A stretch of 56,650 bases of DNA from assembly GCF_002973595.1 (NCBI RefSeq), contig NZ_PVEO01000013.1:1-56650 (forward strand), read 5' to 3'. This document shows, piece by piece, positions 1 through 56,650 of this stretch. Position 1 is the first letter of the stretch. Every line of letters starts with the position of its first letter. The stretch is from Jejuia pallidilutea (GTDB taxonomy: Bacteria; Bacteroidota; Bacteroidia; Flavobacteriales; Flavobacteriaceae). The notes under the pieces were generated by a model that saw only the letters and a program-made list of their open reading frames with translations, had not been told where the DNA came from and ran no database searches. Both the position numbers and the translations under genes were made by a program.

Positions 1-3000
1 GGGAACACTGATTCCTGTAACGCGACTGTGACCGTTGAGGACAACGTTAGCCCTAACGCCATATGCCAGAACATTACGGTACAGCTTGATGCCGCCGGTA
101 ATGCGTCCATCACCGCTGCTCAGGTTGACAACGGCTCTAACGACAATTGTGGTATTGCATCTATTACAGCATCTCAATTATCTTTTAATTGTTCTAATGT
201 TGGAGACAATACAGTAACACTTACGGTTACCGATGTAAACGGAAACTCTTCTACATGTGATGCAATTGTTACAGTTGAAAATAATATTAGTCCAACAATT
301 ACATGTCCTGCTGATGTAATAGCTGTTACATCTGATGATGGAACAGGTAACTGTTCAACAACTGTAGCTTTAGGACTTCCAACTGCAACAGATAACTGTT
401 CTATAAATTCTGTACTAGCTCAAGTTAATGGTACAACTATTGACCCTATAACTTATGAATTTAACTTAGGAGTTACTACTGTGACTTGGATAGTTACTGA
501 TCCTTCAAACAACTCAGCTTCATGTACGCAAACCGTGACGGTAACAGATGACGAGAACCCTACCATTACCTGTCCTGCTGATGTGTCCGTTACAGCTGAT
601 ACCGATAGCTGTGAAACACTCGCCGCAAGCGTAACACTGGGCACTCCTGTTACAAACGACAATTGTTCCGTAGCATCAGTAACGAACGATGCCCCCAGTA
701 CATTCCCGCTTGGGGACACCACAGTAACATGGACCGTTACCGATGGCTCCGGAAATACCGCTACCTGTACACAGACCGTGACCGTGACCGACGACCAAGA
801 CCCCATTATTACAGAATGTCCAGCGCCCATATCCATTACTGCAGATGCAGATATCTGTGCCACAGATGCTACTAACGTAACTTTGGGAACTCCTGTATTT
901 ACCGATAACTGTTCCGCTGGGGCTACCATAACCAACGATGCCCCTGCCTCGTTCCCTATTGGTGATACCACAGTGACCTGGACCATTACAGATGGCTCTG
1001 GAAATACCGTAACATGTACACAAATTGTTACCGTAACCGACGACCAGGACCCCGTTATTACGGAATGTCCAGCAGATGTCGCCGTTACCGCTGATACCGG
1101 TGTATGTTCAACCGATGCCTCTAACGTAACCCTGGGCGCTCCCGTATTCAACGACAACTGTTCGGGCGCTATTGCCTCTAACGATGCACCTAGCACATTC
1201 CCGCTTGGGGACACTATTGTTACCTGGACGGTAACCGATGCGGCCGGCAACACAACTACCTGTACGCAAACCGTAACGGTAACAGACGATGAAGACCCTG
1301 TTATTACTACTTGTCCTGCTGATGCTACTGCCAATACCTCTGATGACGGTACTGGAAACTGTACCACAACTGTTGCCCTAGGTACTCCTGTATCTAACGA
1401 TAACTGTTCAGTAGCTACTACTGAGGCACAAGTAAATGGTACTACCATTGACCCTATAACTTTTGAATTTGGTTTAGGGGATACTACCGTAACCTGGTTA
1501 ATTACCGACGGTTCTGGAAATACAACTACCTGTACACAAACCGTTACCGTTACCGACGATGAGAATCCTACAATTACCTGTCCCGCTAACATAAACGTTA
1601 ATATTGACGCTGCTGCTTGTGATGTTTCTACCGTAAATTTGGGTACACCTATCACAGACGATAACTGTTCCGTGGCCTCTGTAACCAACGATGCGCCTAG
1701 TACATATCCGTTAGGAGATACTATTGTTACCTGGACGGTAACCGATGGCTCTGGAAATACAGCTACCTGTACACAAACCGTTACCGTTATTGACAATGTA
1801 GACCCTACTATTAGCTGTCCTGCCGATATATCGATATCCGCCGATGCAGGGCTTTGTTCCGCTTCTGGTGTAAACTTGGGCACACCTACAACATCCGATT
1901 GTGTGGTGTCTACCGTAACTAACGATGCGCCTAGTACATTTCCGCTTGGGGATACTATTGTTACCTGGACGGTAACTGATAGCTCTGGAAACTCAGCTTC
2001 ATGTACGCAAACCGTGACGGTAACTGATGACGAGAACCCTACCATTACCTGTCCTGCTGATGTGTCCGTTACAGCTGATACCGATAGCTGTGAAACACTC
2101 GCTGAAAGCGTAACACTGGGGACTCCTGTTACAAACGACAACTGTTCCGTAGCATCAGTAACGAACGATGCCCCCAGTACATTCCCGCTTGGGGACACCA
2201 CAGTAACATGGACCGTTACCGATGGCTCCGGAAATACCGCTACCTGTACACAGACCGTGACCGTGACCGACGACCAAGACCCCGTTATTACAGAATGTCC
2301 AGCGCCCATATCCATTACTGCAGATGCAGATATCTGTGCCACAGATGCTACTAACGTAACTTTGGGAACTCCTGTATTTACCGATAACTGTTCCGCTGGG
2401 GCTACCATAACCAACGATGCCCCTGCCTCGTTCCCTATTGGTGATACCACAGTGACCTGGACCATTACAGATGGCTCTGGAAATACCGTAACATGTACAC
2501 AAATTGTTACCGTAACCGACGACCAGGACCCCGTTATTACGGAATGTCCAGCAGATGTCGCCGTTACCGCTGATACCGGTGTATGTTCAACCGATGCCTC
2601 TAACGTAACCCTGGGCGCTCCCGTATTCAACGACAACTGTTCGGGCGCTATTGCCTCTAACGATGCACCTAGCACATTCCCGCTTGGGGACACTATTATT
2701 ACCTGGACGGTAACCGATACGGCCGGCAACACAACTACCTGTACGCAAACCGTAACGGTAACAGACGATGAAGCCCCTACTATTATCTGTCCTGATGACA
2801 TTACAGTTAATGCAGATGCAGGATTATGTTCTGCTTCAAATGTAGATCTTGGCGTACCTGTAGCAAACGATAATTGTGGTGTTGCAACTGTTCTAAATAA
2901 TGCTTTAGAACCTTTCGCTCTAGGACAAACTATAGTAACATGGACCGTAACTGATAATTCTGGAAACACTGCAACTTGCGAACAAATAGTTACAGTAGTG

Positions 3001-4572
3001 GATGGAGAATTACCTGAACTTACTTGCCCACCTGCTGTTACAGTAAATGTTGATGCTGGTAGCTGTGAAGCTACTAATGTAGATTTAGGCGATTTAGATG
3101 TACAAGATTGTACAGATGTAATCATTACTAACAACGCTCCGTCTACTTATCCTTTAGGAGACACTACTGTTACATGGACAGTAACTGATCTTGCTGGTAA
3201 TTCTGAAATATGTGACCAGATAGTAACTGTTATAGACAACATTCCGCCAACTTTTGTTGAGGCGCTTCCAACAGATATTACTGTTGAGTGCGATAATGTT
3301 CCTACTGAAGAAACATTAACAGCTACAGATAATTGTGGTGATGCTGTAGTAACCTTTGAAGAAGTTAGAATAGATGGTTCTTGTGTTTCTAACTATATTT
3401 TAGAACGTACTTGGACAGCTACTGATGAAGCTGGTTCTACAACCGTTCATACTCAAACTATAACTGTTCAGGATACAACACCCCCTGTGTTTGTAGAAAG
3501 ATTACCAGACGATGTTACTGTAGAATGTGATGCAATACCAACACCTGAAACTATTACAGCTACAGACAACTGTAACACCGCTACTGTAACTACCCAAGAT
3601 GTAATTATTGATGGCCCATGTGTTGGAACATATACAATAGAACGTACTTATACTGCAACTGATGAATGTAACCTATCTATAGCTTACACTCAAACCATTA
3701 ATGTAGTTGATACTACAGCACCAACTCCCGTAGAAGCTATTGAGGAAAATATTACAGTAAGCTGTACAGACATTCCTGAAGCACCAGAAGTTGAGTTTCA
3801 AGATAACTGTTCTAGTGACATTGTAGTAGTGTTTAACGAAGTTAACGGATTTGATGATACTGTTTATGAAGATTATCAAATTGTAAGAACTTGGACTGTT
3901 AGAGATGCTTGTAATAATGAAGCTACTTACACACAAACGTTAAATGTAATGTTAGACGAAATTATTACTCAAGTTAATGGTCCTGATAGATGTTATGATG
4001 ATGGTATAATAGACTTAGACGAATTCCTAACTTCTGAAAATAAAGAAGGTACTTGGGAAATGTTAGAAGGCGACCCTGTAGCAGAATTGAATGGTAACTT
4101 ATTCAACCCAACTACTTTAGAGCCAACTGTTGATTTCTTACCAAATAATGGTGATTCTATTGACTATATTTTTAGATATACAGGCCTTGATAATGGTTGT
4201 ATTAACATAACAGAAGTAACAATAAGAATAAATCCAGATTGTGTGGTTTTACCATGTGGCGACTCAGATATTGAAATCTCTAAAGCACTTACACCTAATG
4301 GTGATGGTTTTAATGACACGTTTGATATTATGGGTATAGATTTATGTGGATTTACAGCTAATGTTAAAATTTTCAACCGTTGGGGAGCATTGGTATATGA
4401 ATCTGATAATTACACTTTAGGTGAAGGTCAAGGATCATGGCAAGGAAACTCACATAAATCATCAGTAGGATCTGCTGGAAAAGTACCTAATGGCACCTAC
4501 TACTATATTATAAACTTAGAAAATAGTGGATTACCACCTTATACTGGCCCTATCTACATTGGAACCAAATAA
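1..4572 (+). CDS. HYR-repeat adhesin with type B T9SS sorting domain (5' partial)
   Basis: The reading frame is open from base 1, so the true start lies outside the window; the GTG at 28 is only the first internal start codon. The visible 1,520 or so residues are a chain of HYR (hyalin-like) modules of about 80 residues, each with an ITCP segment, a DNC motif, a PLGDTTVTWTVTD core and a CTQTVTV strand with paired cysteines. Three looser repeats with VECD and DNC motifs follow from about base 3250. The last 100 residues contain LTPNGDGFNDTF and IFNRWGALVYES, the gliding-motility-associated C-terminal (type B T9SS) sorting domain. The protein should be exported by T9SS and surface-attached, probably as a SprB-like adhesin; this role is inferred. 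The sprF-type gene starts 10 bp downstream. The central repeats are visibly GC-richer than the 3' part and include a near-identical duplication. Confidence 0.9.
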   Translation, partial: GNTDSCNATVTVEDNVSPNAICQNITVQLDAAGNASITAAQVDNGSNDNCGIASITASQLSFNCSNVGDNTVTLTVTDVNGNSSTCDAIVTVENNISPTITCPADVIAVTSDDGTGNCSTTVALGLPTATDNCSINSVLAQVNGTTIDPITYEFNLGVTTVTWIVTDPSNNSASCTQTVTVTDDENPTITCPADVSVTADTDSCETLAASVTLGTPVTNDNCSVASVTNDAPSTFPLGDTTVTWTVTDGSGNTATCTQTVTVTDDQDPIITECPAPISITADADICATDATNVTLGTPVFTDNCSAGATITNDAPASFPIGDTTVTWTITDGSGNTVTCTQIVTVTDDQDPVITECPADVAVTADTGVCSTDASNVTLGAPVFNDNCSGAIASNDAPSTFPLGDTIVTWTVTDAAGNTTTCTQTVTVTDDEDPVITTCPADATANTSDDGTGNCTTTVALGTPVSNDNCSVATTEAQVNGTTIDPITFEFGLGDTTVTWLITDGSGNTTTCTQTVTVTDDENPTITCPANINVNIDAAACDVSTVNLGTPITDDNCSVASVTNDAPSTYPLGDTIVTWTVTDGSGNTATCTQTVTVIDNVDPTISCPADISISADAGLCSASGVNLGTPTTSDCVVSTVTNDAPSTFPLGDTIVTWTVTDSSGNSASCTQTVTVTDDENPTITCPADVSVTADTDSCETLAESVTLGTPVTNDNCSVASVTNDAPSTFPLGDTTVTWTVTDGSGNTATCTQTVTVTDDQDPVITECPAPISITADADICATDATNVTLGTPVFTDNCSAGATITNDAPASFPIGDTTVTWTITDGSGNTVTCTQIVTVTDDQDPVITECPADVAVTADTGVCSTDASNVTLGAPVFNDNCSGAIASNDAPSTFPLGDTIITWTVTDTAGNTTTCTQTVTVTDDEAPTIICPDDITVNADAGLCSASNVDLGVPVANDNCGVATVLNNALEPFALGQTIVTWTVTDNSGNTATCEQIVTVVDGELPELTCPPAVTVNVDAGSCEATNVDLGDLDVQDCTDVIITNNAPSTYPLGDTTVTWTVTDLAGNSEICDQIVTVIDNIPPTFVEALPTDITVECDNVPTEETLTATDNCGDAVVTFEEVRIDGSCVSNYILERTWTATDEAGSTTVHTQTITVQDTTPPVFVERLPDDVTVECDAIPTPETITATDNCNTATVTTQDVIIDGPCVGTYTIERTYTATDECNLSIAYTQTINVVDTTAPTPVEAIEENITVSCTDIPEAPEVEFQDNCSSDIVVVFNEVNGFDDTVYEDYQIVRTWTVRDACNNEATYTQTLNVMLDEIITQVNGPDRCYDDGIIDLDEFLTSENKEGTWEMLEGDPVAELNGNLFNPTTLEPTVDFLPNNGDSIDYIFRYTGLDNGCINITEVTIRINPDCVVLPCGDSDIEISKALTPNGDGFNDTFDIMGIDLCGFTANVKIFNRWGALVYESDNYTLGEGQGSWQGNSHKSSVGSAGKVPNGTYYYIINLENSGLPPYTGPIYIGTK
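511..1294 (+). repeat. Internal duplication in the adhesin gene, copy 1
   Basis: This 784-bp block recurs 1,479 bp downstream. By eye I count about eight differences, for example cgccgcaagc against cgctgaaagc near base 630. It covers roughly three HYR modules in frame, so unequal exchange would change module number without breaking the gene. Confidence 0.9.
1990..2773 (+). repeat. Internal duplication in the adhesin gene, copy 2
   Basis: This is the second copy of the block at 511-1294, about 99 percent identical. The match starts at aactcagctt and ends at gacgatgaag; outside those limits the HYR modules diverge strongly. Between the copies lie diverged HYR modules, so it is a recent segmental copy rather than uniform repeat homogeneity. 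Confidence 0.9.
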
Positions 4573-4582
4573 AACGTAACCT

Positions 4583-5503
4583 ATGAAATTTATTAAACAT
4601 TACATAATTGCTTTTGCGTTATTTAGTTGTACAGTTGGAGTAGCACAACAGCTTCCACAATTTACACAGTACATGTATAACACAATTTCTATAAATCCAG
4701 CTTATGCTGGAAGTAGAGAAGCTTTAAGCATTGTTGGATTACACAGAAGCCAATGGGTTGGTTTTGATGGTGGACCAATAACACAAACACTATCTATACA
4801 TTCCCCATTAAGAAATGATAGAATAGGTTTAGGGTTATCTTTTATTGAGGATGATTTAGGCCCTGAAAATTTCACCTATTTGTACGGAGATTTCTCTTAT
4901 ACTATTCCTACTGGTGCTACTGGAAAATTGGCTTTTGGACTTAAAGCAGGCTTTACCAGTTATAGTTTAGATCCAGATTTTAGAAATTCACAGAGTTTTG
5001 ATCCCTCAATTAGAGGAATTCAAGATAGATGGACACCAAATATTGGGTTAGGTTTATTTTATCATACCAATAGATTTTATATTGGAGCCTCTGCCCCTAG
5101 AGTACTAAATACTGATAGAAATACCGACGAAGGTTTTGAAGCCCTAGAACGATTAAGTTATTATGCTATTGCGGGTGTTGTACTAGATATTAGTGACTCT
5201 GTTAAGTTTAAGCCTTCAACATTAATGAAAGCAACCAATGGAGCACCATTATCATTCGATTTTACAGCAAACTTTCTTTTTAACGAAAAATTCTGGCTAG
5301 GTGCATCTTACAGATTAAACCAAGATACAGGAGCATTTGGTGGTTTTGCCGATATTCAATTATCTAGACAATTACGCGTTGGGTATTCATACGAAAAACC
5401 AATTTCAGACATTAGAGCTTATACCAGTGGTACCCACGAGGTATTATTAATTTATGAATTTAAATTCCTAAGCTCTAAACTAAAATCTCCAAGATATTTC
5501 TAA
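4583..5503 (+). CDS. PorP/SprF family type IX secretion system membrane protein
   Basis: A 306-residue outer-membrane beta-barrel protein of the PorP/SprF family. It has an N-terminal signal peptide ending near AQQ and the family's opening signature QFTQYMYNTISINPAYAGSR, followed by alternating amphipathic strands and a C-terminal strand rich in aromatic residues. Members work with a cognate large type B sorting-domain protein, as SprF does for SprB, and are needed for its secretion or surface anchoring. The ATG is 10 bp after the adhesin stop, so the two are probably cotranscribed and this is the partner of that adhesin. Family assignment is firm; the specific partner is inferred from position. 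Confidence 0.92.
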   Translation: MKFIKHYIIAFALFSCTVGVAQQLPQFTQYMYNTISINPAYAGSREALSIVGLHRSQWVGFDGGPITQTLSIHSPLRNDRIGLGLSFIEDDLGPENFTYLYGDFSYTIPTGATGKLAFGLKAGFTSYSLDPDFRNSQSFDPSIRGIQDRWTPNIGLGLFYHTNRFYIGASAPRVLNTDRNTDEGFEALERLSYYAIAGVVLDISDSVKFKPSTLMKATNGAPLSFDFTANFLFNEKFWLGASYRLNQDTGAFGGFADIQLSRQLRVGYSYEKPISDIRAYTSGTHEVLLIYEFKFLSSKLKSPRYF

Positions 5504-5522
5504 TAAACTGCAAGAAATCATT

Positions 5523-7445
5523 ATGAAATCAAAAACTTACATATTAGTTTGTATTGCATTAGTAATGATGTCTGCAGTATTTGCCCAACCAGGTAAGCAA
5601 AAAAGAGCAGACACATTATTTAATAAATTTTCTTTTGTTAAAGCTGCAGAAGTATATAAAGATCTTATTAAAAATAATTATAATAAAGACTACGCTACAA
5701 GACAATTAGCCGATTGTTATGCTTACTTAAGAAATCCCTCTGCCGCTGCCAGATATTATAAGCGTGTGGTAGAACAAAAAGATGTACCTATTGAGTATTA
5801 CTACAGTTATGCACAAGCTTTACGAGGTATAAAGAAATATAAAGAATCTAGAGAATGGATGCAACGTTTTAAAGATTCTGGTGGTGTTACCAATACCGAT
5901 AGCTTTGAAAAAGACCAGCTTTTTATGGCCCATGTATTCAGTTCTAAGAAACAATATTTTTTAAAACGAACACGTATTAATTCAAAATTTAGTGATTTTG
6001 GAGCCATAGAACATAATGGTAAAATATATTTTGCATCATCTAGAGACGAAGGCGTTTCTGTAAAACGCGTTTATGGATGGAACGAGCAGCCTTTTTTAGA
6101 TGTTTATGTAACTGAAAAGGATAGCAAAAAAAGAGTAGATCATACCCATAAGCTTAAAGGTGATGTAAACTCCATATACCACGATGGTCCTGTAGTAATT
6201 TCTAATGATGGGAAAACAATGTATTTTTCAAGAAATGCTGCTAATAAATATGGTAAGGAAAATGATAAAAGAGGAATTAGCAACATAAACATTTACAAGG
6301 CAACCCTTAAAGATAGCCTTTGGACAGATGTTGAAAAACTTTCAATTAATAGCAATGAATATTCTGTACAGCACCCTGCATTAAATAAAGACAATACTCG
6401 TTTGTATTTCTCTTCAGATATGCCTGGTGGCTACGGAGGTTCAGATATTTATTATGTAGATATTAATCCTGATGGTACTTATGGCGCACCAATAAACCTA
6501 GGAAATGTTGTAAACACTAAAGATTCTGAAGGTACACCTTTTATAAATAATGAAGGGATTCTATTCTTCTCTTCTGATGGGCATTTAGGTTTAGGATTAT
6601 TAGATATTTTTGGAACGGTAACTGATGAAACCGGAACTATAACAGATGTTGTTAACCTTGGAGTTCCTGTAAATTCTGAAAAAGATGATTTTTCATTCAC
6701 AATGAATACCGACGGATTATCGGGTTACTTCTCTTCAAACAGAAGAGGTGGTAGAGGTGATGATGATATTTACGAATATTACCGCAAACCTCTTCTTAAT
6801 GTTCGCGGACAAGTTGTTGATGCTATAAACACCAAACCTATTCCAAATTCTGAAATAAATCTATTTGATGCCGATGGCAATAAAATAGCTTACATGGTTA
6901 CAGATAAAGATGGGTACTACAATATAAATATTGATAGAAACAAAGATTATAAAATAGTAGCGAGCTTAGATAAGTATATAGATGATTACAGAGAATTTAC
7001 CTCAAAAAATATATCTAGTATAGAGTCTGTTATTGTAGCAAACTTAATTTTAAACCCTGTTCAAAATGTAGAAATATTAGCAGATTTATCATTAAATACA
7101 ATTTATTTCGATTTTGATAAACATAATATTCGAGAGGATGCTAAGAAAGAACTAGATAAAATAATTAACTTAATGAACAACGATTATCCGGAAATGATAA
7201 TTAGAATAGAATCGCATACCGATTCTAGGGGTTCATTAACTTACAATGACAAATTATCTATAGACCGTGCTAACGCTACCTACGAATATTTAATTTCCAA
7301 TGGTATAGATCCTAGCCGAATTACAGAACATAAAGGCTTTGGAGAGAGACGACTTACCAATGGTTGTGAAGATGGAGCAAAATGTGAAGATGAAGAGCAT
7401 CAACTAAACCGTAGAACACAATTTATAGTTGTACAAATGGAATAA
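5523..7445 (+). CDS. PorE-like OmpA family protein (TPR, PD40, regulatory-like domain, OmpA), copy 1
   Basis: A 640-residue envelope protein. After a signal peptide (cleavage near FAQ) come TPR-like helices at about 25-130, PD40/WD40-like beta-propeller strands at about 155-410 (FASSRDEG, YFSSDMPGG, FFSSDGHLG), a carboxypeptidase-regulatory-like beta domain at about 425-510, and a C-terminal OmpA peptidoglycan-binding domain with FDFDKHNIR and SHTDSRGS. This order matches PorE of the T9SS, which ties the outer-membrane machinery to peptidoglycan. It lies 19 bp after sprF/porP in the adhesin operon. The next gene is a same-length paralogue. The architecture is clear; a role in T9SS or adhesin anchoring is inferred from family and position. 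Confidence 0.88.
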   Translation: MKSKTYILVCIALVMMSAVFAQPGKQKRADTLFNKFSFVKAAEVYKDLIKNNYNKDYATRQLADCYAYLRNPSAAARYYKRVVEQKDVPIEYYYSYAQALRGIKKYKESREWMQRFKDSGGVTNTDSFEKDQLFMAHVFSSKKQYFLKRTRINSKFSDFGAIEHNGKIYFASSRDEGVSVKRVYGWNEQPFLDVYVTEKDSKKRVDHTHKLKGDVNSIYHDGPVVISNDGKTMYFSRNAANKYGKENDKRGISNINIYKATLKDSLWTDVEKLSINSNEYSVQHPALNKDNTRLYFSSDMPGGYGGSDIYYVDINPDGTYGAPINLGNVVNTKDSEGTPFINNEGILFFSSDGHLGLGLLDIFGTVTDETGTITDVVNLGVPVNSEKDDFSFTMNTDGLSGYFSSNRRGGRGDDDIYEYYRKPLLNVRGQVVDAINTKPIPNSEINLFDADGNKIAYMVTDKDGYYNINIDRNKDYKIVASLDKYIDDYREFTSKNISSIESVIVANLILNPVQNVEILADLSLNTIYFDFDKHNIREDAKKELDKIINLMNNDYPEMIIRIESHTDSRGSLTYNDKLSIDRANATYEYLISNGIDPSRITEHKGFGERRLTNGCEDGAKCEDEEHQLNRRTQFIVVQME

Positions 7446-7504
7446 AACGCAAATTAACCACTTGTGTCATCAAAAATATGTTGTTTTATTAAAAACAAGA
7501 CCCC

Positions 7505-9427
7505 ATGAAACAAAAAAACTACTTGTTATTATATGCCCTTAGCGTATTAAGCTTTAGTACTTTTGCACAACAAGGCTTACAAAAAAGAGCAGACAGTCTT
7601 TTTCATAAATTTGCCTTTGTAGACGCTTCTAAAGCCTATAAAAAACTAATAGAAAAAGATTATAATACAGATTATGCCACTAGACAATTAGGAGATTGCT
7701 ATGCTTACATGCGTAATCCTGAAAAAGCAGCTGTATACTACAAAAACGCTGTGGCACAAGATAACGTCCCTATTGAATATTATTACAAATACGCACAAGC
7801 CTTAAGAGGTATAGAAGATTACAAAGCATCTAGAGTTTGGTTAAAAAAGTTTAACGATGCAGGTGGTGTTATAAATGAAAATAAAATAACCAAAGATCCA
7901 GACTTTATAAATGCTATTTTTAATGCAAAACATCAGTACTTTCTAAAAGACGTAAAAATAAATTCAGAATTAAGCGATTTTGGCGCATTTGAACAAGATG
8001 GCAAACTATACTTCGCTTCATCTGCAGATAAGGGCGTATCTACTAAACACATATACGCTTGGAACGAACAGCCTTTTTTGGATGTTTATGTTACAGAAAA
8101 AAATGCTGACACCATCGTTCATCACCTATCAAAATTAAAAGGCGATGTAAACTCGGTATATCATGATGGCCCTGTTACCATTACCAAAGATGGAAAAACC
8201 ATGTACTTTTCAAGAAACAATTACGACGATAAAAAACTAGGAAAAGATAGAAATGGTATAAGCAACCTAAAAATATACAAAGCTTCTTTGGTTGATGGAG
8301 AATGGACAAATATTAAAGAATTACCATTTAATGATGATAACTATTCTGTTGGTCATCCTACCTTAAATAAAGACGAAACAAAATTATATTTTGCTTCAGA
8401 TATGCCTGGAGGCCTAGGTGGATCAGACATTTATTATGTAGACATTAATAAAAATAATGGTTACGGCATACCACAAAATGCTGGAAATATCATTAATACA
8501 AAAAGAAACGAACTGTTTCCGTTTATTAATACAGAAGATATTTTATTTTTCTCCTCAGACGGCCATTTAGGACTTGGGCTTTTAGATATTTTTGCAACTG
8601 TTTACGATGAGGAAGGTAAACTAACAGATGTTGTAAACTTAGGAATACCAGTAAACTCTAATAAAGATGATTTTTCATTTTTTATGAATACCGATGGTAT
8701 TACAGGCTATTTTGCATCAAATAGAGATGGAGGTGTTGGTGATGACGATATTTATGCATACAATAGAATTCCTCGTTTAAAGCTTGAAGGTACTGTTAAA
8801 GATATTATTAATAACACCCCTGTAGAAAATGCCATTGTAACATTGTTGGATACAGATGGAAATAAAATAGCCTATGTTGAAACCGACAAAAATGGTGAAT
8901 ACGATATTAATATTGATAGAGATACCGACTATTTAGTAACTGCAAATAAAGATGGTTATCCACAGTATGAAACATCTGTTACAACAAAAGGGCTAGACGA
9001 TACTATTAAATCAATAACCGCCAACTTTGAAATTAGTCCAACACAAAAACAAGAAGAAATTATTATAGACAATCTCGGTCCTATTTACTTTAATTTTGAT
9101 AGTGCAAAAATAAGAAAAGACGACTCAGATGAATTAGCCCGAATTGTAAACTTAATGGTAAACAAATATCCTGAAATGACCATTACTATACAGTCGCACA
9201 CAGATTCTAGAGGGCCATCGGCATATAATGATATTTTATCTTCAAAAAGAGCGCGCTCAACCTATAATTATTTAATATCTAAAGGAGTAGATCCTTCAAG
9301 AATAATAGAATATAAGGGCTTTGGAGAAAGCAAGTTGGTAAACGATTGCGATGGTACAACACCTTGTTCCGAGGCACAGCACCAACTTAATAGACGTACA
9401 AATTTTATAGTTATTAAAGTAAAATAA
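7505..9427 (+). CDS. PorE-like OmpA family protein, copy 2
   Basis: A 640-residue paralogue of the preceding gene, with the same domain order: signal peptide ending FAQ, TPR region, PD40 repeats (YFASDMPGGLGGSDIYY), regulatory-like beta domain near 430-510, and a C-terminal OmpA domain (FNFDSAKIR, SHTDSRGPSAYND). Conservation is high in the propeller and OmpA parts and lower in the linker around 490-530. It lies 59 bp downstream of copy 1 and is followed by a terminator-like hairpin, so it is probably the last gene of the operon. Having two tandem copies suggests different partners or expression states, but nothing in the sequence decides this. Confidence 0.87.
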   Translation: MKQKNYLLLYALSVLSFSTFAQQGLQKRADSLFHKFAFVDASKAYKKLIEKDYNTDYATRQLGDCYAYMRNPEKAAVYYKNAVAQDNVPIEYYYKYAQALRGIEDYKASRVWLKKFNDAGGVINENKITKDPDFINAIFNAKHQYFLKDVKINSELSDFGAFEQDGKLYFASSADKGVSTKHIYAWNEQPFLDVYVTEKNADTIVHHLSKLKGDVNSVYHDGPVTITKDGKTMYFSRNNYDDKKLGKDRNGISNLKIYKASLVDGEWTNIKELPFNDDNYSVGHPTLNKDETKLYFASDMPGGLGGSDIYYVDINKNNGYGIPQNAGNIINTKRNELFPFINTEDILFFSSDGHLGLGLLDIFATVYDEEGKLTDVVNLGIPVNSNKDDFSFFMNTDGITGYFASNRDGGVGDDDIYAYNRIPRLKLEGTVKDIINNTPVENAIVTLLDTDGNKIAYVETDKNGEYDINIDRDTDYLVTANKDGYPQYETSVTTKGLDDTIKSITANFEISPTQKQEEIIIDNLGPIYFNFDSAKIRKDDSDELARIVNLMVNKYPEMTITIQSHTDSRGPSAYNDILSSKRARSTYNYLISKGVDPSRIIEYKGFGESKLVNDCDGTTPCSEAQHQLNRRTNFIVIKVK

Positions 9428-9451
9428 TTTAAGCTTAGTATATAATATTCG

Positions 9452-9487
9452 CACCACCAAGATTTAAGTTTTGGTAGTGTTTTTTTT
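9452..9487 (+). terminator. Rho-independent terminator of the adhesin operon
   Basis: caccaccaa (9452-9460) pairs with ttggtagtg (9471-9479) with one C.A mismatch, followed by eight T residues. It begins 25 bp after the stop of the second OmpA gene. Confidence 0.75.
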
Positions 9488-9817
9488 ATCTTTATTTCAA
9501 CTAGATAATTAAATATGTGAAGCATAAAAATCCTTCCAATTCCGGAAGGGTCTAATCCAAAAGCTAAATTTAATAATAACAAAGTTATACTATACAACCT
9601 GCTAATTAACTTATTAATTAAAAGGTTATGGGGTTTAATACTTTATAAGTTAAAAATATAGTTAAAGCTGCATTATTAATTTGTTTACTAAACTTATAAT
9701 AAGCGTTTAAATATTTTAAGGGTGAGATATCATAAACGTTTGAAATAAATTAGGACGCATTTTATTTCAATAAATACACCTATTTAAATTATGTATGATA
9801 AAGAATATTTTTATAAT
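9488..9817. other. Intergenic, no gene seen
   Basis: This is very AT-rich. It contains a small hairpin, ccttcc/ggaagg at 9532-9549. I see no convincing coding region. It separates the adhesin operon from an opposite-strand gene, so both transcripts end here. Confidence 0.6.
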
Positions 9818-10312
9818 TTATTTCTTAATAAATATGTTGGTAAAGTACCATTTATCGTTGATGTCTTTTTCTGCTGAAACATCAAAATATGTAAAATCGC
9901 CTTCAATATTATTTTTGTGCGATTCACTTCTTAACCACGCTCCTACTACAGATTCGGCAGAAGAGTATCCGTAAGCAACATTTTCTGATACACTTTTGGC
10001 ACCGGCCTTACTCTTTAAATAATTACTTCTTGTAAAAAAATTGGCGTGTGATACTGTTTGGGTATCTACCATATAATCTGTGTGTGAAAAAGCTGTAGAT
10101 TTAATTATCGTCATACTCTCTAAAGGCGCTAAACCTAAAGAAAGTCTGTGGTTATTAATTAATTCTAAAATTTGTACTTCTATGGTCTTGGTTTCCGGTA
10201 CAGAAACGCTATCTATTAGGGCGTCTGCTTGATCATCCATAGACTCTGGTGCACAGGAAAATGAAAGTACAGCAATAACCGCCAATAGCGATAATTTGGT
10301 TAGTAACTTCAT
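9818..10312 (-). CDS. CAP (SCP/PR1-like) domain lipoprotein
   Basis: A 164-residue protein starting with a lipoprotein signal peptide (VLSFSCAPE, lipid Cys at about 20), followed by a CAP domain at about 45-164. The usual CAP residues are visible: His in FSHTDYM, SHANFF, Glu in SENVAYGY, and His in SESHKNN. CAP domains in bacteria are secreted and of mixed or unknown activity (lipid binding, proteolysis), so no substrate is proposed. It stands alone, with its promoter presumably in the 160 bp shared with pdxH. Confidence 0.85.
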   Translation of the reverse strand: MKLLTKLSLLAVIAVLSFSCAPESMDDQADALIDSVSVPETKTIEVQILELINNHRLSLGLAPLESMTIIKSTAFSHTDYMVDTQTVSHANFFTRSNYLKSKAGAKSVSENVAYGYSSAESVVGAWLRSESHKNNIEGDFTYFDVSAEKDINDKWYFTNIFIKK

Positions 10313-10474
10313 GGTTAAGTAAATTTAGATTTGGGACTATAAATCTACTTTCTAAACCATGGTTAGAGCGTTAACAAAATGTTAAAATCGATTAAAAACA
10401 TGTATTTAGTCGAATATAAATGTTTTTAATCGATGAAATACATTATATAAGTAAGTAAATATCTAATAATCGAT

Positions 10475-11122
10475 TTAAGGCGATAATCGCTCTATTTTCC
10501 AATTATAATCTGTCTGTATTTGGTACCTAATTCTATCGTGTAATCTATTTGGTCGCCCTTGCCAAAACTCGAGTTCTACAGGCTTTACTATGTAACCACC
10601 CCAGTACTTTGGTCTTTCTATAGCCTTACCCTCGTATTCATGCTCTAAAGCCTTTAATTTCTCTTCCAGAAAAGCTCTATCTGGTACTACTTCACTTTGG
10701 TTCGATGCTAATGCTCCAAGCTGACTTCCTATGGGGCGAGACTCAAAGTAACCATCACTTAAATTCGGGGCGATTTTTTCAGCCTTACCCTTAATAATTA
10801 CTTGCCGTTCTGCACCATGCCAGAAAAAGGACAAACACACGTTTGGATTTTTAGCAATAGCCTTTCCTTTTTCACTATTGTAATTAGTGTAAAATATAAA
10901 TCCTTCGTAGGTGAATTTTTTAAGTAGCACTACTCTACTTTTAGGAAAGCCATCCAGCCCTATTGTAGAAATAGTCATGGCATTATTCTCATCTTCAGAA
11001 AAGTACTTGTCTACCTCAAAAAACCACTTTTGGAACAATTCTAGCGGGTTTTCTGGCGCATTCTCTAATAACAATTCTCCCTTGTTATAAGTCTTTCTAT
11101 AATTACTTAAATCGTTTTCCAT
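10475..11122 (-). CDS. pdxH: Pyridoxamine 5'-phosphate oxidase
   Basis: A 215-residue FMN enzyme that oxidises pyridoxine or pyridoxamine 5'-phosphate to pyridoxal 5'-phosphate, in the cytoplasm. Family segments are clear: SRVVLLKKF, FIFYTNYNSEKGKAI, LSFFWHGAERQVIIKG, SRPIGSQLGALAS, and the C-terminal VEFWQGRPNRLHDR with the catalytic-site Arg and His. Length matches the family. The ATG at 11122 gives the usual N-terminus (SNYRKTYNKGEL). It is probably monocistronic. Confidence 0.95.
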   Translation of the reverse strand: MENDLSNYRKTYNKGELLLENAPENPLELFQKWFFEVDKYFSEDENNAMTISTIGLDGFPKSRVVLLKKFTYEGFIFYTNYNSEKGKAIAKNPNVCLSFFWHGAERQVIIKGKAEKIAPNLSDGYFESRPIGSQLGALASNQSEVVPDRAFLEEKLKALEHEYEGKAIERPKYWGGYIVKPVELEFWQGRPNRLHDRIRYQIQTDYNWKIERLSP

Positions 11123-11239
11123 TCAACGAAATTAATGAAAAAATAACTCCAATAAATACAAAAACTCATTTAAACTTCTTAATTTCGGTGCTCTCTCTTT
11201 TTAACTAATTTAATATAATTTAAAATTCATTCCCAACCA

Positions 11240-11653
11240 ATGAAATTTGAAAAGTCCCCTTATTTTAAAACATTAAAACCTTATAAACTAGAACTTAATT
11301 TTGGCAACTATTACTTTTGTGAAAAATTTATTGTTAGCGAACTCTTTGAAGGCGTTCATTTCGACTGGGATATGGTGCAAGAGCTAATACAAGAAATTCA
11401 TAAGTTTTACGGTGAAGGTGTAAAACTAGGATACATAGCCAATAGAATTAATGCGTATTCTGTAGATCCACAAAACTGGCTAAAAATTGAAAAAAAATAT
11501 AACATCCTAGTAGCTGCCGCCATTGTAGTGTATAATAACGCCTCATATATTAATGCATCTTTAGAAAAATTATTTACCCAAAAAAGCATTAAAAGATGCT
11601 TATCTTTAAAAGAAGCTATAGAGTGGATAGAAAGTTTAGAAGAGTTTAACTAA
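11240..11653 (+). CDS. Hypothetical protein, STAS-like fold possible (paralogue 1)
   Basis: A 137-residue cytoplasmic protein with no signal peptide or membrane segment. I do not recognise a named family with certainty. The alternating beta/alpha pattern, with a C-terminal LSLKEAIEWIESL helix, resembles the SpoIIAA/STAS-like small proteins often seen in flavobacteria. The next gene encodes a relative: shared features are an MKFE start, a YxCxxFxxSEIF/ELF segment, an NRVNSYS/NRINAYS motif, and an ending in SLKEAIEWI/TLSAAIEWV. The function is unknown. Confidence 0.75.
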   Translation: MKFEKSPYFKTLKPYKLELNFGNYYFCEKFIVSELFEGVHFDWDMVQELIQEIHKFYGEGVKLGYIANRINAYSVDPQNWLKIEKKYNILVAAAIVVYNNASYINASLEKLFTQKSIKRCLSLKEAIEWIESLEEFN

Positions 11654-11741
11654 ACGGCTTTGTATTTAGGTTAATAAATTAATTTATACAGACAAATACT
11701 TTGTATTTTATTGTTTAAATTCAATAATGGATTTAAGATGC

Positions 11742-12161
11742 ATGAAATTTGAATTGTCTGTTTACGCAAAAGAGCTAAACTACCATAAGGTGTCGTTTCC
11801 TTTTGGGGTACTATACCTTTGTGATAATTTTTTTATATCTGAAATTTTTTCTGAAATACACCTAAATGAAGATAAGATTTTTAAAATAGTAGAAACTCTT
11901 GTTGATTATTATGGTAAAAATGCAAAGGTATGTTACATTTCAAATCGAGTAAACTCTTATTCATCTACGCCACAATTATGGGTAAAAGCTCTGGAAGAAA
12001 ATGATATTTTTTCATCAGGAGCCATTGTGTATTACAGTTTATCTGGTTTAATGAATTTTGAGATTGAAAACTACATATGCCCAAAGGAAATGAGAAGTTT
12101 TAATACTTTAAGCGCTGCTATAGAATGGGTAAAAAATAAAACTTGTGTTAGTGAAAACTAA
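11742..12161 (+). CDS. Hypothetical protein, STAS-like fold possible (paralogue 2)
   Basis: A protein of about 139 residues, paralogous to the gene 88 bp upstream. An ATG exists at 11727, but the ATG at 11742 gives an MKFELS start that aligns with MKFEKS in the paralogue, so I prefer it. The NRVNSYSSTPQLWVKALE segment and the C-terminal AAIEWVKNK helix align with the paralogue. The last 14 bases overlap the end of the convergent RNase Z gene. The function is unknown; a duplicated pair suggests a homo- or heterodimer, which is only a guess. Confidence 0.72.
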   Translation: MKFELSVYAKELNYHKVSFPFGVLYLCDNFFISEIFSEIHLNEDKIFKIVETLVDYYGKNAKVCYISNRVNSYSSTPQLWVKALEENDIFSSGAIVYYSLSGLMNFEIENYICPKEMRSFNTLSAAIEWVKNKTCVSEN

Positions 12162-13056
12162 ATATCTTACCGTCTTGGGCTAGCTTTACGTTTTTAAATA
12201 CAGTTTTGGCTTCATCCTTAAAAACTTCTAAGTTTGGATACCTAGATGAATAATGCCCTAATATTAAAGTACCTGCATTGGCTTGTTTTGCAATTTTAGC
12301 TGCTTCTTTTGCTGTAGAATGTTTAGTTTTAGGTGCTAAATGCGCATGAGCTTCTAAAAATGTAGACTCATGGTATAGCACATCTACATCCTTTATAATA
12401 GGTACAATATCCGTTTTATAAACGGTATCACTACAAAACGCATAGCTTTTAGGTTTTTCAGCAGGAAAGGTTACTGTTTCGTTATCTATTAAAACACCAT
12501 CTTCATTTTCTATATCAAACCCCTGTTTAAGCTTTCGGTAGTATGCCATATCTATATTTGCTTCTTCTACGGCATCAATATCCAATTTTCTATCACCTTC
12601 CTTTTCCTTAAATAAATAACCATTTGTGTAAACCCTATGTTCTAAAGGAATGGTATGTACTTGAATTTTATCATCCTCGAAAATCAATTCTGAAGTTGTT
12701 GAAGACAGCTCATGGAAATACAATCTATAGTTAGTCCAAGAATCAGCAAGCTTCATTTGAAGGGTAACAACTTCCTTAATACCTTTTGGCCCGTATATAT
12801 GTAAGTCTGTCTCACGAGTTAAAAGTCTAAAAGTTGAAATTAAACCTACCAAACCAAAAAAATGATCGCCGTGTAAATGAGATATAAATATATGTTTTAT
12901 ACGGTTAAATTTAATTTTGTGTTTGCGTAATTGTACTTGGGTGCCCTCGCCACAATCTATTAAAAACATGTGATTGGCAATTTCTAAAACTTGGGAGGTA
13001 GTGTTACCTAAAGTTCTTGGAGTTGCACTGTAACAGCCTAAAATGGTTAATTTCAT
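12148..13056 (-). CDS. rnz: Ribonuclease Z
   Basis: A 302-residue metallo-beta-lactamase-fold endonuclease that trims tRNA precursors at the 3' side of the discriminator base. The metal-binding HLHGDH is at residues 60-65, after the N-terminal LGCYSATP strand; FCSDT (later Asp) and a LILGHYSSRY histidine motif follow. The length fits the short bacterial tRNase Z form. It follows a STAS-like gene and pyrB on the same strand, a common flavobacterial order. Its 3' end overlaps the convergent small gene by 14 bp. Confidence 0.95.
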   Translation of the reverse strand: MKLTILGCYSATPRTLGNTTSQVLEIANHMFLIDCGEGTQVQLRKHKIKFNRIKHIFISHLHGDHFFGLVGLISTFRLLTRETDLHIYGPKGIKEVVTLQMKLADSWTNYRLYFHELSSTTSELIFEDDKIQVHTIPLEHRVYTNGYLFKEKEGDRKLDIDAVEEANIDMAYYRKLKQGFDIENEDGVLIDNETVTFPAEKPKSYAFCSDTVYKTDIVPIIKDVDVLYHESTFLEAHAHLAPKTKHSTAKEAAKIAKQANAGTLILGHYSSRYPNLEVFKDEAKTVFKNVKLAQDGKIFSFH

Positions 13057-13115
13057 TAAATTGTTATTAGTTTGTTGTTTAAACAGCTAAATGCCTTTTA
13101 AAACAACTAAACGTT

Positions 13116-13448
13116 TTAAAACCCTAAATCGCGTTCCATTTCTTCCATCTCAATAATATCAAAAGCTTCTTGCTGTGTTGGTACAACTACCAACTCATCT
13201 GGAACTTCATCTAAATTTATATTTTCTGAAACGATAACAAAAGAATGTTTTTTACCTCTATGGATGTTCGATATATTTAAAAACTCTATAATGTCCTTAA
13301 GACCTATTTTACCTAATGTGGTTAAAATAACAATAATATTGTCGTTCTTGTATTTAGGATATAAAGCTTCTAACTTTTTAACAAGCTCTACAATTGTATA
13401 TTTTTCTTGGGTTAAAATGGTAATATTACCTGTTTTGTCTATAATCAT
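13116..13448 (-). CDS. STAS-like small protein upstream of RNase Z
   Basis: A 110-residue protein with a beta-alpha pattern like anti-sigma-factor antagonist (STAS) domains: an opening beta hairpin, YTIVELVKKLEALYPKYKNDNIIVILT, then IIEFLNISNIHRGKKHSFVIV. The C-terminus is acidic (IIEMEEMERDLGF). It sits 6 bp after pyrB and 59 bp before rnz, so it is probably cotranscribed with them. Such neighbours are sometimes misnamed ribonuclease Z through position alone; no nuclease motif is present. The role is unknown. Confidence 0.75.
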   Translation of the reverse strand: MIIDKTGNITILTQEKYTIVELVKKLEALYPKYKNDNIIVILTTLGKIGLKDIIEFLNISNIHRGKKHSFVIVSENINLDEVPDELVVVPTQQEAFDIIEMEEMERDLGF

Positions 13449-13454
13449 AATCTA

Positions 13455-14381
13455 CTATTTTATTTTAGAAGCCAATAAATAAATAACTGCCATTCTTATA
13501 GCCACACCGTTTTGAACCTGATCTAGAATAATGGCTTGTTTAGAATCGGCCACATCACTGGTAATTTCTACTCCACGATTTATGGGGCCTGGGTGCATAA
13601 TGGTTATTTCTTTATTTAAGCTATCTAACAATGTTTTGTTTACTCCAAATTGTTGGGTATATTCTCTAGTTGATGGAAAATAGCTAATATCCATTCGTTC
13701 GTTTTGTACACGGAGCATATTGGCTACATCGCACCAATGTAGTGCCTTTCTTAAATTAGTTTCAACTTTAACACCTAGTTTACCTATGTATTTAGGAATT
13801 AAAGTTTTAGGGCCGCAAACCATTACTTCTGCGCCTTGCAATTGTAATGCAAATATATTGGAGAGTGCTACTCTACTGTGTAAAATATCGCCAACTATAA
13901 CTACTTTTTTACCTTTTACCTCTCCTAGTCTTTCTCTTATGGAGTAAGAATCTAAAAGTGCTTGGGTTGGATGCTCATGAGCGCCATCTCCAGCATTAAC
14001 TATACTTGCTTTAACATGTTTAGATAAAAATACACCAGCACCAGGGTTTGGATGACGCATTACCACCATATCTACTTTCATAGATAAAATGTTGTTTACG
14101 GTGTCTATTAAGGTTTCTCCTTTTTTTACTGAAGATTGACCTGAAGAAAAGTTAATAACATCGGCAGATAATCGTTTTTCTGCCAATTCAAAAGATAATT
14201 TAGTTCTCGTGGAGTTTTCAAAAAATAAATTAGCAATGGTTATATCTCTTAAAGAAGGTACTTTTTTTATTGGCCTATTAATGACTTCCTTGAAATGATC
14301 GGCTGTTTCAAAAATAAGTTTAATATCTTCTTTATTAAGATATTTTATTCCCAGTAAGTGATTTACACTTAATTCGCTCAT
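13455..14381 (-). CDS. pyrB: Aspartate carbamoyltransferase catalytic subunit
   Basis: A 308-residue enzyme joining carbamoyl phosphate and aspartate, the committed step of pyrimidine synthesis. The carbamoyl-phosphate loop STRT is at 57-60, followed by SGQSSVKKGE (active-site Ser and Lys), VVMRHPNPG, HEHPTQALLDSYSI and HPGPINRG. No pyrI-like regulatory subunit is nearby. It follows pyrR by 86 bp on the same strand, so the pair is probably one pyrimidine-responsive unit. Confidence 0.96.
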   Translation of the reverse strand: MSELSVNHLLGIKYLNKEDIKLIFETADHFKEVINRPIKKVPSLRDITIANLFFENSTRTKLSFELAEKRLSADVINFSSGQSSVKKGETLIDTVNNILSMKVDMVVMRHPNPGAGVFLSKHVKASIVNAGDGAHEHPTQALLDSYSIRERLGEVKGKKVVIVGDILHSRVALSNIFALQLQGAEVMVCGPKTLIPKYIGKLGVKVETNLRKALHWCDVANMLRVQNERMDISYFPSTREYTQQFGVNKTLLDSLNKEITIMHPGPINRGVEITSDVADSKQAIILDQVQNGVAIRMAVIYLLASKIK

Positions 14382-14467
14382 ATTATCGGTATTCTGTGGC
14401 AGTTTTTAATTGCCAGTACTTTTCTTTTTTAACTCTAGTATTTGTTTAAGCGTTCTGTATCATTTAA

Positions 14468-15007
14468 TCATTTATCAATTAAATATACAGAATCTTCATC
14501 ATCATATTCTTTCCAATTTACTTTTACTTTTTCACTATTAATTACATCTACTTGTCGTCCTCTATAATCGGGCTGTATAGGCAGGTGTCTACTAAAACGG
14601 CGATCTATTAAAGCTAGTAATTCTATCTCGTTTGGTCTACCAAAAGATTGTACTGCAGTTAATGCTGCTCTTATACTTCTACCTGTGTACAAAACATCAT
14701 CAATAAATACTATGTTTTTATCTTCAACTAAAAAATCTATTTTGGTTTTGTTGGCTTCTAACGGTTTATCGCTTCTTCTAAAATCATCTCGATAAAAGGT
14801 AATATCTAAATATCCTAATTTAACATCTTTTACCTTATAATGTTCTTTTAGAATTTTTGTTATTCTATCTGCTAAAAACACCCCACGAGGCTGTAAACCA
14901 ATTAATACCGTATTAGAGAAATCGTTGTGTTTTTCAATAAGTTGACAAGCCAATCGATGAAGAATGATGTTTACCTCTTTTGCGTTAAGTAAAACTTTCT
15001 GACTCAT
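14468..15007 (-). CDS. pyrR: Bifunctional pyr operon regulator / uracil phosphoribosyltransferase
   Basis: A 179-residue PRTase-fold protein. The PRPP-binding motif FIDDVLYTGRSIRAAL lies at about 100-115, with RGVFLADR and LIDRRFSRHLPIQPDYRG around it; these are typical of PyrR rather than housekeeping Upp. In Firmicutes PyrR binds pyr mRNA to cause attenuation; whether it does so here is unknown, as no clear attenuator is visible in the 86-bp pyrR-pyrB spacer. It is the first gene of the leftward unit. Confidence 0.92.
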   Translation of the reverse strand: MSQKVLLNAKEVNIILHRLACQLIEKHNDFSNTVLIGLQPRGVFLADRITKILKEHYKVKDVKLGYLDITFYRDDFRRSDKPLEANKTKIDFLVEDKNIVFIDDVLYTGRSIRAALTAVQSFGRPNEIELLALIDRRFSRHLPIQPDYRGRQVDVINSEKVKVNWKEYDDEDSVYLIDK

Positions 15008-15032
15008 ATGCTACCCAAACGTGTTTGGTACA

Positions 15033-15040
15033 CAAAGGTA
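15033..15040 (-). promoter_or_regulatory. Possible -7 element for the pyrR-pyrB unit
   Basis: On the minus strand the bases read TACCTTTG, fitting the Bacteroidota -7 consensus TAnnTTTG, 26-33 bp before the pyrR ATG. A clear -33 TTTG is not present at the usual distance, so support is partial. Confidence 0.4.
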
Positions 15041-15172
15041 ATGCAAAAATTTAAAACGAATTAATTTTAATTTGTTTTAAAAACTACAATTTTAAAATCT
15101 ATTATATTATTCTAGATTTTAAATGCCAATTGGTATAATTTTGTAGGAACAAGTTATTTAATACAGTAAATT

Positions 15173-15724
15173 ATGGATGAGTATATAGATGTTGCTACCA
15201 AAGATGGTGCCTTAACAGGAAGGCGCGAACTAAAATCAATTATCCATCAAAAAGGGTTGTATCACCATACCTCCCACGTTTGGTTATATACTAAGAAGAA
15301 AGAAATTTTATTGGCACAACGTTCTGCAAAAAAAGCAATTTGCCCCTTGCTTTGGGATGTATCGGTAGCAGGACATATTGATGCTGGAGAAACACCCAAA
15401 GGCGCTGCTGTTAGAGAAATAAAAGAAGAAATTGGACTGGAGATTCCTAAAGAACAGCTAAAATTAATAGGCGTATTTAATTGCTTTCAGAGTTATGATA
15501 ACGGTTTGATAGACAATGAGTTTCACAATACATTTACAGCCGAACTTAAAGTAGATATTTCTGAATTATCACCTCAAAAAAACGAAGTAGAAGCCCTTAA
15601 ATTGGTAACATTTAATGAATTTGAAACGCTACTAAATAATATTGGAAAAGACAATCATTTTGTAGCTTCAAATAAAAAGTACTATCAGGTAGTTTACAAA
15701 AAAATAGTAGATACTTTATCGTAA
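15173..15724 (+). CDS. Nudix hydrolase (isopentenyl-diphosphate isomerase-like)
   Basis: A 183-residue cytoplasmic protein with a perfect Nudix box: G67, E73, then REIKEEIGL at 81-89. The preceding SHVWLYTKKKEILLAQRSAKK and CPLLWDVSVAGH match the subfamily near IPP isomerase and YfcD. It hydrolyses a nucleoside-diphosphate-type substrate that cannot be named from sequence. It is divergent from pyrR and followed by the carboxylase genes after 58 bp; TAATTTTG at 15136 may be its -7 element. Confidence 0.85.
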   Translation: MDEYIDVATKDGALTGRRELKSIIHQKGLYHHTSHVWLYTKKKEILLAQRSAKKAICPLLWDVSVAGHIDAGETPKGAAVREIKEEIGLEIPKEQLKLIGVFNCFQSYDNGLIDNEFHNTFTAELKVDISELSPQKNEVEALKLVTFNEFETLLNNIGKDNHFVASNKKYYQVVYKKIVDTLS

Positions 15725-15782
15725 AACAATCTTTTAGTTTAAAAGCTAAATCTTGCTTATATTTACAGAAAGCAAGATAATT

Positions 15783-16268
15783 ATGAGTAAAAATTTAAAA
15801 GCCAAAGTAAATAATAACTTTGATTTTGATATTAGTACAGATGATGTTTCTAAGCTGGATATCATAAAAAGTTCAAACTCAAACTATCACCTACTTCACA
15901 ATAATAAATCGTTTCATTGCAAGATAATTGCTTCAAATTTCAATACTAAAGCATATCAAGTTTCTGTAAACAATACGGTTTATGATATTGCTATTGCTAA
16001 CGATTTAGACGTACTAATTAAAGATATGGGCTTTTCCATTGGCTCTAAAAAGGCAATTACATCTATTACAGCGCCTATGCCAGGGCTTATATTAGAAATT
16101 AATGTTAAGGTTGGTCAGGAAATTCAAGAAAACGATCCGCTACTTATTCTTGAAGCTATGAAAATGGAAAATATCATTACATCACCTATTGATGGAGTTA
16201 TTAAAGCGATTCACGCTACAAAAGGAGACGCTGTTACCAAAGACCAACTGATAATAGAATTTGAATAA
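15783..16268 (+). CDS. Biotin carboxyl carrier subunit of acyl-CoA carboxylase
   Basis: A 161-residue biotinyl carrier. The C-terminal lipoyl/biotinyl domain (from about 90) carries EAMKMEN, giving a predicted biotinyl lysine at residue 127, after a PMPGLI segment. The open frame runs upstream to a TTG at 15753, but the ATG at 15783 is far more likely. It is followed by the biotin carboxylase 2 bp later and the carboxyltransferase, so the three chains form one enzyme. The N-terminal 80 residues are typical of flavobacterial carrier proteins of this locus. Confidence 0.9.
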   Translation: MSKNLKAKVNNNFDFDISTDDVSKLDIIKSSNSNYHLLHNNKSFHCKIIASNFNTKAYQVSVNNTVYDIAIANDLDVLIKDMGFSIGSKKAITSITAPMPGLILEINVKVGQEIQENDPLLILEAMKMENIITSPIDGVIKAIHATKGDAVTKDQLIIEFE

Positions 16269-16270
16269 TT

Positions 16271-17713
16271 ATGAATAAAATTCTTGTTGCCAATAGAGGT
16301 GAAATTGCTATTAGGGTAATGAAAACCGCAAAAAAAATGGGCATTAAAACTGTAGCTGTATATTCTACCGTTGATAGAAATGCACCACATGTAAAATTTG
16401 CAGATGAAGCCGTTTGTATTGGCGCACCTCCTTCTAACCAATCGTATTTAAAAGCCAATAAAATTATTGAAGTAGCAAAACATCTAAATGTAGACGGCAT
16501 TCATCCTGGATATGGCTTTTTAAGCGAAAATGCAGATTTTGCAGAGTTATGCGAAAAAAACAACATTGTTTTTATTGGTCCTCGTTCTAAAGCCATAAAA
16601 ATAATGGGAAGCAAACTAGCTGCAAAAGAAGCTGTTAAAGCCTATAATATCCCTATGGTTCCTGGCATAGACGAAGCCATTACAGATGTTGAAAAAGCTA
16701 AAGACATTGCTAAAGAAATTGGTTTTCCTATTTTAATAAAAGCTTCGGCTGGCGGCGGCGGAAAAGGCATGCGCATTGTTGAAAACGAAAAAGATTTAAA
16801 GTCTCAAATGAATAGGGCCATTAGCGAAGCAACCTCAGCTTTTGGAGATGGCTCAGTATTTATAGAAAAATATGTGAGTTCCCCTCGCCATATCGAAATT
16901 CAAATCATGGCCGATAGCCACGGTACTATTCTTCATTTTTTTGAGCGAGAATGTAGTATTCAACGCCGCCACCAAAAAGTAGTAGAAGAAGCGCCTTCAT
17001 CAGTATTAACTCCTGAATTACGCGAAAAAATGGGACAAGCTGCCATAAAAGTAGCTAAGTCTTGTGATTATCTAGGCGCTGGAACCGTAGAGTTTTTGTT
17101 GGATGCTGATCACAACTTCTATTTTCTGGAAATGAATACGCGCCTGCAGGTAGAGCATCCTGTAACCGAAATTATATCGGGTGTAGACTTGGTAGAGCTT
17201 CAAATTAAAGTAGCTCGTGGAGAACAACTAAACATAGAACAAAACAATTTAAAAATTAACGGTCACGCTATAGAACTTAGGGTATATGCTGAAGATCCGC
17301 TAAACGATTTTCTTCCTAGTGTAGGTCATTTAGATGTTTATAAATTACCTGAAGGCAAAGGTATACGAGTTGATAATGGTTACGAAGAAGGTATGGATAT
17401 CCCAATTTACTACGATCCAATGCTCTCCAAACTTATTACTTACGGAAAAACACGAGAAGAAGCCATTATGTTAATGAAACAGGCTATTGATAATTATAAG
17501 GTAAAAGGCGTACAAACCACATTACCTTTCGGAAAGTACGTTTGCGAACATGAAGCGTTTACCTCTGGAAACTTCGATACTCATTTTGTTAAAAACTATT
17601 ATGCACCCGAAATACTACAAAAAAACACCCAAAACGAAGCTAAAATTGCTGCTTTGGTAGCTGTAAATCAATATTTAAAAGACCAAAAGACATTGAGATT
17701 ACCCACCAACTAA
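16271..17713 (+). CDS. Acyl-CoA carboxylase biotin carboxylase subunit
   Basis: A 480-residue ATP-grasp enzyme that carboxylates biotin using bicarbonate and ATP. It has the N-terminal [13 protein letters not shown], the glycine-rich ATP loop [11 protein letters not shown] near 157-167, the [14 protein letters not shown] active-site segment near 287-300, and a C-terminal biotin carboxylase domain. It lacks a fused carrier domain, which the upstream gene supplies. It starts 2 bp after the carrier gene and ends 5 bp before the carboxyltransferase. It could be named accC, but the operon context points to the catabolic-type acyl-CoA carboxylase. Confidence 0.93.
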
Positions 17714-17718
17714 AGATT

Positions 17719-19269
17719 ATGGACTCTAAACAAGATAAAATAGATAAACTTAACGAACGTATTGCGCTTTCTAAGCTTGGAGGCGGACAAAAACGTATAG
17801 ACAAGCAACACGCAAATAAAAAACTAACCGCCAGAGAGCGCGTAGACTATCTTCTAGACGAAGGGTCTTTTGAAGAAATTGGCGCTTTTGTAACACATAG
17901 AACTAAAGATTTTGGTATGGAAGACCAAATTATTTATGGGGATGGTGTAGTTACAGGTTATGGCACCATAGATGGAAGACTCGTTTATGTTTATGCGCAA
18001 GATTTTACTGTATTTGGTGGCTCTTTATCTGAAACTCATGCAGAAAAAATTTGTAAAATAATGGACATGGCCGTAAAAGTAGGTGCCCCTATAATAGGAC
18101 TTAACGATTCTGGCGGTGCGCGTATTCAAGAAGGTGTACGCTCTCTTGGTGGTTATGCCGATATATTTTTTAGGAATGTGCAAGCCTCTGGAGTTGTACC
18201 ACAAATTTCGGCTGTAATGGGACCCTGTGCAGGTGGAGCCGTGTACTCTCCTGCAATGACCGATTTTATTATTATGGTTGAAGAAACAAGCTATATGTTT
18301 GTTACAGGACCAAACGTTGTAAAAACCGTAACCAATGAAGAGGTAACCAGCGAAGAGTTGGGTGGGGCGCATACACATGCATCAAAATCTGGTGTGGCAC
18401 ATAAAACTTCAAGTAATGATGTAGAGTGCTTAAACGACATTAAAACACTAATTAGTTATTTACCACAAAATAATAAAGAAATACCCCAACCTCTAAACTA
18501 TGACATGAAGGATGAAGTTAGAGAGGTTTTAAACAACATAGTACCAGACAACCCCAACAAACCTTACGATATGCACGAGGTTATTTCTGGTATTATAGAT
18601 GACGATTCTTTTTATGAAATACATAAAGAATATGCCGAAAGTATTATTGTTGGTTTTGCAAGATTAGGAGGCAAAAGTATTGGTATTGTTGCAAACCAAC
18701 CAATGTCCTTTGCAGGTGTTTTAGGGGTAAGAAGTTCTAGAAAGGCTGCACGCTTTACACGTTTTTGCGATTGTTTTAATATTCCATTGCTTGTACTTGT
18801 TGATGTACCTGGATTTTTACCAGGAACAGACCAAGAATGGAATGGTATAATAATTCATGGTGCTAAATTACTGTATGCGTTAAGTGAAGCTACCGTACCC
18901 AGAATTACTGTAATAACACGAAAAGCTTATGGTGGCGCTTATGATGTTATGAACTCTAAACATATTGGTGCAGATTATAATTTTGCATGGCCAGGAGCAG
19001 AAATAGCCGTAATGGGAGCTAAAGGGGCAAGCGAAATAATTTTTAGACGTGAAATAGCCGCTGCCGAAAATCCAGAAGAAAAACTGGCCGAAAAGGAAGC
19101 TGAATATGCCAAAAAGTTCGCAAATCCTTATCGTGCCGCTAAACGCGGTTTTATAGACGAGGTTATACTTCCCGAAAATACACGAAGAAAACTATTAAAA
19201 GCTTTTGCTACATTAGAAAATAAAGATGTTGTTAAACCAAAGCGTAAACACGGAAACATTCCTCTTTAA
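17719..19269 (+). CDS. pccB: Acyl-CoA carboxylase carboxyltransferase (propionyl-CoA type)
   Basis: A 516-residue protein that transfers carboxyl from biotin to acyl-CoA. Oxyanion-hole glycines appear in [10 protein letters not shown] and [12 protein letters not shown] (N half) and in [13 protein letters not shown] (C half). In actinobacterial homologues the residue after GGAY sets specificity, Asp favouring propionyl-CoA and Ile acetyl-CoA; here it is Asp, so methylmalonyl-CoA formation is the better guess. It ends the three-gene operon, followed by a strong terminator. Confidence 0.9.
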
Positions 19270-19284
19270 AATAATACATACAGA

Positions 19285-19313
19285 AAAAGGAGCCTAAATT
19301 TTAGACTCCTTTT
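19285..19313 (+). terminator. Rho-independent terminator after the carboxylase operon
   Basis: aaaaggag (19285-19292) and ctcctttt (19306-19313) form a perfect 8-bp stem, with the inner bases cctaaattttag also partly self-pairing. It lies 16 bp after the stop codon. Confidence 0.8.
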
Positions 19314-19429
19314 AATTGTAATCAATAAACTTTTTCAAGTAAGAATAAGTTTAAAAAATTAATTGTAACATCTTTCTGTTATGTAATGAAAACGGATATT
19401 AATAGCCAACCAACCCTTGTATATTAAAT

Positions 19430-19460
19430 CCTGTTTAATTTTTTCCCTAATAGAAACAGG
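19430..19460. repeat. Inverted repeat in the intergenic region
   Basis: cctgttt (19430-19436) and aaacagg (19454-19460) are inverted around a T-rich loop. The rest of 19314-19578 shows no gene. It may help end the leftward transcript of the regulator gene, but no clean T-run follows. Confidence 0.35.
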
Positions 19461-19578
19461 AAAGACTGTTACGCACAATTAATTTAATTGATAATAGCAA
19501 AGCACAAATATGAAAAAACTTAGGTGTTAAGCATAATTTTTTACTACGCATTACGTACTCACTTTAAAATATAGCATA

Positions 19579-21201
19579 TTAATTGTCATGAATTGTACTA
19601 TGCAAGGTATCTTTAAAGGTTTTATGCAAATGTTCTACTAAGGTAGTTCGTTCTTTATCAAAATTTATTTTTTTAGAAATTCTATAACGTTTACTCTCTA
19701 CCGATCTTATAGATGTATTCAAGAATACCGATATTTCTTTGTTATTAAATCCTATAAGAATGTAATAACATATAATAACCTCCGATTTATTTAACTGCGG
19801 ATATGTCTCGTCTATTTTTCTAAAAAAATCAATATTTAATTCATTAATCAACTCTAGATGGCTTTCACTTTTATCTAAAATAGTAGAAGAGTTAATATGT
19901 AGATTTGTATAAAGTTCTTTAATTCTGGATTTTTGTTCCTCCAAACACTTTGTTGTTGCTATATCTTTAACTTCTTTCTTAAGGTTTTTTATATAGGCCT
20001 CTAAACCATGTACTTTTACTGTAAGCTGCTCGTTATTAGATTTTAAATATGATAGTCCTTTGGTTTTATCTTCTACTTTCTTTAAGTGAACGCGTTGTTT
20101 TACGTAAAAAAAGTAATAGATTAAACTTACTAAAACAATAAAACCCAATAACCAGAATACTATTTTTAATATAGATGCTTTTTGGTTTTTTTGTTCAATT
20201 AATTCAGATTCAGCATTTAACAAATCATTGTTAACATCAAAACTCGCACCTAAATTATCAACAAAAAGGTTGTTTCCATACATTACCAAAGAATCTATAT
20301 AAGCTTTAGACATTTCAATATTATTTGAATGTTTATGTGCACGTGCCGATAACTCATAATAATCCTGAAGTGCATCTCCAACCATGTATTTTGTGTTTTT
20401 GGATGCATTTGTTAAATAATAAAACGTAGAATCTATTTGTGTTTTTTCAAAATATATTTCAGCAAAAAACAAATCTATTGAAGCCATAAAAGATTTATAA
20501 TTGTAAAGCAAAATAGTCTTATTGTTTTTTAGCTTTTTTAATCTTTTTAAATATTTGTGTGCCTCTTGTAGGTTTTTAAGCTGTAAATAGTTAGATGCCA
20601 ACATGTAGTTAGCGAACATATAATAGTAGCCAACCTCATCTTTAATACTACGGTAGTAATTTAACCTATTTAATAAAATAGCATTGCTTTCCTTAAATTT
20701 ACCGTCAAGCGACTTGTAATAGGATTGCATTGTTTCAATTTGTAAAACTGCATATTTATCTTCCTCGCATTTTTCTAAATACATTTTGGCTTTGTCTAAA
20801 TATTTAGTGTCGGCTGTATCTGCTGCAATTAAATATTTATCGGTATGTAAATCTAAACTAGCTTGCCCCGCAATACAATAGTTATCTTCCTCTACTGCGT
20901 ATTTTAGTGCAAGAATATTGCTTTGTTGAAATTTAGTATACTCATTATGCTCATCATGAATAAGAGCTTTTACTGAGTAATATTCAGCTATTCGGCCTTT
21001 TATATTTTCTTCTAAAGGTTTTGGAATACTATCTAGAAACTGTAATGTTTTTTGGGAATTGATATCAACGGTAACATTCGCAGAATCTAAAAAGCGATAA
21101 TAATCGCCTTCTCCTTGTCCATAACAAGAAGAGGACACTAGTGAGAGAAATAAAAGTACCCTAACTATTTTGAGAGAAAAATTGTTCTTAGGTGCTGCCA
21201 A
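19579..21201 (-). CDS. TPR-containing membrane regulator with C-terminal LuxR-like HTH
   Basis: A 540-residue protein: signal peptide, about 300 residues of helical TPR-like repeats on the outer side of the inner membrane, one membrane segment near 345-368 (IVFWLLGFIVLVSLIYYFF), a coiled coil, and a C-terminal helix-turn-helix (LNKSEVIICYYILIGFNNKEISVFLN, given here as two parts: LNKSEVIICYYILIGF and NNKEISVFLN). This layout is common in Bacteroidota as one-component membrane regulators. The only in-frame start that keeps the signal peptide is a TTG at 21201; a stop lies four codons upstream. It has no obvious target nearby. Confidence 0.82.
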   Translation of the reverse strand: MAAPKNNFSLKIVRVLLFLSLVSSSCYGQGEGDYYRFLDSANVTVDINSQKTLQFLDSIPKPLEENIKGRIAEYYSVKALIHDEHNEYTKFQQSNILALKYAVEEDNYCIAGQASLDLHTDKYLIAADTADTKYLDKAKMYLEKCEEDKYAVLQIETMQSYYKSLDGKFKESNAILLNRLNYYRSIKDEVGYYYMFANYMLASNYLQLKNLQEAHKYLKRLKKLKNNKTILLYNYKSFMASIDLFFAEIYFEKTQIDSTFYYLTNASKNTKYMVGDALQDYYELSARAHKHSNNIEMSKAYIDSLVMYGNNLFVDNLGASFDVNNDLLNAESELIEQKNQKASILKIVFWLLGFIVLVSLIYYFFYVKQRVHLKKVEDKTKGLSYLKSNNEQLTVKVHGLEAYIKNLKKEVKDIATTKCLEEQKSRIKELYTNLHINSSTILDKSESHLELINELNIDFFRKIDETYPQLNKSEVIICYYILIGFNNKEISVFLNTSIRSVESKRYRISKKINFDKERTTLVEHLHKTFKDTLHSTIHDN

Positions 21202-21543
21202 TTGTAAAGGCTATTGTTAATATGCTAATAGTACAAAAATAGAAAAATCATCGTAAATAGATAATTAAACACTCAGAAATTATAAAAAATATCTTACAAC
21301 AAACACAATGCAGTGATTACTAACCTACTAGCTTATGCGAAATATGCTTAATCTATTTGAGTAGGTATATACAATATAAAAAGCTACATAAGTTTGAATG
21401 TGCCTACTACTACAGAATAATGGTTTAGCAATCAACACCTTGATAGGTATAAAATTAGTAACCATCAAGTTTAACAATAATAAGATTGTGTTATAAAATG
21501 AGAAATAAAGTATATAGCTTAGGAAATAATATACTTTTGCTGC
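21202..21543. other. Divergent intergenic region
   Basis: This holds the promoters of the leftward regulator and the rightward MFS gene. TACTTTTG at 21532-21539 fits TAnnTTTG, but is only 4 bp before the MFS ATG, so it would give a nearly leaderless message. I see no gene. Confidence 0.4.
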
Positions 21544-22749
21544 ATGCAAAAAGAAAACCAATTTAATTTTGAATTTGTAGCTTTAATGGCATCCCTAATG
21601 TCTATTGTAGCATTATCAATCGATGCCTTACTACCTGCCCTTCCTGATATTGGGGAACACCTTAACGTTACTAATACAAAAGACAACCAGCTCTTCATTA
21701 CCATGATTTTTTTAGGTATAGGTTTTGGGCAGTTATTATTTGGCCCACTATCAGACAGTTTTGGCAGAAAACCTATTGTTTATGTTGGTTTTGCACTGTT
21801 TATAATTGCTAGTGTAATTTGTGTAAACACTAAAAGTTTTGAAATAATGGTTATAGGTCGTGTATTGCAAGGTGTTGGCTTATCTTCTCCCAGAAGTATC
21901 GCATTATCTATGATAAGAGACTTATTTAGTGGCGATTATATGGCCAAAGTTATGTCTATAATTGTAATGTTTTTTATTCTTGTACCTATTGTTGCGCCAA
22001 CACTGGGGCAATGGTTAATGCATCTGTTTAATTGGCAATCTATATTTTATTTCAATTTGTTATTTGGTGTTTTAATTATGGTTTGGTTCTGGCTACGACA
22101 ACCAGAAACTCTACCTAAGGAAAAACGTATAAAGTTTTCTTCTCATTTATTTTTTGATGGCCTAAAGGAATTTATTAAACACAAGGAAGCTGTGGCCTTT
22201 ACATTTGTTTCTGGTTTTATAACGGGCTCTTTTATGGTATATTTAAGCACCTCGCAACAAATTTTTCAAGAGCAATATAATCTAGCGGAGTTATTTCCCT
22301 ATATTTTTGCAAGTTTAGCCATTTCTGTAGGTTTGGCAACTTATTTAAATAGTAGGTTAGTTGAAAGATTTGGCATGTGGCGTATGGCATTTACAGCTGC
22401 TATTGCATATTCTGTTGTTTCTATAGTTTATGTGCTTGTATTTTTCTCTGGTAACAATCCAAATATTTTTGTGTTACTAAGTTTTTTTGCATTACAGTTT
22501 TTTGCTGTAGGCTTCCTTTTTGGGAATTTAAGAGCCATAGCAATGCAACCGTTAGGCCATATCGCAGGTATTGGTGCAGCAATAAATGGTTTTGTAAGTA
22601 CGGTATTGGCGGTGCCTATTGCAAATTATATTGGTAATTTTGTATCTACTTCGGTATTACCTCTATTTATTGGATTTTCTATATTCGGACTTCTATCAGT
22701 ATCTGTTTTTATAATAATGAGAAAAAAAGTTAAAACAGTGGAAGCATAA
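21544..22749 (+). CDS. Bcr/CflA-type MFS multidrug efflux transporter
   Basis: A 401-residue inner-membrane protein with about 12 hydrophobic segments. MFS motif A appears as FGPLSDSFGRKP in the loop between TM2 and TM3, and the early LPALPDIGEHL segment is typical of the Bcr/CflA (DHA1) subfamily. These proteins export drugs such as bicyclomycin or chloramphenicol by proton antiport; the substrate here is unknown. It is followed by a convergent DinB gene 1 bp away. Confidence 0.88.
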   Translation: MQKENQFNFEFVALMASLMSIVALSIDALLPALPDIGEHLNVTNTKDNQLFITMIFLGIGFGQLLFGPLSDSFGRKPIVYVGFALFIIASVICVNTKSFEIMVIGRVLQGVGLSSPRSIALSMIRDLFSGDYMAKVMSIIVMFFILVPIVAPTLGQWLMHLFNWQSIFYFNLLFGVLIMVWFWLRQPETLPKEKRIKFSSHLFFDGLKEFIKHKEAVAFTFVSGFITGSFMVYLSTSQQIFQEQYNLAELFPYIFASLAISVGLATYLNSRLVERFGMWRMAFTAAIAYSVVSIVYVLVFFSGNNPNIFVLLSFFALQFFAVGFLFGNLRAIAMQPLGHIAGIGAAINGFVSTVLAVPIANYIGNFVSTSVLPLFIGFSIFGLLSVSVFIIMRKKVKTVEA

Positions 22750-22750
22750 T

Positions 22751-23269
22751 TTACAAATAGCGCTCTTTTATAATATCTATGTGCCATAAATAATGTCCTA
22801 AATTTATAAACGCCAGTGCGCGCGGCGATATTGGAGCATTACTTGCGGTACCTATAAATTCTAAGTCGGTTTCTTTTAATGTTTTTAGTAATACCATAAA
22901 ACTGTCTCGGGTAGTTGTAAATTCTTCCAGAAGAAGCGTTATAGACTTGGAGTTAGCATTACTGGTCATTATATAATCATCTTGATTAAATCCAACCAAA
23001 GCACTATTATCCTTACGCCCTAAACGAAAACAACGGTACAGAAATATACGTTCTGTATCAATTAGATGCTGAAACACTTCCTTAATAGTCCATTTTCCTT
23101 CGGCATAGGCAAAATTTTGTTTTTCAATAGGAATAGACCTAAAGAACTGCAATACTTCATCTTTTCCTGTTTTAAAACCTTCATGTAAACTAATGGAGTC
23201 TGGAACTTTTTCTAGATATGTATTATAATAGTCGTGATACTCATTTTTGGTAATTACATGTCTTTTCAT
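22751..23269 (-). CDS. DinB family protein
   Basis: A 172-residue four-helix-bundle protein. Putative metal histidines are in KEVFQHLIDTER and in the C-terminal LGHYLWHIDII. DinB-fold proteins include thiol transferases; the exact activity is unknown. It is convergent with the MFS gene with a 1-bp gap, so each may affect expression of the other. Confidence 0.85.
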   Translation of the reverse strand: MKRHVITKNEYHDYYNTYLEKVPDSISLHEGFKTGKDEVLQFFRSIPIEKQNFAYAEGKWTIKEVFQHLIDTERIFLYRCFRLGRKDNSALVGFNQDDYIMTSNANSKSITLLLEEFTTTRDSFMVLLKTLKETDLEFIGTASNAPISPRALAFINLGHYLWHIDIIKERYL

Positions 23270-23409
23270 TCAGCTTAAATGTTGTAAATTCTAGTTTTCA
23301 ATATCTAAAGTAAAACAAAAAAACGCTTAAATAAAATTTAACAGCTTCACCATGCTCTTTTAAAGAATTTTTATACTTTAATGGCTAATAATTTTAATAC
23401 ACAAACCCA

Positions 23410-24024
23410 ATGAAAATAATAGGTATCGGTAAAAATTACGTTAACGAGACATCTGAAATAGATGCTATTAAAACTGGAAATCAGTTAATTTTTACAAAAC
23501 CAGACAGTTCTTTAGTTACAGGAAACAAAGATGTGCCTTATCCAAAAATAACTAACGAGATTGCTTACGAAGTAGAACTCGTTGCCAAAATAGGTAAAAC
23601 AGCCAAGGATATAGCTGTTACAGATGCGCCTTCCTATATAAGCGAAATAGCCATAGGAATAGATTATACAGCAAAAGATGTACTCGCAAAAAGCAGAGAA
23701 AACAAAGGGCCGTGGGCTTTAGCTAAAGGATTTGATGGTGCCTCCCCTATTTCTAGTTTTAAACCAATAACAGCGTTTTCAGATTTAAATGATATTAATT
23801 TCGATTTAAAAATTAATGGTGAACAAAAACAGAAAGGGCATACTGCTTTAATGATTTATAGTTTTGCTGAAATTATAGCTTATGTATCTACCTTTATGAC
23901 ACTTAACGAAGGCGACTTAATTTTTACAGGAACCCCAGCATCTGGTACCGGATTAATTTACAAAGGCGACCACTTACAGGCTTCAATTGAAGGCGAATTA
24001 CTCTTAGATTTTAAAATGATATAA
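23410..24024 (+). CDS. Fumarylacetoacetate hydrolase family protein
   Basis: A 204-residue short FAH-fold enzyme. It contains FTKPDSSLV, the metal-ligand region YEVELVAKIG, GIDYTAKDVL, WALAKGFDGASPIS and FTGTPASGTG. Short members act as acylpyruvases, oxaloacetate decarboxylases or hydratases; which one cannot be told here. It is the first of three close genes on this strand (21 bp to the next). Confidence 0.88.
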   Translation: MKIIGIGKNYVNETSEIDAIKTGNQLIFTKPDSSLVTGNKDVPYPKITNEIAYEVELVAKIGKTAKDIAVTDAPSYISEIAIGIDYTAKDVLAKSRENKGPWALAKGFDGASPISSFKPITAFSDLNDINFDLKINGEQKQKGHTALMIYSFAEIIAYVSTFMTLNEGDLIFTGTPASGTGLIYKGDHLQASIEGELLLDFKMI

Positions 24025-24045
24025 GCGTACCTTGTTGCTAAATCT

Positions 24046-25965
24046 ATGAAAAACTCTATTGCAGACCGAGTTGTGTACTTTTTAAGTGGTTACCCGCCAT
24101 TTAATATGCTTAATGAAAAGAGTTTACACAAAATAGCAGCTCAGGTACAAATTATATATTTAGAAAAAGGCGATGCTGTATTTGAAAAAGGTGATGCCTA
24201 CCATAATGATTTTTACATAGTTAGAGATGGTGCTATATATCTATACCATACTAACGAAAACGACAAAAACATTATTGGCATAAATGATACAGGCGATATT
24301 TTTGGTTTAAGGGCATTAATTACCAAAGAAAATTACAAATTGTCTGCCGTAGCAAACGAAGAGTCCATAGTTTACGCAATACCTATTGAGGTTTTTGAGT
24401 CTGTTACAAACAATATTGTAAAAATAAATAAATATCTTATTACATCTTTTGCAAGTAACGCTTACGACCCTTATACTGCGGAGGAATACAATGAAATTTT
24501 TGTAGATTATATACCCAATAAATCTAGCGATATAGCTAATTTTCAAACAGCACATTTTACCACAAAGCCCATTACATGCAAACCTTCTAAAACTCTACAA
24601 TATGCAGCAAATAAAATGTGCAAGCACGATATTAGCTGTATTATTGTAGTAGATGAAAATAAGCACCCTATTGGTATTATTTCTAACAATGATATTAAAA
24701 ATAAAATTGCTACAGGCCTGTACCCTATTACAACAAAAGTGAGCAATATTATGTCGGCTCCTGTTATTACCGATAAAGAAAATATTACTGTTGCCAACGC
24801 ACAATTAAAAATGATACAACACAGTGTAAGCCATATATGCATTACAAAAGATGGCACACCAAACTCTAAACTTACAGGTATATTAACACACCACGATATT
24901 TTAGTAACACAAGGCAACAACCCTTCTGTAATATTAAAAGACGTTAGACGCGCAAAACGCACACGCTATTTAAGAATAGCTAGATTAAAAGCAAACACAC
25001 TTTTAAAAAGTTATTTAGAGCAAAACATACCTTTAACTCATATTCTAAAAGTTATTTCTTCTATAAATGATGCTGTTACAGAACGTGCTATCTATCTTTC
25101 TATTAAAAAGATGAAAACACCACCTCCTGTTGCTTTTTCATGGATTTCCATAGGAAGCCAAGGCAGGCAAGAACAATTATTATTCACAGACCAAGACAAT
25201 GCACTTATTTTTGAAGATGTACCAAAACACAATTACAATACAGTAAAAACGTACTTTATTGAACTTTCTAAACATGTTACAAAAACCTTAAATATAATTG
25301 GGTTTGAGTACTGTAAAGCAGATATGATGGCTAGCAACCCTGAATGGTGTAAATCTATATCTGAATGGAAAACACAATTTAGCAATTGGATTTTAAACCC
25401 CGATGAAAAGAGCATTCTCTTATCTTCTATATTCTTTGATTACAACCATATTTACGGAGATAAAACGCTAGTAGATAGACTTACCGATAATATATTTGAA
25501 ACCGTAGGAGACTCATCACGGTTTTACAGTATTCTTGCAAATGATGCCATGAAAAGCCCGCCGCCACTTGGTTTTTTTAAACAATTTTTGGTAGAACAAA
25601 ATGGAGAGCATAAAGATCTTTTTAACATAAAAAGTAGAGCGTTAATGCCTTTAATTGATGCTGCACGAGTGTTGGTTTTAAGCAAAAAAATAAAAAACGT
25701 AAACAGTACCTACCAGCGGTTTGAGAAATTAGCAGAGTTGGAAGAAAACAATAAAGAACTATTCTTATCGTGTTCTTATGCGTTTAAAGCCTTGTTAAAA
25801 TTTAAAACCAAACAAGGGATATTGCACGAAAACTCTGGAAAATTTATAGAGTTAAGCACACTAACAAAAGAAGAACAATTAAAACTAAAACGTTGCTTTA
25901 AACCTATTAAAGAAATTCAAGAGTCCCTTAAATTACGTTTTAATACGTCTAATAGTATTTTGTAA
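24046..25965 (+). CDS. cNMP-binding / CBS / DUF294 nucleotidyltransferase-like signalling protein
   Basis: A 639-residue cytoplasmic protein with a cyclic-nucleotide-binding fold (about 15-135), two CBS domains (about 165-300, with KHDISCIIVVDENKHPIGI), a GlnD-like nucleotidyltransferase domain with GSQGRQEQLLFTDQDNA at 370-386 (Asp383 and Asp385 as metal residues), and a DUF294 C-terminal domain to the end. The parts suggest an enzyme or regulator that senses nucleotides. Its stop abuts the ATG of an exonuclease gene, a pairing seen in other Bacteroidota and Proteobacteria. The substrate is unknown. Confidence 0.88.
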   Translation: MKNSIADRVVYFLSGYPPFNMLNEKSLHKIAAQVQIIYLEKGDAVFEKGDAYHNDFYIVRDGAIYLYHTNENDKNIIGINDTGDIFGLRALITKENYKLSAVANEESIVYAIPIEVFESVTNNIVKINKYLITSFASNAYDPYTAEEYNEIFVDYIPNKSSDIANFQTAHFTTKPITCKPSKTLQYAANKMCKHDISCIIVVDENKHPIGIISNNDIKNKIATGLYPITTKVSNIMSAPVITDKENITVANAQLKMIQHSVSHICITKDGTPNSKLTGILTHHDILVTQGNNPSVILKDVRRAKRTRYLRIARLKANTLLKSYLEQNIPLTHILKVISSINDAVTERAIYLSIKKMKTPPPVAFSWISIGSQGRQEQLLFTDQDNALIFEDVPKHNYNTVKTYFIELSKHVTKTLNIIGFEYCKADMMASNPEWCKSISEWKTQFSNWILNPDEKSILLSSIFFDYNHIYGDKTLVDRLTDNIFETVGDSSRFYSILANDAMKSPPPLGFFKQFLVEQNGEHKDLFNIKSRALMPLIDAARVLVLSKKIKNVNSTYQRFEKLAELEENNKELFLSCSYAFKALLKFKTKQGILHENSGKFIELSTLTKEEQLKLKRCFKPIKEIQESLKLRFNTSNSIL

Positions 25966-26631
25966 ATGATTCCTAAATGGTTAAATAAAAAAAAGAAGGA
26001 GGTGCCCGAATTTTGGAATACCTACTTGGAGTATTTTAAAAACACCCATAAAACACCTATTTCTAGTACTAAATTTATTGCTTTTGATACCGAGACCACT
26101 GGTTTTGATATAGATAGAGACCGTGTATTATCTATTGGCGCTGTTACACTTAAAAATAATAGAATTGCCGTAAATAGTAATTTTGAAGTGTATATAAACC
26201 AAGAAATATTTAAACCAGAAACCGTTAAAATTCATGGTTTATTAAAAAAAGGAAACCTAAAAAAAATTTCAGAATTAGAGGCCATTGAATCTTTTTTAGA
26301 TTATATAAAAAACAATGTTTTAATAGCACATCATGCTAGGTTTGATTTTAATATGATAAACAGCATGCTACTACGTAATGGCCTTGGTGAACTTAAAAAT
26401 GAATTTATAGACACTGCTGTTTTATTTAAAAAATCAAAACATATCATCTATCAAGACAATTTAAAAAACTACTCACTAGATGAGCTTGCAAAAGAGTTGA
26501 ACGTACCTGTGGTAGACAGACACACAGCTAATGGCGATGCTTTAATTACGGCTATAGTATTTTTAAAAACCTTGTCGCGTTTAAAAACAAAAAATCAAAA
26601 CTTAGAGTGGGATTATTTATTAAAAACATAA
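25966..26631 (+). CDS. DnaQ-like 3'-5' exonuclease
   Basis: A 221-residue DEDDh exonuclease. Exo I is FDTETTG (about 41-47), Exo II NVLIAHHARFDFNM, and Exo III HTANGDA with the His-x4-Asp pair. It resembles the epsilon proofreading subunit but lacks polymerase-binding context. Its ATG directly follows the stop of the cNMP/CBS protein, so translation is likely coupled and the two probably act in one pathway. Confidence 0.88.
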   Translation: MIPKWLNKKKKEVPEFWNTYLEYFKNTHKTPISSTKFIAFDTETTGFDIDRDRVLSIGAVTLKNNRIAVNSNFEVYINQEIFKPETVKIHGLLKKGNLKKISELEAIESFLDYIKNNVLIAHHARFDFNMINSMLLRNGLGELKNEFIDTAVLFKKSKHIIYQDNLKNYSLDELAKELNVPVVDRHTANGDALITAIVFLKTLSRLKTKNQNLEWDYLLKT

Positions 26632-26660
26632 ATATTACGATGTTAACCATAATTTAAGAA

Positions 26661-26896
26661 ATGACCACAGAATTTAAAACAGAAATAGTAAAAACAAAGG
26701 AAACCAATAAAATTTTTGTGGTTGTATTTGGGTTTTATATTTGGTTTCAACGTTTTATGTTTTCCTTTACGACAAAGAAAATCAAAATGCATATCTAAAA
26801 CATATAGCTCTTGCTGTTTATATATCAGGTATTTATTTTCTATTTGGACAATCTTTTATAAAACTAAAAAATTGGATATCTAAAAATTTCAACTAA
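26661..26896 (+). pseudogene. Possible frameshifted small membrane protein
   Basis: An ATG at 26661 opens a 45-codon frame with a hydrophobic stretch (IFVVVFGFYIW) that stops at 26798. From about 26735 another frame continues with FYVFLYDKENQNAYLK and a second hydrophobic stretch (IALAVYISGIYFLFG), ending at 26894-26896. Joined by one frameshift they would make a protein of about 78 residues with two membrane segments. This could be a broken gene or chance. Confidence 0.35.
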
Positions 26897-27266
26897 TAAA
26901 TTTGAATTTAACAACAGAAGTTCAAAAAATGATTTAAAGACAATTATGAATAGCCCAGAATATTGTGAAAAGTTTGATTTTATTAAAAAAACAAACTCTC
27001 GAACTAAATTCTAAACTTAAACCGTAATAAAAATTAAAAAACAGCTAGCTTATCTCATTTTGCCATAATACGCATTAAAAAAAGTCACTTATTACAGATA
27101 TTCTCTTAAATAATCTATACCCGTAAAACCACGAAAACGTAATAGTTAATAATTTATACTTTTTTTTATCAAAACCTGATAAATGTAAGGTTTTGTAAAA
27201 CCCAAACCAACTAATTTTAGCTCCTTAAATAATCATTTAATTAATAACGCCTTTAATTGAGTAACA
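26897..27266. other. Intergenic before the carbonic anhydrase, no firm gene
   Basis: This is AT-rich. A 22-codon frame starts at about 26946 but has no support. The palindrome ggttttgtaaaacc at 27189-27202 lies 64 bp before the carbonic anhydrase ATG and could be an operator; no regulator can be named. Confidence 0.35.
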
Positions 27267-28052
27267 ATGAATACTAAAGTTAGTATGCTGTTAAGCATCA
27301 TTCTATTAATTGTTGTGTCTTGTAACGACACAAAAAAAACAGCTCATGCCAATAATAACCACGAAGAAGCGCATTGGAGCTATTCAGGTGAAACGTCTCC
27401 CGAACATTGGGCAGAGATAGAAAAAAACTCTGATTGCAACGGCAATCACCAATCCCCCATCAACATTATCCATAAAGATGTAGATTCGGTACAAATAACT
27501 AACGATTTAAAAATATTATATACACCTACAACTTTAATTAGCGAAGTTGAGAATAACGGACATTCCGTACAGTTTGATTTTGAGGCTGGAGATTCCATTA
27601 ACTACAAAAACGAAACCTACTACTTAAAACAAATACATTTTCACGAACCCTCCGAACATAAAATTAATGGTATTATTTACCCATTAGAGATGCATTTGGT
27701 GCATGTAAGTAAAGCTGGTAAAATAACCGTTCTTGGTGTTTTAGGTGAAGAAGGTGAAGAAAGTCAGCTTTTTGAATTCTTTGAAAGCTTTTTACCAATT
27801 AAAGAAGGTGAAACTAAGGACATTCATCAAAAAATTGATCTGTCCAGCTTATTTTTAGAAGATAAACATTATTACACTTATGGAGGTTCTTTAACAACGC
27901 CGCCTTGTAGCGAAGGTGTTAACTGGGTTGTATTTAAAGAACCTATAGTATTATCAGTTGAAGAGGTTTTAAAACTAAGAAACAACATGCCAATCAACAA
28001 TTATAGAAACGAACAACCCATTAACGAACGTGTGGTAAATTATAATTATTAA
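27267..28052 (+). CDS. Alpha-class carbonic anhydrase, lipoprotein
   Basis: A 261-residue enzyme interconverting CO2 and bicarbonate outside the cytoplasm. The lipobox VVSC puts the lipid Cys at 19. Zinc histidines are 124 and 126 (QIHFHEPSEH) and 143 (EMHLVH); the C-terminal YGGSLTTPPCSEGVNW carries the substrate-pocket Thr and a Cys that may pair with Cys57. The length is normal for bacterial alpha enzymes. It is followed 6 bp later by a HAD phosphatase gene. Confidence 0.93.
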   Translation: MNTKVSMLLSIILLIVVSCNDTKKTAHANNNHEEAHWSYSGETSPEHWAEIEKNSDCNGNHQSPINIIHKDVDSVQITNDLKILYTPTTLISEVENNGHSVQFDFEAGDSINYKNETYYLKQIHFHEPSEHKINGIIYPLEMHLVHVSKAGKITVLGVLGEEGEESQLFEFFESFLPIKEGETKDIHQKIDLSSLFLEDKHYYTYGGSLTTPPCSEGVNWVVFKEPIVLSVEEVLKLRNNMPINNYRNEQPINERVVNYNY

Positions 28053-28058
28053 TACTTA

Positions 28059-28706
28059 ATGATGTATAAAGCTGTAATTTTTGATTTAGATGGCACCTTA
28101 GTAAACTCCATACAAGATCTCGGAGATGCCATGAACACAGTATTGAAAAACCGAAATTACCCAATACACAACTACAATACCTATAAATTATTAGTAGGTA
28201 GTGGCATTAGAACTTTAGTTCATAGAGCGCTTCCTGACGCAAACCCTAATGAAAGTGAAGTAGATGACAGTCTCTCAGAAATGATGGGAGTTTACAGTAA
28301 CATTTGCACCACTAAAACTCGACCATATGATGGCGTTTTAGAATTATTGGATGCCCTAAATTCTAGAAATCTAAAATTGAATATCCTTTCTAATAAAGAT
28401 GAGATTTTAACAAAACGCGTAGCAGATACAATATTACCCAAATATTTCCATCAAGTTTTAGGGTTAACAATTGAGGCACTAAAAAAACCTAACCCTGAAA
28501 AGGCACTGAATATTTGTGATAGTTTTGGTATAAAGCCAGAAGAAGTCATATTCGTAGGCGACACAAACATTGATATACAAACCGCAAAAAACGCCAACAT
28601 GCTAGCTGTTGGCGTTAGTTGGGGCTTTAGAGACACCCAAGAACTTATAGAACAAGGCGCTGATTGTATTTTAAATACACCCTTAGATTTACTTAAAGCT
28701 TTATAA
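28059..28706 (+). CDS. HAD-family phosphatase (phosphoglycolate phosphatase-like)
   Basis: A 215-residue HAD hydrolase. Motif I is [10 protein letters not shown] (nucleophile Asp9), motif II NILSNKD, the Lys is in LKKPNPEKA, and motif III is [15 protein letters not shown]. The family is close to Gph, which removes 2-phosphoglycolate, though related enzymes vary. It follows the carbonic anhydrase by 6 bp and overlaps convergent purC by 6 bp. Confidence 0.85.
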
Positions 28707-29654
28707 TTGTTTTAAATACGCCAAAACATTGTCTTCTATACGTTTTTGAATATTAGAAACATCGCCTTTTACAAAAGTTTCGCCTGTAATATTTTCATAA
28801 AGTTCTATATAACGTTCGGAAACGCTTTCAATATAGTCATCGCTCATAAACGGAACGGTTTGCCCTTCTAAACCTTGAAAGTTGTTTGATATTAACCATT
28901 GGCGAACAAACTCTTTGCTTAATTGCTTTTGCGCTTCGCCTTTATCTTGACGCTCTTGGTAACCATCGGCATAAAAATAGCGTGAGGAATCTGGGGTGTG
29001 TATTTCGTCTATCAACACGATTTTACCATCTTTGGTTTTTCCGAATTCGTATTTGGTATCTACAAGAATTAACCCACGAGATGCCGCAATTTCCGATCCT
29101 CTTTTAAATAACTTACGGGTATAATCTTCAAGAACAGTATAGTCTTCTTCTGAAACAATACCGCGTTTTAATATATCGTCTCTTGAAATATCTTCGTCGT
29201 GATCGCCCATTTCTGCTTTGGTTGCGGGTGTAATAATGGGTTCTGGAAAGGCATCGTTTTCTTTCATACCTTCTGGCATGGGCACACCACATAGCATACG
29301 TTTTCCTGCTTTGTATTCGCGTGCTGCATGTCCAGACATATAGCCACGAATTACCATTTCTACTTTAAATGGATTGCATAAGTGGCCTACGGCTACGTTA
29401 GGATCTGGTGTGGCGGTTAACCAGTTGGGTACCAAATCTGCTGTTGCAGCCATCATTTTGGTTGCTATTTGATTTAATATTTGCCCTTTGTATGGGATGC
29501 CCTTTGGCATTACCACATCGAAAGCCGAAAGGCGATCGGTTGCAATCATTACCAGTTGCTCATCGTTAATGTTATAAACTTCCCTTACCTTGCCTTTGTA
29601 AACTGATTTTTGATTTGGAAACTTAAAATTGGTATCTATTATTGTATTACTCAT
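28701..29654 (-). CDS. purC: Phosphoribosylaminoimidazole-succinocarboxamide synthase
   Basis: A 317-residue SAICAR synthase of purine synthesis, ligating aspartate to CAIR with ATP. Motifs seen are [51 protein letters not shown], and [20 protein letters not shown] split by the enzyme's ATP site, then HTPDSSRYF. The length suits the longer form found in Bacteroidota. It is leftward, ending 6 bp inside the HAD gene. Confidence 0.95.
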
Positions 29655-29887
29655 GCTATTCGTTTTATGAGTTAATTTGTTTGTTGTTTAAAGTTGAAAC
29701 AGCAGCTGGCAAACACCTTAGCCCCGATTGAAACGGCATCCTTTTTTGAGGCACGAGAAAAAGATATAGTGGAAAGCGGGAAATAGCTCCTTAAAAAATT
29801 ATTATTGTGTTTAAACATATGTTGTAGGCTTATGTATTTTTAAGTTGCCAATGTTATTGCTAACCGCAGCTGTACACTGCCAACTTA

Positions 29888-30841
29888 CTAATCTCTGTTC
29901 TCTATGCTTTTGTAGGCTTCTATAACTTTTTTAACTAATTTATGACGAATTACATCTTTATCGTCTAAAAATATGATACCTACACCCTCTACGTTCTTTA
30001 AAATTAGCAAGGCTTCTTTTAAGCCAGAAATTGTGCGACGGGGTAAATCTATTTGTCCTGGGTCGCCGGTTAATAAAAATTTTGCGTGTTTACCCATACG
30101 GGTTAAAAACATTTTCATTTGTGCATGCGTGGTGTTTTGTGCTTCGTCTAAAATTACAAATGCATTATCTAAGGTGCGCCCACGCATAAAGGCCAATGGT
30201 GCAATTTGTATGGTGCCTTTCTCTATATAATTTGCTAATTTTTCGGGAGCAATCATATCACGCAAAGCATCGTATAAGGGTTGCATGTAGGGGTCTAGTT
30301 TTTCCTGCAAATCGCCCGGTAAAAAGCCTAGGTTCTCCCCTGCCTCTACTGCTGGGCGTGTTAATATAATACGCTTAACCTCTTTATTTTTTAGAGCTTG
30401 TACCGCTAGTGCAACACCTGTATAGGTTTTACCTGTTCCTGCTGGCCCAATGGCAAATACCATATCGTTTTTTTGCATGCTCTCTACCAATTTACGTTGG
30501 TTGGCAGTTTGGGCTTTTATAAGTTTTCCGCCTACGCCATGAACAATGGTTTCCCCGCTTTGTTTTGAGGTGGTGTATTCGTCGCTACTTTGGCTTGTTA
30601 ATACACGTTCTATGGTGTTTTCGTCTAGTTTGTTGTATTTTCCAAAGTGCTTTAAAAGCATGGTAATACGCCTGTCGAATTCTTCTAGCAATTCTTCATC
30701 ACCAAAGGCTTTAACCTTATTGCCGCGTGCTACTATTTTTAATTTTGGAAAATACTTTTTAAGAAGTTCTATATTTGCATTTTGAGCTCCAAAAAACTCT
30801 TTTGGGCTAATTTCTTCAAGTTCAATAATAATTTCGTTCAA
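29888..30841 (-). CDS. phoH: PhoH family ATPase
   Basis: A 317-residue protein with an N-terminal KH-like region (about 1-70) and a PhoH P-loop ATPase domain: GPAGTGKT at 132-139, LTRPAVEAGE, VILDEAQNTT (Walker B) and LLTGDPGQIDLP. It is an RNA-linked ATPase with no settled reaction. The start that gives the conserved N-terminus is a TTG at 30841; an in-frame stop lies three codons upstream, so no ATG is available. Confidence 0.92.
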   Translation of the reverse strand: MNEIIIELEEISPKEFFGAQNANIELLKKYFPKLKIVARGNKVKAFGDEELLEEFDRRITMLLKHFGKYNKLDENTIERVLTSQSSDEYTTSKQSGETIVHGVGGKLIKAQTANQRKLVESMQKNDMVFAIGPAGTGKTYTGVALAVQALKNKEVKRIILTRPAVEAGENLGFLPGDLQEKLDPYMQPLYDALRDMIAPEKLANYIEKGTIQIAPLAFMRGRTLDNAFVILDEAQNTTHAQMKMFLTRMGKHAKFLLTGDPGQIDLPRRTISGLKEALLILKNVEGVGIIFLDDKDVIRHKLVKKVIEAYKSIENRD

Positions 30842-30998
30842 AAGCGTTTATTTAATATAAGTTTTGGTTAAAAACATTAATTGAAATAATGTTCACTGAG
30901 ATGAAATGATTTATTAGTTTTGTACATCACACTCCCTCAAATCAAAAATACATAATTTTAGAGGAGCTACCGTTAAAAACATATCAACAATTTTGCCC

Positions 30999-31865
30999 AT
31001 GGCAATTATAACATTAACAACCGATTTTGGCAATAAAGACCACTTTACTGGCGCAACAAAAGGCGCTATTTATAGCGAGCTTCCTGATGTAAATATTGTT
31101 GATATCTCGCATAATGTATCGCCCTTTAATATTCCTGAGGCAGCTTACATTATTCAAAATGCCTACAGCAGTTTTCCAAAAGGCACCATTCATATTATTG
31201 GTATAGATGCAGAGTTAAATGTAGAAAATAAGCATATTGCAATGCTATTGGATGGCCATTATTTTATCTGTGCCAACAATGGTATAATGAGTATGATATG
31301 TTCTGAAATTGCCCCGGAAAAAATTGTAGAAATTAATATTCATGATAAAATACAAACCAGCTTTCCTGTACTGGATGTGTTTGTAAAAGTAGCATGCCAT
31401 ATTGCTCGCGGGGGCACCTTAGAGGTTATTGGAAAAGCTATAAATAGTATTAAGCCCATTAACAATTTAAAACCTACGGTAAATGACGATAAAACTAAAA
31501 TTATTGGTAGGGTTATCTATATAGATACTTACGGTAACGTGGTTACAAATGTGAGAAAACAATTTTTTGAAAACATACAAAAAGGACGCAATTTTGAAAT
31601 TACTGCCAGACAATACAAGTTTAAAACCATTTACAAAAAATATAGTGATGTTGTAAATTTTGATATTCCGAAGGAAAAGCGACAAGATGAAGGTAAAGGT
31701 TTGGTTGTTTTTAATTCCGGAGGGTTTTTAGAAATCGCCATGTACAAAAGCGATTCTAAAAAACACGGAAGCGCAGCAACACTTATGGGGTTACAGGTTA
31801 GAGATACCATTGGTATAGATTTTATAACCGTACCTGCCATATCGCAAAAAGAAGATATTTTTTAA
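30999..31865 (+). CDS. SAM hydroxide adenosyltransferase-like (DUF62) protein
   Basis: A 288-residue protein related to the fluorinase/chlorinase fold. The N-terminus ITLTTDFGNKDHFTGA carries the family Asp and its SAM-binding surroundings, followed by VDISHNVSPFN and HIIGIDAE. Housekeeping members hydrolyse SAM to adenosine and methionine. An upstream TTG at 30993 is less likely than the ATG at 30999. It is divergent from phoH, and the ABM gene follows after 12 bp. Confidence 0.88.
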   Translation: MAIITLTTDFGNKDHFTGATKGAIYSELPDVNIVDISHNVSPFNIPEAAYIIQNAYSSFPKGTIHIIGIDAELNVENKHIAMLLDGHYFICANNGIMSMICSEIAPEKIVEINIHDKIQTSFPVLDVFVKVACHIARGGTLEVIGKAINSIKPINNLKPTVNDDKTKIIGRVIYIDTYGNVVTNVRKQFFENIQKGRNFEITARQYKFKTIYKKYSDVVNFDIPKEKRQDEGKGLVVFNSGGFLEIAMYKSDSKKHGSAATLMGLQVRDTIGIDFITVPAISQKEDIF

Positions 31866-31877
31866 AGAAAAACATGT

Positions 31878-32174
31878 ATGCTTGTACGAATTGTAAAAAT
31901 GAGTTTTGAAACCAATAATATTAAAACATTCTTAAGTATTTTTGAAAGCAGTAAAACACACATTAGAGGGTTTAAAGGTTGTAAGTTTTTAGAATTGTAT
32001 AGAGATAAAAATAACCCTAATATATTTTTCACTTACAGCTATTGGGATTCTGAAGATGATTTAGAAAATTATCGACATTCTGAATTGTTTAAAGGTGTAT
32101 GGGCCAAAACCAAAGCGCTTTTTAATGCAAAACCCGAAGCTTGGAGCGTAGATAAATTGGAAACTTTAAATTAA
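31878..32174 (+). CDS. Antibiotic biosynthesis monooxygenase (ABM) domain protein
   Basis: A 98-residue ferredoxin-like alpha/beta protein. It has LVRIVKMSFETNNIKTF, GCKFLELYRDKN and FFTYSYWDSEDDLENYRHSE, the usual ABM layout with conserved Trp, Tyr and His. These are small dimeric enzymes acting on quinols or haem; the substrate is unknown. It is cotranscribed with the SAM hydrolase-like gene. Confidence 0.85.
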   Translation: MLVRIVKMSFETNNIKTFLSIFESSKTHIRGFKGCKFLELYRDKNNPNIFFTYSYWDSEDDLENYRHSELFKGVWAKTKALFNAKPEAWSVDKLETLN

Positions 32175-32234
32175 TACTTGAAGATTAAAGTTAATATTGA
32201 CGAGTGAAAATTAATGAATAACGATTTTTAAATA

Positions 32235-32312
32235 AACAGTGACCAGTAACCAGTAAACGGTAAACAGTAAACAGTAACCAGTAACCAGTAACCAGTAACC
32301 AGTAACCAGTAA
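32235..32312 (+). repeat. Heptanucleotide tandem repeat upstream of gldF-gldG
   Basis: The region consists of about 11 units of aaccagt and near variants (aaacagt, aaacggt), with at least six perfect units at the right end. It ends 9 bp before the ATG of the GldF-GldG gene, so it lies in that gene's leader. Copy number could slip during replication. Confidence 0.9.
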
Positions 32313-32321
32313 CAAAAATAC

Positions 32322-34706
32322 ATGCTAGCATTACTTAAAAAAGAAATTAATACATTTTTTGCATCACCTATAGGGTATTTAGTTATTGCTATTTTTTTAG
32401 TGTTAAACGGACTTTTCCTTTGGGTTTTTAAAGGAGAATTTAATATCCTGGATTATGGGTTTGCCGATTTATCTGCATTTTTTTTATTAGCACCCTGGAT
32501 TTTATTATTCCTCATTCCTGCTGTAACAATGCGCAGTTTTTCAGATGAAAAAAAACAAGGTACTTTAGAATTGTTACTCACCAAACCAATCTCGCATCTC
32601 AATATTATTTTAGGTAAATATTTTGGCGCATTTGTACTTATAGCAATAGCCTTATTGCCAACCTTGTTATATGTATACACGGTTTACCAATTAGGGAACC
32701 CAATTGGTAACATAGATTTTGGCAGTACCTTTGGTTCCTATTTTGGGCTTATTTTTTTAGCAGGTGCCTATACTGCCATAGGTATATTCTGCTCTACTTT
32801 ATCTAATAACCAAATAGTTGCTTTTATAATTTCGGTATTTATTTGCTTTATGTTTTACATTGGTTTTGAGGGTATTACAGCGTTTACCTCAAGTACTATT
32901 GTAGAGCAATTTGGTATGAATTACCATTACAAAAGCATGAGTCGCGGTGTCATCGATACACGAGATATTATTTACTTTTTAAGTGTTATTGTATTTTTTA
33001 TCCTTTTAACAAAATTGGGTATTAAAACTGGAAAAGCCAACCAAAAAGATATAATAAAAATAGCAATTATTTTTAGCGTTATTTTAGTTTTAAATACCAT
33101 TTCTAATTATGCTTACAAGCGTTTTGATGTAACTAAAGACCAACGTTATACGCTAAGTAATTCTGCTAAGGAAATTGCAACAAAAGCTAACTCACCATTA
33201 ATTGTTGATGTGTTTTTGAAGGGGGAAGATTTTCCTTCAGAATTTAGACGTTTACAAACCGAAACACGTCAGCTTCTCGAAGAATTTTCAAACGTTAACC
33301 ATAATATAGTTTTTCAATTCATCAACCCTCTTGAAAACGAAGCCAACAGGCAACAAACCATACAAGTATTAACTCAACGCGGATTAACGCCAATGCAATT
33401 GGAGGTTCGAGAAAACGGTAAAGCCTCACAAGAGGTTATTTTCCCCTGGGCTTTGGCAAGTTATAATGAGCAAACTGTTATAATTCCACTAGTAAAAACT
33501 AAAATTGGAGCATCGCAACAAGAACTGGTAAGCAATTCTGTTCAACATTTAGAATATGCATTTGCTGATGGATTCAAGAAGTTAGTAACGCCAAAATCTA
33601 AAAAAATTGCGGTTTTAAAAGGCAACGCGCAACTAGAAGATAAATACATAGCAGATATTGCCAAAACCTTAGGTGAATATTACTTTATCGCCCCTTTTAC
33701 TCTAGATAGTGTTGCCAATAACCCACAAAAAACACTGCAAGATTTACTTAGTTATCATCTTATAATTTCTGCAAAACCTACAGAAGCTTTTACTGAAAAC
33801 GAAAAATTTGTACTAGACCAGCACACCATGCATGGAGGGAAAAGTTTATGGTTAATAGATGCGGTTGCTATGGAAAAGGACAGTTTATATAACGAAGCTG
33901 GGAAGAACTATGCGGTAGGCAGAGACTTAAATGTTACAGACTTATTTTTTAATTACGGGTTCCGTATTAATCCCGTAATGGTAGCGACACCCTACTCCGC
34001 CCCTATTACCCTAGCTATTGGCGATGGTAGCGAATCGCAATTTCAGCATTTAAATTGGCCATATTCTCCCTTAGCAACGGCTACACAAAACCATCCTATT
34101 ACCAACAACATCAATTTGGTGAGGTTTGATTTTGCAAACCCTATAGACACACTTAAAAATACCGTTAAAAAAACCATTCTTTTAGAAACAGCACCTATAT
34201 CCAGATTAGAAGGTACGCCACGTGAGATAAGTTTAGACTTGGTAACACAACCTATAAATCCTAAAGATTTTAAAACTGAAAAGCAAACACTTGCGGTATT
34301 ACTAGAAGGTGAGTTTAAATCGGCTTTTGCTAATCGTATAAAGCCTTTTAAAACAAACAATACTAAAGATAAGAGTGCTGCTACTAAAATGATTGTAATT
34401 GCCGATGGCGATGTTGTTAAAAATGATGTGGTACGCAACAGACCACAAGAATTAGGTTTTGACCGCTGGACAGGAAAACAATATGGCAACAAAGAATTTT
34501 TATTAAATGCAGTAAATTACCTTCTTGACGATAACGGACTTATAAACATTAGAACCAAAGAAATAGACGTTGCATTTTTAAATCAAGAAAAAATCGCTAG
34601 AGAAAAAACGCTTTGGCAACTCCTAAACATTGGATTACCAATAGCTTTACTCGCTATTTTTGGTTTTACATTCAACTACCTTAGAAAGAAAAAATACGCC
34701 GCGTAA
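32322..34706 (+). CDS. Fused GldF-GldG gliding-motility ABC transporter protein
   Basis: A 794-residue protein. Residues 1 to about 240 match GldF, an ABC-2 permease with six membrane segments and MRSFSDEKKQGTLELLLTKP. From about 245 another segment and FDVTKDQRYTLS open the GldG-like periplasmic part, which ends in a C-terminal anchor (LPIALLAIFGFTFNYLRKKKY). In many flavobacteria these are two genes of about 240 and 560 codons; here there is no stop between them. GldA, the ATPase partner, is not in the window. The complex is needed for gliding in Flavobacterium johnsoniae. Confidence 0.9.
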   Translation: MLALLKKEINTFFASPIGYLVIAIFLVLNGLFLWVFKGEFNILDYGFADLSAFFLLAPWILLFLIPAVTMRSFSDEKKQGTLELLLTKPISHLNIILGKYFGAFVLIAIALLPTLLYVYTVYQLGNPIGNIDFGSTFGSYFGLIFLAGAYTAIGIFCSTLSNNQIVAFIISVFICFMFYIGFEGITAFTSSTIVEQFGMNYHYKSMSRGVIDTRDIIYFLSVIVFFILLTKLGIKTGKANQKDIIKIAIIFSVILVLNTISNYAYKRFDVTKDQRYTLSNSAKEIATKANSPLIVDVFLKGEDFPSEFRRLQTETRQLLEEFSNVNHNIVFQFINPLENEANRQQTIQVLTQRGLTPMQLEVRENGKASQEVIFPWALASYNEQTVIIPLVKTKIGASQQELVSNSVQHLEYAFADGFKKLVTPKSKKIAVLKGNAQLEDKYIADIAKTLGEYYFIAPFTLDSVANNPQKTLQDLLSYHLIISAKPTEAFTENEKFVLDQHTMHGGKSLWLIDAVAMEKDSLYNEAGKNYAVGRDLNVTDLFFNYGFRINPVMVATPYSAPITLAIGDGSESQFQHLNWPYSPLATATQNHPITNNINLVRFDFANPIDTLKNTVKKTILLETAPISRLEGTPREISLDLVTQPINPKDFKTEKQTLAVLLEGEFKSAFANRIKPFKTNNTKDKSAATKMIVIADGDVVKNDVVRNRPQELGFDRWTGKQYGNKEFLLNAVNYLLDDNGLINIRTKEIDVAFLNQEKIAREKTLWQLLNIGLPIALLAIFGFTFNYLRKKKYAA

Positions 34707-34717
34707 CTGTTAATAAG

Positions 34718-34753
34718 TTTGTTTCGAAAAAACATAGGTTTAGAATATATTTG
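34718..34753 (+). promoter_or_regulatory. Likely dnaN promoter
   Basis: TTTG at 34718-34721 and TATATTTG at 34746-34753 fit the flavobacterial pattern TTG...TAnnTTTG, with a 24-bp spacer (slightly long). The dnaN ATG is 84 bp downstream of the -7 element. Confidence 0.5.
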
Positions 34754-34837
34754 TAGGTAACACATTTATAGCCTAAACTAGGCTATTTATATATATAAAT
34801 GTTACATTAAGACTTCTAAAAAAATAAAGATCAACGC

Positions 34838-35956
34838 ATGAAATTTATAGTATCAAGTACCTATCTTTTAAAGCAATTACAGGTTCTAGGTGGTGTTATT
34901 AATAGCTCTAACACACTACCAATTTTAGATAATTTTCTATTTGAATTAGACCATACCAAACTTACGGTTTCGGCTAGTGATTTAGAAACCACAATGTCTT
35001 CTACCCTTGATGTAGAAAGCGATAGCGAAGGTAGTGTTGCTATTCCTGCACGTTTATTACTAGATACTTTAAAAACATTCCCAGAACAACCGTTAACCTT
35101 TGTTGTTGAGGAAAATAATACTGTTGAAATTAGTTCTAACCACGGTAAATATGCCTTAGCGTATGCCGACGGTGCAGAATTTCCTAAGGCTGTAGCCTTA
35201 GAAGACCCTAGCAAAACTGTTATATTGGGCGATATTCTGGCGAATGCTATTAGCAAAACTATTTTTGCTGCAGGAAACGACGATTTGCGCCCAGTAATGA
35301 GCGGTGTATTTTTTCAGTTTTCTACAGAAGGTCTAACCTTTGTAGCTACCGATGCCCATAAATTAGTAAAATATACAAGAGAAGACGTTAATGCAAGTCA
35401 AGTAGCTGAATTTATCATGCCAAAAAAACCTTTAAATCTGTTAAAAGGTATTTTAGCTGGTAGCGAAGACGAAGTTGCTATAGAATACAACGATTCTAAC
35501 GCAAAATTCACGTTTGATAATTCCGTATTAATCTGCCGCCTTATCGATGGTAAATACCCTAATTACGAGGCTGTAATACCAAAAGAAAATCCTAATAAAT
35601 TATCTATAGACCGAACTCAATTTTTAAATTCTGTGCGTCGTGTTAGTATTTTCTCTAATAAAACCACACACCAAATTAGATTGAAAATTGCAGGTGCCGA
35701 GTTAAACATTTCAGCTGAAGATGTAGATTACAGCAATAAAGCCGAAGAACGTTTAACTTGTGATTATCAAGGTGATGATATGCAAATAGGCTTCAACTCT
35801 CGTTTTTTAACAGAGATGTTGAACAACCTAAGCTCTGACGATGTTCAATTAGAAATGAGTATGCCAAATCGTGCTGGTATTTTAACACCTGTTGATGGCT
35901 TGGATGAAGGTGAGCACATTACAATGTTGGTAATGCCTGTTATGCTTAATAGTTAA
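34838..35956 (+). CDS. dnaN: DNA polymerase III sliding clamp (beta subunit)
   Basis: A 372-residue beta clamp that encircles DNA and tethers polymerase III. Three clamp domains are visible, with FLFELDHTKLTVSASDLE (domain 1), VMSGVFFQFSTEGLTFVATD (domain 2) and the C-terminal EHITMLVMPVML, the usual protein-binding tail. The length fits. It has its own probable promoter and terminator, away from dnaA. Confidence 0.96.
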   Translation: MKFIVSSTYLLKQLQVLGGVINSSNTLPILDNFLFELDHTKLTVSASDLETTMSSTLDVESDSEGSVAIPARLLLDTLKTFPEQPLTFVVEENNTVEISSNHGKYALAYADGAEFPKAVALEDPSKTVILGDILANAISKTIFAAGNDDLRPVMSGVFFQFSTEGLTFVATDAHKLVKYTREDVNASQVAEFIMPKKPLNLLKGILAGSEDEVAIEYNDSNAKFTFDNSVLICRLIDGKYPNYEAVIPKENPNKLSIDRTQFLNSVRRVSIFSNKTTHQIRLKIAGAELNISAEDVDYSNKAEERLTCDYQGDDMQIGFNSRFLTEMLNNLSSDDVQLEMSMPNRAGILTPVDGLDEGEHITMLVMPVMLNS

Positions 35957-36002
35957 GCTGATAACAATATCGCTATTCCAACATTTACTTATTAAATAAA
36001 GC

Positions 36003-36027
36003 CTCATTGTAATGATGAGTCTTTTTT
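36003..36027 (+). terminator. Terminator of dnaN
   Basis: ctcat (36003-36007) pairs with atgag (36015-36019), followed by six T residues at 36022-36027. The stem is short. It faces the stronger opposite-strand hairpin just downstream. Confidence 0.5.
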
Positions 36028-36036
36028 ATGAAATAA

Positions 36037-36065
36037 AAAGGTTCATCAATTTATGATGAACCTTT
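36037..36065 (-). terminator. Terminator of the leftward lipoprotein gene
   Basis: aaaggttcatca (36037-36048) and tgatgaaccttt (36054-36065) form a perfect 12-bp stem. On the minus strand it is followed by a T-rich run, 24 bp past the stop codon of the lipoprotein gene. It may also stop dnaN read-through. Confidence 0.75.
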
Positions 36066-36088
36066 AACTTTATATTCAATATAGAAAT

Positions 36089-36631
36089 CTATTGATCTTC
36101 AGAAGTTATATATAAAAACGAACCTTCGTAAGTTCCTTTAATTTCAGTACCATCTCCTCTTGTAAAAGAAAATGATAAATTAATAGAATCTACTGTATAA
36201 TCTATAACAGTAATACTGCCAGAAGTAACTTCTAAATCAGCACTACCTCCACTTTTATAAAATTGACTGAAACCGTTTTCAAATTCAGAATTAATAACAT
36301 CTCCATTAACAATAAATTCTAAACTAGAAATATCATCTAAATCATACATTTCTCCTGATAAAAGATCTAAATGATTGATTCTTGCGGTAAAATAATCGAC
36401 ATTATTTAGTGTTATTCCTGAAAAAGAAGCATTAATTTCTGCTTCAGTTTTATTGGCTAAACTTAAAAAAACCGAATTTAATGATGGCTCTACTAATGCT
36501 GCTTTCATCTCAAAAGAAGATTCACCAACTTTAATGAAATTACTTTCTAAAGTATTGGAATCATCATCAGATGAACAAGAAGTTAATAAAATAGTAAGCA
36601 CTACAAGTGTAATTGTTTTTAAATATTTCAT
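36089..36631 (-). CDS. Hypothetical lipoprotein
   Basis: A 180-residue protein with a lipobox (LLTSCSSDDD). The frame extends upstream to 36673, but the ATG at 36631 gives a clean signal peptide (MKYLKTITLVVLTI) and is preferred. The rest is beta-rich with an ending in KGTYEGSFLY, like many small Bacteroidota surface lipoproteins. The function is unknown. It follows the T9SS cargo gene, with a terminator between. Confidence 0.75.
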   Translation of the reverse strand: MKYLKTITLVVLTILLTSCSSDDDSNTLESNFIKVGESSFEMKAALVEPSLNSVFLSLANKTEAEINASFSGITLNNVDYFTARINHLDLLSGEMYDLDDISSLEFIVNGDVINSEFENGFSQFYKSGGSADLEVTSGSITVIDYTVDSINLSFSFTRGDGTEIKGTYEGSFLYITSEDQ

Positions 36632-36653
36632 AGTTTTTGTTTTGAATATTTTT

Positions 36654-36684
36654 ATTAAAAAAAGCGCCCACAAGAGTGAGCGCT
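36654..36684 (-). terminator. Terminator of the T9SS beta-helix gene
   Basis: agcgcccac (36663-36671) pairs with gtgagcgct (36676-36684) with one mismatch; reading leftward the stem is followed by seven T residues. It lies 25 bp past the stop of the 844-residue gene. Confidence 0.7.
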
Positions 36685-36708
36685 AGTTCAAGTTGATGCA
36701 GTATCAAA

Positions 36709-39243
36709 CTAACCCTTAAGGAACTTCTGATTAATAGAATTGTTAGAGGTGTTGATTTGAATAATGTATAATCCTGAAGGTAATACAGACACATCTATAC
36801 CGTTTGAAGTTTCAATAGCTTGCTTTACAAGCTGACCTTTAATATTGTAAATAGATATGCTTTCAACTTTCTCTTTAGACTTGATAAATAATCTATCACT
36901 TACAGGATTTGGGTATAGTTTTACTGAGTTTGTATTTAAAGAAATATCATCAATTCCTAATGTAGAATTGTACTCGTAAGCTCCTAAATCTATCGTAGTG
37001 TTAAAAACCCTATCATTACCTGATAAATCTAAATCGCCAAACAAAGCTTCATCGTAGTATGCGTTATCTCCTTGATCAACAATATAATTTGAAGCTGATG
37101 TTGGCTTATAATCAATATCTAAATTTAAATCATCAGTTGCTGGATCTAAAGTTGTTACGTTTGTTGCACTAAATGTCCCGTAAGTTCCGGCGTTTGATGA
37201 TACATTTGCAATAGAATTTCTAATAAACACATCGTAATGCTCGTCTAATCCATTAGAAATATCTCTAGTTGCTGTTGTACCATTGACTGTATTCTGCCAA
37301 AAGATAGAATTATTAATATTTAGGTTTACACTACCATTACCTGATGCCGTTATAGAATTACCATAAGTACCGTTATAATCATTATTAACAAACGTACTAT
37401 TATTAATTACAACATCTAAAGTGCTTCCGTTATTCCAATCTTCTCTGAAAATATGTAATGCCGAAAGATTAATATCGTTATCGGCTACCAAAACGTTTGC
37501 CCAACGTGTAAAAATATAGCCGTTTGTACTATCAGATTGCACATAAACCAATCCCATATTAACAATAGTGTTATTTATAAACTTGGTATTTTCAATAAGT
37601 AATCCTTGATTAAACTTTCTAATTTTAAGTAAATACCCATTGGAATAATTACTTCTGAATACCGAATTTTTAATTTTTAAATTATTAGTATTCAAACTAT
37701 TTGGTATAAAAATCACACCGTTTTCTTCTACGCCACCAGATTGTGAAGTATCGTAAATATTTTCAAAAATAATACCATCAAAAGTGACGTTACTTGTTCT
37801 TAATTCAAATAATCGTTCAGCATTATCGGTTTTATTCGAAGAGAAATCACCATCGATATCATCACCATTAATATCACCAGTAAAAATGGTTGCATTTGTA
37901 GTATGAATGGCTGTTAAGTCTCTATCTGCTAAAGTAGTTTCAGTTCCTGCAAAACCTCCAATAATATCTACTTCGTTTGTACTAACAGCTATTGGTGTGT
38001 TTTTATCTGCTAATGTATACGAGCCTTTTGCTACCCAAACAGCATCATTTAAATTGGTAAGTGCTAAAGCGTCTGTTACGTTTGTAAAAGCATCTGTCCA
38101 TGAACTACCATCGTTTGCGCCTGTTGCATTTGCATCTACATAATAAACTGCTGGTATACAATTTTCACTATAACTTGTTTGATTATCTTTAGTCCAACCT
38201 GCCGCATACAAACCACTGTTTGCTGGTGGTGAAAAGCCAGCATCTACTTGAATACAAGTTAAACTTGGATTACCATAAGCTTTCATCCAGTTTATATTGC
38301 TGTTATTACCATTAGCTATATTTAATTGGTATAAAACACCGTTATTATGACATTGTATGTCTGTAATTAGCGTATTGGCACTAATATCTAAAGTTTCAAT
38401 TTGATTATCTGCACAATGTAAACGTGTTAATGATAAGTTATTACTAACATCTATAGTCGTTAAACTATTTGTGTAACAATCTAAACGTGTTAAATTGGTA
38501 AAGGCTTCAATACCTGTTAAATCTGAAATTGACAAACCATTGATAAGTAGCTCTGTTGTAGCTTGTGCTTCAGCCACTGTAATTTCAGTATCACCATTTA
38601 AATTGATACTATTATTGTTTACTAAATAACTTTTGAAATTAGCATCTGGAATGTTTACAATTTGATTTAATGCAGCACAGTCTTCACTATAAAATGCTGA
38701 GTTCCCTTTAGTCCAACCTTGGCTATATATTCCGGCATCTGCTGGTGGTGTATAACCAGCATCTATTTGAATGCATGATAAACTATTTCCATAAGCTTTC
38801 ATATAGCTAAAGTTACTGTTATTACCATTAGCAATGTTTAATTCATATAAAACACCATTGTTATGACATTGTATATCTGTAATTGATGTGTTTGCACTAA
38901 TATCCAACGTTTCTATTTGATTATCAGCACAGTGTAAACGTGTTAAGGCAAGGTTGTTACTTACATCTAAAGACGTTAGATTATTACTGTAACAATCTAA
39001 TCTAGTAATATTTACAAAAGCTTCAATTCCTGTTAAGTCTGAAATTGACAAACCATTAATTAATAATTCACCAGAAAATGCTTGCGCTTCTGAAACCGAA
39101 ATTTCGCTATCACTATTAGTATTAATAGCTGGATTTCCAACAAGATAAGCTTTAAAATTAGCATCGGGAATGTTTATTTGTGCATGTATGCTACACCATG
39201 CAGTTGCTATTAAAAAGGTTAATAAGAGTAATGTTTTTTTCAT
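36709..39243 (-). CDS. T9SS-exported LRR/beta-helix surface protein with type A sorting domain
   Basis: An 844-residue protein. After a signal peptide come two copies of a module of about 170 residues (about 22-190 and 195-362), each with INIPDANFKAYLV-like opening, short leucine-rich strands (LTRLDCY, LTRLHCADNQIETLDIS) and a Cys-containing end. A right-handed beta-helix region (about 370-760) begins with VDANATGANDGSSW. The last 80 residues (LYPNPVSDRLFI, IYNIKGQLVK, LPSGLYIIQI) are a type A T9SS sorting domain. It is a secreted or surface-attached protein of unknown ligand. A LytTR two-component pair lies immediately upstream on the same strand and probably controls it. Confidence 0.88.
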   Translation of the reverse strand: MKKTLLLLTFLIATAWCSIHAQINIPDANFKAYLVGNPAINTNSDSEISVSEAQAFSGELLINGLSISDLTGIEAFVNITRLDCYSNNLTSLDVSNNLALTRLHCADNQIETLDISANTSITDIQCHNNGVLYELNIANGNNSNFSYMKAYGNSLSCIQIDAGYTPPADAGIYSQGWTKGNSAFYSEDCAALNQIVNIPDANFKSYLVNNNSINLNGDTEITVAEAQATTELLINGLSISDLTGIEAFTNLTRLDCYTNSLTTIDVSNNLSLTRLHCADNQIETLDISANTLITDIQCHNNGVLYQLNIANGNNSNINWMKAYGNPSLTCIQVDAGFSPPANSGLYAAGWTKDNQTSYSENCIPAVYYVDANATGANDGSSWTDAFTNVTDALALTNLNDAVWVAKGSYTLADKNTPIAVSTNEVDIIGGFAGTETTLADRDLTAIHTTNATIFTGDINGDDIDGDFSSNKTDNAERLFELRTSNVTFDGIIFENIYDTSQSGGVEENGVIFIPNSLNTNNLKIKNSVFRSNYSNGYLLKIRKFNQGLLIENTKFINNTIVNMGLVYVQSDSTNGYIFTRWANVLVADNDINLSALHIFREDWNNGSTLDVVINNSTFVNNDYNGTYGNSITASGNGSVNLNINNSIFWQNTVNGTTATRDISNGLDEHYDVFIRNSIANVSSNAGTYGTFSATNVTTLDPATDDLNLDIDYKPTSASNYIVDQGDNAYYDEALFGDLDLSGNDRVFNTTIDLGAYEYNSTLGIDDISLNTNSVKLYPNPVSDRLFIKSKEKVESISIYNIKGQLVKQAIETSNGIDVSVLPSGLYIIQINTSNNSINQKFLKG

Positions 39244-39313
39244 TGTAGTTGAGTATTTATATAATTAATCAACTACAAAACAACCGCAACATAAAAGGTT
39301 TTCAATTAGTTTT

Positions 39314-39345
39314 TTTCTGAATAGCTTTAATTTCTTTCTGAATGG
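39314..39345 (-). promoter_or_regulatory. 21-bp-spaced direct repeats upstream of the T9SS gene
   Basis: TTTCTGAATAG at 39314 and TTTCTGAATGG at 39335 are direct repeats with a 21-bp period, 71 to 103 bp before the ATG of the T9SS gene. LytTR domains bind two direct repeats with a period of about 21-22 bp, so this may be the operator of the neighbouring response regulator. The bases do not match the usual GTT-type LytTR consensus closely. Confidence 0.4.
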
Positions 39346-39349
39346 AAAA

Positions 39350-40102
39350 CTACATGAAGGTCTCCTTAATCACCTCTAAAAACTGATTACGCTTAGATTT
39401 TGAAATTGGAATACGCTTTTGGTTGTTCATTAGTAAATAATCGCCATCGTCTTTCACCAATTCATCTACATATTTTAAGTTGATTAAATACGAACGATGG
39501 CATTTAAAAAACATCGCGTTGCGTTCTAATTGTTCTACAAAATGCTTTAATGGCTTGCAAATGGTTTTTTGTTTACCATCAATAAGTTGTACGTTGGTGT
39601 ACATGCCATCAGCTTCAAAATATACGATATCATTGTGCGACGCGAACATGATGCCTTTTGGAATTTCTAAAGCAATTTTATCCATTGAGAGTTGCTTTAA
39701 CGAGTCGCGTAACTTATTTAGCTGGTCGTTTAAATTGTTGGCTTTTATCGCTTCTTCTGCTTTTGCAACTGCTTCTTTTAACTCGGTTGTATCAACTGGT
39801 TTTAAGAGATAATCTACTGCCGATAATTTGAAAGCTTCAATTGCATATTGATTGTAAGCCGTGACGAAAATAATTTTAAAATCTATCTGGTTTGGGAAGT
39901 ATTCTAAAATATCTAATCCTGATTGATTTGGCATTTCAATATCCAAAAACACAATATCTGGTGTTGATGCTTTAATCAAATCTACGCCCGATGCTAAATC
40001 TTGTGCTTCTTCTATGGTAGTAATACTTAAGCAATGCTCGGTTATGAGGTTAAATAACAAATGTCTGGCGCGTTTTTCATCGTCTATTATTATGACTTTC
40101 AT
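39350..40102 (-). CDS. LytTR-family response regulator
   Basis: A 250-residue regulator. The receiver domain has acidic residues at 7-8 (IIIDDEKRA), phospho-acceptor Asp54 (FLDIEMP) and Lys in YLLKPV. The C-terminal LytTR DNA-binding domain includes FEADGMYTNVQL, FKCHRSYLINLKYV and the final IPISKSKRNQF. The longer frame to 40168 overlaps the kinase gene; the ATG at 40102 gives the standard receiver start and leaves an 8-bp gap. It is cotranscribed with the kinase upstream. Confidence 0.92.
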   Translation of the reverse strand: MKVIIIDDEKRARHLLFNLITEHCLSITTIEEAQDLASGVDLIKASTPDIVFLDIEMPNQSGLDILEYFPNQIDFKIIFVTAYNQYAIEAFKLSAVDYLLKPVDTTELKEAVAKAEEAIKANNLNDQLNKLRDSLKQLSMDKIALEIPKGIMFASHNDIVYFEADGMYTNVQLIDGKQKTICKPLKHFVEQLERNAMFFKCHRSYLINLKYVDELVKDDGDYLLMNNQKRIPISKSKRNQFLEVIKETFM

Positions 40103-40110
40103 TGTTGTAT

Positions 40111-43023
40111 TTATATTGGCATGGTTATAACCACTTTTGTACCCGTAGGTATTTTGTTTTCGTCGCACAAATCTTCAATAACTATGGTTATATCTCGTTT
40201 TAGTTTGTTTTTATAAAGGTGCACACGTTCCTCATTGGCTTTAGTAGCAAAAGGTTTGTGCTGTTGTTTTGATTGTTTTAATTTTTCAGACTGTTTTCTA
40301 CCTATGCCATTATCTTCAACTGTAATCTGTAATTTGTTTTTCTGAATTACTTTTACTTCTACCTTTAATTTTCGGTCTTTTGGTTTGTGCAATAAGCCAT
40401 GTTTTAAGGCATTTTCAACATAGGGTTGAATAAATAACGACGGTACTTTTATCTGGCTGGTTTTAAGATTGTTATCGATTTTAATTTGAAACTCTAATTC
40501 ATCCTCAAAACGTACTTTTTCTAATTCTAAATAGAGGCTTAGCGCATTTAATTCTTCATTTAAAGAAATTTCGTTTTGCTGACTGTAATCTAAATACATT
40601 CGTATTAATCGGCTAAACTTCACTAAATACGAGCTTGCCAATTCTTTTTCGTTAGAAATAATGTAGTCCTGAATAGAATTTAATGCATTAAAAATAAAAT
40701 GCGGATTCATTTGCGAACGTAGATTTTCTAAACGTAAACTTGTAATTTTTTTATCTACCAATATCTTATCAATTTCGGCAATGCGTTGCCTTTCTTTTTG
40801 TTTAAGTCGCTTTCTAAAATACAACCAAATTAACATAAAAAAGCATAACAATACTAAAGTATAAAACCAATAGGTTTCCCAAAATGGCTTGGAGATTTTA
40901 AACGTTATTGGTGTTGAAAAAACAGGATTTTTAGCACTTACGTTTTGTGCTTTAAGCTCGAAGGTATAAGTGCCATTAGCCAAACTATTAAAATTAACAA
41001 AGTGCGTGTTTAGCGGTATGTTATGCCAACCTGTATCTATCTCTTTTACTCGATAATGGTACTTAACATGCTGGTTGGATTGAAACCCGTTAGAGTTGAA
41101 TGTAATACCAATTTTATTAAAGTTATAAGGTAATTTGTAATTTGGCTGTACTAATGTATCCTTATCGTTTATTTTAATAGATTCTATTGTAATTTTGGAC
41201 GTTTTATAATGTTTGAAAACCTTATTGTTTTTGGGCACTAAATAAAAGGCATTTGGTGAAACAATAGTTATGTAATCTTTTAAAACAATAAACTCATCAA
41301 CAGCCATATTTAAACCGTCCTGACCTCTTAGCACTTGTAATTGTTTTAATTGAGTATTGTAGCTATACAAGCCAACATCTGTAGATAGCCATAGTATATT
41401 TCCATCTGGTTTTATTGTGTTTACTTGAAGCTTGCTTGGTAATGATAATTTTGCCTGCTCTAAAGTATTACCTTTTAATTTAAGTAAACCTTTATGCTGC
41501 GTTGCTAGCCAAACAGTATCATTAATATTGGCCATAGTATGTGCTAAAATGCTGTTATTTCTATACTTTAGTTCTGTGGCACTAAAATTTAAAGGATGAA
41601 ATGTAAATAACCCATCTATAAAAGAGACCAATAATTTACTATTTATAACTAAAGACGTTTTTACACGATTAGAGCGTATAATTTTTAAAGAATCTAGCAA
41701 AAACGGTTTATAGTAAACTATACCTTCTTTATAATTGCCATAAAATAAAGTATTGTTATTTAGCCTTGAAAACGATTTGGCAACAGAAAACTTATTTTTA
41801 GTATCAAATATAGTATTGGTTTCTAGATCTATAACATAAGATTCTGAAGCATTAATGCTTACTATAACACGATGTTCAAGTTCATCAAAAAATAAATTAC
41901 CAATAATTTTTGCTCCCGGTAATTGTAATGTATTCACCAATTCAGCTTGGTTATAAAACAATAACTTGCCCTTGTTAGTTCCCAATAAAATTCTGTTGTC
42001 TTTTAGAGCGCATGCGGCAGTTATTTTATCTTTTAAAGTAGATAAATCTACTTTTTTAATATTGAGATTTGGTGACACAAAAACACCGTTATCTAAAGTT
42101 GTAAACCAATAATTATTGTTAAAATCTACAAGTAGATCGGTTATAGATTCGTTTTCAAAAATTTGATCTATAAATTCTAGCTTACCATTATTTAATTTAT
42201 AGATATACGCTCCAGATGTTGTTAAAAACCAATAATTATTATTAAAATTAAGTATGTTATAAATAGTTAATTGCTGTAGCGCTTTAGGTACATGTAATGG
42301 TTTAGAATTATTGTTATTGGTGTTAATATGGTATATGTTATTTACACCATTACTTTTAAAATTTACCAGAACATCGTTATGAAATGCAAATACCTTTGGA
42401 GAGTCTATTGGTAAATTGCTATCAAATTTCAAAATGGTTTCAATAGCGTTTTCATCTATCCGATAAACAAAATGATGATGATTAGAAGGTTTCGTATTAA
42501 GCATAAAAGCATATGCTGTTGTATGGGCAGCCTCAACACTAAGTGTTGCTTCATTTAAATACTTAGTAACCGTTTTGTTGGTTTTATCAATATCAAAAAC
42601 TCCTTGTGTTGTAAATAGCCTAATGGTATCATCTAAAATAATAAAGGGTGATAATTGTCCTTTTACCAGCAAATTGGCATCGTAAAAAAGCTTAAGACTA
42701 TTATTTTCAACATAAAAAATCTGTCCATAAATATTACTACACCATAAACGATTTTGAGAATCTAATTTTAACTGAAATAAAGATTTTGCTTTTTGTTGTG
42801 GGTTACTAAACTTTTTATAAAGTCTTCCGTTGTAGCGATACAGGCCTTTGTTAGCAGCTAACCAAATATAGTTATGGTTATCCTCAAGAATATCATAAAA
42901 CTCGTTATCTGGCAAATCTGAAATATCAGACAAATTATATGCAATTGGCTTTTGGGCTATAAGCGGCAAAAGACCAATTAACGTTACAAAAATAAACGCA
43001 ATATGCTTATAGTATTTCTGCAT
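40111..43023 (-). CDS. Propeller-type sensor histidine kinase (LytS/YehU-like)
   Basis: A 970-residue sensor. The N-terminal signal segment is followed by two-component propeller repeats (short blades such as YIWLAANKGLYRYNG), a Y_Y_Y domain at about 625-715 (YHYRVKEIDTGWHNIP), one membrane segment near 730-750, and a cytoplasmic kinase. The phospho-His motif MNPHFIFNALNSIQDYI lies near 775 and the ATP site PYVENALKHG...VEDNGIG follows. An upstream TTG-type start at 43044 is less likely than the ATG at 43023. The propeller presumably senses a periplasmic glycan or peptide. Confidence 0.9.
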   Translation of the reverse strand: MQKYYKHIAFIFVTLIGLLPLIAQKPIAYNLSDISDLPDNEFYDILEDNHNYIWLAANKGLYRYNGRLYKKFSNPQQKAKSLFQLKLDSQNRLWCSNIYGQIFYVENNSLKLFYDANLLVKGQLSPFIILDDTIRLFTTQGVFDIDKTNKTVTKYLNEATLSVEAAHTTAYAFMLNTKPSNHHHFVYRIDENAIETILKFDSNLPIDSPKVFAFHNDVLVNFKSNGVNNIYHINTNNNNSKPLHVPKALQQLTIYNILNFNNNYWFLTTSGAYIYKLNNGKLEFIDQIFENESITDLLVDFNNNYWFTTLDNGVFVSPNLNIKKVDLSTLKDKITAACALKDNRILLGTNKGKLLFYNQAELVNTLQLPGAKIIGNLFFDELEHRVIVSINASESYVIDLETNTIFDTKNKFSVAKSFSRLNNNTLFYGNYKEGIVYYKPFLLDSLKIIRSNRVKTSLVINSKLLVSFIDGLFTFHPLNFSATELKYRNNSILAHTMANINDTVWLATQHKGLLKLKGNTLEQAKLSLPSKLQVNTIKPDGNILWLSTDVGLYSYNTQLKQLQVLRGQDGLNMAVDEFIVLKDYITIVSPNAFYLVPKNNKVFKHYKTSKITIESIKINDKDTLVQPNYKLPYNFNKIGITFNSNGFQSNQHVKYHYRVKEIDTGWHNIPLNTHFVNFNSLANGTYTFELKAQNVSAKNPVFSTPITFKISKPFWETYWFYTLVLLCFFMLIWLYFRKRLKQKERQRIAEIDKILVDKKITSLRLENLRSQMNPHFIFNALNSIQDYIISNEKELASSYLVKFSRLIRMYLDYSQQNEISLNEELNALSLYLELEKVRFEDELEFQIKIDNNLKTSQIKVPSLFIQPYVENALKHGLLHKPKDRKLKVEVKVIQKNKLQITVEDNGIGRKQSEKLKQSKQQHKPFATKANEERVHLYKNKLKRDITIVIEDLCDENKIPTGTKVVITMPI

Positions 43024-43079
43024 AACATGAAAAAAAAAAAACAAACTTAAAACTTATATATATGTTTTGTTATATTTTT

Positions 43080-43106
43080 TTTCTGATATGCCTTGTTTTT
43101 TTTCTA
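43080..43106 (-). promoter_or_regulatory. 21-bp-spaced repeats upstream of the sensor kinase
   Basis: TTTCTGATATG at 43080 and TTTCTAAAAAG at 43101 repeat with the same 21-bp period as the motif before the T9SS gene. The position, about 60-85 bp before the kinase ATG, would suit autoregulation. Runs of T make chance matches easy. Confidence 0.3.
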
Positions 43107-43307
43107 AAAAGAGAGACTGAATGAAAAGTGTTTGAAAAATCATTAAAAGTGATAATAAATAAATTCAAAATACTGATTATCAATATTTTGTTTTTTTAGA
43201 GATACTTCATGTGTTTTTAAATGACACTTTTTAGACCACTGCTTTATTATATCCTGTAAATCGCAAAAGATGTAATCGCTTAGCATACTTGCTTTTACAA
43301 GAATTCA

Positions 43308-43646
43308 CTAACTAATAAAATTAAAAGATAAAGGATATTTTGGTGTTTCGCCATTGCTAGCTTTTATAGCGTTTATAATAGGAAAAACTATAGAAAAAAT
43401 ACCCAAGATTATAAGACCTAATATCCCTAAACCGAACAAGAAAATTAACGGAATACATATTAAGCAGTACACAATTAAGCTTAGCTGGAAGTTAATAATA
43501 TTTTTACCATGTGCATCCATTTGGTACACTTTTTCTTTTTGTGTAGCCCATAATATTAGTGGTACTATTAGGCTCCCAAAACCTATTACTAACGATATGA
43601 GTTGTGTTAAATGGGTTACTACTAATAATTGGTTATCTTGTCTCAT
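43308..43646 (-). CDS. DUF4870 membrane protein
   Basis: A 112-residue protein with three hydrophobic segments. It shows the family's features: HLTQLISLVIGFGSLIVPLILW, given here as the first segment in parts HLTQLISLVIGF and GSLIVPLILW, then DAHGKNIINFQLS and a C-terminal ANGETPKYPLS-like tail (ASNGETPKYPLS). The role is unknown. It is leftward and stands alone. Confidence 0.85.
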   Translation of the reverse strand: MRQDNQLLVVTHLTQLISLVIGFGSLIVPLILWATQKEKVYQMDAHGKNIINFQLSLIVYCLICIPLIFLFGLGILGLIILGIFSIVFPIINAIKASNGETPKYPLSFNFIS

Positions 43647-43730
43647 GATAGTTATATTTGTATTGATACTTACAAGACGTAATTACCAAAAAAATGTTAC
43701 ATGTTTTTTAAAAAATTATGCGGAGAATAA

Positions 43731-44192
43731 CTATTTATGCTTGTTACTTTTCATATTTTTTTGGTAATGCGCTTCGAACCACTCTGGCGCATCCAGAGCA
43801 TTATCGTACATGTAATCTGCTATTTTTTTTATAACAGACTCTGGATATACCATTTTAGACATTACGCCAAAACGCGCTACAGCAGCATGCATTTTAGCGT
43901 TGTCTTCTGTAGGGTTTTTTATCCAGTTTTGCATATCGGCTATAAATTGTGCTTTTGTGGTTTTAGTAGTAATATAATGACGCTTAATTGCAATCATAGG
44001 CGGCCCTAATCTATTTTTTTCTGGGGTTGTAGCATCATGACATTGGTAGCAATATACCTTCATTAATTTTTTACCTGGATGCGTGGTTGTTTTGGTAGGA
44101 ATTGGTCTTGCTACAGTTTCGTTTTTCTTTTTTTTGTTAGTATTACAACTCACAAACAACAGGATACATAAACACAGGGTTGTTAATTTCAT
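43731..44192 (-). CDS. c-type cytochrome lipoprotein
   Basis: A 153-residue protein with a lipobox (LLFVSC, Cys16) and one haem-binding CYQCH at residues 48-52, followed by LGPPMI and later methionines (MSKMVYPE), one of which could be the distal ligand. It is probably an envelope electron carrier. It ends the leftward pair with the universal stress protein (18 bp apart). Confidence 0.85.
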   Translation of the reverse strand: MKLTTLCLCILLFVSCNTNKKKKNETVARPIPTKTTTHPGKKLMKVYCYQCHDATTPEKNRLGPPMIAIKRHYITTKTTKAQFIADMQNWIKNPTEDNAKMHAAVARFGVMSKMVYPESVIKKIADYMYDNALDAPEWFEAHYQKNMKSNKHK

Positions 44193-44210
44193 TTATACAA
44201 ACTTTAAAAC

Positions 44211-45056
44211 TTAGGATTCTGGATTAGTTAATACCAAAAACGGTAAATCAAAACCATATGCAATTTTTTCTTCGGTATAACTGTGCACTAAGCGCTCTAA
44301 AAACGAGTGAGGTTTTTTTACCATTGCCAACATATTAAAATTTTGATCCTTCATATAGGTACTAATAGTATCAACAATGTCTTTATCAACAACATCAATA
44401 TACTCGTGTGCTGCATCTGGAAAATGTGTCTCTAAAAACGTCATGTTATCTGCACGTTTGTGTGCTATTGTATTAGAATCTGCTAAATGCAATATGGTTA
44501 ATTTTGCTTGGTAACTTTTTAGAATATTACTTAATGTTGCTAGAGTTTTGGTGGTGTAAAGTTCTATGTGGTTTGCGGTAAAGGCAATTTTTTTTAGTTT
44601 TTGGTATTTACAACCGCTAGGAATAGCTAAAAGCGGTGTAGTACATCTGTTAATAACCCTTACGGTATTACTGCCAAATAACACTTTTTGTAAACCAGAT
44701 GCGCCTTTAGTTCCCATAACAATTAAATCTATATGATGTTTTACTACGCATTGCTGGATGGCGTCGGTAAAATTATCGTAATCTACTATTGAAAAAAATT
44801 GATGCTCCTCGTTTTTAAACTTTTGTTTTAGTTTTAAAATAATGTTCTCTATAGAGGTTTTGGCAGCATCAACAAGTGTTTTATATACTGTGGCCGATGA
44901 ACTTACCACCATCATATCATCAGACAAAAACGATGATGCTTTTTGCACATTTAAAAAATAAAACTTACAAGGTTGGTCTTTTAGTAAAGCCACTGCATAA
45001 TGTATAGCGTTAACAGAGTTTTTAGAAAAATCGGTAGGAAACAAAACAGCTTTCAT
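44211..45056 (-). CDS. Universal stress protein, tandem UspA domains
   Basis: A 281-residue protein with two Usp domains. The first begins MKAVLFPTDFSKNSVNAIHYA and contains the ATP-type motif GTKGASGLQKVLFGSNTVRV; the second (about 150-281) is diverged and lacks the Gly-rich motif. The frame extends to a TTG at 45062, but the ATG at 45056 is the natural start. In Bacteroidota such proteins appear in stress and energy-limited states; no direct target is known. Confidence 0.88.
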   Translation of the reverse strand: MKAVLFPTDFSKNSVNAIHYAVALLKDQPCKFYFLNVQKASSFLSDDMMVVSSSATVYKTLVDAAKTSIENIILKLKQKFKNEEHQFFSIVDYDNFTDAIQQCVVKHHIDLIVMGTKGASGLQKVLFGSNTVRVINRCTTPLLAIPSGCKYQKLKKIAFTANHIELYTTKTLATLSNILKSYQAKLTILHLADSNTIAHKRADNMTFLETHFPDAAHEYIDVVDKDIVDTISTYMKDQNFNMLAMVKKPHSFLERLVHSYTEEKIAYGFDLPFLVLTNPES

Positions 45057-45225
45057 AAACAATGGATTTAGATGGTTTATAAAGTTATGTTCTCTTACAA
45101 GAGTATCAAATGACTTTTATCAGTTCATCTTTAATTTTAAAAAAATATTAGCATTTAAGGCGCCTGCATTGTATTTTCGGCACAATAAATGCTTAACAAT
45201 TCGTTAATAACCTAAAACCTCTTAA

Positions 45226-45990
45226 ATGAAGCATATTCTTATAGCGCTACTTTTTTTTGCAACAGCAACCCTAAAGGCGCAAAACAATGCTGTAGCAGCA
45301 GGCGAAAAACTAGTGTACACTGCCTCTTACAATATGTCTGGTGTACTAAACGATATAGCACAAGTTACTTTAGAAACAAGTAATGTTAAAACCTCTAAAG
45401 CAACCTTATTGCATTTAAAATGTAAAGCTGTAACATACAGTAAATGGGATAACTTTTTTAAAATTAGAGATTTATACGAAAGCTATGTAAACCCAAAAAC
45501 TTTAACACCATACCTCTACAAACGCGATATAAACGAAGGTGGCTATTCTAAAAACATGAAATATACGTTTAGCCACAAAACTAAAACAGTTAAAACCGTA
45601 CAAACCAAGGGAGATTGGGTAGAAGAAAAGACCGTTAATATAAATTCTGGCACTTACGATATTGTGGCTACACTTTATAAAATAAGACTTTTTGATTTTG
45701 AATCTATGCAAGTTGGTGCAAAAAAATCATTCACGGTTATTTTTGACAGAAAAGAAATAAATGCACAAATTACCTATTTGGGTAAAGAAACCTTAAGTAC
45801 CGCAATTGGTAGTAAAACATGCTATAAAATTGCAGTTGGCAGTAGCGAATCTAATGTTATAAAAGGCAACAAAGACAATATGCTATGGCTCACTGCCGAT
45901 GCCAATAAAATTATGGTCTACGGAAAATTTAAGATCCCTGTTGGCAACGGAGAACTTAAAATAAAATCTGCCACAGGAGTAAAAAACTAA
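45226..45990 (+). CDS. DUF3108 domain-containing protein
   Basis: A 254-residue exported protein with a signal peptide ending near LKAQ. The beta-rich DUF3108 domain spans the mature part (GEKLVYTASYNMSG, DLYESYVNPKTLTPYLYKRDI, LRLKIP-type ending). The family is envelope-located and of unknown role. It is followed 12 bp later by a small membrane protein gene. Confidence 0.85.
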   Translation: MKHILIALLFFATATLKAQNNAVAAGEKLVYTASYNMSGVLNDIAQVTLETSNVKTSKATLLHLKCKAVTYSKWDNFFKIRDLYESYVNPKTLTPYLYKRDINEGGYSKNMKYTFSHKTKTVKTVQTKGDWVEEKTVNINSGTYDIVATLYKIRLFDFESMQVGAKKSFTVIFDRKEINAQITYLGKETLSTAIGSKTCYKIAVGSSESNVIKGNKDNMLWLTADANKIMVYGKFKIPVGNGELKIKSATGVKN

Positions 45991-46002
45991 ACATATAGCA
46001 TC

Positions 46003-46347
46003 ATGAAACAATTATTTACAATTCTTGCTTTAATTACTGCCATTCTAGCTTTAATCCTATCGGTACTACCTGTATCAAATTTGGCTATTTTTCCCGCAGC
46101 ATTGGCCTTAATATTTGGACTAATAGCGTTTTACCTCTCTAAAAAAGCTGGAGAAGTAAAAAAAATTATTCAGTTTTCATTTTTGTTAACCATAATGGCA
46201 CTAGCCGTTACAACTTACAAAGCTATTTTTAATACAACCGAAGTTGGAAACACAGAAACATTAGTTGAAAAAGAGGAAACCTCTAAAGAAGAAGCCATTG
46301 AAGAATTAGAAGAACTAAATTTAGAAGAGATTGAACTTGATGAGTAG
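46003..46347 (+). CDS. Small membrane protein with acidic tail
   Basis: A 114-residue protein with two or three hydrophobic segments (about 5-50 and 62-80), then a strongly acidic C-terminus (EEAIEELEELNLEEIELDE). I do not recognise a family. It is probably cotranscribed with the DUF3108 gene. Confidence 0.75.
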   Translation: MKQLFTILALITAILALILSVLPVSNLAIFPAALALIFGLIAFYLSKKAGEVKKIIQFSFLLTIMALAVTTYKAIFNTTEVGNTETLVEKEETSKEEAIEELEELNLEEIELDE

Positions 46348-46460
46348 TTATTTTTTTACGCTTTTTCTTATCTTTACAACGTTTTAAAAACAAAGCGAAC
46401 ATAGAGTTTATCCCCCTAAAAAACTTTTTATTGGCGTGTTGTTAATAATAAAAAGACCGC

Positions 46461-47510
46461 ATGAAATTTTTTAGCACCCTCTCACTTTTAGCATTGGTTG
46501 GCACTTGCGCCACTCCAAAATACACCGCAAGAATAGAAAATTTAAAAACTAGTATAACACTTGTAGATACCAGTTTAGTTAAAAAATATTCTGAAACTAT
46601 TACCGCCAAAGAATTAACCAAACACCTTTACGAGTTTGCCTCAAAAGAATTTGAAGGCAGAAAGGTAGGAGAGCCAGGACAAAAAAAAGCTGCCAATTAT
46701 TTAAAATCGTTTTATGTAAACCAAGATATAAAGTCTCCTTTAGGAGGCAATAACTACTTTCAAGGTATCTCTAAAATTTATTTGTCTGAAGATACACCGT
46801 CTTCAGAAAATGTACTCGCATTTATTGAAGGTGCAGAAAAACCCGAGGAAGTACTAGTTATATCTGCCCACTTAGACCATCTTGGTGTAGAAGATGGCAA
46901 TATTTATTATGGTGCAGACGATGATGGCTCTGGCACCGTAGCTGTAATGGAAATTGCCGAAGCTTTTAAAACAGCAGTATTAAACGGTCATCCGCCCAAA
47001 AGGAGTATTATGTTTACACACTTTACCGCCGAAGAAATTGGAAAACGCGGCTCTGAATTTTATGTAAAACAACCCGTTTTTCCATTAGAAAATACAATAG
47101 CTAACCTAAATATAGATATGATTGGACGTGTGGACGACAGGCACACAAATAACAAAAACTATATTTACCTAATAGGCTCTGATAGATTGAGTAAAGAACT
47201 GCACTACATCTCAGAAAAAGTGCGAGACACTTATGTAAATCTAGAATTAGACTATAAGTATAACGCATTAAAAGATATTAACCAATACTATTCCAGATCA
47301 GACCATTACAATTTTGCAAAACACGATATTCCTGTAATTTTCTATTTTAATGGCGAACATGAAGATTACCATAAACACACCGATACGCCCGATAAAATAG
47401 ACTATAATTTATTAGAAAAACGAACAAGATTAATATTTGCTACTGCATGGCAATTGGCAAATCAGGAAAAGCGTGTGGCGATTGATGAAAATAGCGTATT
47501 TTTAAACTAA
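46461..47510 (+). CDS. M28 family metallopeptidase lipoprotein, copy 1
   Basis: A 349-residue aminopeptidase-like protein with a lipoprotein-type start (LALVGTCATP). Two-zinc ligands can be placed: SAHLDHLG, GADDDGSGT, the catalytic Glu pair in FTAEEIG, NIDMIGR, and the late His in RSDHYNFAKH. It should cut N-terminal residues from peptides in the envelope. The paralogue starts 25 bp downstream. Confidence 0.9.
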   Translation: MKFFSTLSLLALVGTCATPKYTARIENLKTSITLVDTSLVKKYSETITAKELTKHLYEFASKEFEGRKVGEPGQKKAANYLKSFYVNQDIKSPLGGNNYFQGISKIYLSEDTPSSENVLAFIEGAEKPEEVLVISAHLDHLGVEDGNIYYGADDDGSGTVAVMEIAEAFKTAVLNGHPPKRSIMFTHFTAEEIGKRGSEFYVKQPVFPLENTIANLNIDMIGRVDDRHTNNKNYIYLIGSDRLSKELHYISEKVRDTYVNLELDYKYNALKDINQYYSRSDHYNFAKHDIPVIFYFNGEHEDYHKHTDTPDKIDYNLLEKRTRLIFATAWQLANQEKRVAIDENSVFLN

Positions 47511-47534
47511 TTTACACATTACAAAACTTTTTTT

Positions 47535-48545
47535 ATGAAACAAATAGGCCTATTACTAATAGTCTTTATAGCACTATGTAGCTGTAGTAATTCCCAAAAC
47601 AAAAAAAACCAAAATACAGCAAACCCAGAAACCTATGCCAACACCATTACTGCCAACGAGTTAAAAGACATGCTTTACACCTATGCCTCTAATGATTTTG
47701 AAGGCAGAAAAACCGGTGAAGCTGGCCAGAAAAAAGCAATACATTTTATTAAGGACCACTACATAAACAATAACATACCCTCGCCTATTGCCACAGGCGA
47801 CTATTTTCAAGAAATACCAGTGGAATATTTTAAAGGAAGAGCCAGTAATGCTTCAGAAAACGTTATTGCTTACATAAAAGGTTCAGAAAAACCAGATGAA
47901 GTTATTGTTATTTCTGCACATTTGGATCACATAGGCATTTCCAGCACAGGAGAGGTTAACAATGGCGCCGACGATGATGGCTCTGGCACTGTGGGTATTT
48001 TGGAAATTGCAGAGGCTTTTAAAGCTGCTGAAAAAGATGGGTTTGCACCAAAACGCACCATAGTTTTCTTGCATGTTACAGGCGAAGAAATAGGACTATT
48101 TGGCTCTAAATATTACACAGACGAAGACCCTATTTTTCCGCTAGAACATACCGTAGCCAATTTAAATATTGATATGATAGGGCGCGTAGACGAAAAGCAT
48201 GAAGGCCAACCCAACTATTTATATTTAATAGGCTCAGACAGGTTGAGCACAGAATTACATACCGTTTCAGATTCTATAAATAAAGCTACAGTAAACCTAG
48301 AACTAGATTACACCTTTAATGATGAAAACGACCCCAATAGATTTTATTACAGGTCCGACCATTACAACTTTGCAAAGCATAACATTCCAGTAATATTTTA
48401 TTTTAATGGCACACATGCCGATTACCACAAACCAAGCGATACACCAGATAAAATTAACTACCCATTTTTAGAAACCCGTACACGCTTAATTTTTTATACA
48501 GCTTGGGAATTGGCAAACCGCGAAGAACGACTAAAAGTAGATTAA
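47535..48545 (+). CDS. M28 family metallopeptidase lipoprotein, copy 2
   Basis: A 336-residue paralogue of the preceding gene, with lipobox ALCSCSN. The same zinc ligands are kept: SAHLDHIG, GADDDGSGT, HVTGEEIG (the segment before EE differs), NIDMIGR and RSDHYNFAKH. The pair looks like a tandem duplication. It is the last ordinary chromosomal gene before the cassette-like array, whose first box begins 62 bp after its stop. Confidence 0.9.
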   Translation: MKQIGLLLIVFIALCSCSNSQNKKNQNTANPETYANTITANELKDMLYTYASNDFEGRKTGEAGQKKAIHFIKDHYINNNIPSPIATGDYFQEIPVEYFKGRASNASENVIAYIKGSEKPDEVIVISAHLDHIGISSTGEVNNGADDDGSGTVGILEIAEAFKAAEKDGFAPKRTIVFLHVTGEEIGLFGSKYYTDEDPIFPLEHTVANLNIDMIGRVDEKHEGQPNYLYLIGSDRLSTELHTVSDSINKATVNLELDYTFNDENDPNRFYYRSDHYNFAKHNIPVIFYFNGTHADYHKPSDTPDKINYPFLETRTRLIFYTAWELANREERLKVD

Positions 48546-48607
48546 AAAACCAGTGTTATCCTTCTCGTTTGGAATGTTATTTTAAATTGAATTATTTTTA
48601 TAAACTA

Positions 48608-49071
48608 GTTATGCGCAAGTTAAAAAAGCAACAAAACCTGCATCGGACTTTTAGGATTCATCTAGAAATTAAAGCGTCGGATTTGATAACATCGTAACTG
48701 ATTTTTAAGACATCTGACTTAAAAAAAATAAAAACGCGGACTTTCAGCTTTGCCCAAAGCTAGTTTAAATATCAAAAATTAAGCATTGCCAAAAGTTCGT
48801 TCTGATTAAAAAAAAAGTCAAAAAAAGGCCCTAATGAAAATTGTGGGTTTTTCACTAAAATTGTTGAATATAAACAGCGGATAATTAAAATTTTGAATAA
48901 TACGTCGGATTATGAATATAACGTTAAAAACAATAAAAAACCTGCGCATAACAATGTATAAAAATAATTGCTATTTTTAGACTAAACTAAGGTAATAGCA
49001 CGTTTGTTCGCTTCTGATTTTCCTTCGGAAAATCCTCGCGCACACAAACGCAACTATTATTATACGCGAAC
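48608..49071 (+). other. Cassette 0, apparently non-coding
   Basis: The unit starts GTTATGCGCA (48608-48617) and its own end is TGCGCATAAC (48943-48952), an exact 10-base reverse complement. In between I see no convincing gene; an ATG at 48611 opens only 28 codons (MRKLKKQQNLHRTF...), beginning inside the box itself. A 7-bp hairpin agctttg/caaagct lies at 48746-48761. The left border has no palindromic partner, so it could be an attI-like or decayed site. Confidence 0.65.
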
Positions 49072-49080
49072 GTTAGCCAC
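48943..49080 (+). repeat. attC-like palindromic site 1 (end of cassette 0)
   Basis: The site is 138 bp. Outer boxes are TGCGCATAAC and GTTAGCCAC. Stem arms GTATAAAAATAATTGC (48956-48971) and GCAACTATTATTATAC (49050-49065) pair at 14 of 16 positions. Inner elements include cgtttgt/acaaacg and a perfect 8-bp hairpin gattttcc/ggaaaatc at 49016-49034. Confidence 0.8.
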
Positions 49081-49100
49081 AAGCTGAAAAAAACAACAGA

Positions 49101-51830
49101 ATGACAAAAAAAGAAAGAGGGTCGGAATGGAGAATATGGGATTTACATATTCATACACCTGAATCAATATGTCAGGAATACAAAAACACACCAGAAAATT
49201 GGGAAAAGTTCATTAATTGTTTAGAGAACTTACCTAAAGAAGTCAAGGTTATTGGAATAACTGATTATTATTTCATAGACGGTTATGAAAAAGTAATGGG
49301 ATTCAAGGCTAAAGGCAGACTTGCGAATATTGACAAAATCTTTCCAATACTAGAATTTAGAATTGACACTTTTGGAAGTGGAAATGAAAACAAACTTCAA
49401 AAAATTAATCTACATATATTATTTGATGTTGATGAATCAAATTTATCAAACGAAATAAAAAAAATTAGAGAAGAGTTTATTGACAACATTAAAATTTCGA
49501 AACTCGAAGCTCACAAAACAAAAAAGCTATCAAAAGAAAATTTTAGTGAAATTGGTGGCACTTTAAAAGATGGTTTTGAATCTTTAATTCCTTCCACTGA
49601 GGAAGTTCTAGAACTTGTAAATTCAACTGCTTGGAAAGACAAAACATTCCTTTTCCTTGGTTATAAAGAATGGAGTAATCTCGAAAAAAACCAGCAATTA
49701 AAGCCTCTTAAAGACCATTTATATTCTCAAGTAAAAGCATTTTTTAGCAATAACGTAGCAACGAATGAAAAAAATCAAAATTGGCTTAATGAATTTGGTA
49801 AGAAAAGATTACTTCATTCTCTAGATATTCATTCTTTTCAGAGCTTAGACACGTACGAGTTCAATGAAGATGGAAGTAAAAAACCATCAGAAAACTACCA
49901 TTGTCATACTTGGATAAAAGCAGACCCGACTTTTAATGGAATTAAACAAATTGGTTACGAACCAGATGAACGAGTATCAATTGAACAAATCAAACCTCAA
50001 GAAAAAGCAGGTTATCAAGCAATAGATTCTGTTACTATTACTCATAGCGATTTTACAAATCAAACTTTGTATTTCAACCAAAACCTAAACTGTATCATCG
50101 GTGGTAGGTCTACAGGAAAATCAGTTTTGTTAGGAGCTATAGCTAAAAAGTTGAATTGCGATAAACCTGTGAAATTTGGCAATCAAGAGTACACTGATTT
50201 TGTTAATGCAATAGTATCCGGAATGTCGATAACTTGGAAAGATGGAGTTGAAAATAATGACAGGAATATCGAATACTTCCCTCAAAGTTATATGTATCAA
50301 TTAGCTAAAAATAAAGGTGGCGAATTAGATAATTTGGTAGAGGAAATAATAAAGCAGGATGCAACGAAAAACCAACTAATTACTAACTATGAATCATTTT
50401 CAAGTGAAAACAACTCTGATATAACAGCAAAAATAAATAAGTTATTTCAGTTACAAGAGGAACTTGTAAAACGCAGAATCAAACTGAAGGAAAAAGGAGA
50501 TGAAAAAGGGATTAAAGCCGAAATTGAGAAATTAACAAAGGAACTGTCTGAGTTAAAATTAAAGATTCAAATCACAGAGAAAGAATTAGAGGATTACAAT
50601 AAACTTAAACTAGAATTTGAAGAACTCTTAAAAGTAAATGAAAATCTTAGATCGCAAGTATCAAAAATTCAATCTTTAAAGGAGAAATTCTTTATAAATA
50701 AAGATATTGATTTTGATATTGTCTCTTTGAGCGATTCAAATAGATTTGAGGTTAAATCTTCTTTTGAAAAACTTAAAAATAAGTTTCAAGATGAATGGGA
50801 TTCAGAGTTGGACAAAATTTCACAGAAAAATGTTGCTACTCTAAAAGCAAATAGTCAAAAACTGTTAGAAATTGAAAAGAATGCGAGTTACATCAAAGGA
50901 ATTGAAACCTTCAAGAATAATAAGCATTACAAAGAAACAGAACAAAAACTTAAAGTTCAAAGAGACAAACTTGCTGATATTACATTAATCAAAAAAGAGA
51001 TAGAGGAGTTTTTGTTACAAATAAATAGTTTCAAAACCTCAATTATACAAGCACATAGAAACTTCTACAACAAAATCGAAGAAATAAAGGAGAAGTTAAA
51101 TATTTCGGAAGGAAAATTAGAAATAATCGCCTTTCCAAAGCTAAAATCATTTGAATTTAGGGAGCTTTTAAATTGGAGCGTGAACCAACAAAGCGACCAA
51201 GGAAAAAAAATTGTAAATACCACATTTGATATAAATGTTGAACAATATTTTAAGCTAACTACCGAGATTTTTGAAAAACTTTTGAATCAATCTCTAACAC
51301 TAAAAGGTGGGAACTCACATTTAGGTTTAGCCTTAAAATTAATGTCTACAAATTTCTTTGACATTTCCTACGATATACGCTATGATGATACATTTAATCA
51401 AATGTCGGAAGGTAAAAAAGCATTTGTAGTTTTAATGCTGTTATTGGACTTTAGCGACAAAGATTGTCCTATACTAATTGACCAGCCCGAAGATGATTTA
51501 GATAATCGTGCGATTTACAAAGAGTTAGTTAAGTACCTCAAAAAGAAGAAAAAGGAAAGACAAATAATAGTCGTAACTCATAACCCTAATATCGTTGTTG
51601 GTGCTGACTCTGAACAAGTAATTGTCGCAAATCAAAATGGAGTTGACACAAAAAACAGAAATGGAGCTAAATTCCAGTATGTTTCGGGCAGTTTAGAAAA
51701 CTCAAAAGAAACTGATGAAGGAATTGAAATAATTTTGGAAAGACAAGGAATAAAAGAGCACGTTTGTGAAATCCTAGAAGGTGGAAACGAAGCTTTCAAA
51801 CAACGTGAAATAAAATACGATTTGAAATAA
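49101..51830 (+). CDS. PHP-domain SMC-like ATPase (TrlF-like), cassette A
   Basis: A 909-residue protein. The N-terminus has a PHP-type phosphoesterase start (WDLHIHTPES) and continues to about 300 (LLHSLDIHSF, YHCHTWIKADPTF). An SMC/ABC-type ATPase follows: Walker A GGRSTGKS at 334-341, a long charged coiled coil at about 420-690, a signature MSEGKKAF at 768, Walker B ILIDQPEDDLDN at about 791-802, and H-loop VVTHNPN near 825. It resembles proteins labelled TrlF-family ATPases and, more widely, nuclease-ATPase fusions of phage-defence islands; a defence role is inference. It is the only large gene in the forward cassettes. Its ATG is 29 bp after the cassette start. Confidence 0.85.
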   Translation: MTKKERGSEWRIWDLHIHTPESICQEYKNTPENWEKFINCLENLPKEVKVIGITDYYFIDGYEKVMGFKAKGRLANIDKIFPILEFRIDTFGSGNENKLQKINLHILFDVDESNLSNEIKKIREEFIDNIKISKLEAHKTKKLSKENFSEIGGTLKDGFESLIPSTEEVLELVNSTAWKDKTFLFLGYKEWSNLEKNQQLKPLKDHLYSQVKAFFSNNVATNEKNQNWLNEFGKKRLLHSLDIHSFQSLDTYEFNEDGSKKPSENYHCHTWIKADPTFNGIKQIGYEPDERVSIEQIKPQEKAGYQAIDSVTITHSDFTNQTLYFNQNLNCIIGGRSTGKSVLLGAIAKKLNCDKPVKFGNQEYTDFVNAIVSGMSITWKDGVENNDRNIEYFPQSYMYQLAKNKGGELDNLVEEIIKQDATKNQLITNYESFSSENNSDITAKINKLFQLQEELVKRRIKLKEKGDEKGIKAEIEKLTKELSELKLKIQITEKELEDYNKLKLEFEELLKVNENLRSQVSKIQSLKEKFFINKDIDFDIVSLSDSNRFEVKSSFEKLKNKFQDEWDSELDKISQKNVATLKANSQKLLEIEKNASYIKGIETFKNNKHYKETEQKLKVQRDKLADITLIKKEIEEFLLQINSFKTSIIQAHRNFYNKIEEIKEKLNISEGKLEIIAFPKLKSFEFRELLNWSVNQQSDQGKKIVNTTFDINVEQYFKLTTEIFEKLLNQSLTLKGGNSHLGLALKLMSTNFFDISYDIRYDDTFNQMSEGKKAFVVLMLLLDFSDKDCPILIDQPEDDLDNRAIYKELVKYLKKKKKERQIIVVTHNPNIVVGADSEQVIVANQNGVDTKNRNGAKFQYVSGSLENSKETDEGIEIILERQGIKEHVCEILEGGNEAFKQREIKYDLK

Positions 51831-51835
51831 AGCCA

Positions 51836-51971
51836 GTGGCTAACAACGTATATAAAAAATAGCAGTTTTAGTGCTTAAACTAAAGATAAATAATAAAACA
51901 AAGGTCAGTTATAAACCGAAAAGTTAGTGCTTACAACCTGCTACTTTTCATATACAAGACCGTTGTAGCCA
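51836..51971 (+). repeat. attC-like palindromic site 2 (end of cassette A)
   Basis: The site is 136 bp. Outer boxes are GTGGCTAAC and GTTGTAGCCA. Stem arms GTATATAAAAAATAGCAG (51848-51865) and CTGCTACTTTTCATATAC (51938-51955) pair at 16 of 18 positions. The left box is the reverse complement of cassette A's own start, GTTAGCCAC (49072-49080). Confidence 0.85.
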
Positions 51972-51984
51972 ATTTGAAGACAGC

Positions 51985-52488
51985 ATGAAACAGCTATTAG
52001 TTTTAATGACCTTATTTAGCCTAAATTCATTTGGTCAAAAGAAAGACCTATTTCAACAAATGATACAAGGTTGCCTTTCAGATTCAACGTTCAAATACAC
52101 CGTGCTTCATGACCCTAACCATAAATGTATCGACAGTCCTGCTTATAATATCCCCTATAGACCAGTCAACTATTCAGGCGACTTAGAGTTTGATTTAACT
52201 TTTAACGGAGCATCTCTGGAAGAACATAATTATAGCGATTCAACAAAGTGTTCTCCATTTCAGATTTCCTTTCTTCAAAAATCAAAGTCACGCTACGAAG
52301 TATCGGTGAGCTATATTGTTTTCCTACCGCTATCATGTGAACACCTTGAAGGACATGGAAAAAATCATGGGTGCTTCAGTAAAAAAGTAATTTCTATGAG
52401 CCGAAAAATCAAAATCAAAAGAAATGGAGACTGGAAAATCAAGGATACTCAATACGGTAACCAAATTATGACAGGGACTTATCTTTGA
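51985..52488 (+). CDS. Small secreted protein, cassette B
   Basis: A 167-residue protein with a signal peptide (MKQLLVLMTLFSLNSFGQ). The mature part has five cysteines (in GCLSDS, HKCIDS, TKCSPF, LSCEHL, GCFSKK), suggesting a disulphide-bonded beta-rich domain. I do not recognise a family. The ATG is 23 bp after the cassette start; no promoter is evident, so it may rely on upstream transcription. Confidence 0.75.
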   Translation: MKQLLVLMTLFSLNSFGQKKDLFQQMIQGCLSDSTFKYTVLHDPNHKCIDSPAYNIPYRPVNYSGDLEFDLTFNGASLEEHNYSDSTKCSPFQISFLQKSKSRYEVSVSYIVFLPLSCEHLEGHGKNHGCFSKKVISMSRKIKIKRNGDWKIKDTQYGNQIMTGTYL

Positions 52489-52511
52489 AACAACCGACAA
52501 AAAATAAAAAC

Positions 52512-52647
52512 TGGCTACAACAAAAAATAAACGCAATGCGGCTTTAATCCTGCTTTTAAAGGGCATCACGGCAGACAGAGAAACATTTTGTTATTTTACA
52601 AAACCGAGGACGAAGCCGCACTGCGCTTATTTGAACCGTTGTAACCA
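52512..52647 (+). repeat. attC-like palindromic site 3 (end of cassette B)
   Basis: The site is 136 bp. Outer boxes are TGGCTACAAC and GTTGTAACCA. Stem arms AAATAAACGCAATGCGGC (52525-52542) and GCCGCACTGCGCTTATTT (52615-52632) pair at 16 of 18 positions. The left box is the exact reverse complement of cassette B's start, GTTGTAGCCA (51962-51971). Confidence 0.87.
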
Positions 52648-52657
52648 ATTTCAGAAA

Positions 52658-53542
52658 ATGAGAGTAATCACATTAATATTTGGATTTTTGATTTCCCTAA
52701 ATATGTTTGGAAATGAACAATTAGGAAAAATCAATGACCCTGACGGTTATACCAATGTTAGAGAAAAGCCAACGACTAAATCTAAAGTTCTTTTTAAGAT
52801 TTTGGATACTGAATACTTTTATTACGAAAGTTCAGAAATTGAAAATTGGTGTAGAGTTACGAATATGAATGGGCGTTCTGGATTTATGCACCAATCCAGA
52901 ATAGAAAATTTGAGCGAATTCACTATAAACGGAAAAACCTATCAATCGAATGAATCAAAACTAAAAGTGAGGTCTAAAAAGATTGGTAACACTGAAATAA
53001 AAATATCTCAAATAAAGAATCCTAAATCATATTGTGACGCTTACATTGAAATCACTTCGGATAAAACTAAAAAGTTCAAATATGAATTTATAGAAGCTCT
53101 TGGTGGTTCAGCTGGAATTGCTTTTTTGGAAAATGTAGTACCTAATCATATTTTAATTGTCAAACACGGAGATTATGATGGAAGAACTATTATTGTTAGC
53201 AAAAATGGACAAATAACAGAAGTTGCTGGAGGTTCAGTATCTGAATTAATTGACAACAAATACCTTATAAACTTAGCTGAGTGTGATATTGGCTATTGTG
53301 GCTTCTCAATCTATGATATTCTTCAAGAAAAAATAGTATTCAACTATGAGACTGAATTTGAATTATATCAGTTCAAAGACCAAATAATTTTTGATTTGGA
53401 TTATGACAATGGAAAAGACTACCATTTATTTGACTTTGACAACAAAGAGTTTAAAAAATTAGAAATTAAAGAAAACATAGAAAACAACTACTTCAAGAAG
53501 ACCATTAATTATGAACTTGAAAATGGTTGTTTATGTTATTAA
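52658..53542 (+). CDS. Exported SH3-domain protein, cassette C
   Basis: A 294-residue protein. A frame opens at a TTG (52631), inside the palindrome, but the ATG at 52658 gives a proper signal peptide (MRVITLIFGFLISLNMFG). A bacterial SH3 domain follows at about 25-90 (DPDGYTNVREKPTTKSKVL, WCRVTNMNGRSGFMHQSRI). The remaining 200 residues form beta-rich repeats with no recognised family. Such SH3 modules often bind cell-wall peptides. The ATG is 20 bp after the cassette start. Confidence 0.78.
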   Translation: MRVITLIFGFLISLNMFGNEQLGKINDPDGYTNVREKPTTKSKVLFKILDTEYFYYESSEIENWCRVTNMNGRSGFMHQSRIENLSEFTINGKTYQSNESKLKVRSKKIGNTEIKISQIKNPKSYCDAYIEITSDKTKKFKYEFIEALGGSAGIAFLENVVPNHILIVKHGDYDGRTIIVSKNGQITEVAGGSVSELIDNKYLINLAECDIGYCGFSIYDILQEKIVFNYETEFELYQFKDQIIFDLDYDNGKDYHLFDFDNKEFKKLEIKENIENNYFKKTINYELENGCLCY

Positions 53543-53548
53543 AAAAAC

Positions 53549-53685
53549 TGGTTACAACAATGGCTATAAGTAATTGCTTGTTCTCGCCTACTTCTGAAAA
53601 TCCTCATGGATTTTCAGTTTGGTGTGTACTTGCAAAGTTAATCGCTAAACCACGCAACTACTCATAGCCGAGACCGTTGTGCATA
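53549..53685 (+). repeat. attC-like palindromic site 4 (end of cassette C)
   Basis: The site is 137 bp. Outer boxes are TGGTTACAAC and GTTGTGCATA. Stem arms GGCTATAAGTAATTGC (53562-53577) and GCAACTACTCATAGCC (53654-53669) pair at 14 of 16 positions. A hairpin ctgaaaatcc/ggattttcag lies at 53593-53617. The left box is the exact reverse complement of cassette C's start, GTTGTAACCA (52638-52647). Confidence 0.87.
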
Positions 53686-53803
53686 ATTAAAAAACTCAGT
53701 GATTCTTGAACTAATTTAATAGAATTCCCTATCATTTTCTCATTAAGAATTACTGCATATTTAAATAAATTATTATGCTGATTTTTTTTTAATACTTAAT
53801 ATA

Positions 53804-55504
53804 TTAATTTTTCATAATCTTAACAATTTGGGTTCCAATTTCTGTATCAATCTTCACGAAATAAACTCCACGATTTAAATCGGATACTGAATATTTATCT
53901 TGAGACGACTCGAATTCTTTTACTAAATTTCCTAAAATTGAGTATATTTTTACTTTATTAATAATCAATTCCGTTTTTATATTAAAATATAAATTAGCTG
54001 GATTTGGAAATAATTTGAACCTTATCGCCTCATAATTCTCAACAGATAATTGCCCACAATTATCTATTATTTCTTGGCGATTATTACACCCTACTGCATT
54101 ATTACGTAATGTATAGCTCAAATTTGGGTCACTAAATAAATTGCAAAAACTATTTACAGAACAAAATGATAAATTAGGGCTAGAAGTTATTGTCACTCGT
54201 CCCATGGTTGTATAATCAATATTATCCATTCCATTCAAACTTGAGAGGCTGTCCATATCGTACTGAATTGTTATTGTACCATTGTTCAGATTAGTTAAGC
54301 TTTCAAGACCTTTGAAATCCACAAGTTTTTCGCAAAAATCAATATAGAGACTACCTATTGATGTTAAATTATCCAAACCAGTAAAATCTACTAAAGAAGA
54401 ACTGGTTACTGCAAATTCACCAGTAATCGTCTCAAGATTTTCTAAACCAACAAAATTAAGTAAGGAATCATTGCTAGCCAAATGAACATTTCCAATTGTA
54501 ATTAAATTATCCAACCCTTTAAAATTTGTTAATGGTGTACCCCAAAAATTAAACAATCTTGATATCTCACTTAGGTTATTGAGCCCTTCTAAATCTTCTA
54601 ATGAATTATTTCCATTGATTCTTAAAGTGAGTACATTTGTTAAACCTTCAAGGCCTTCCATATTTAATAAAGCATTATTTCGAGCAATTTCAAATGTATG
54701 ATAATACAAAGTTCCTACCGAGGATAGGCTATTCATCCCACTAAAATTTTTCAATCCGTCATTATGTTGAACTGAAAATGATTCATGAACTCTCTCAAGA
54801 CTACCCAGACCTACCATGCTCATCAACACTTGATTATTACTAATATTTGCTTCTCCATATATATTAGTTAAGCTGTCAAACCCTGTAAAATTAACCAAAG
54901 ATGAATTACTTGAAATATTAAAATCTCCTGATATGGTTGTCAGTTTACCAATGCCCTTAAAATCAACCAGTGAGCTGTTATTGGTTATTTTAATATCGCC
55001 TCCAATGGAGTCCAAATTGTTAAACCCATAAAAATGGGTAAGATTTTCATTATTTATTATTTCTAAACTCCCTCCAATATTAATAAGTGAATTTAAACCC
55101 GCAATACTAGAAAAAGTTACATTATCAATAATAATACTATTCCCAAGACTATCCAAAGCATCTAACCCTTCTAAACTTAATAGACTAGTATTATCTTCAA
55201 TTTCAAGTGATTGACCTATTGTTTTTAAATTATTCAATCCGTTTAAATTAGTAATACTATTACTATTTAAAATTAAATCTCCTTGAATTGATTCAATTTG
55301 CGATAATCCTTGTAAATTGTTTATTGAATTACCGCTGATTGTTATAGAACCTAATATTTCAGTACATTCAGGATAATTAGTATTGAAATTATCTATCTGA
55401 CTTTGCATATAAAATGTAATTCCAGACGATAAACAATTTTGGGCGTTAGAATTTATATTTAAAAGGAATAAGTAAAAAATAAAAAAAGAAATTATTTGCT
55501 TCAA
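53804..55504 (-). CDS. T9SS-exported leucine-rich-repeat protein, reversed gene of cassette D
   Basis: A 566-residue protein: signal peptide (IISFFIFYLFLLNINSNAQ), about 16 short repeats of the form GLxxLxxIxGxLxIxxN resembling receptor-L/LRR surface repeats, a Cys-rich cap near 440-480, and a type A T9SS sorting tail (FKLFPNPANLYFNI, VYFVKIDTEIGTQIVKIMKN). The start that keeps the signal peptide is a TTG at 55504; no ATG is available. It is the only gene in the array on the opposite strand, so it must carry its own promoter in 55505-55749, where I see no clear TAnnTTTG. A T9SS cargo gene inside a cassette is unusual. Confidence 0.82.
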   Translation of the reverse strand: MKQIISFFIFYLFLLNINSNAQNCLSSGITFYMQSQIDNFNTNYPECTEILGSITISGNSINNLQGLSQIESIQGDLILNSNSITNLNGLNNLKTIGQSLEIEDNTSLLSLEGLDALDSLGNSIIIDNVTFSSIAGLNSLINIGGSLEIINNENLTHFYGFNNLDSIGGDIKITNNSSLVDFKGIGKLTTISGDFNISSNSSLVNFTGFDSLTNIYGEANISNNQVLMSMVGLGSLERVHESFSVQHNDGLKNFSGMNSLSSVGTLYYHTFEIARNNALLNMEGLEGLTNVLTLRINGNNSLEDLEGLNNLSEISRLFNFWGTPLTNFKGLDNLITIGNVHLASNDSLLNFVGLENLETITGEFAVTSSSLVDFTGLDNLTSIGSLYIDFCEKLVDFKGLESLTNLNNGTITIQYDMDSLSSLNGMDNIDYTTMGRVTITSSPNLSFCSVNSFCNLFSDPNLSYTLRNNAVGCNNRQEIIDNCGQLSVENYEAIRFKLFPNPANLYFNIKTELIINKVKIYSILGNLVKEFESSQDKYSVSDLNRGVYFVKIDTEIGTQIVKIMKN

Positions 55505-55749
55505 AATTATTATGATTAAATTAAAAGTAATAATACGAAAATTTAATCAAATCTGAGTAGATTACTATTAAAATGATTTAGTTGTCAACTTTCATAAAAT
55601 TTTATAAGAACCTTTTAAATAAAGCGAGTATGATAAATTATTTCTAATTTAAAGAGTTTTCTAATCAAGAATGATTCGTGAAAATATTGCGTTATTGAAT
55701 TAACTCTTTAATGAAAATCTTTTAATTGTCTTTTGGTTTCAGAAAAAAC
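55505..55749. other. Upstream region of the reversed cassette gene
   Basis: This is AT-rich, with no gene. It should hold the promoter of the leftward LRR gene. No good promoter match is found by eye. Confidence 0.4.
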
Positions 55750-55884
55750 TATGCACAACAAAGTGTATGGTTTATTGCTATTCATTGCTAAATCAAAGTT
55801 AAGTCGTTTTAAATTGAGTTATTGCTAAACTGAAAATTCATACATTTATATTCGCAACAAGCCATACACAGAACGTTGTACATA
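55750..55884 (+). repeat. attC-like palindromic site 5 (end of cassette D)
   Basis: The site is 135 bp. Outer boxes are TATGCACAAC and GTTGTACATA. Stem arms GTGTATGGTTTATTGC (55763-55778) and GCAACAAGCCATACAC (55854-55869) pair at 14 of 16 positions. The left box is the exact reverse complement of cassette D's start, GTTGTGCATA (53676-53685), although the gene inside points the other way. Confidence 0.87.
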
Positions 55885-55887
55885 ATT

Positions 55888-56505
55888 ATGAGCCAAACCA
55901 TTGAAATTTTTGATGTTAGAGAAAATTTGCCCAATAATTTTCTGAGCTTAAAATATCTACCATTTTATAAAACCGGAAAATGGAATAAACTATGGAATTT
56001 TATTAATGATGTAAAAATTGATAATCCACAAACTATTATTATTCAGAATATAAACGAATTGAGAAATAGAAATCCTAAACTATCTGAAAAAATAGAAGAC
56101 TTGGTTATTCTATATAACCATAAAAATAAAGGTAATTTTAGTATAATCTACGATTACTTTGATGAATTAAAAACAGACTCAATAAGTGATTTATTCAATG
56201 ATAGACCAGGACAATATGGATTTCGTGGAGACATTGAATTATGGGAAGATTTAATCGAGTATTTTAAAAACACTAAACTGCCAAAAACGGAATTAGAATT
56301 AGAACAATTAATACATGATGCGATAAAAAAATTAACAGGAACACCAATAGAAGAACATGATTATAATTCAATTTTTGTAGAAAAATATAATAAAGGTGGA
56401 ATGTCTGGAGGTGTTGTTAGTACAAAGTTTTGGTTATATAAAGGAATTCCTATATTAATAGGAAGATATAAAAGAATAACTATGTACAACAAAGAACTGA
56501 GGTAA
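55888..56505 (+). CDS. Hypothetical protein, cassette E
   Basis: A 205-residue protein, no signal peptide. A TTG at 55876 lies in the box; the ATG at 55888, 13 bp after the cassette start, is preferred. It has a charged, helical N-terminal part and a C-terminal segment YNKGGMSGGVVSTKFWLYKG that looks like a conserved core, but I do not recognise a family. The frame runs through the cassette's own end box (56481-56490) and stops only at 56503-56505, so the last residues (TMYNKELR) are probably coded by site and insertion sequence; the original stop has likely been lost. Confidence 0.7.
   Translation: MSQTIEIFDVRENLPNNFLSLKYLPFYKTGKWNKLWNFINDVKIDNPQTIIIQNINELRNRNPKLSEKIEDLVILYNHKNKGNFSIIYDYFDELKTDSISDLFNDRPGQYGFRGDIELWEDLIEYFKNTKLPKTELELEQLIHDAIKKLTGTPIEEHDYNSIFVEKYNKGGMSGGVVSTKFWLYKGIPILIGRYKRITMYNKELR
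56481..56494 (+). repeat. Truncated attC-like site 6 (end of cassette E)
   Basis: TATGTACAAC (56481-56490) is the exact reverse complement of cassette E's start GTTGTACATA (55875-55884). It is followed by AAAG, as in site 5 (AAAGTGTATGG), and then diverges. No right arm follows; IS110-type sequence begins. Confidence 0.75.
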
Positions 56506-56520
56506 AAAACAAGTAAACTA

Positions 56521-56650
56521 TTACTTATTTATTACTAAAGAGCTTCTGTAATCTGCATCGTATGGCAATCTATTTTTTACAACTGCAAATGCTTGTTTTA
56601 ATAACTTGTTGCACACTGCAATAAGAGCTAGTTTTTTGCTTTTGCCCTTG
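56521..56650 (-). CDS. IS110-family transposase, C-terminal part (5' end outside window)
   Basis: Reading leftward, the last 43 codons give KGKSKKLALIAVCNKLLKQ and AFAVVKNRLPYDADYRSS and end LVINK at a TAA (56521-56523). This matches the C-terminal end of the Transposase_20 domain of IS110-family (IS110/IS1111) transposases. Only 15 bp separate its stop from the stop of the cassette E gene, so the element's end lies in the site. Some IS1111-type elements insert specifically into attC sites, which fits its place here. Confidence 0.8.
   Translation of the reverse strand, partial: KGKSKKLALIAVCNKLLKQAFAVVKNRLPYDADYRSSLVINK

Follow-up and report, generated by a model that had tools for sequence, protein, structure and literature searches.

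An integron-like cassette array in Jejuia pallidilutea and a candidate XerA/IntI-type recombinase without the IntI-specific insert

The window, a stretch of 56,650 nucleotides from Jejuia pallidilutea (contig NZ_PVEO01000013.1), contains six integron-like cassettes arranged in tandem on the forward strand (48608-56490), with an attI-like head, five complete hairpin sites and a sixth site cut by an IS110-family element. The last chromosomal genes ahead of the array are two tandem M28 peptidase genes on the forward strand (46461-47510 and 47535-48545; PF04389, 136 and 141 bits). Homologues of this pair were found in five of five relatives, and DNA homology to the relatives stops no more than 2 bp from the M28 stop codon at 48545. 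At the corresponding place, the array is absent in all five relatives, and it is not the conserved block of fixed gene order that the original prediction had set against itself. The stop codon is followed by an attI-like leader (48546-48607, forward strand) carrying the motif GTTATCCTTCTC at 48555.

Cassette 1 (48608-49071) is devoid of an ORF, and no open frame longer than 49 codons was found in its unit 1 (48608-48952). Copies with 91-97% identity are present on contigs C24, C25 and C18, in the last case at the contig end. Cassette 2 (49072-51961) encodes a TrlF-family AAA-like ATPase of 909 residues (49101-51830; NF045780, 533 bits at a cut-off of 350) with partial PADLOC matches to Ppl, LmuB and GajA. 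The ORF of cassette 3 (51962-52637) encodes a protein of 167 residues (51985-52488), for which family searches including PADLOC returned no match. The product of the ORF in cassette 4 (52638-53675; ORF 52658-53542) has an SH3-like N-terminus, with a PF08239 score of 26 bits, slightly under the cut-off of 27. In cassette 5 (53676-55874), the gene is reversed (53804-55504, minus strand) and encodes a protein of the leucine-rich-repeat type with a T9SS sorting tail (PF01030, PF18962, TIGR04183). The ORF of cassette 6 (55875-56493; ORF 55888-56505) extends into the IS element. That the genes between the spacers are unrelated, as originally noted, was counted in favour of an integron-like array.

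Boxes included, sites 1 to 5 lie at 48943-49081, 51835-51971, 52512-52647, 53549-53685 and 55750-55884, all on the forward strand. They measured 135-139 nt with their 10-nt boxes (135-138 bp in the original count), and the distance from AAC to GTT is 115-119 nt. The proposed common plan was recovered as well: a box ending in AAC, three bases, then two matching arms (about 16 pairs) flanking a variable centre, five or six bases ending in C, and GTT. As claimed, the forward genes begin 13-29 bp past GTT, with ATG codons at 49101, 51985, 52658 and 55888 and the respective GTT at 49072, 51962, 52638 and 55875.

Only the left box of site 6 is present (56481-56490); the rest is cut off by the left end of the IS110-family element (56494-56650, minus strand), within which the contig ends. 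The element is inserted about three bases past the AAC of site 6, and the identical spot in sites on C22, C24 and C1 carries the same IS end. The 41-residue transposase end gave no naming match in Pfam and PHROGs, and a plasmid search revealed at most 73% identity to annotated IS110 transposases. The IS1111-attC cases are known insertions of IS elements in attC. They resemble the present situation in that an IS110 element repeatedly occupies one spot of the sites, but both the IS and the kind of site are different here.

The hairpins were analyzed by folding of the bottom strand, which gave z-scores of -2.7, -3.4, -5.9, -4.2 and -1.7 for sites 1 to 5; of 200 shuffles each, 1, 0, 0, 1 and 13 folded equally well. 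Site 5 is therefore weak if taken alone. In a model-fitted alignment of 62 sites, the paired positions demonstrate covariation, with 165 double changes compared to 48.6 in shuffles, a value reached by none of 500. According to predicted energies, the bottom strand is more stable than the top strand in 59/62 and 109/126 sites, and on this measure only, the sites share with canonical attC a favoured bottom strand. The two extrahelical bases on one side that characterize canonical attC were, however, not found. The arms of the inner stem are equal in length in 44/62 and 91/129 sites and one base apart in 18/62 and 38/129, never more, although opposite bulges could hide in these model-fitted alignments. 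In approximately 70% of the sites, the inner stem is free of extrahelical bases and contains conserved G·T wobbles, which read as A·C in the opposite strand.

A covariance model (R1) was built on sites 1, 2, 4 and 5, and the held-out site 3 was recovered at 41.8 bits in a scan of the window. The genome-wide list at E<=1, which is without site 3, holds 75 matches, including two that duplicate a site on its opposite strand (about 70 sites). Within the family, sites were detected in 175 of 199 Flavobacteriaceae genomes, nearly one genome per genus. The model does not hit at random, which was the other outcome that the original prediction had set against itself. At E<=0.01, the model found no site in 708 kb upstream of recombinase genes, compared to 131 sites in 312 kb downstream. 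A single weak hit of 23 bits (E 0.011) lies within the recombinase gene itself.

Of the 80 named loci, 45 contained these 131 sites, every one of them downstream of the recombinase and on one strand, which establishes the linkage at sequence level. The remaining 35 loci had no site at E<=0.01; the contig continues for less than 1 kb past the gene in 23 of them and for longer in 12. Among the 30 best family recombinase loci, 21 had sites at E<1e-4 and nine had none at this threshold. Arrays start beside the linked recombinase in many genera. In J. pallidilutea, the respective gene, encoding a tyrosine recombinase of 375 residues, is located on contig C11, away from the window array. The pattern GTTATCCTTCYC-N3-T occurs only twice in 4.1 Mb, namely in the leader of the window array and directly behind the C11 recombinase gene, and in both cases the distance from the first base of the motif to GTT is 53 bp. 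Across the 80 named loci, the motif was found downstream in 51, upstream in three and on the other strand in two, with a mean of 3.35 and a maximum of 9 in shuffles. As a motif, an attI-like site with a putative GTT insertion point lies beside the recombinase gene, as in integrons. Within the attI-like region, TANNTTTG, which we take to be a promoter motif, occurred in 15/51 cases in forward and in two in reverse orientation; this is only suggestive of a cassette promoter. SOS boxes of the kind given for Bacteroidetes in PMC8565304 were scarce: the 150 bp upstream of the recombinase gene contained GGA-N5-TCC in 2/80 and CTAA-N5-TTAG in 1/80 loci.

The relatives contributed 136 units, of which 122 carry an ORF of at least 60 residues; of 115 cassette ORFs with 80 or more residues, 112 run in the array direction. 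This is the integron arrangement of tandem cassettes, each a gene plus an attC-like site, in one orientation. The cassette boundaries can be read from the sequence. The same cassette was found in several contexts, and in several pairs the homology begins no more than 2 bp from GTT. Duplicated cassettes and cassettes shared across genera were found as well. Together with the insertion relative to the five relatives, they appear to be traces of cassette excision and insertion, demonstrating mobility over evolutionary time as far as it can be read from genomes.

Since the sites are palindromic repeats between genes and each unit has inverted ends, they might instead be dispersed palindromes (REP/BIME-like sequences or terminators) or belong to small transposons with terminal repeats, rather than being recombination sites. 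The boxes speak against both. In the window, the boxes of the six units match within the unit in uninterrupted runs of 10, 9, 10, 10, 10 and 10 bases; in other pairings, 4-9 of 10 positions agree. In the J. pallidilutea genome, 51 box pairs were examined, and 15 of them were out of register and left out of the count. The 36 in-register pairs agreed within the unit at 6.31 of 7 variable positions, compared to 2.83 for the two boxes of the same site (n=46) and a mean of 3.06 and a maximum of 4.06 in 10,000 shuffles. At 35 loci of relatives, the values were 6.10 within units (136 of 144 possible) and 2.52 within sites (n=176), with a maximum of 3.04 in 5,000 shuffles. Exceptions matching at five or fewer of the seven positions amounted to 3/36 pairs and 21/136 units, respectively. 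A cassette that forms a circle requires its terminal box to pair with the start box of its own unit instead of the opposite end of the same site. This is the pattern found, and the integron rule that R'' at the cassette end is complementary to R' at the cassette start holds. Boxes that vary between units yet match within a unit are not explained by terminators or by a fixed terminal repeat, and we rejected both readings on this ground. Since, in addition, all 131 sites lie on one side and strand of the recombinase gene and nearly all genes run along the array, we regard this as the least probable of the alternatives, with next to no chance of being correct.

Regarding the enzyme, R, K, H, R, H and Y, presumably the catalytic residues, were invariant in 26 of 26 aligned recombinases. 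The spacing from the catalytic R to HxxR is 91 residues in 43 of 46 such proteins and 92 in two, the last being a pattern artefact; it is 98 in XerD and 133 in two canonical IntI (the pattern matched only 2/19). Against the IntI model TIGR02249, the C11 recombinase, as the best match in its genome, scored 201.6 bits, under the cut-off of 265 and in two pieces, and it does not contain the IntI-specific extra domain. IntI4 (PDB 2A3V) has 62 residues where the present recombinase has 19 profile positions; the segment assigned to the alpha-I2 helix is therefore absent. The best sequence matches to the core were the archaeal XerA-type proteins 4A8E and 5HXY (215 and 214 bits). Archaeal XerA-type recombinases are known from dif-type chromosome sites and are not known to serve cassette arrays. 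For the N-terminal domain, the predicted model had a pLDDT of 89.0. The whole-model structure comparison barely covered this domain, and Foldseek gave no significant match for it, with an archaeal XPB helicase first (E 0.15), followed by YciH and, lower, SMARCAL1 HARP.

Might these be ordinary attC sites of a canonical integron or CALIN, recombined by a canonical IntI that is encoded at another place in the genome or by neighbours? The general plan is the same as that of canonical attC, canonical IntI exceeded the cut-off in 85 of 296 genomes drawn from the Bacteroidota, and reviews name Bacteroidota or the Bacteroidetes/Chlorobi group as hosts of integrons. Nevertheless, family-model searches of the J. 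pallidilutea genome and of the 296 genomes found no canonical IntI in the family (0/30 family genomes in the draw). The site model detected nothing at E<=1 within about 1.5 kb on each side of 20 canonical IntI genes. As originally stated, the boxes depart from RYYYAAC/GTTRRRY: GTTRRRY fits only 9/136 boxes, whereas GTTR fits 134/136. In the phylum draw, sites were present in 17/76 genomes with canonical IntI alone, in 30/169 with neither enzyme and in 24/42 with the N-domain recombinase alone. We consider this reading very unlikely and largely refuted. As no recombinase lies in the window array (its candidate is on C11), the array is CALIN-like with an attI-like head; its sites deviate from canonical attC as defined, and position 56650 is the end of the contig. 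Because recombinase and site both differ from the canonical forms, the system cannot simply be filed under IntI/attC.

The cassettes could be real but moved by XerC/XerD or another recombinase, with the linked gene as a passenger. The J. pallidilutea genome yielded nine tyrosine recombinase matches, including a XerD above the cut-off (334.9 bits) and a best-match XerC-like protein (299.6 bits on XerC, below that cut-off), and some genomes have sites but no N-domain recombinase. The latter is explained in part by array-linked recombinases whose N-terminal part escapes the model. In the phylum draw as a whole, recombinase and site were not strictly coupled, which also counts against our own reading: sites occurred in 28/51 genomes with the N-domain versus 47/245 without (odds ratio 5.1). 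The C11 recombinase itself scored under both cut-offs (XerD, 171.5 of 329.6 bits; XerC, 165.4 of 335.15). No site at E<=0.01 was present in 12-kb surroundings of XerD, XerC and a third recombinase of this genome, so XerC and XerD were dismissed as array neighbours, while the linked gene retains its catalytic residues and arrays begin next to it in many genera. A passenger role seems very unlikely as well, and slightly less probable than a canonical integron.

We conclude that the region 48608-56490 very probably represents six integron-type cassettes behind an attI-like site, moved by a recombinase of the XerA/IntI kind. The plan of the sites, the box logic, the attI-like leader, the linked recombinase, the largely uniform gene direction, the duplicated and cross-genus cassettes and the absence of the array from five relatives all argue for the integron-like reading of the original prediction. 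Each cassette consists of GTT, a gene and an attC-like site. Upon circularisation, the GTT box at its start would meet the AAC box at its end, yielding a complete hairpin site. The C11 recombinase, without the IntI-specific insert, would cut at GTT and join the folded bottom strand either to the attI-like site next to the recombinase gene or to other sites of this kind, which may account for the entry of cassettes in one orientation. The conserved G·T wobbles of the bottom strand, which are A·C mismatches in the top strand, probably determine the choice of strand, in place of the two extrahelical bases found in canonical attC.

Judged from the genomes, an integron-like gene-collecting system is common in the Flavobacteriaceae examined, and its recombinase and sites fall outside textbook integron definitions. 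In line with the original prediction, the literature searched (few subscription papers, no preprints) held no description of it in this family. According to PMC9024848, the extra domain allows IntI to be told from other integrases, and a complete integron in Bacteroidetes proper is reported only for Salinibacter ruber M1, with cassette-less integrases found earlier. According to PMC10013915, IntegronFinder detected no integrons in one Tenacibaculum, a genome outside the present site search. Messier and Roy (2001, as cited in PMC2426708) are reported to call the additional domain of IntI unique and necessary for activity. If our reading is correct, the arrays would add a gene-exchange pool in most genera examined; arrays run without the domain would separate the essentials of folded single-strand recombination from lineage-specific traits, and the need for it becomes directly testable. 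It is an even call whether several Bacteroidota lineages of the XerA/IntI type without the insert run arrays on wobble-marked hairpins, with the gene directed at the array in certain lineages and facing the other way in others, so that integrons are not one recombinase lineage. In that case, the canonical insert would represent one solution among others and would not be required, and a large Flavobacteriaceae integron pool would have been missed because searches ask for the IntI insert and canonical sites.

The closest known counterparts are the sedentary chromosomal integrons of the Vibrio and Xanthomonas type. In common are one hairpin site per gene, an attI-like site beside a tyrosine recombinase, a mostly uniform orientation, ORF-less cassettes and mostly unknown or accessory genes. 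In contrast to those integrons, the recombinase described here lacks the IntI insert and often has an extra N-terminal domain, the boxes are defined by GTTR, with their other bases free, and pair over 9-10 bp, the spacer measures 3 instead of 5-6, the inner stem is mostly free of extrahelical bases, and in many cases the recombinase gene is directed at the array.

The window, contig C13 (1–56,650), belongs to a 4.11-Mb draft genome, and a six-unit array runs from position 48608 to the end of the window. The five spacers of one plan between unrelated genes named in the original prediction were recovered here as five complete sites of 135–139 nt between genes of no relation; a sixth site is interrupted by an insertion sequence. 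All six units start with GTT plus further bases and end with the reverse complement of that start box, with 10, 9, 10, 10, 10, and 10 contiguous matching bases in units 1 to 6. The partner of a site's box is the start of the unit closed by that site, not the opposite end of the same site. An integron cassette has a full recombination site only once it is a circle. Since the start and end boxes pair within the unit, the array follows the same rule. The first gene cassette of the window carries a TrlF-family ATPase gene (49101–51830) with partial PADLOC matches to Ppl, LmuB, and GajA, and is a possible defence gene.

We examined 51 neighbouring site pairs in this genome, 36 of which were in register and scored. 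In 33 of these 36 pairs, the boxes shared at least six of the seven variable positions (mean 6.31). Within a single site, the two boxes shared 2.83 (n = 46); 10,000 shuffles gave a mean of 3.06 and a maximum of 4.06. For relatives (35 loci, 136 units scored from 144 neighbouring pairs), the within-unit match averaged 6.10, with 115/136 units at 6 or 7, and the same-site match was 2.52 (n = 176; shuffles 2.55, maximum 3.04). Box complementarity in the relatives covered 9–10 bases. Base 11 was then a constant mismatch (A where the unit starts in 136/136, C where it ends in 113/136), and the three bases after it matched in 85–90%.

Folding of the bottom strand of sites 1–5 gave z-scores of −2.7, −3.4, −5.9, −4.2, and −1.7, and 1, 0, 0, 1, and 13 of 200 shuffles each folded as well. 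A scan of the window with a covariance model (R1) built from sites 1, 2, 4, and 5 picked up site 3, which had been left out of the model, with 41.8 bits. Across the genome, R1 gave 75 matches at E ≤ 1, including 66 at E < 0.005. Two matches of this set each repeat a site on its other strand. Only 150 of 5112 candidates were scored, which is perhaps why site 3 is not among the 75 matches. Most matches fell in arrays, several of which occupy entire small contigs. In an alignment of 62 sites, which was fitted to the model and is thus biased towards it, 96.3% of the hairpin cells were paired (82.1% in shuffles), with 165 double changes versus 48.6 in shuffles. In such alignments, the inner-stem arms were equal in length, with no extrahelical base visible, in 44/62 sites of this genome and 91/129 of relatives; the remainder (18/62 and 38/129) differed by one base, never more. 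Instead of extrahelical bases, the bottom strand carries G·T wobbles at the first fixed pair (61/61 and 126/129), the second (48/62 and 106/129), and beside the box (57/61 and 122/128), pairs that become A·C mismatches in the top strand. Predicted stability was higher for the bottom strand in 59/62 and 109/126 sites. The wobbles may select the strand. A longer site class, its centre extended by ~65 nt, coexists with the 137-nt class (C18:5339–5534 and ~200-nt sites in relatives). Seven weak sites (27–40 bits) and one strong site lie within 3.3 kb at L257:118–3410, next to a gene for a 282-aa recombinase, and possibly represent very short cassettes whose site has diverged.

A 375-aa tyrosine recombinase is encoded at the start of contig C11. 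The sequence GTTATCCTTCCC sits behind the stop codon of this gene, a GTT that opens a possible cassette follows 53 bp from the first base of the motif, and the same motif precedes cassette 1 of the window at the same 53-bp distance. These two were the only matches to the attI-like pattern in the whole genome. The attI-like leader occurs twice in this genome, at L016:95–148 (minus strand), beside the recombinase gene, and at 48546–48607 of the window; the copy lacking a recombinase may be a duplicate or the remnant of a second platform. Of the 30 best family loci, 21 had sites at E < 1e-4 within 1.5 kb of the recombinase gene; one weak match inside the recombinase gene of this genome (23 bits, E 0.011) was taken as false. 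Among the best 80 of 575 loci, 45 held 131 sites at E ≤ 0.01, all downstream of the recombinase gene and on one strand. No site at this threshold was found in 708 kb scanned upstream, versus the 131 in 312 kb downstream. The contig stops within 1 kb past the gene in 25 of the 80 loci, and 43 of the remaining 55 have a site. The attI-like motif ATA(T)AA-n-GTT was found downstream in 51/80 and upstream in 3/80. The linked tyrosine recombinase is a candidate enzyme of the array. We looked at 20 more loci whose recombinases are less similar. Sites were present in 15, the array lying 3′ of the gene in nine and 5′ in six; the other five are contigs ending less than 1 kb from the gene on one side. 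The recombinases at L261, L264, L265, L266, L268, and L270 (272–376 aa) form a second array-linked group, in which the array lies 5′ of the gene and has the same kind of sites.

Sites were present at E ≤ 1e-4 in 175 of 199 family genomes, scoring being capped at 16 candidates for each genome. Among 296 genomes drawn from the phylum, 75 had sites (E ≤ 1e-5), 51 had the extra N-terminal domain of the linked recombinase, and 28 had both (odds ratio 5.1, P 6e-7). Sites occurred in 24/42 genomes with the N-domain alone, 17/76 with canonical IntI alone, 4/9 with both, and 30/169 with neither. The 30/169 is evidence against a strict pairing. Among these 30 genomes, G001 and G157 at least have array-linked recombinases that do not match the N-domain model. 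The 30 family genomes of the draw contained no canonical IntI above the cut-off, and 18 of them had sites and 20 the N-domain. An integron survey names one complete Bacteroidetes integron (PMC9024848). Outside the family, canonical IntI above the cut-off was frequent in further families and classes of the draw (85/296), exceeding what that survey would lead one to expect.

Several cassettes bear signs of movement. Cassette 1 (48608–49071), which has no ORF, recurs on C24, C25, and the end of C18 with 91–97% identity to the window; the match to C18 starts exactly at GTT, and those to C24 and C25 start 6–8 bp ahead of it. A 700-bp cassette is present twice in the C18 array (98.2% identity). A cation-efflux-type gene cassette is common to three genera at 84–86.5% DNA identity, its homology starting 1–2 bp ahead of GTT in two of three pairs and 24 bp in the third, and ending within the site. 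The copy in one genus has a different start box and an end box altered to match, and the three copies (L111:11035, L105:4593, and L109:3229, in array orientation) have three different sites. These observations suggest that end-to-end pairing is under selection and that sites are swapped between genes. We also compared this place in five relatives, of which one shares the genus and the other four were those whose recombinases are most similar. All five keep the second peptidase gene ahead of the array, and homology breaks off no more than 2 bp from the stop codon of that gene; the next 9.5–10.7 kb contained neither a site at E ≤ 0.1 nor a homologue of the window's cassette genes. We conclude that the array is an insertion here and not a fixed block. 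The original prediction had set cassettes against a conserved block of fixed gene order in all relatives; no such order was seen, the array being missing from this place in all five.

In relatives, 112/115 cassette ORFs of 80 aa or more pointed forward, and the median distance between GTT and the start codon was 29.5 bp. A Pfam scan of 73 cassette ORFs gave 65 families, and among the 25 listed were cation efflux (3, the copies of the three-genus cassette), cytosine methylases (2), and, once each, a restriction enzyme, AbiTii, nSTAND3, superoxide dismutase, and a Gp49-type protein.

The interrupted site 6 carries the left end of an IS110-family element (56494–56650), which is also found at the ends of C22, C24, and C1; the right end lies at the ends of C24, C14, C19, and C16. 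The left ends mark four sites and the right ends four, all hit at the identical spot, ~3 bases past AAC, with the element always pointing the same way with respect to the site, and the assembly breaks there. The element resembles IS1111-attC elements in behaviour, but acts on another kind of site. We found no earlier description of such arrays in the open-licence journal literature searched. Two integron hallmarks, the IntI-specific insert and the canonical site, are absent from the array. It is therefore set apart as a variant rather than a member of the integrons, one predicted from its sequence to work like them.
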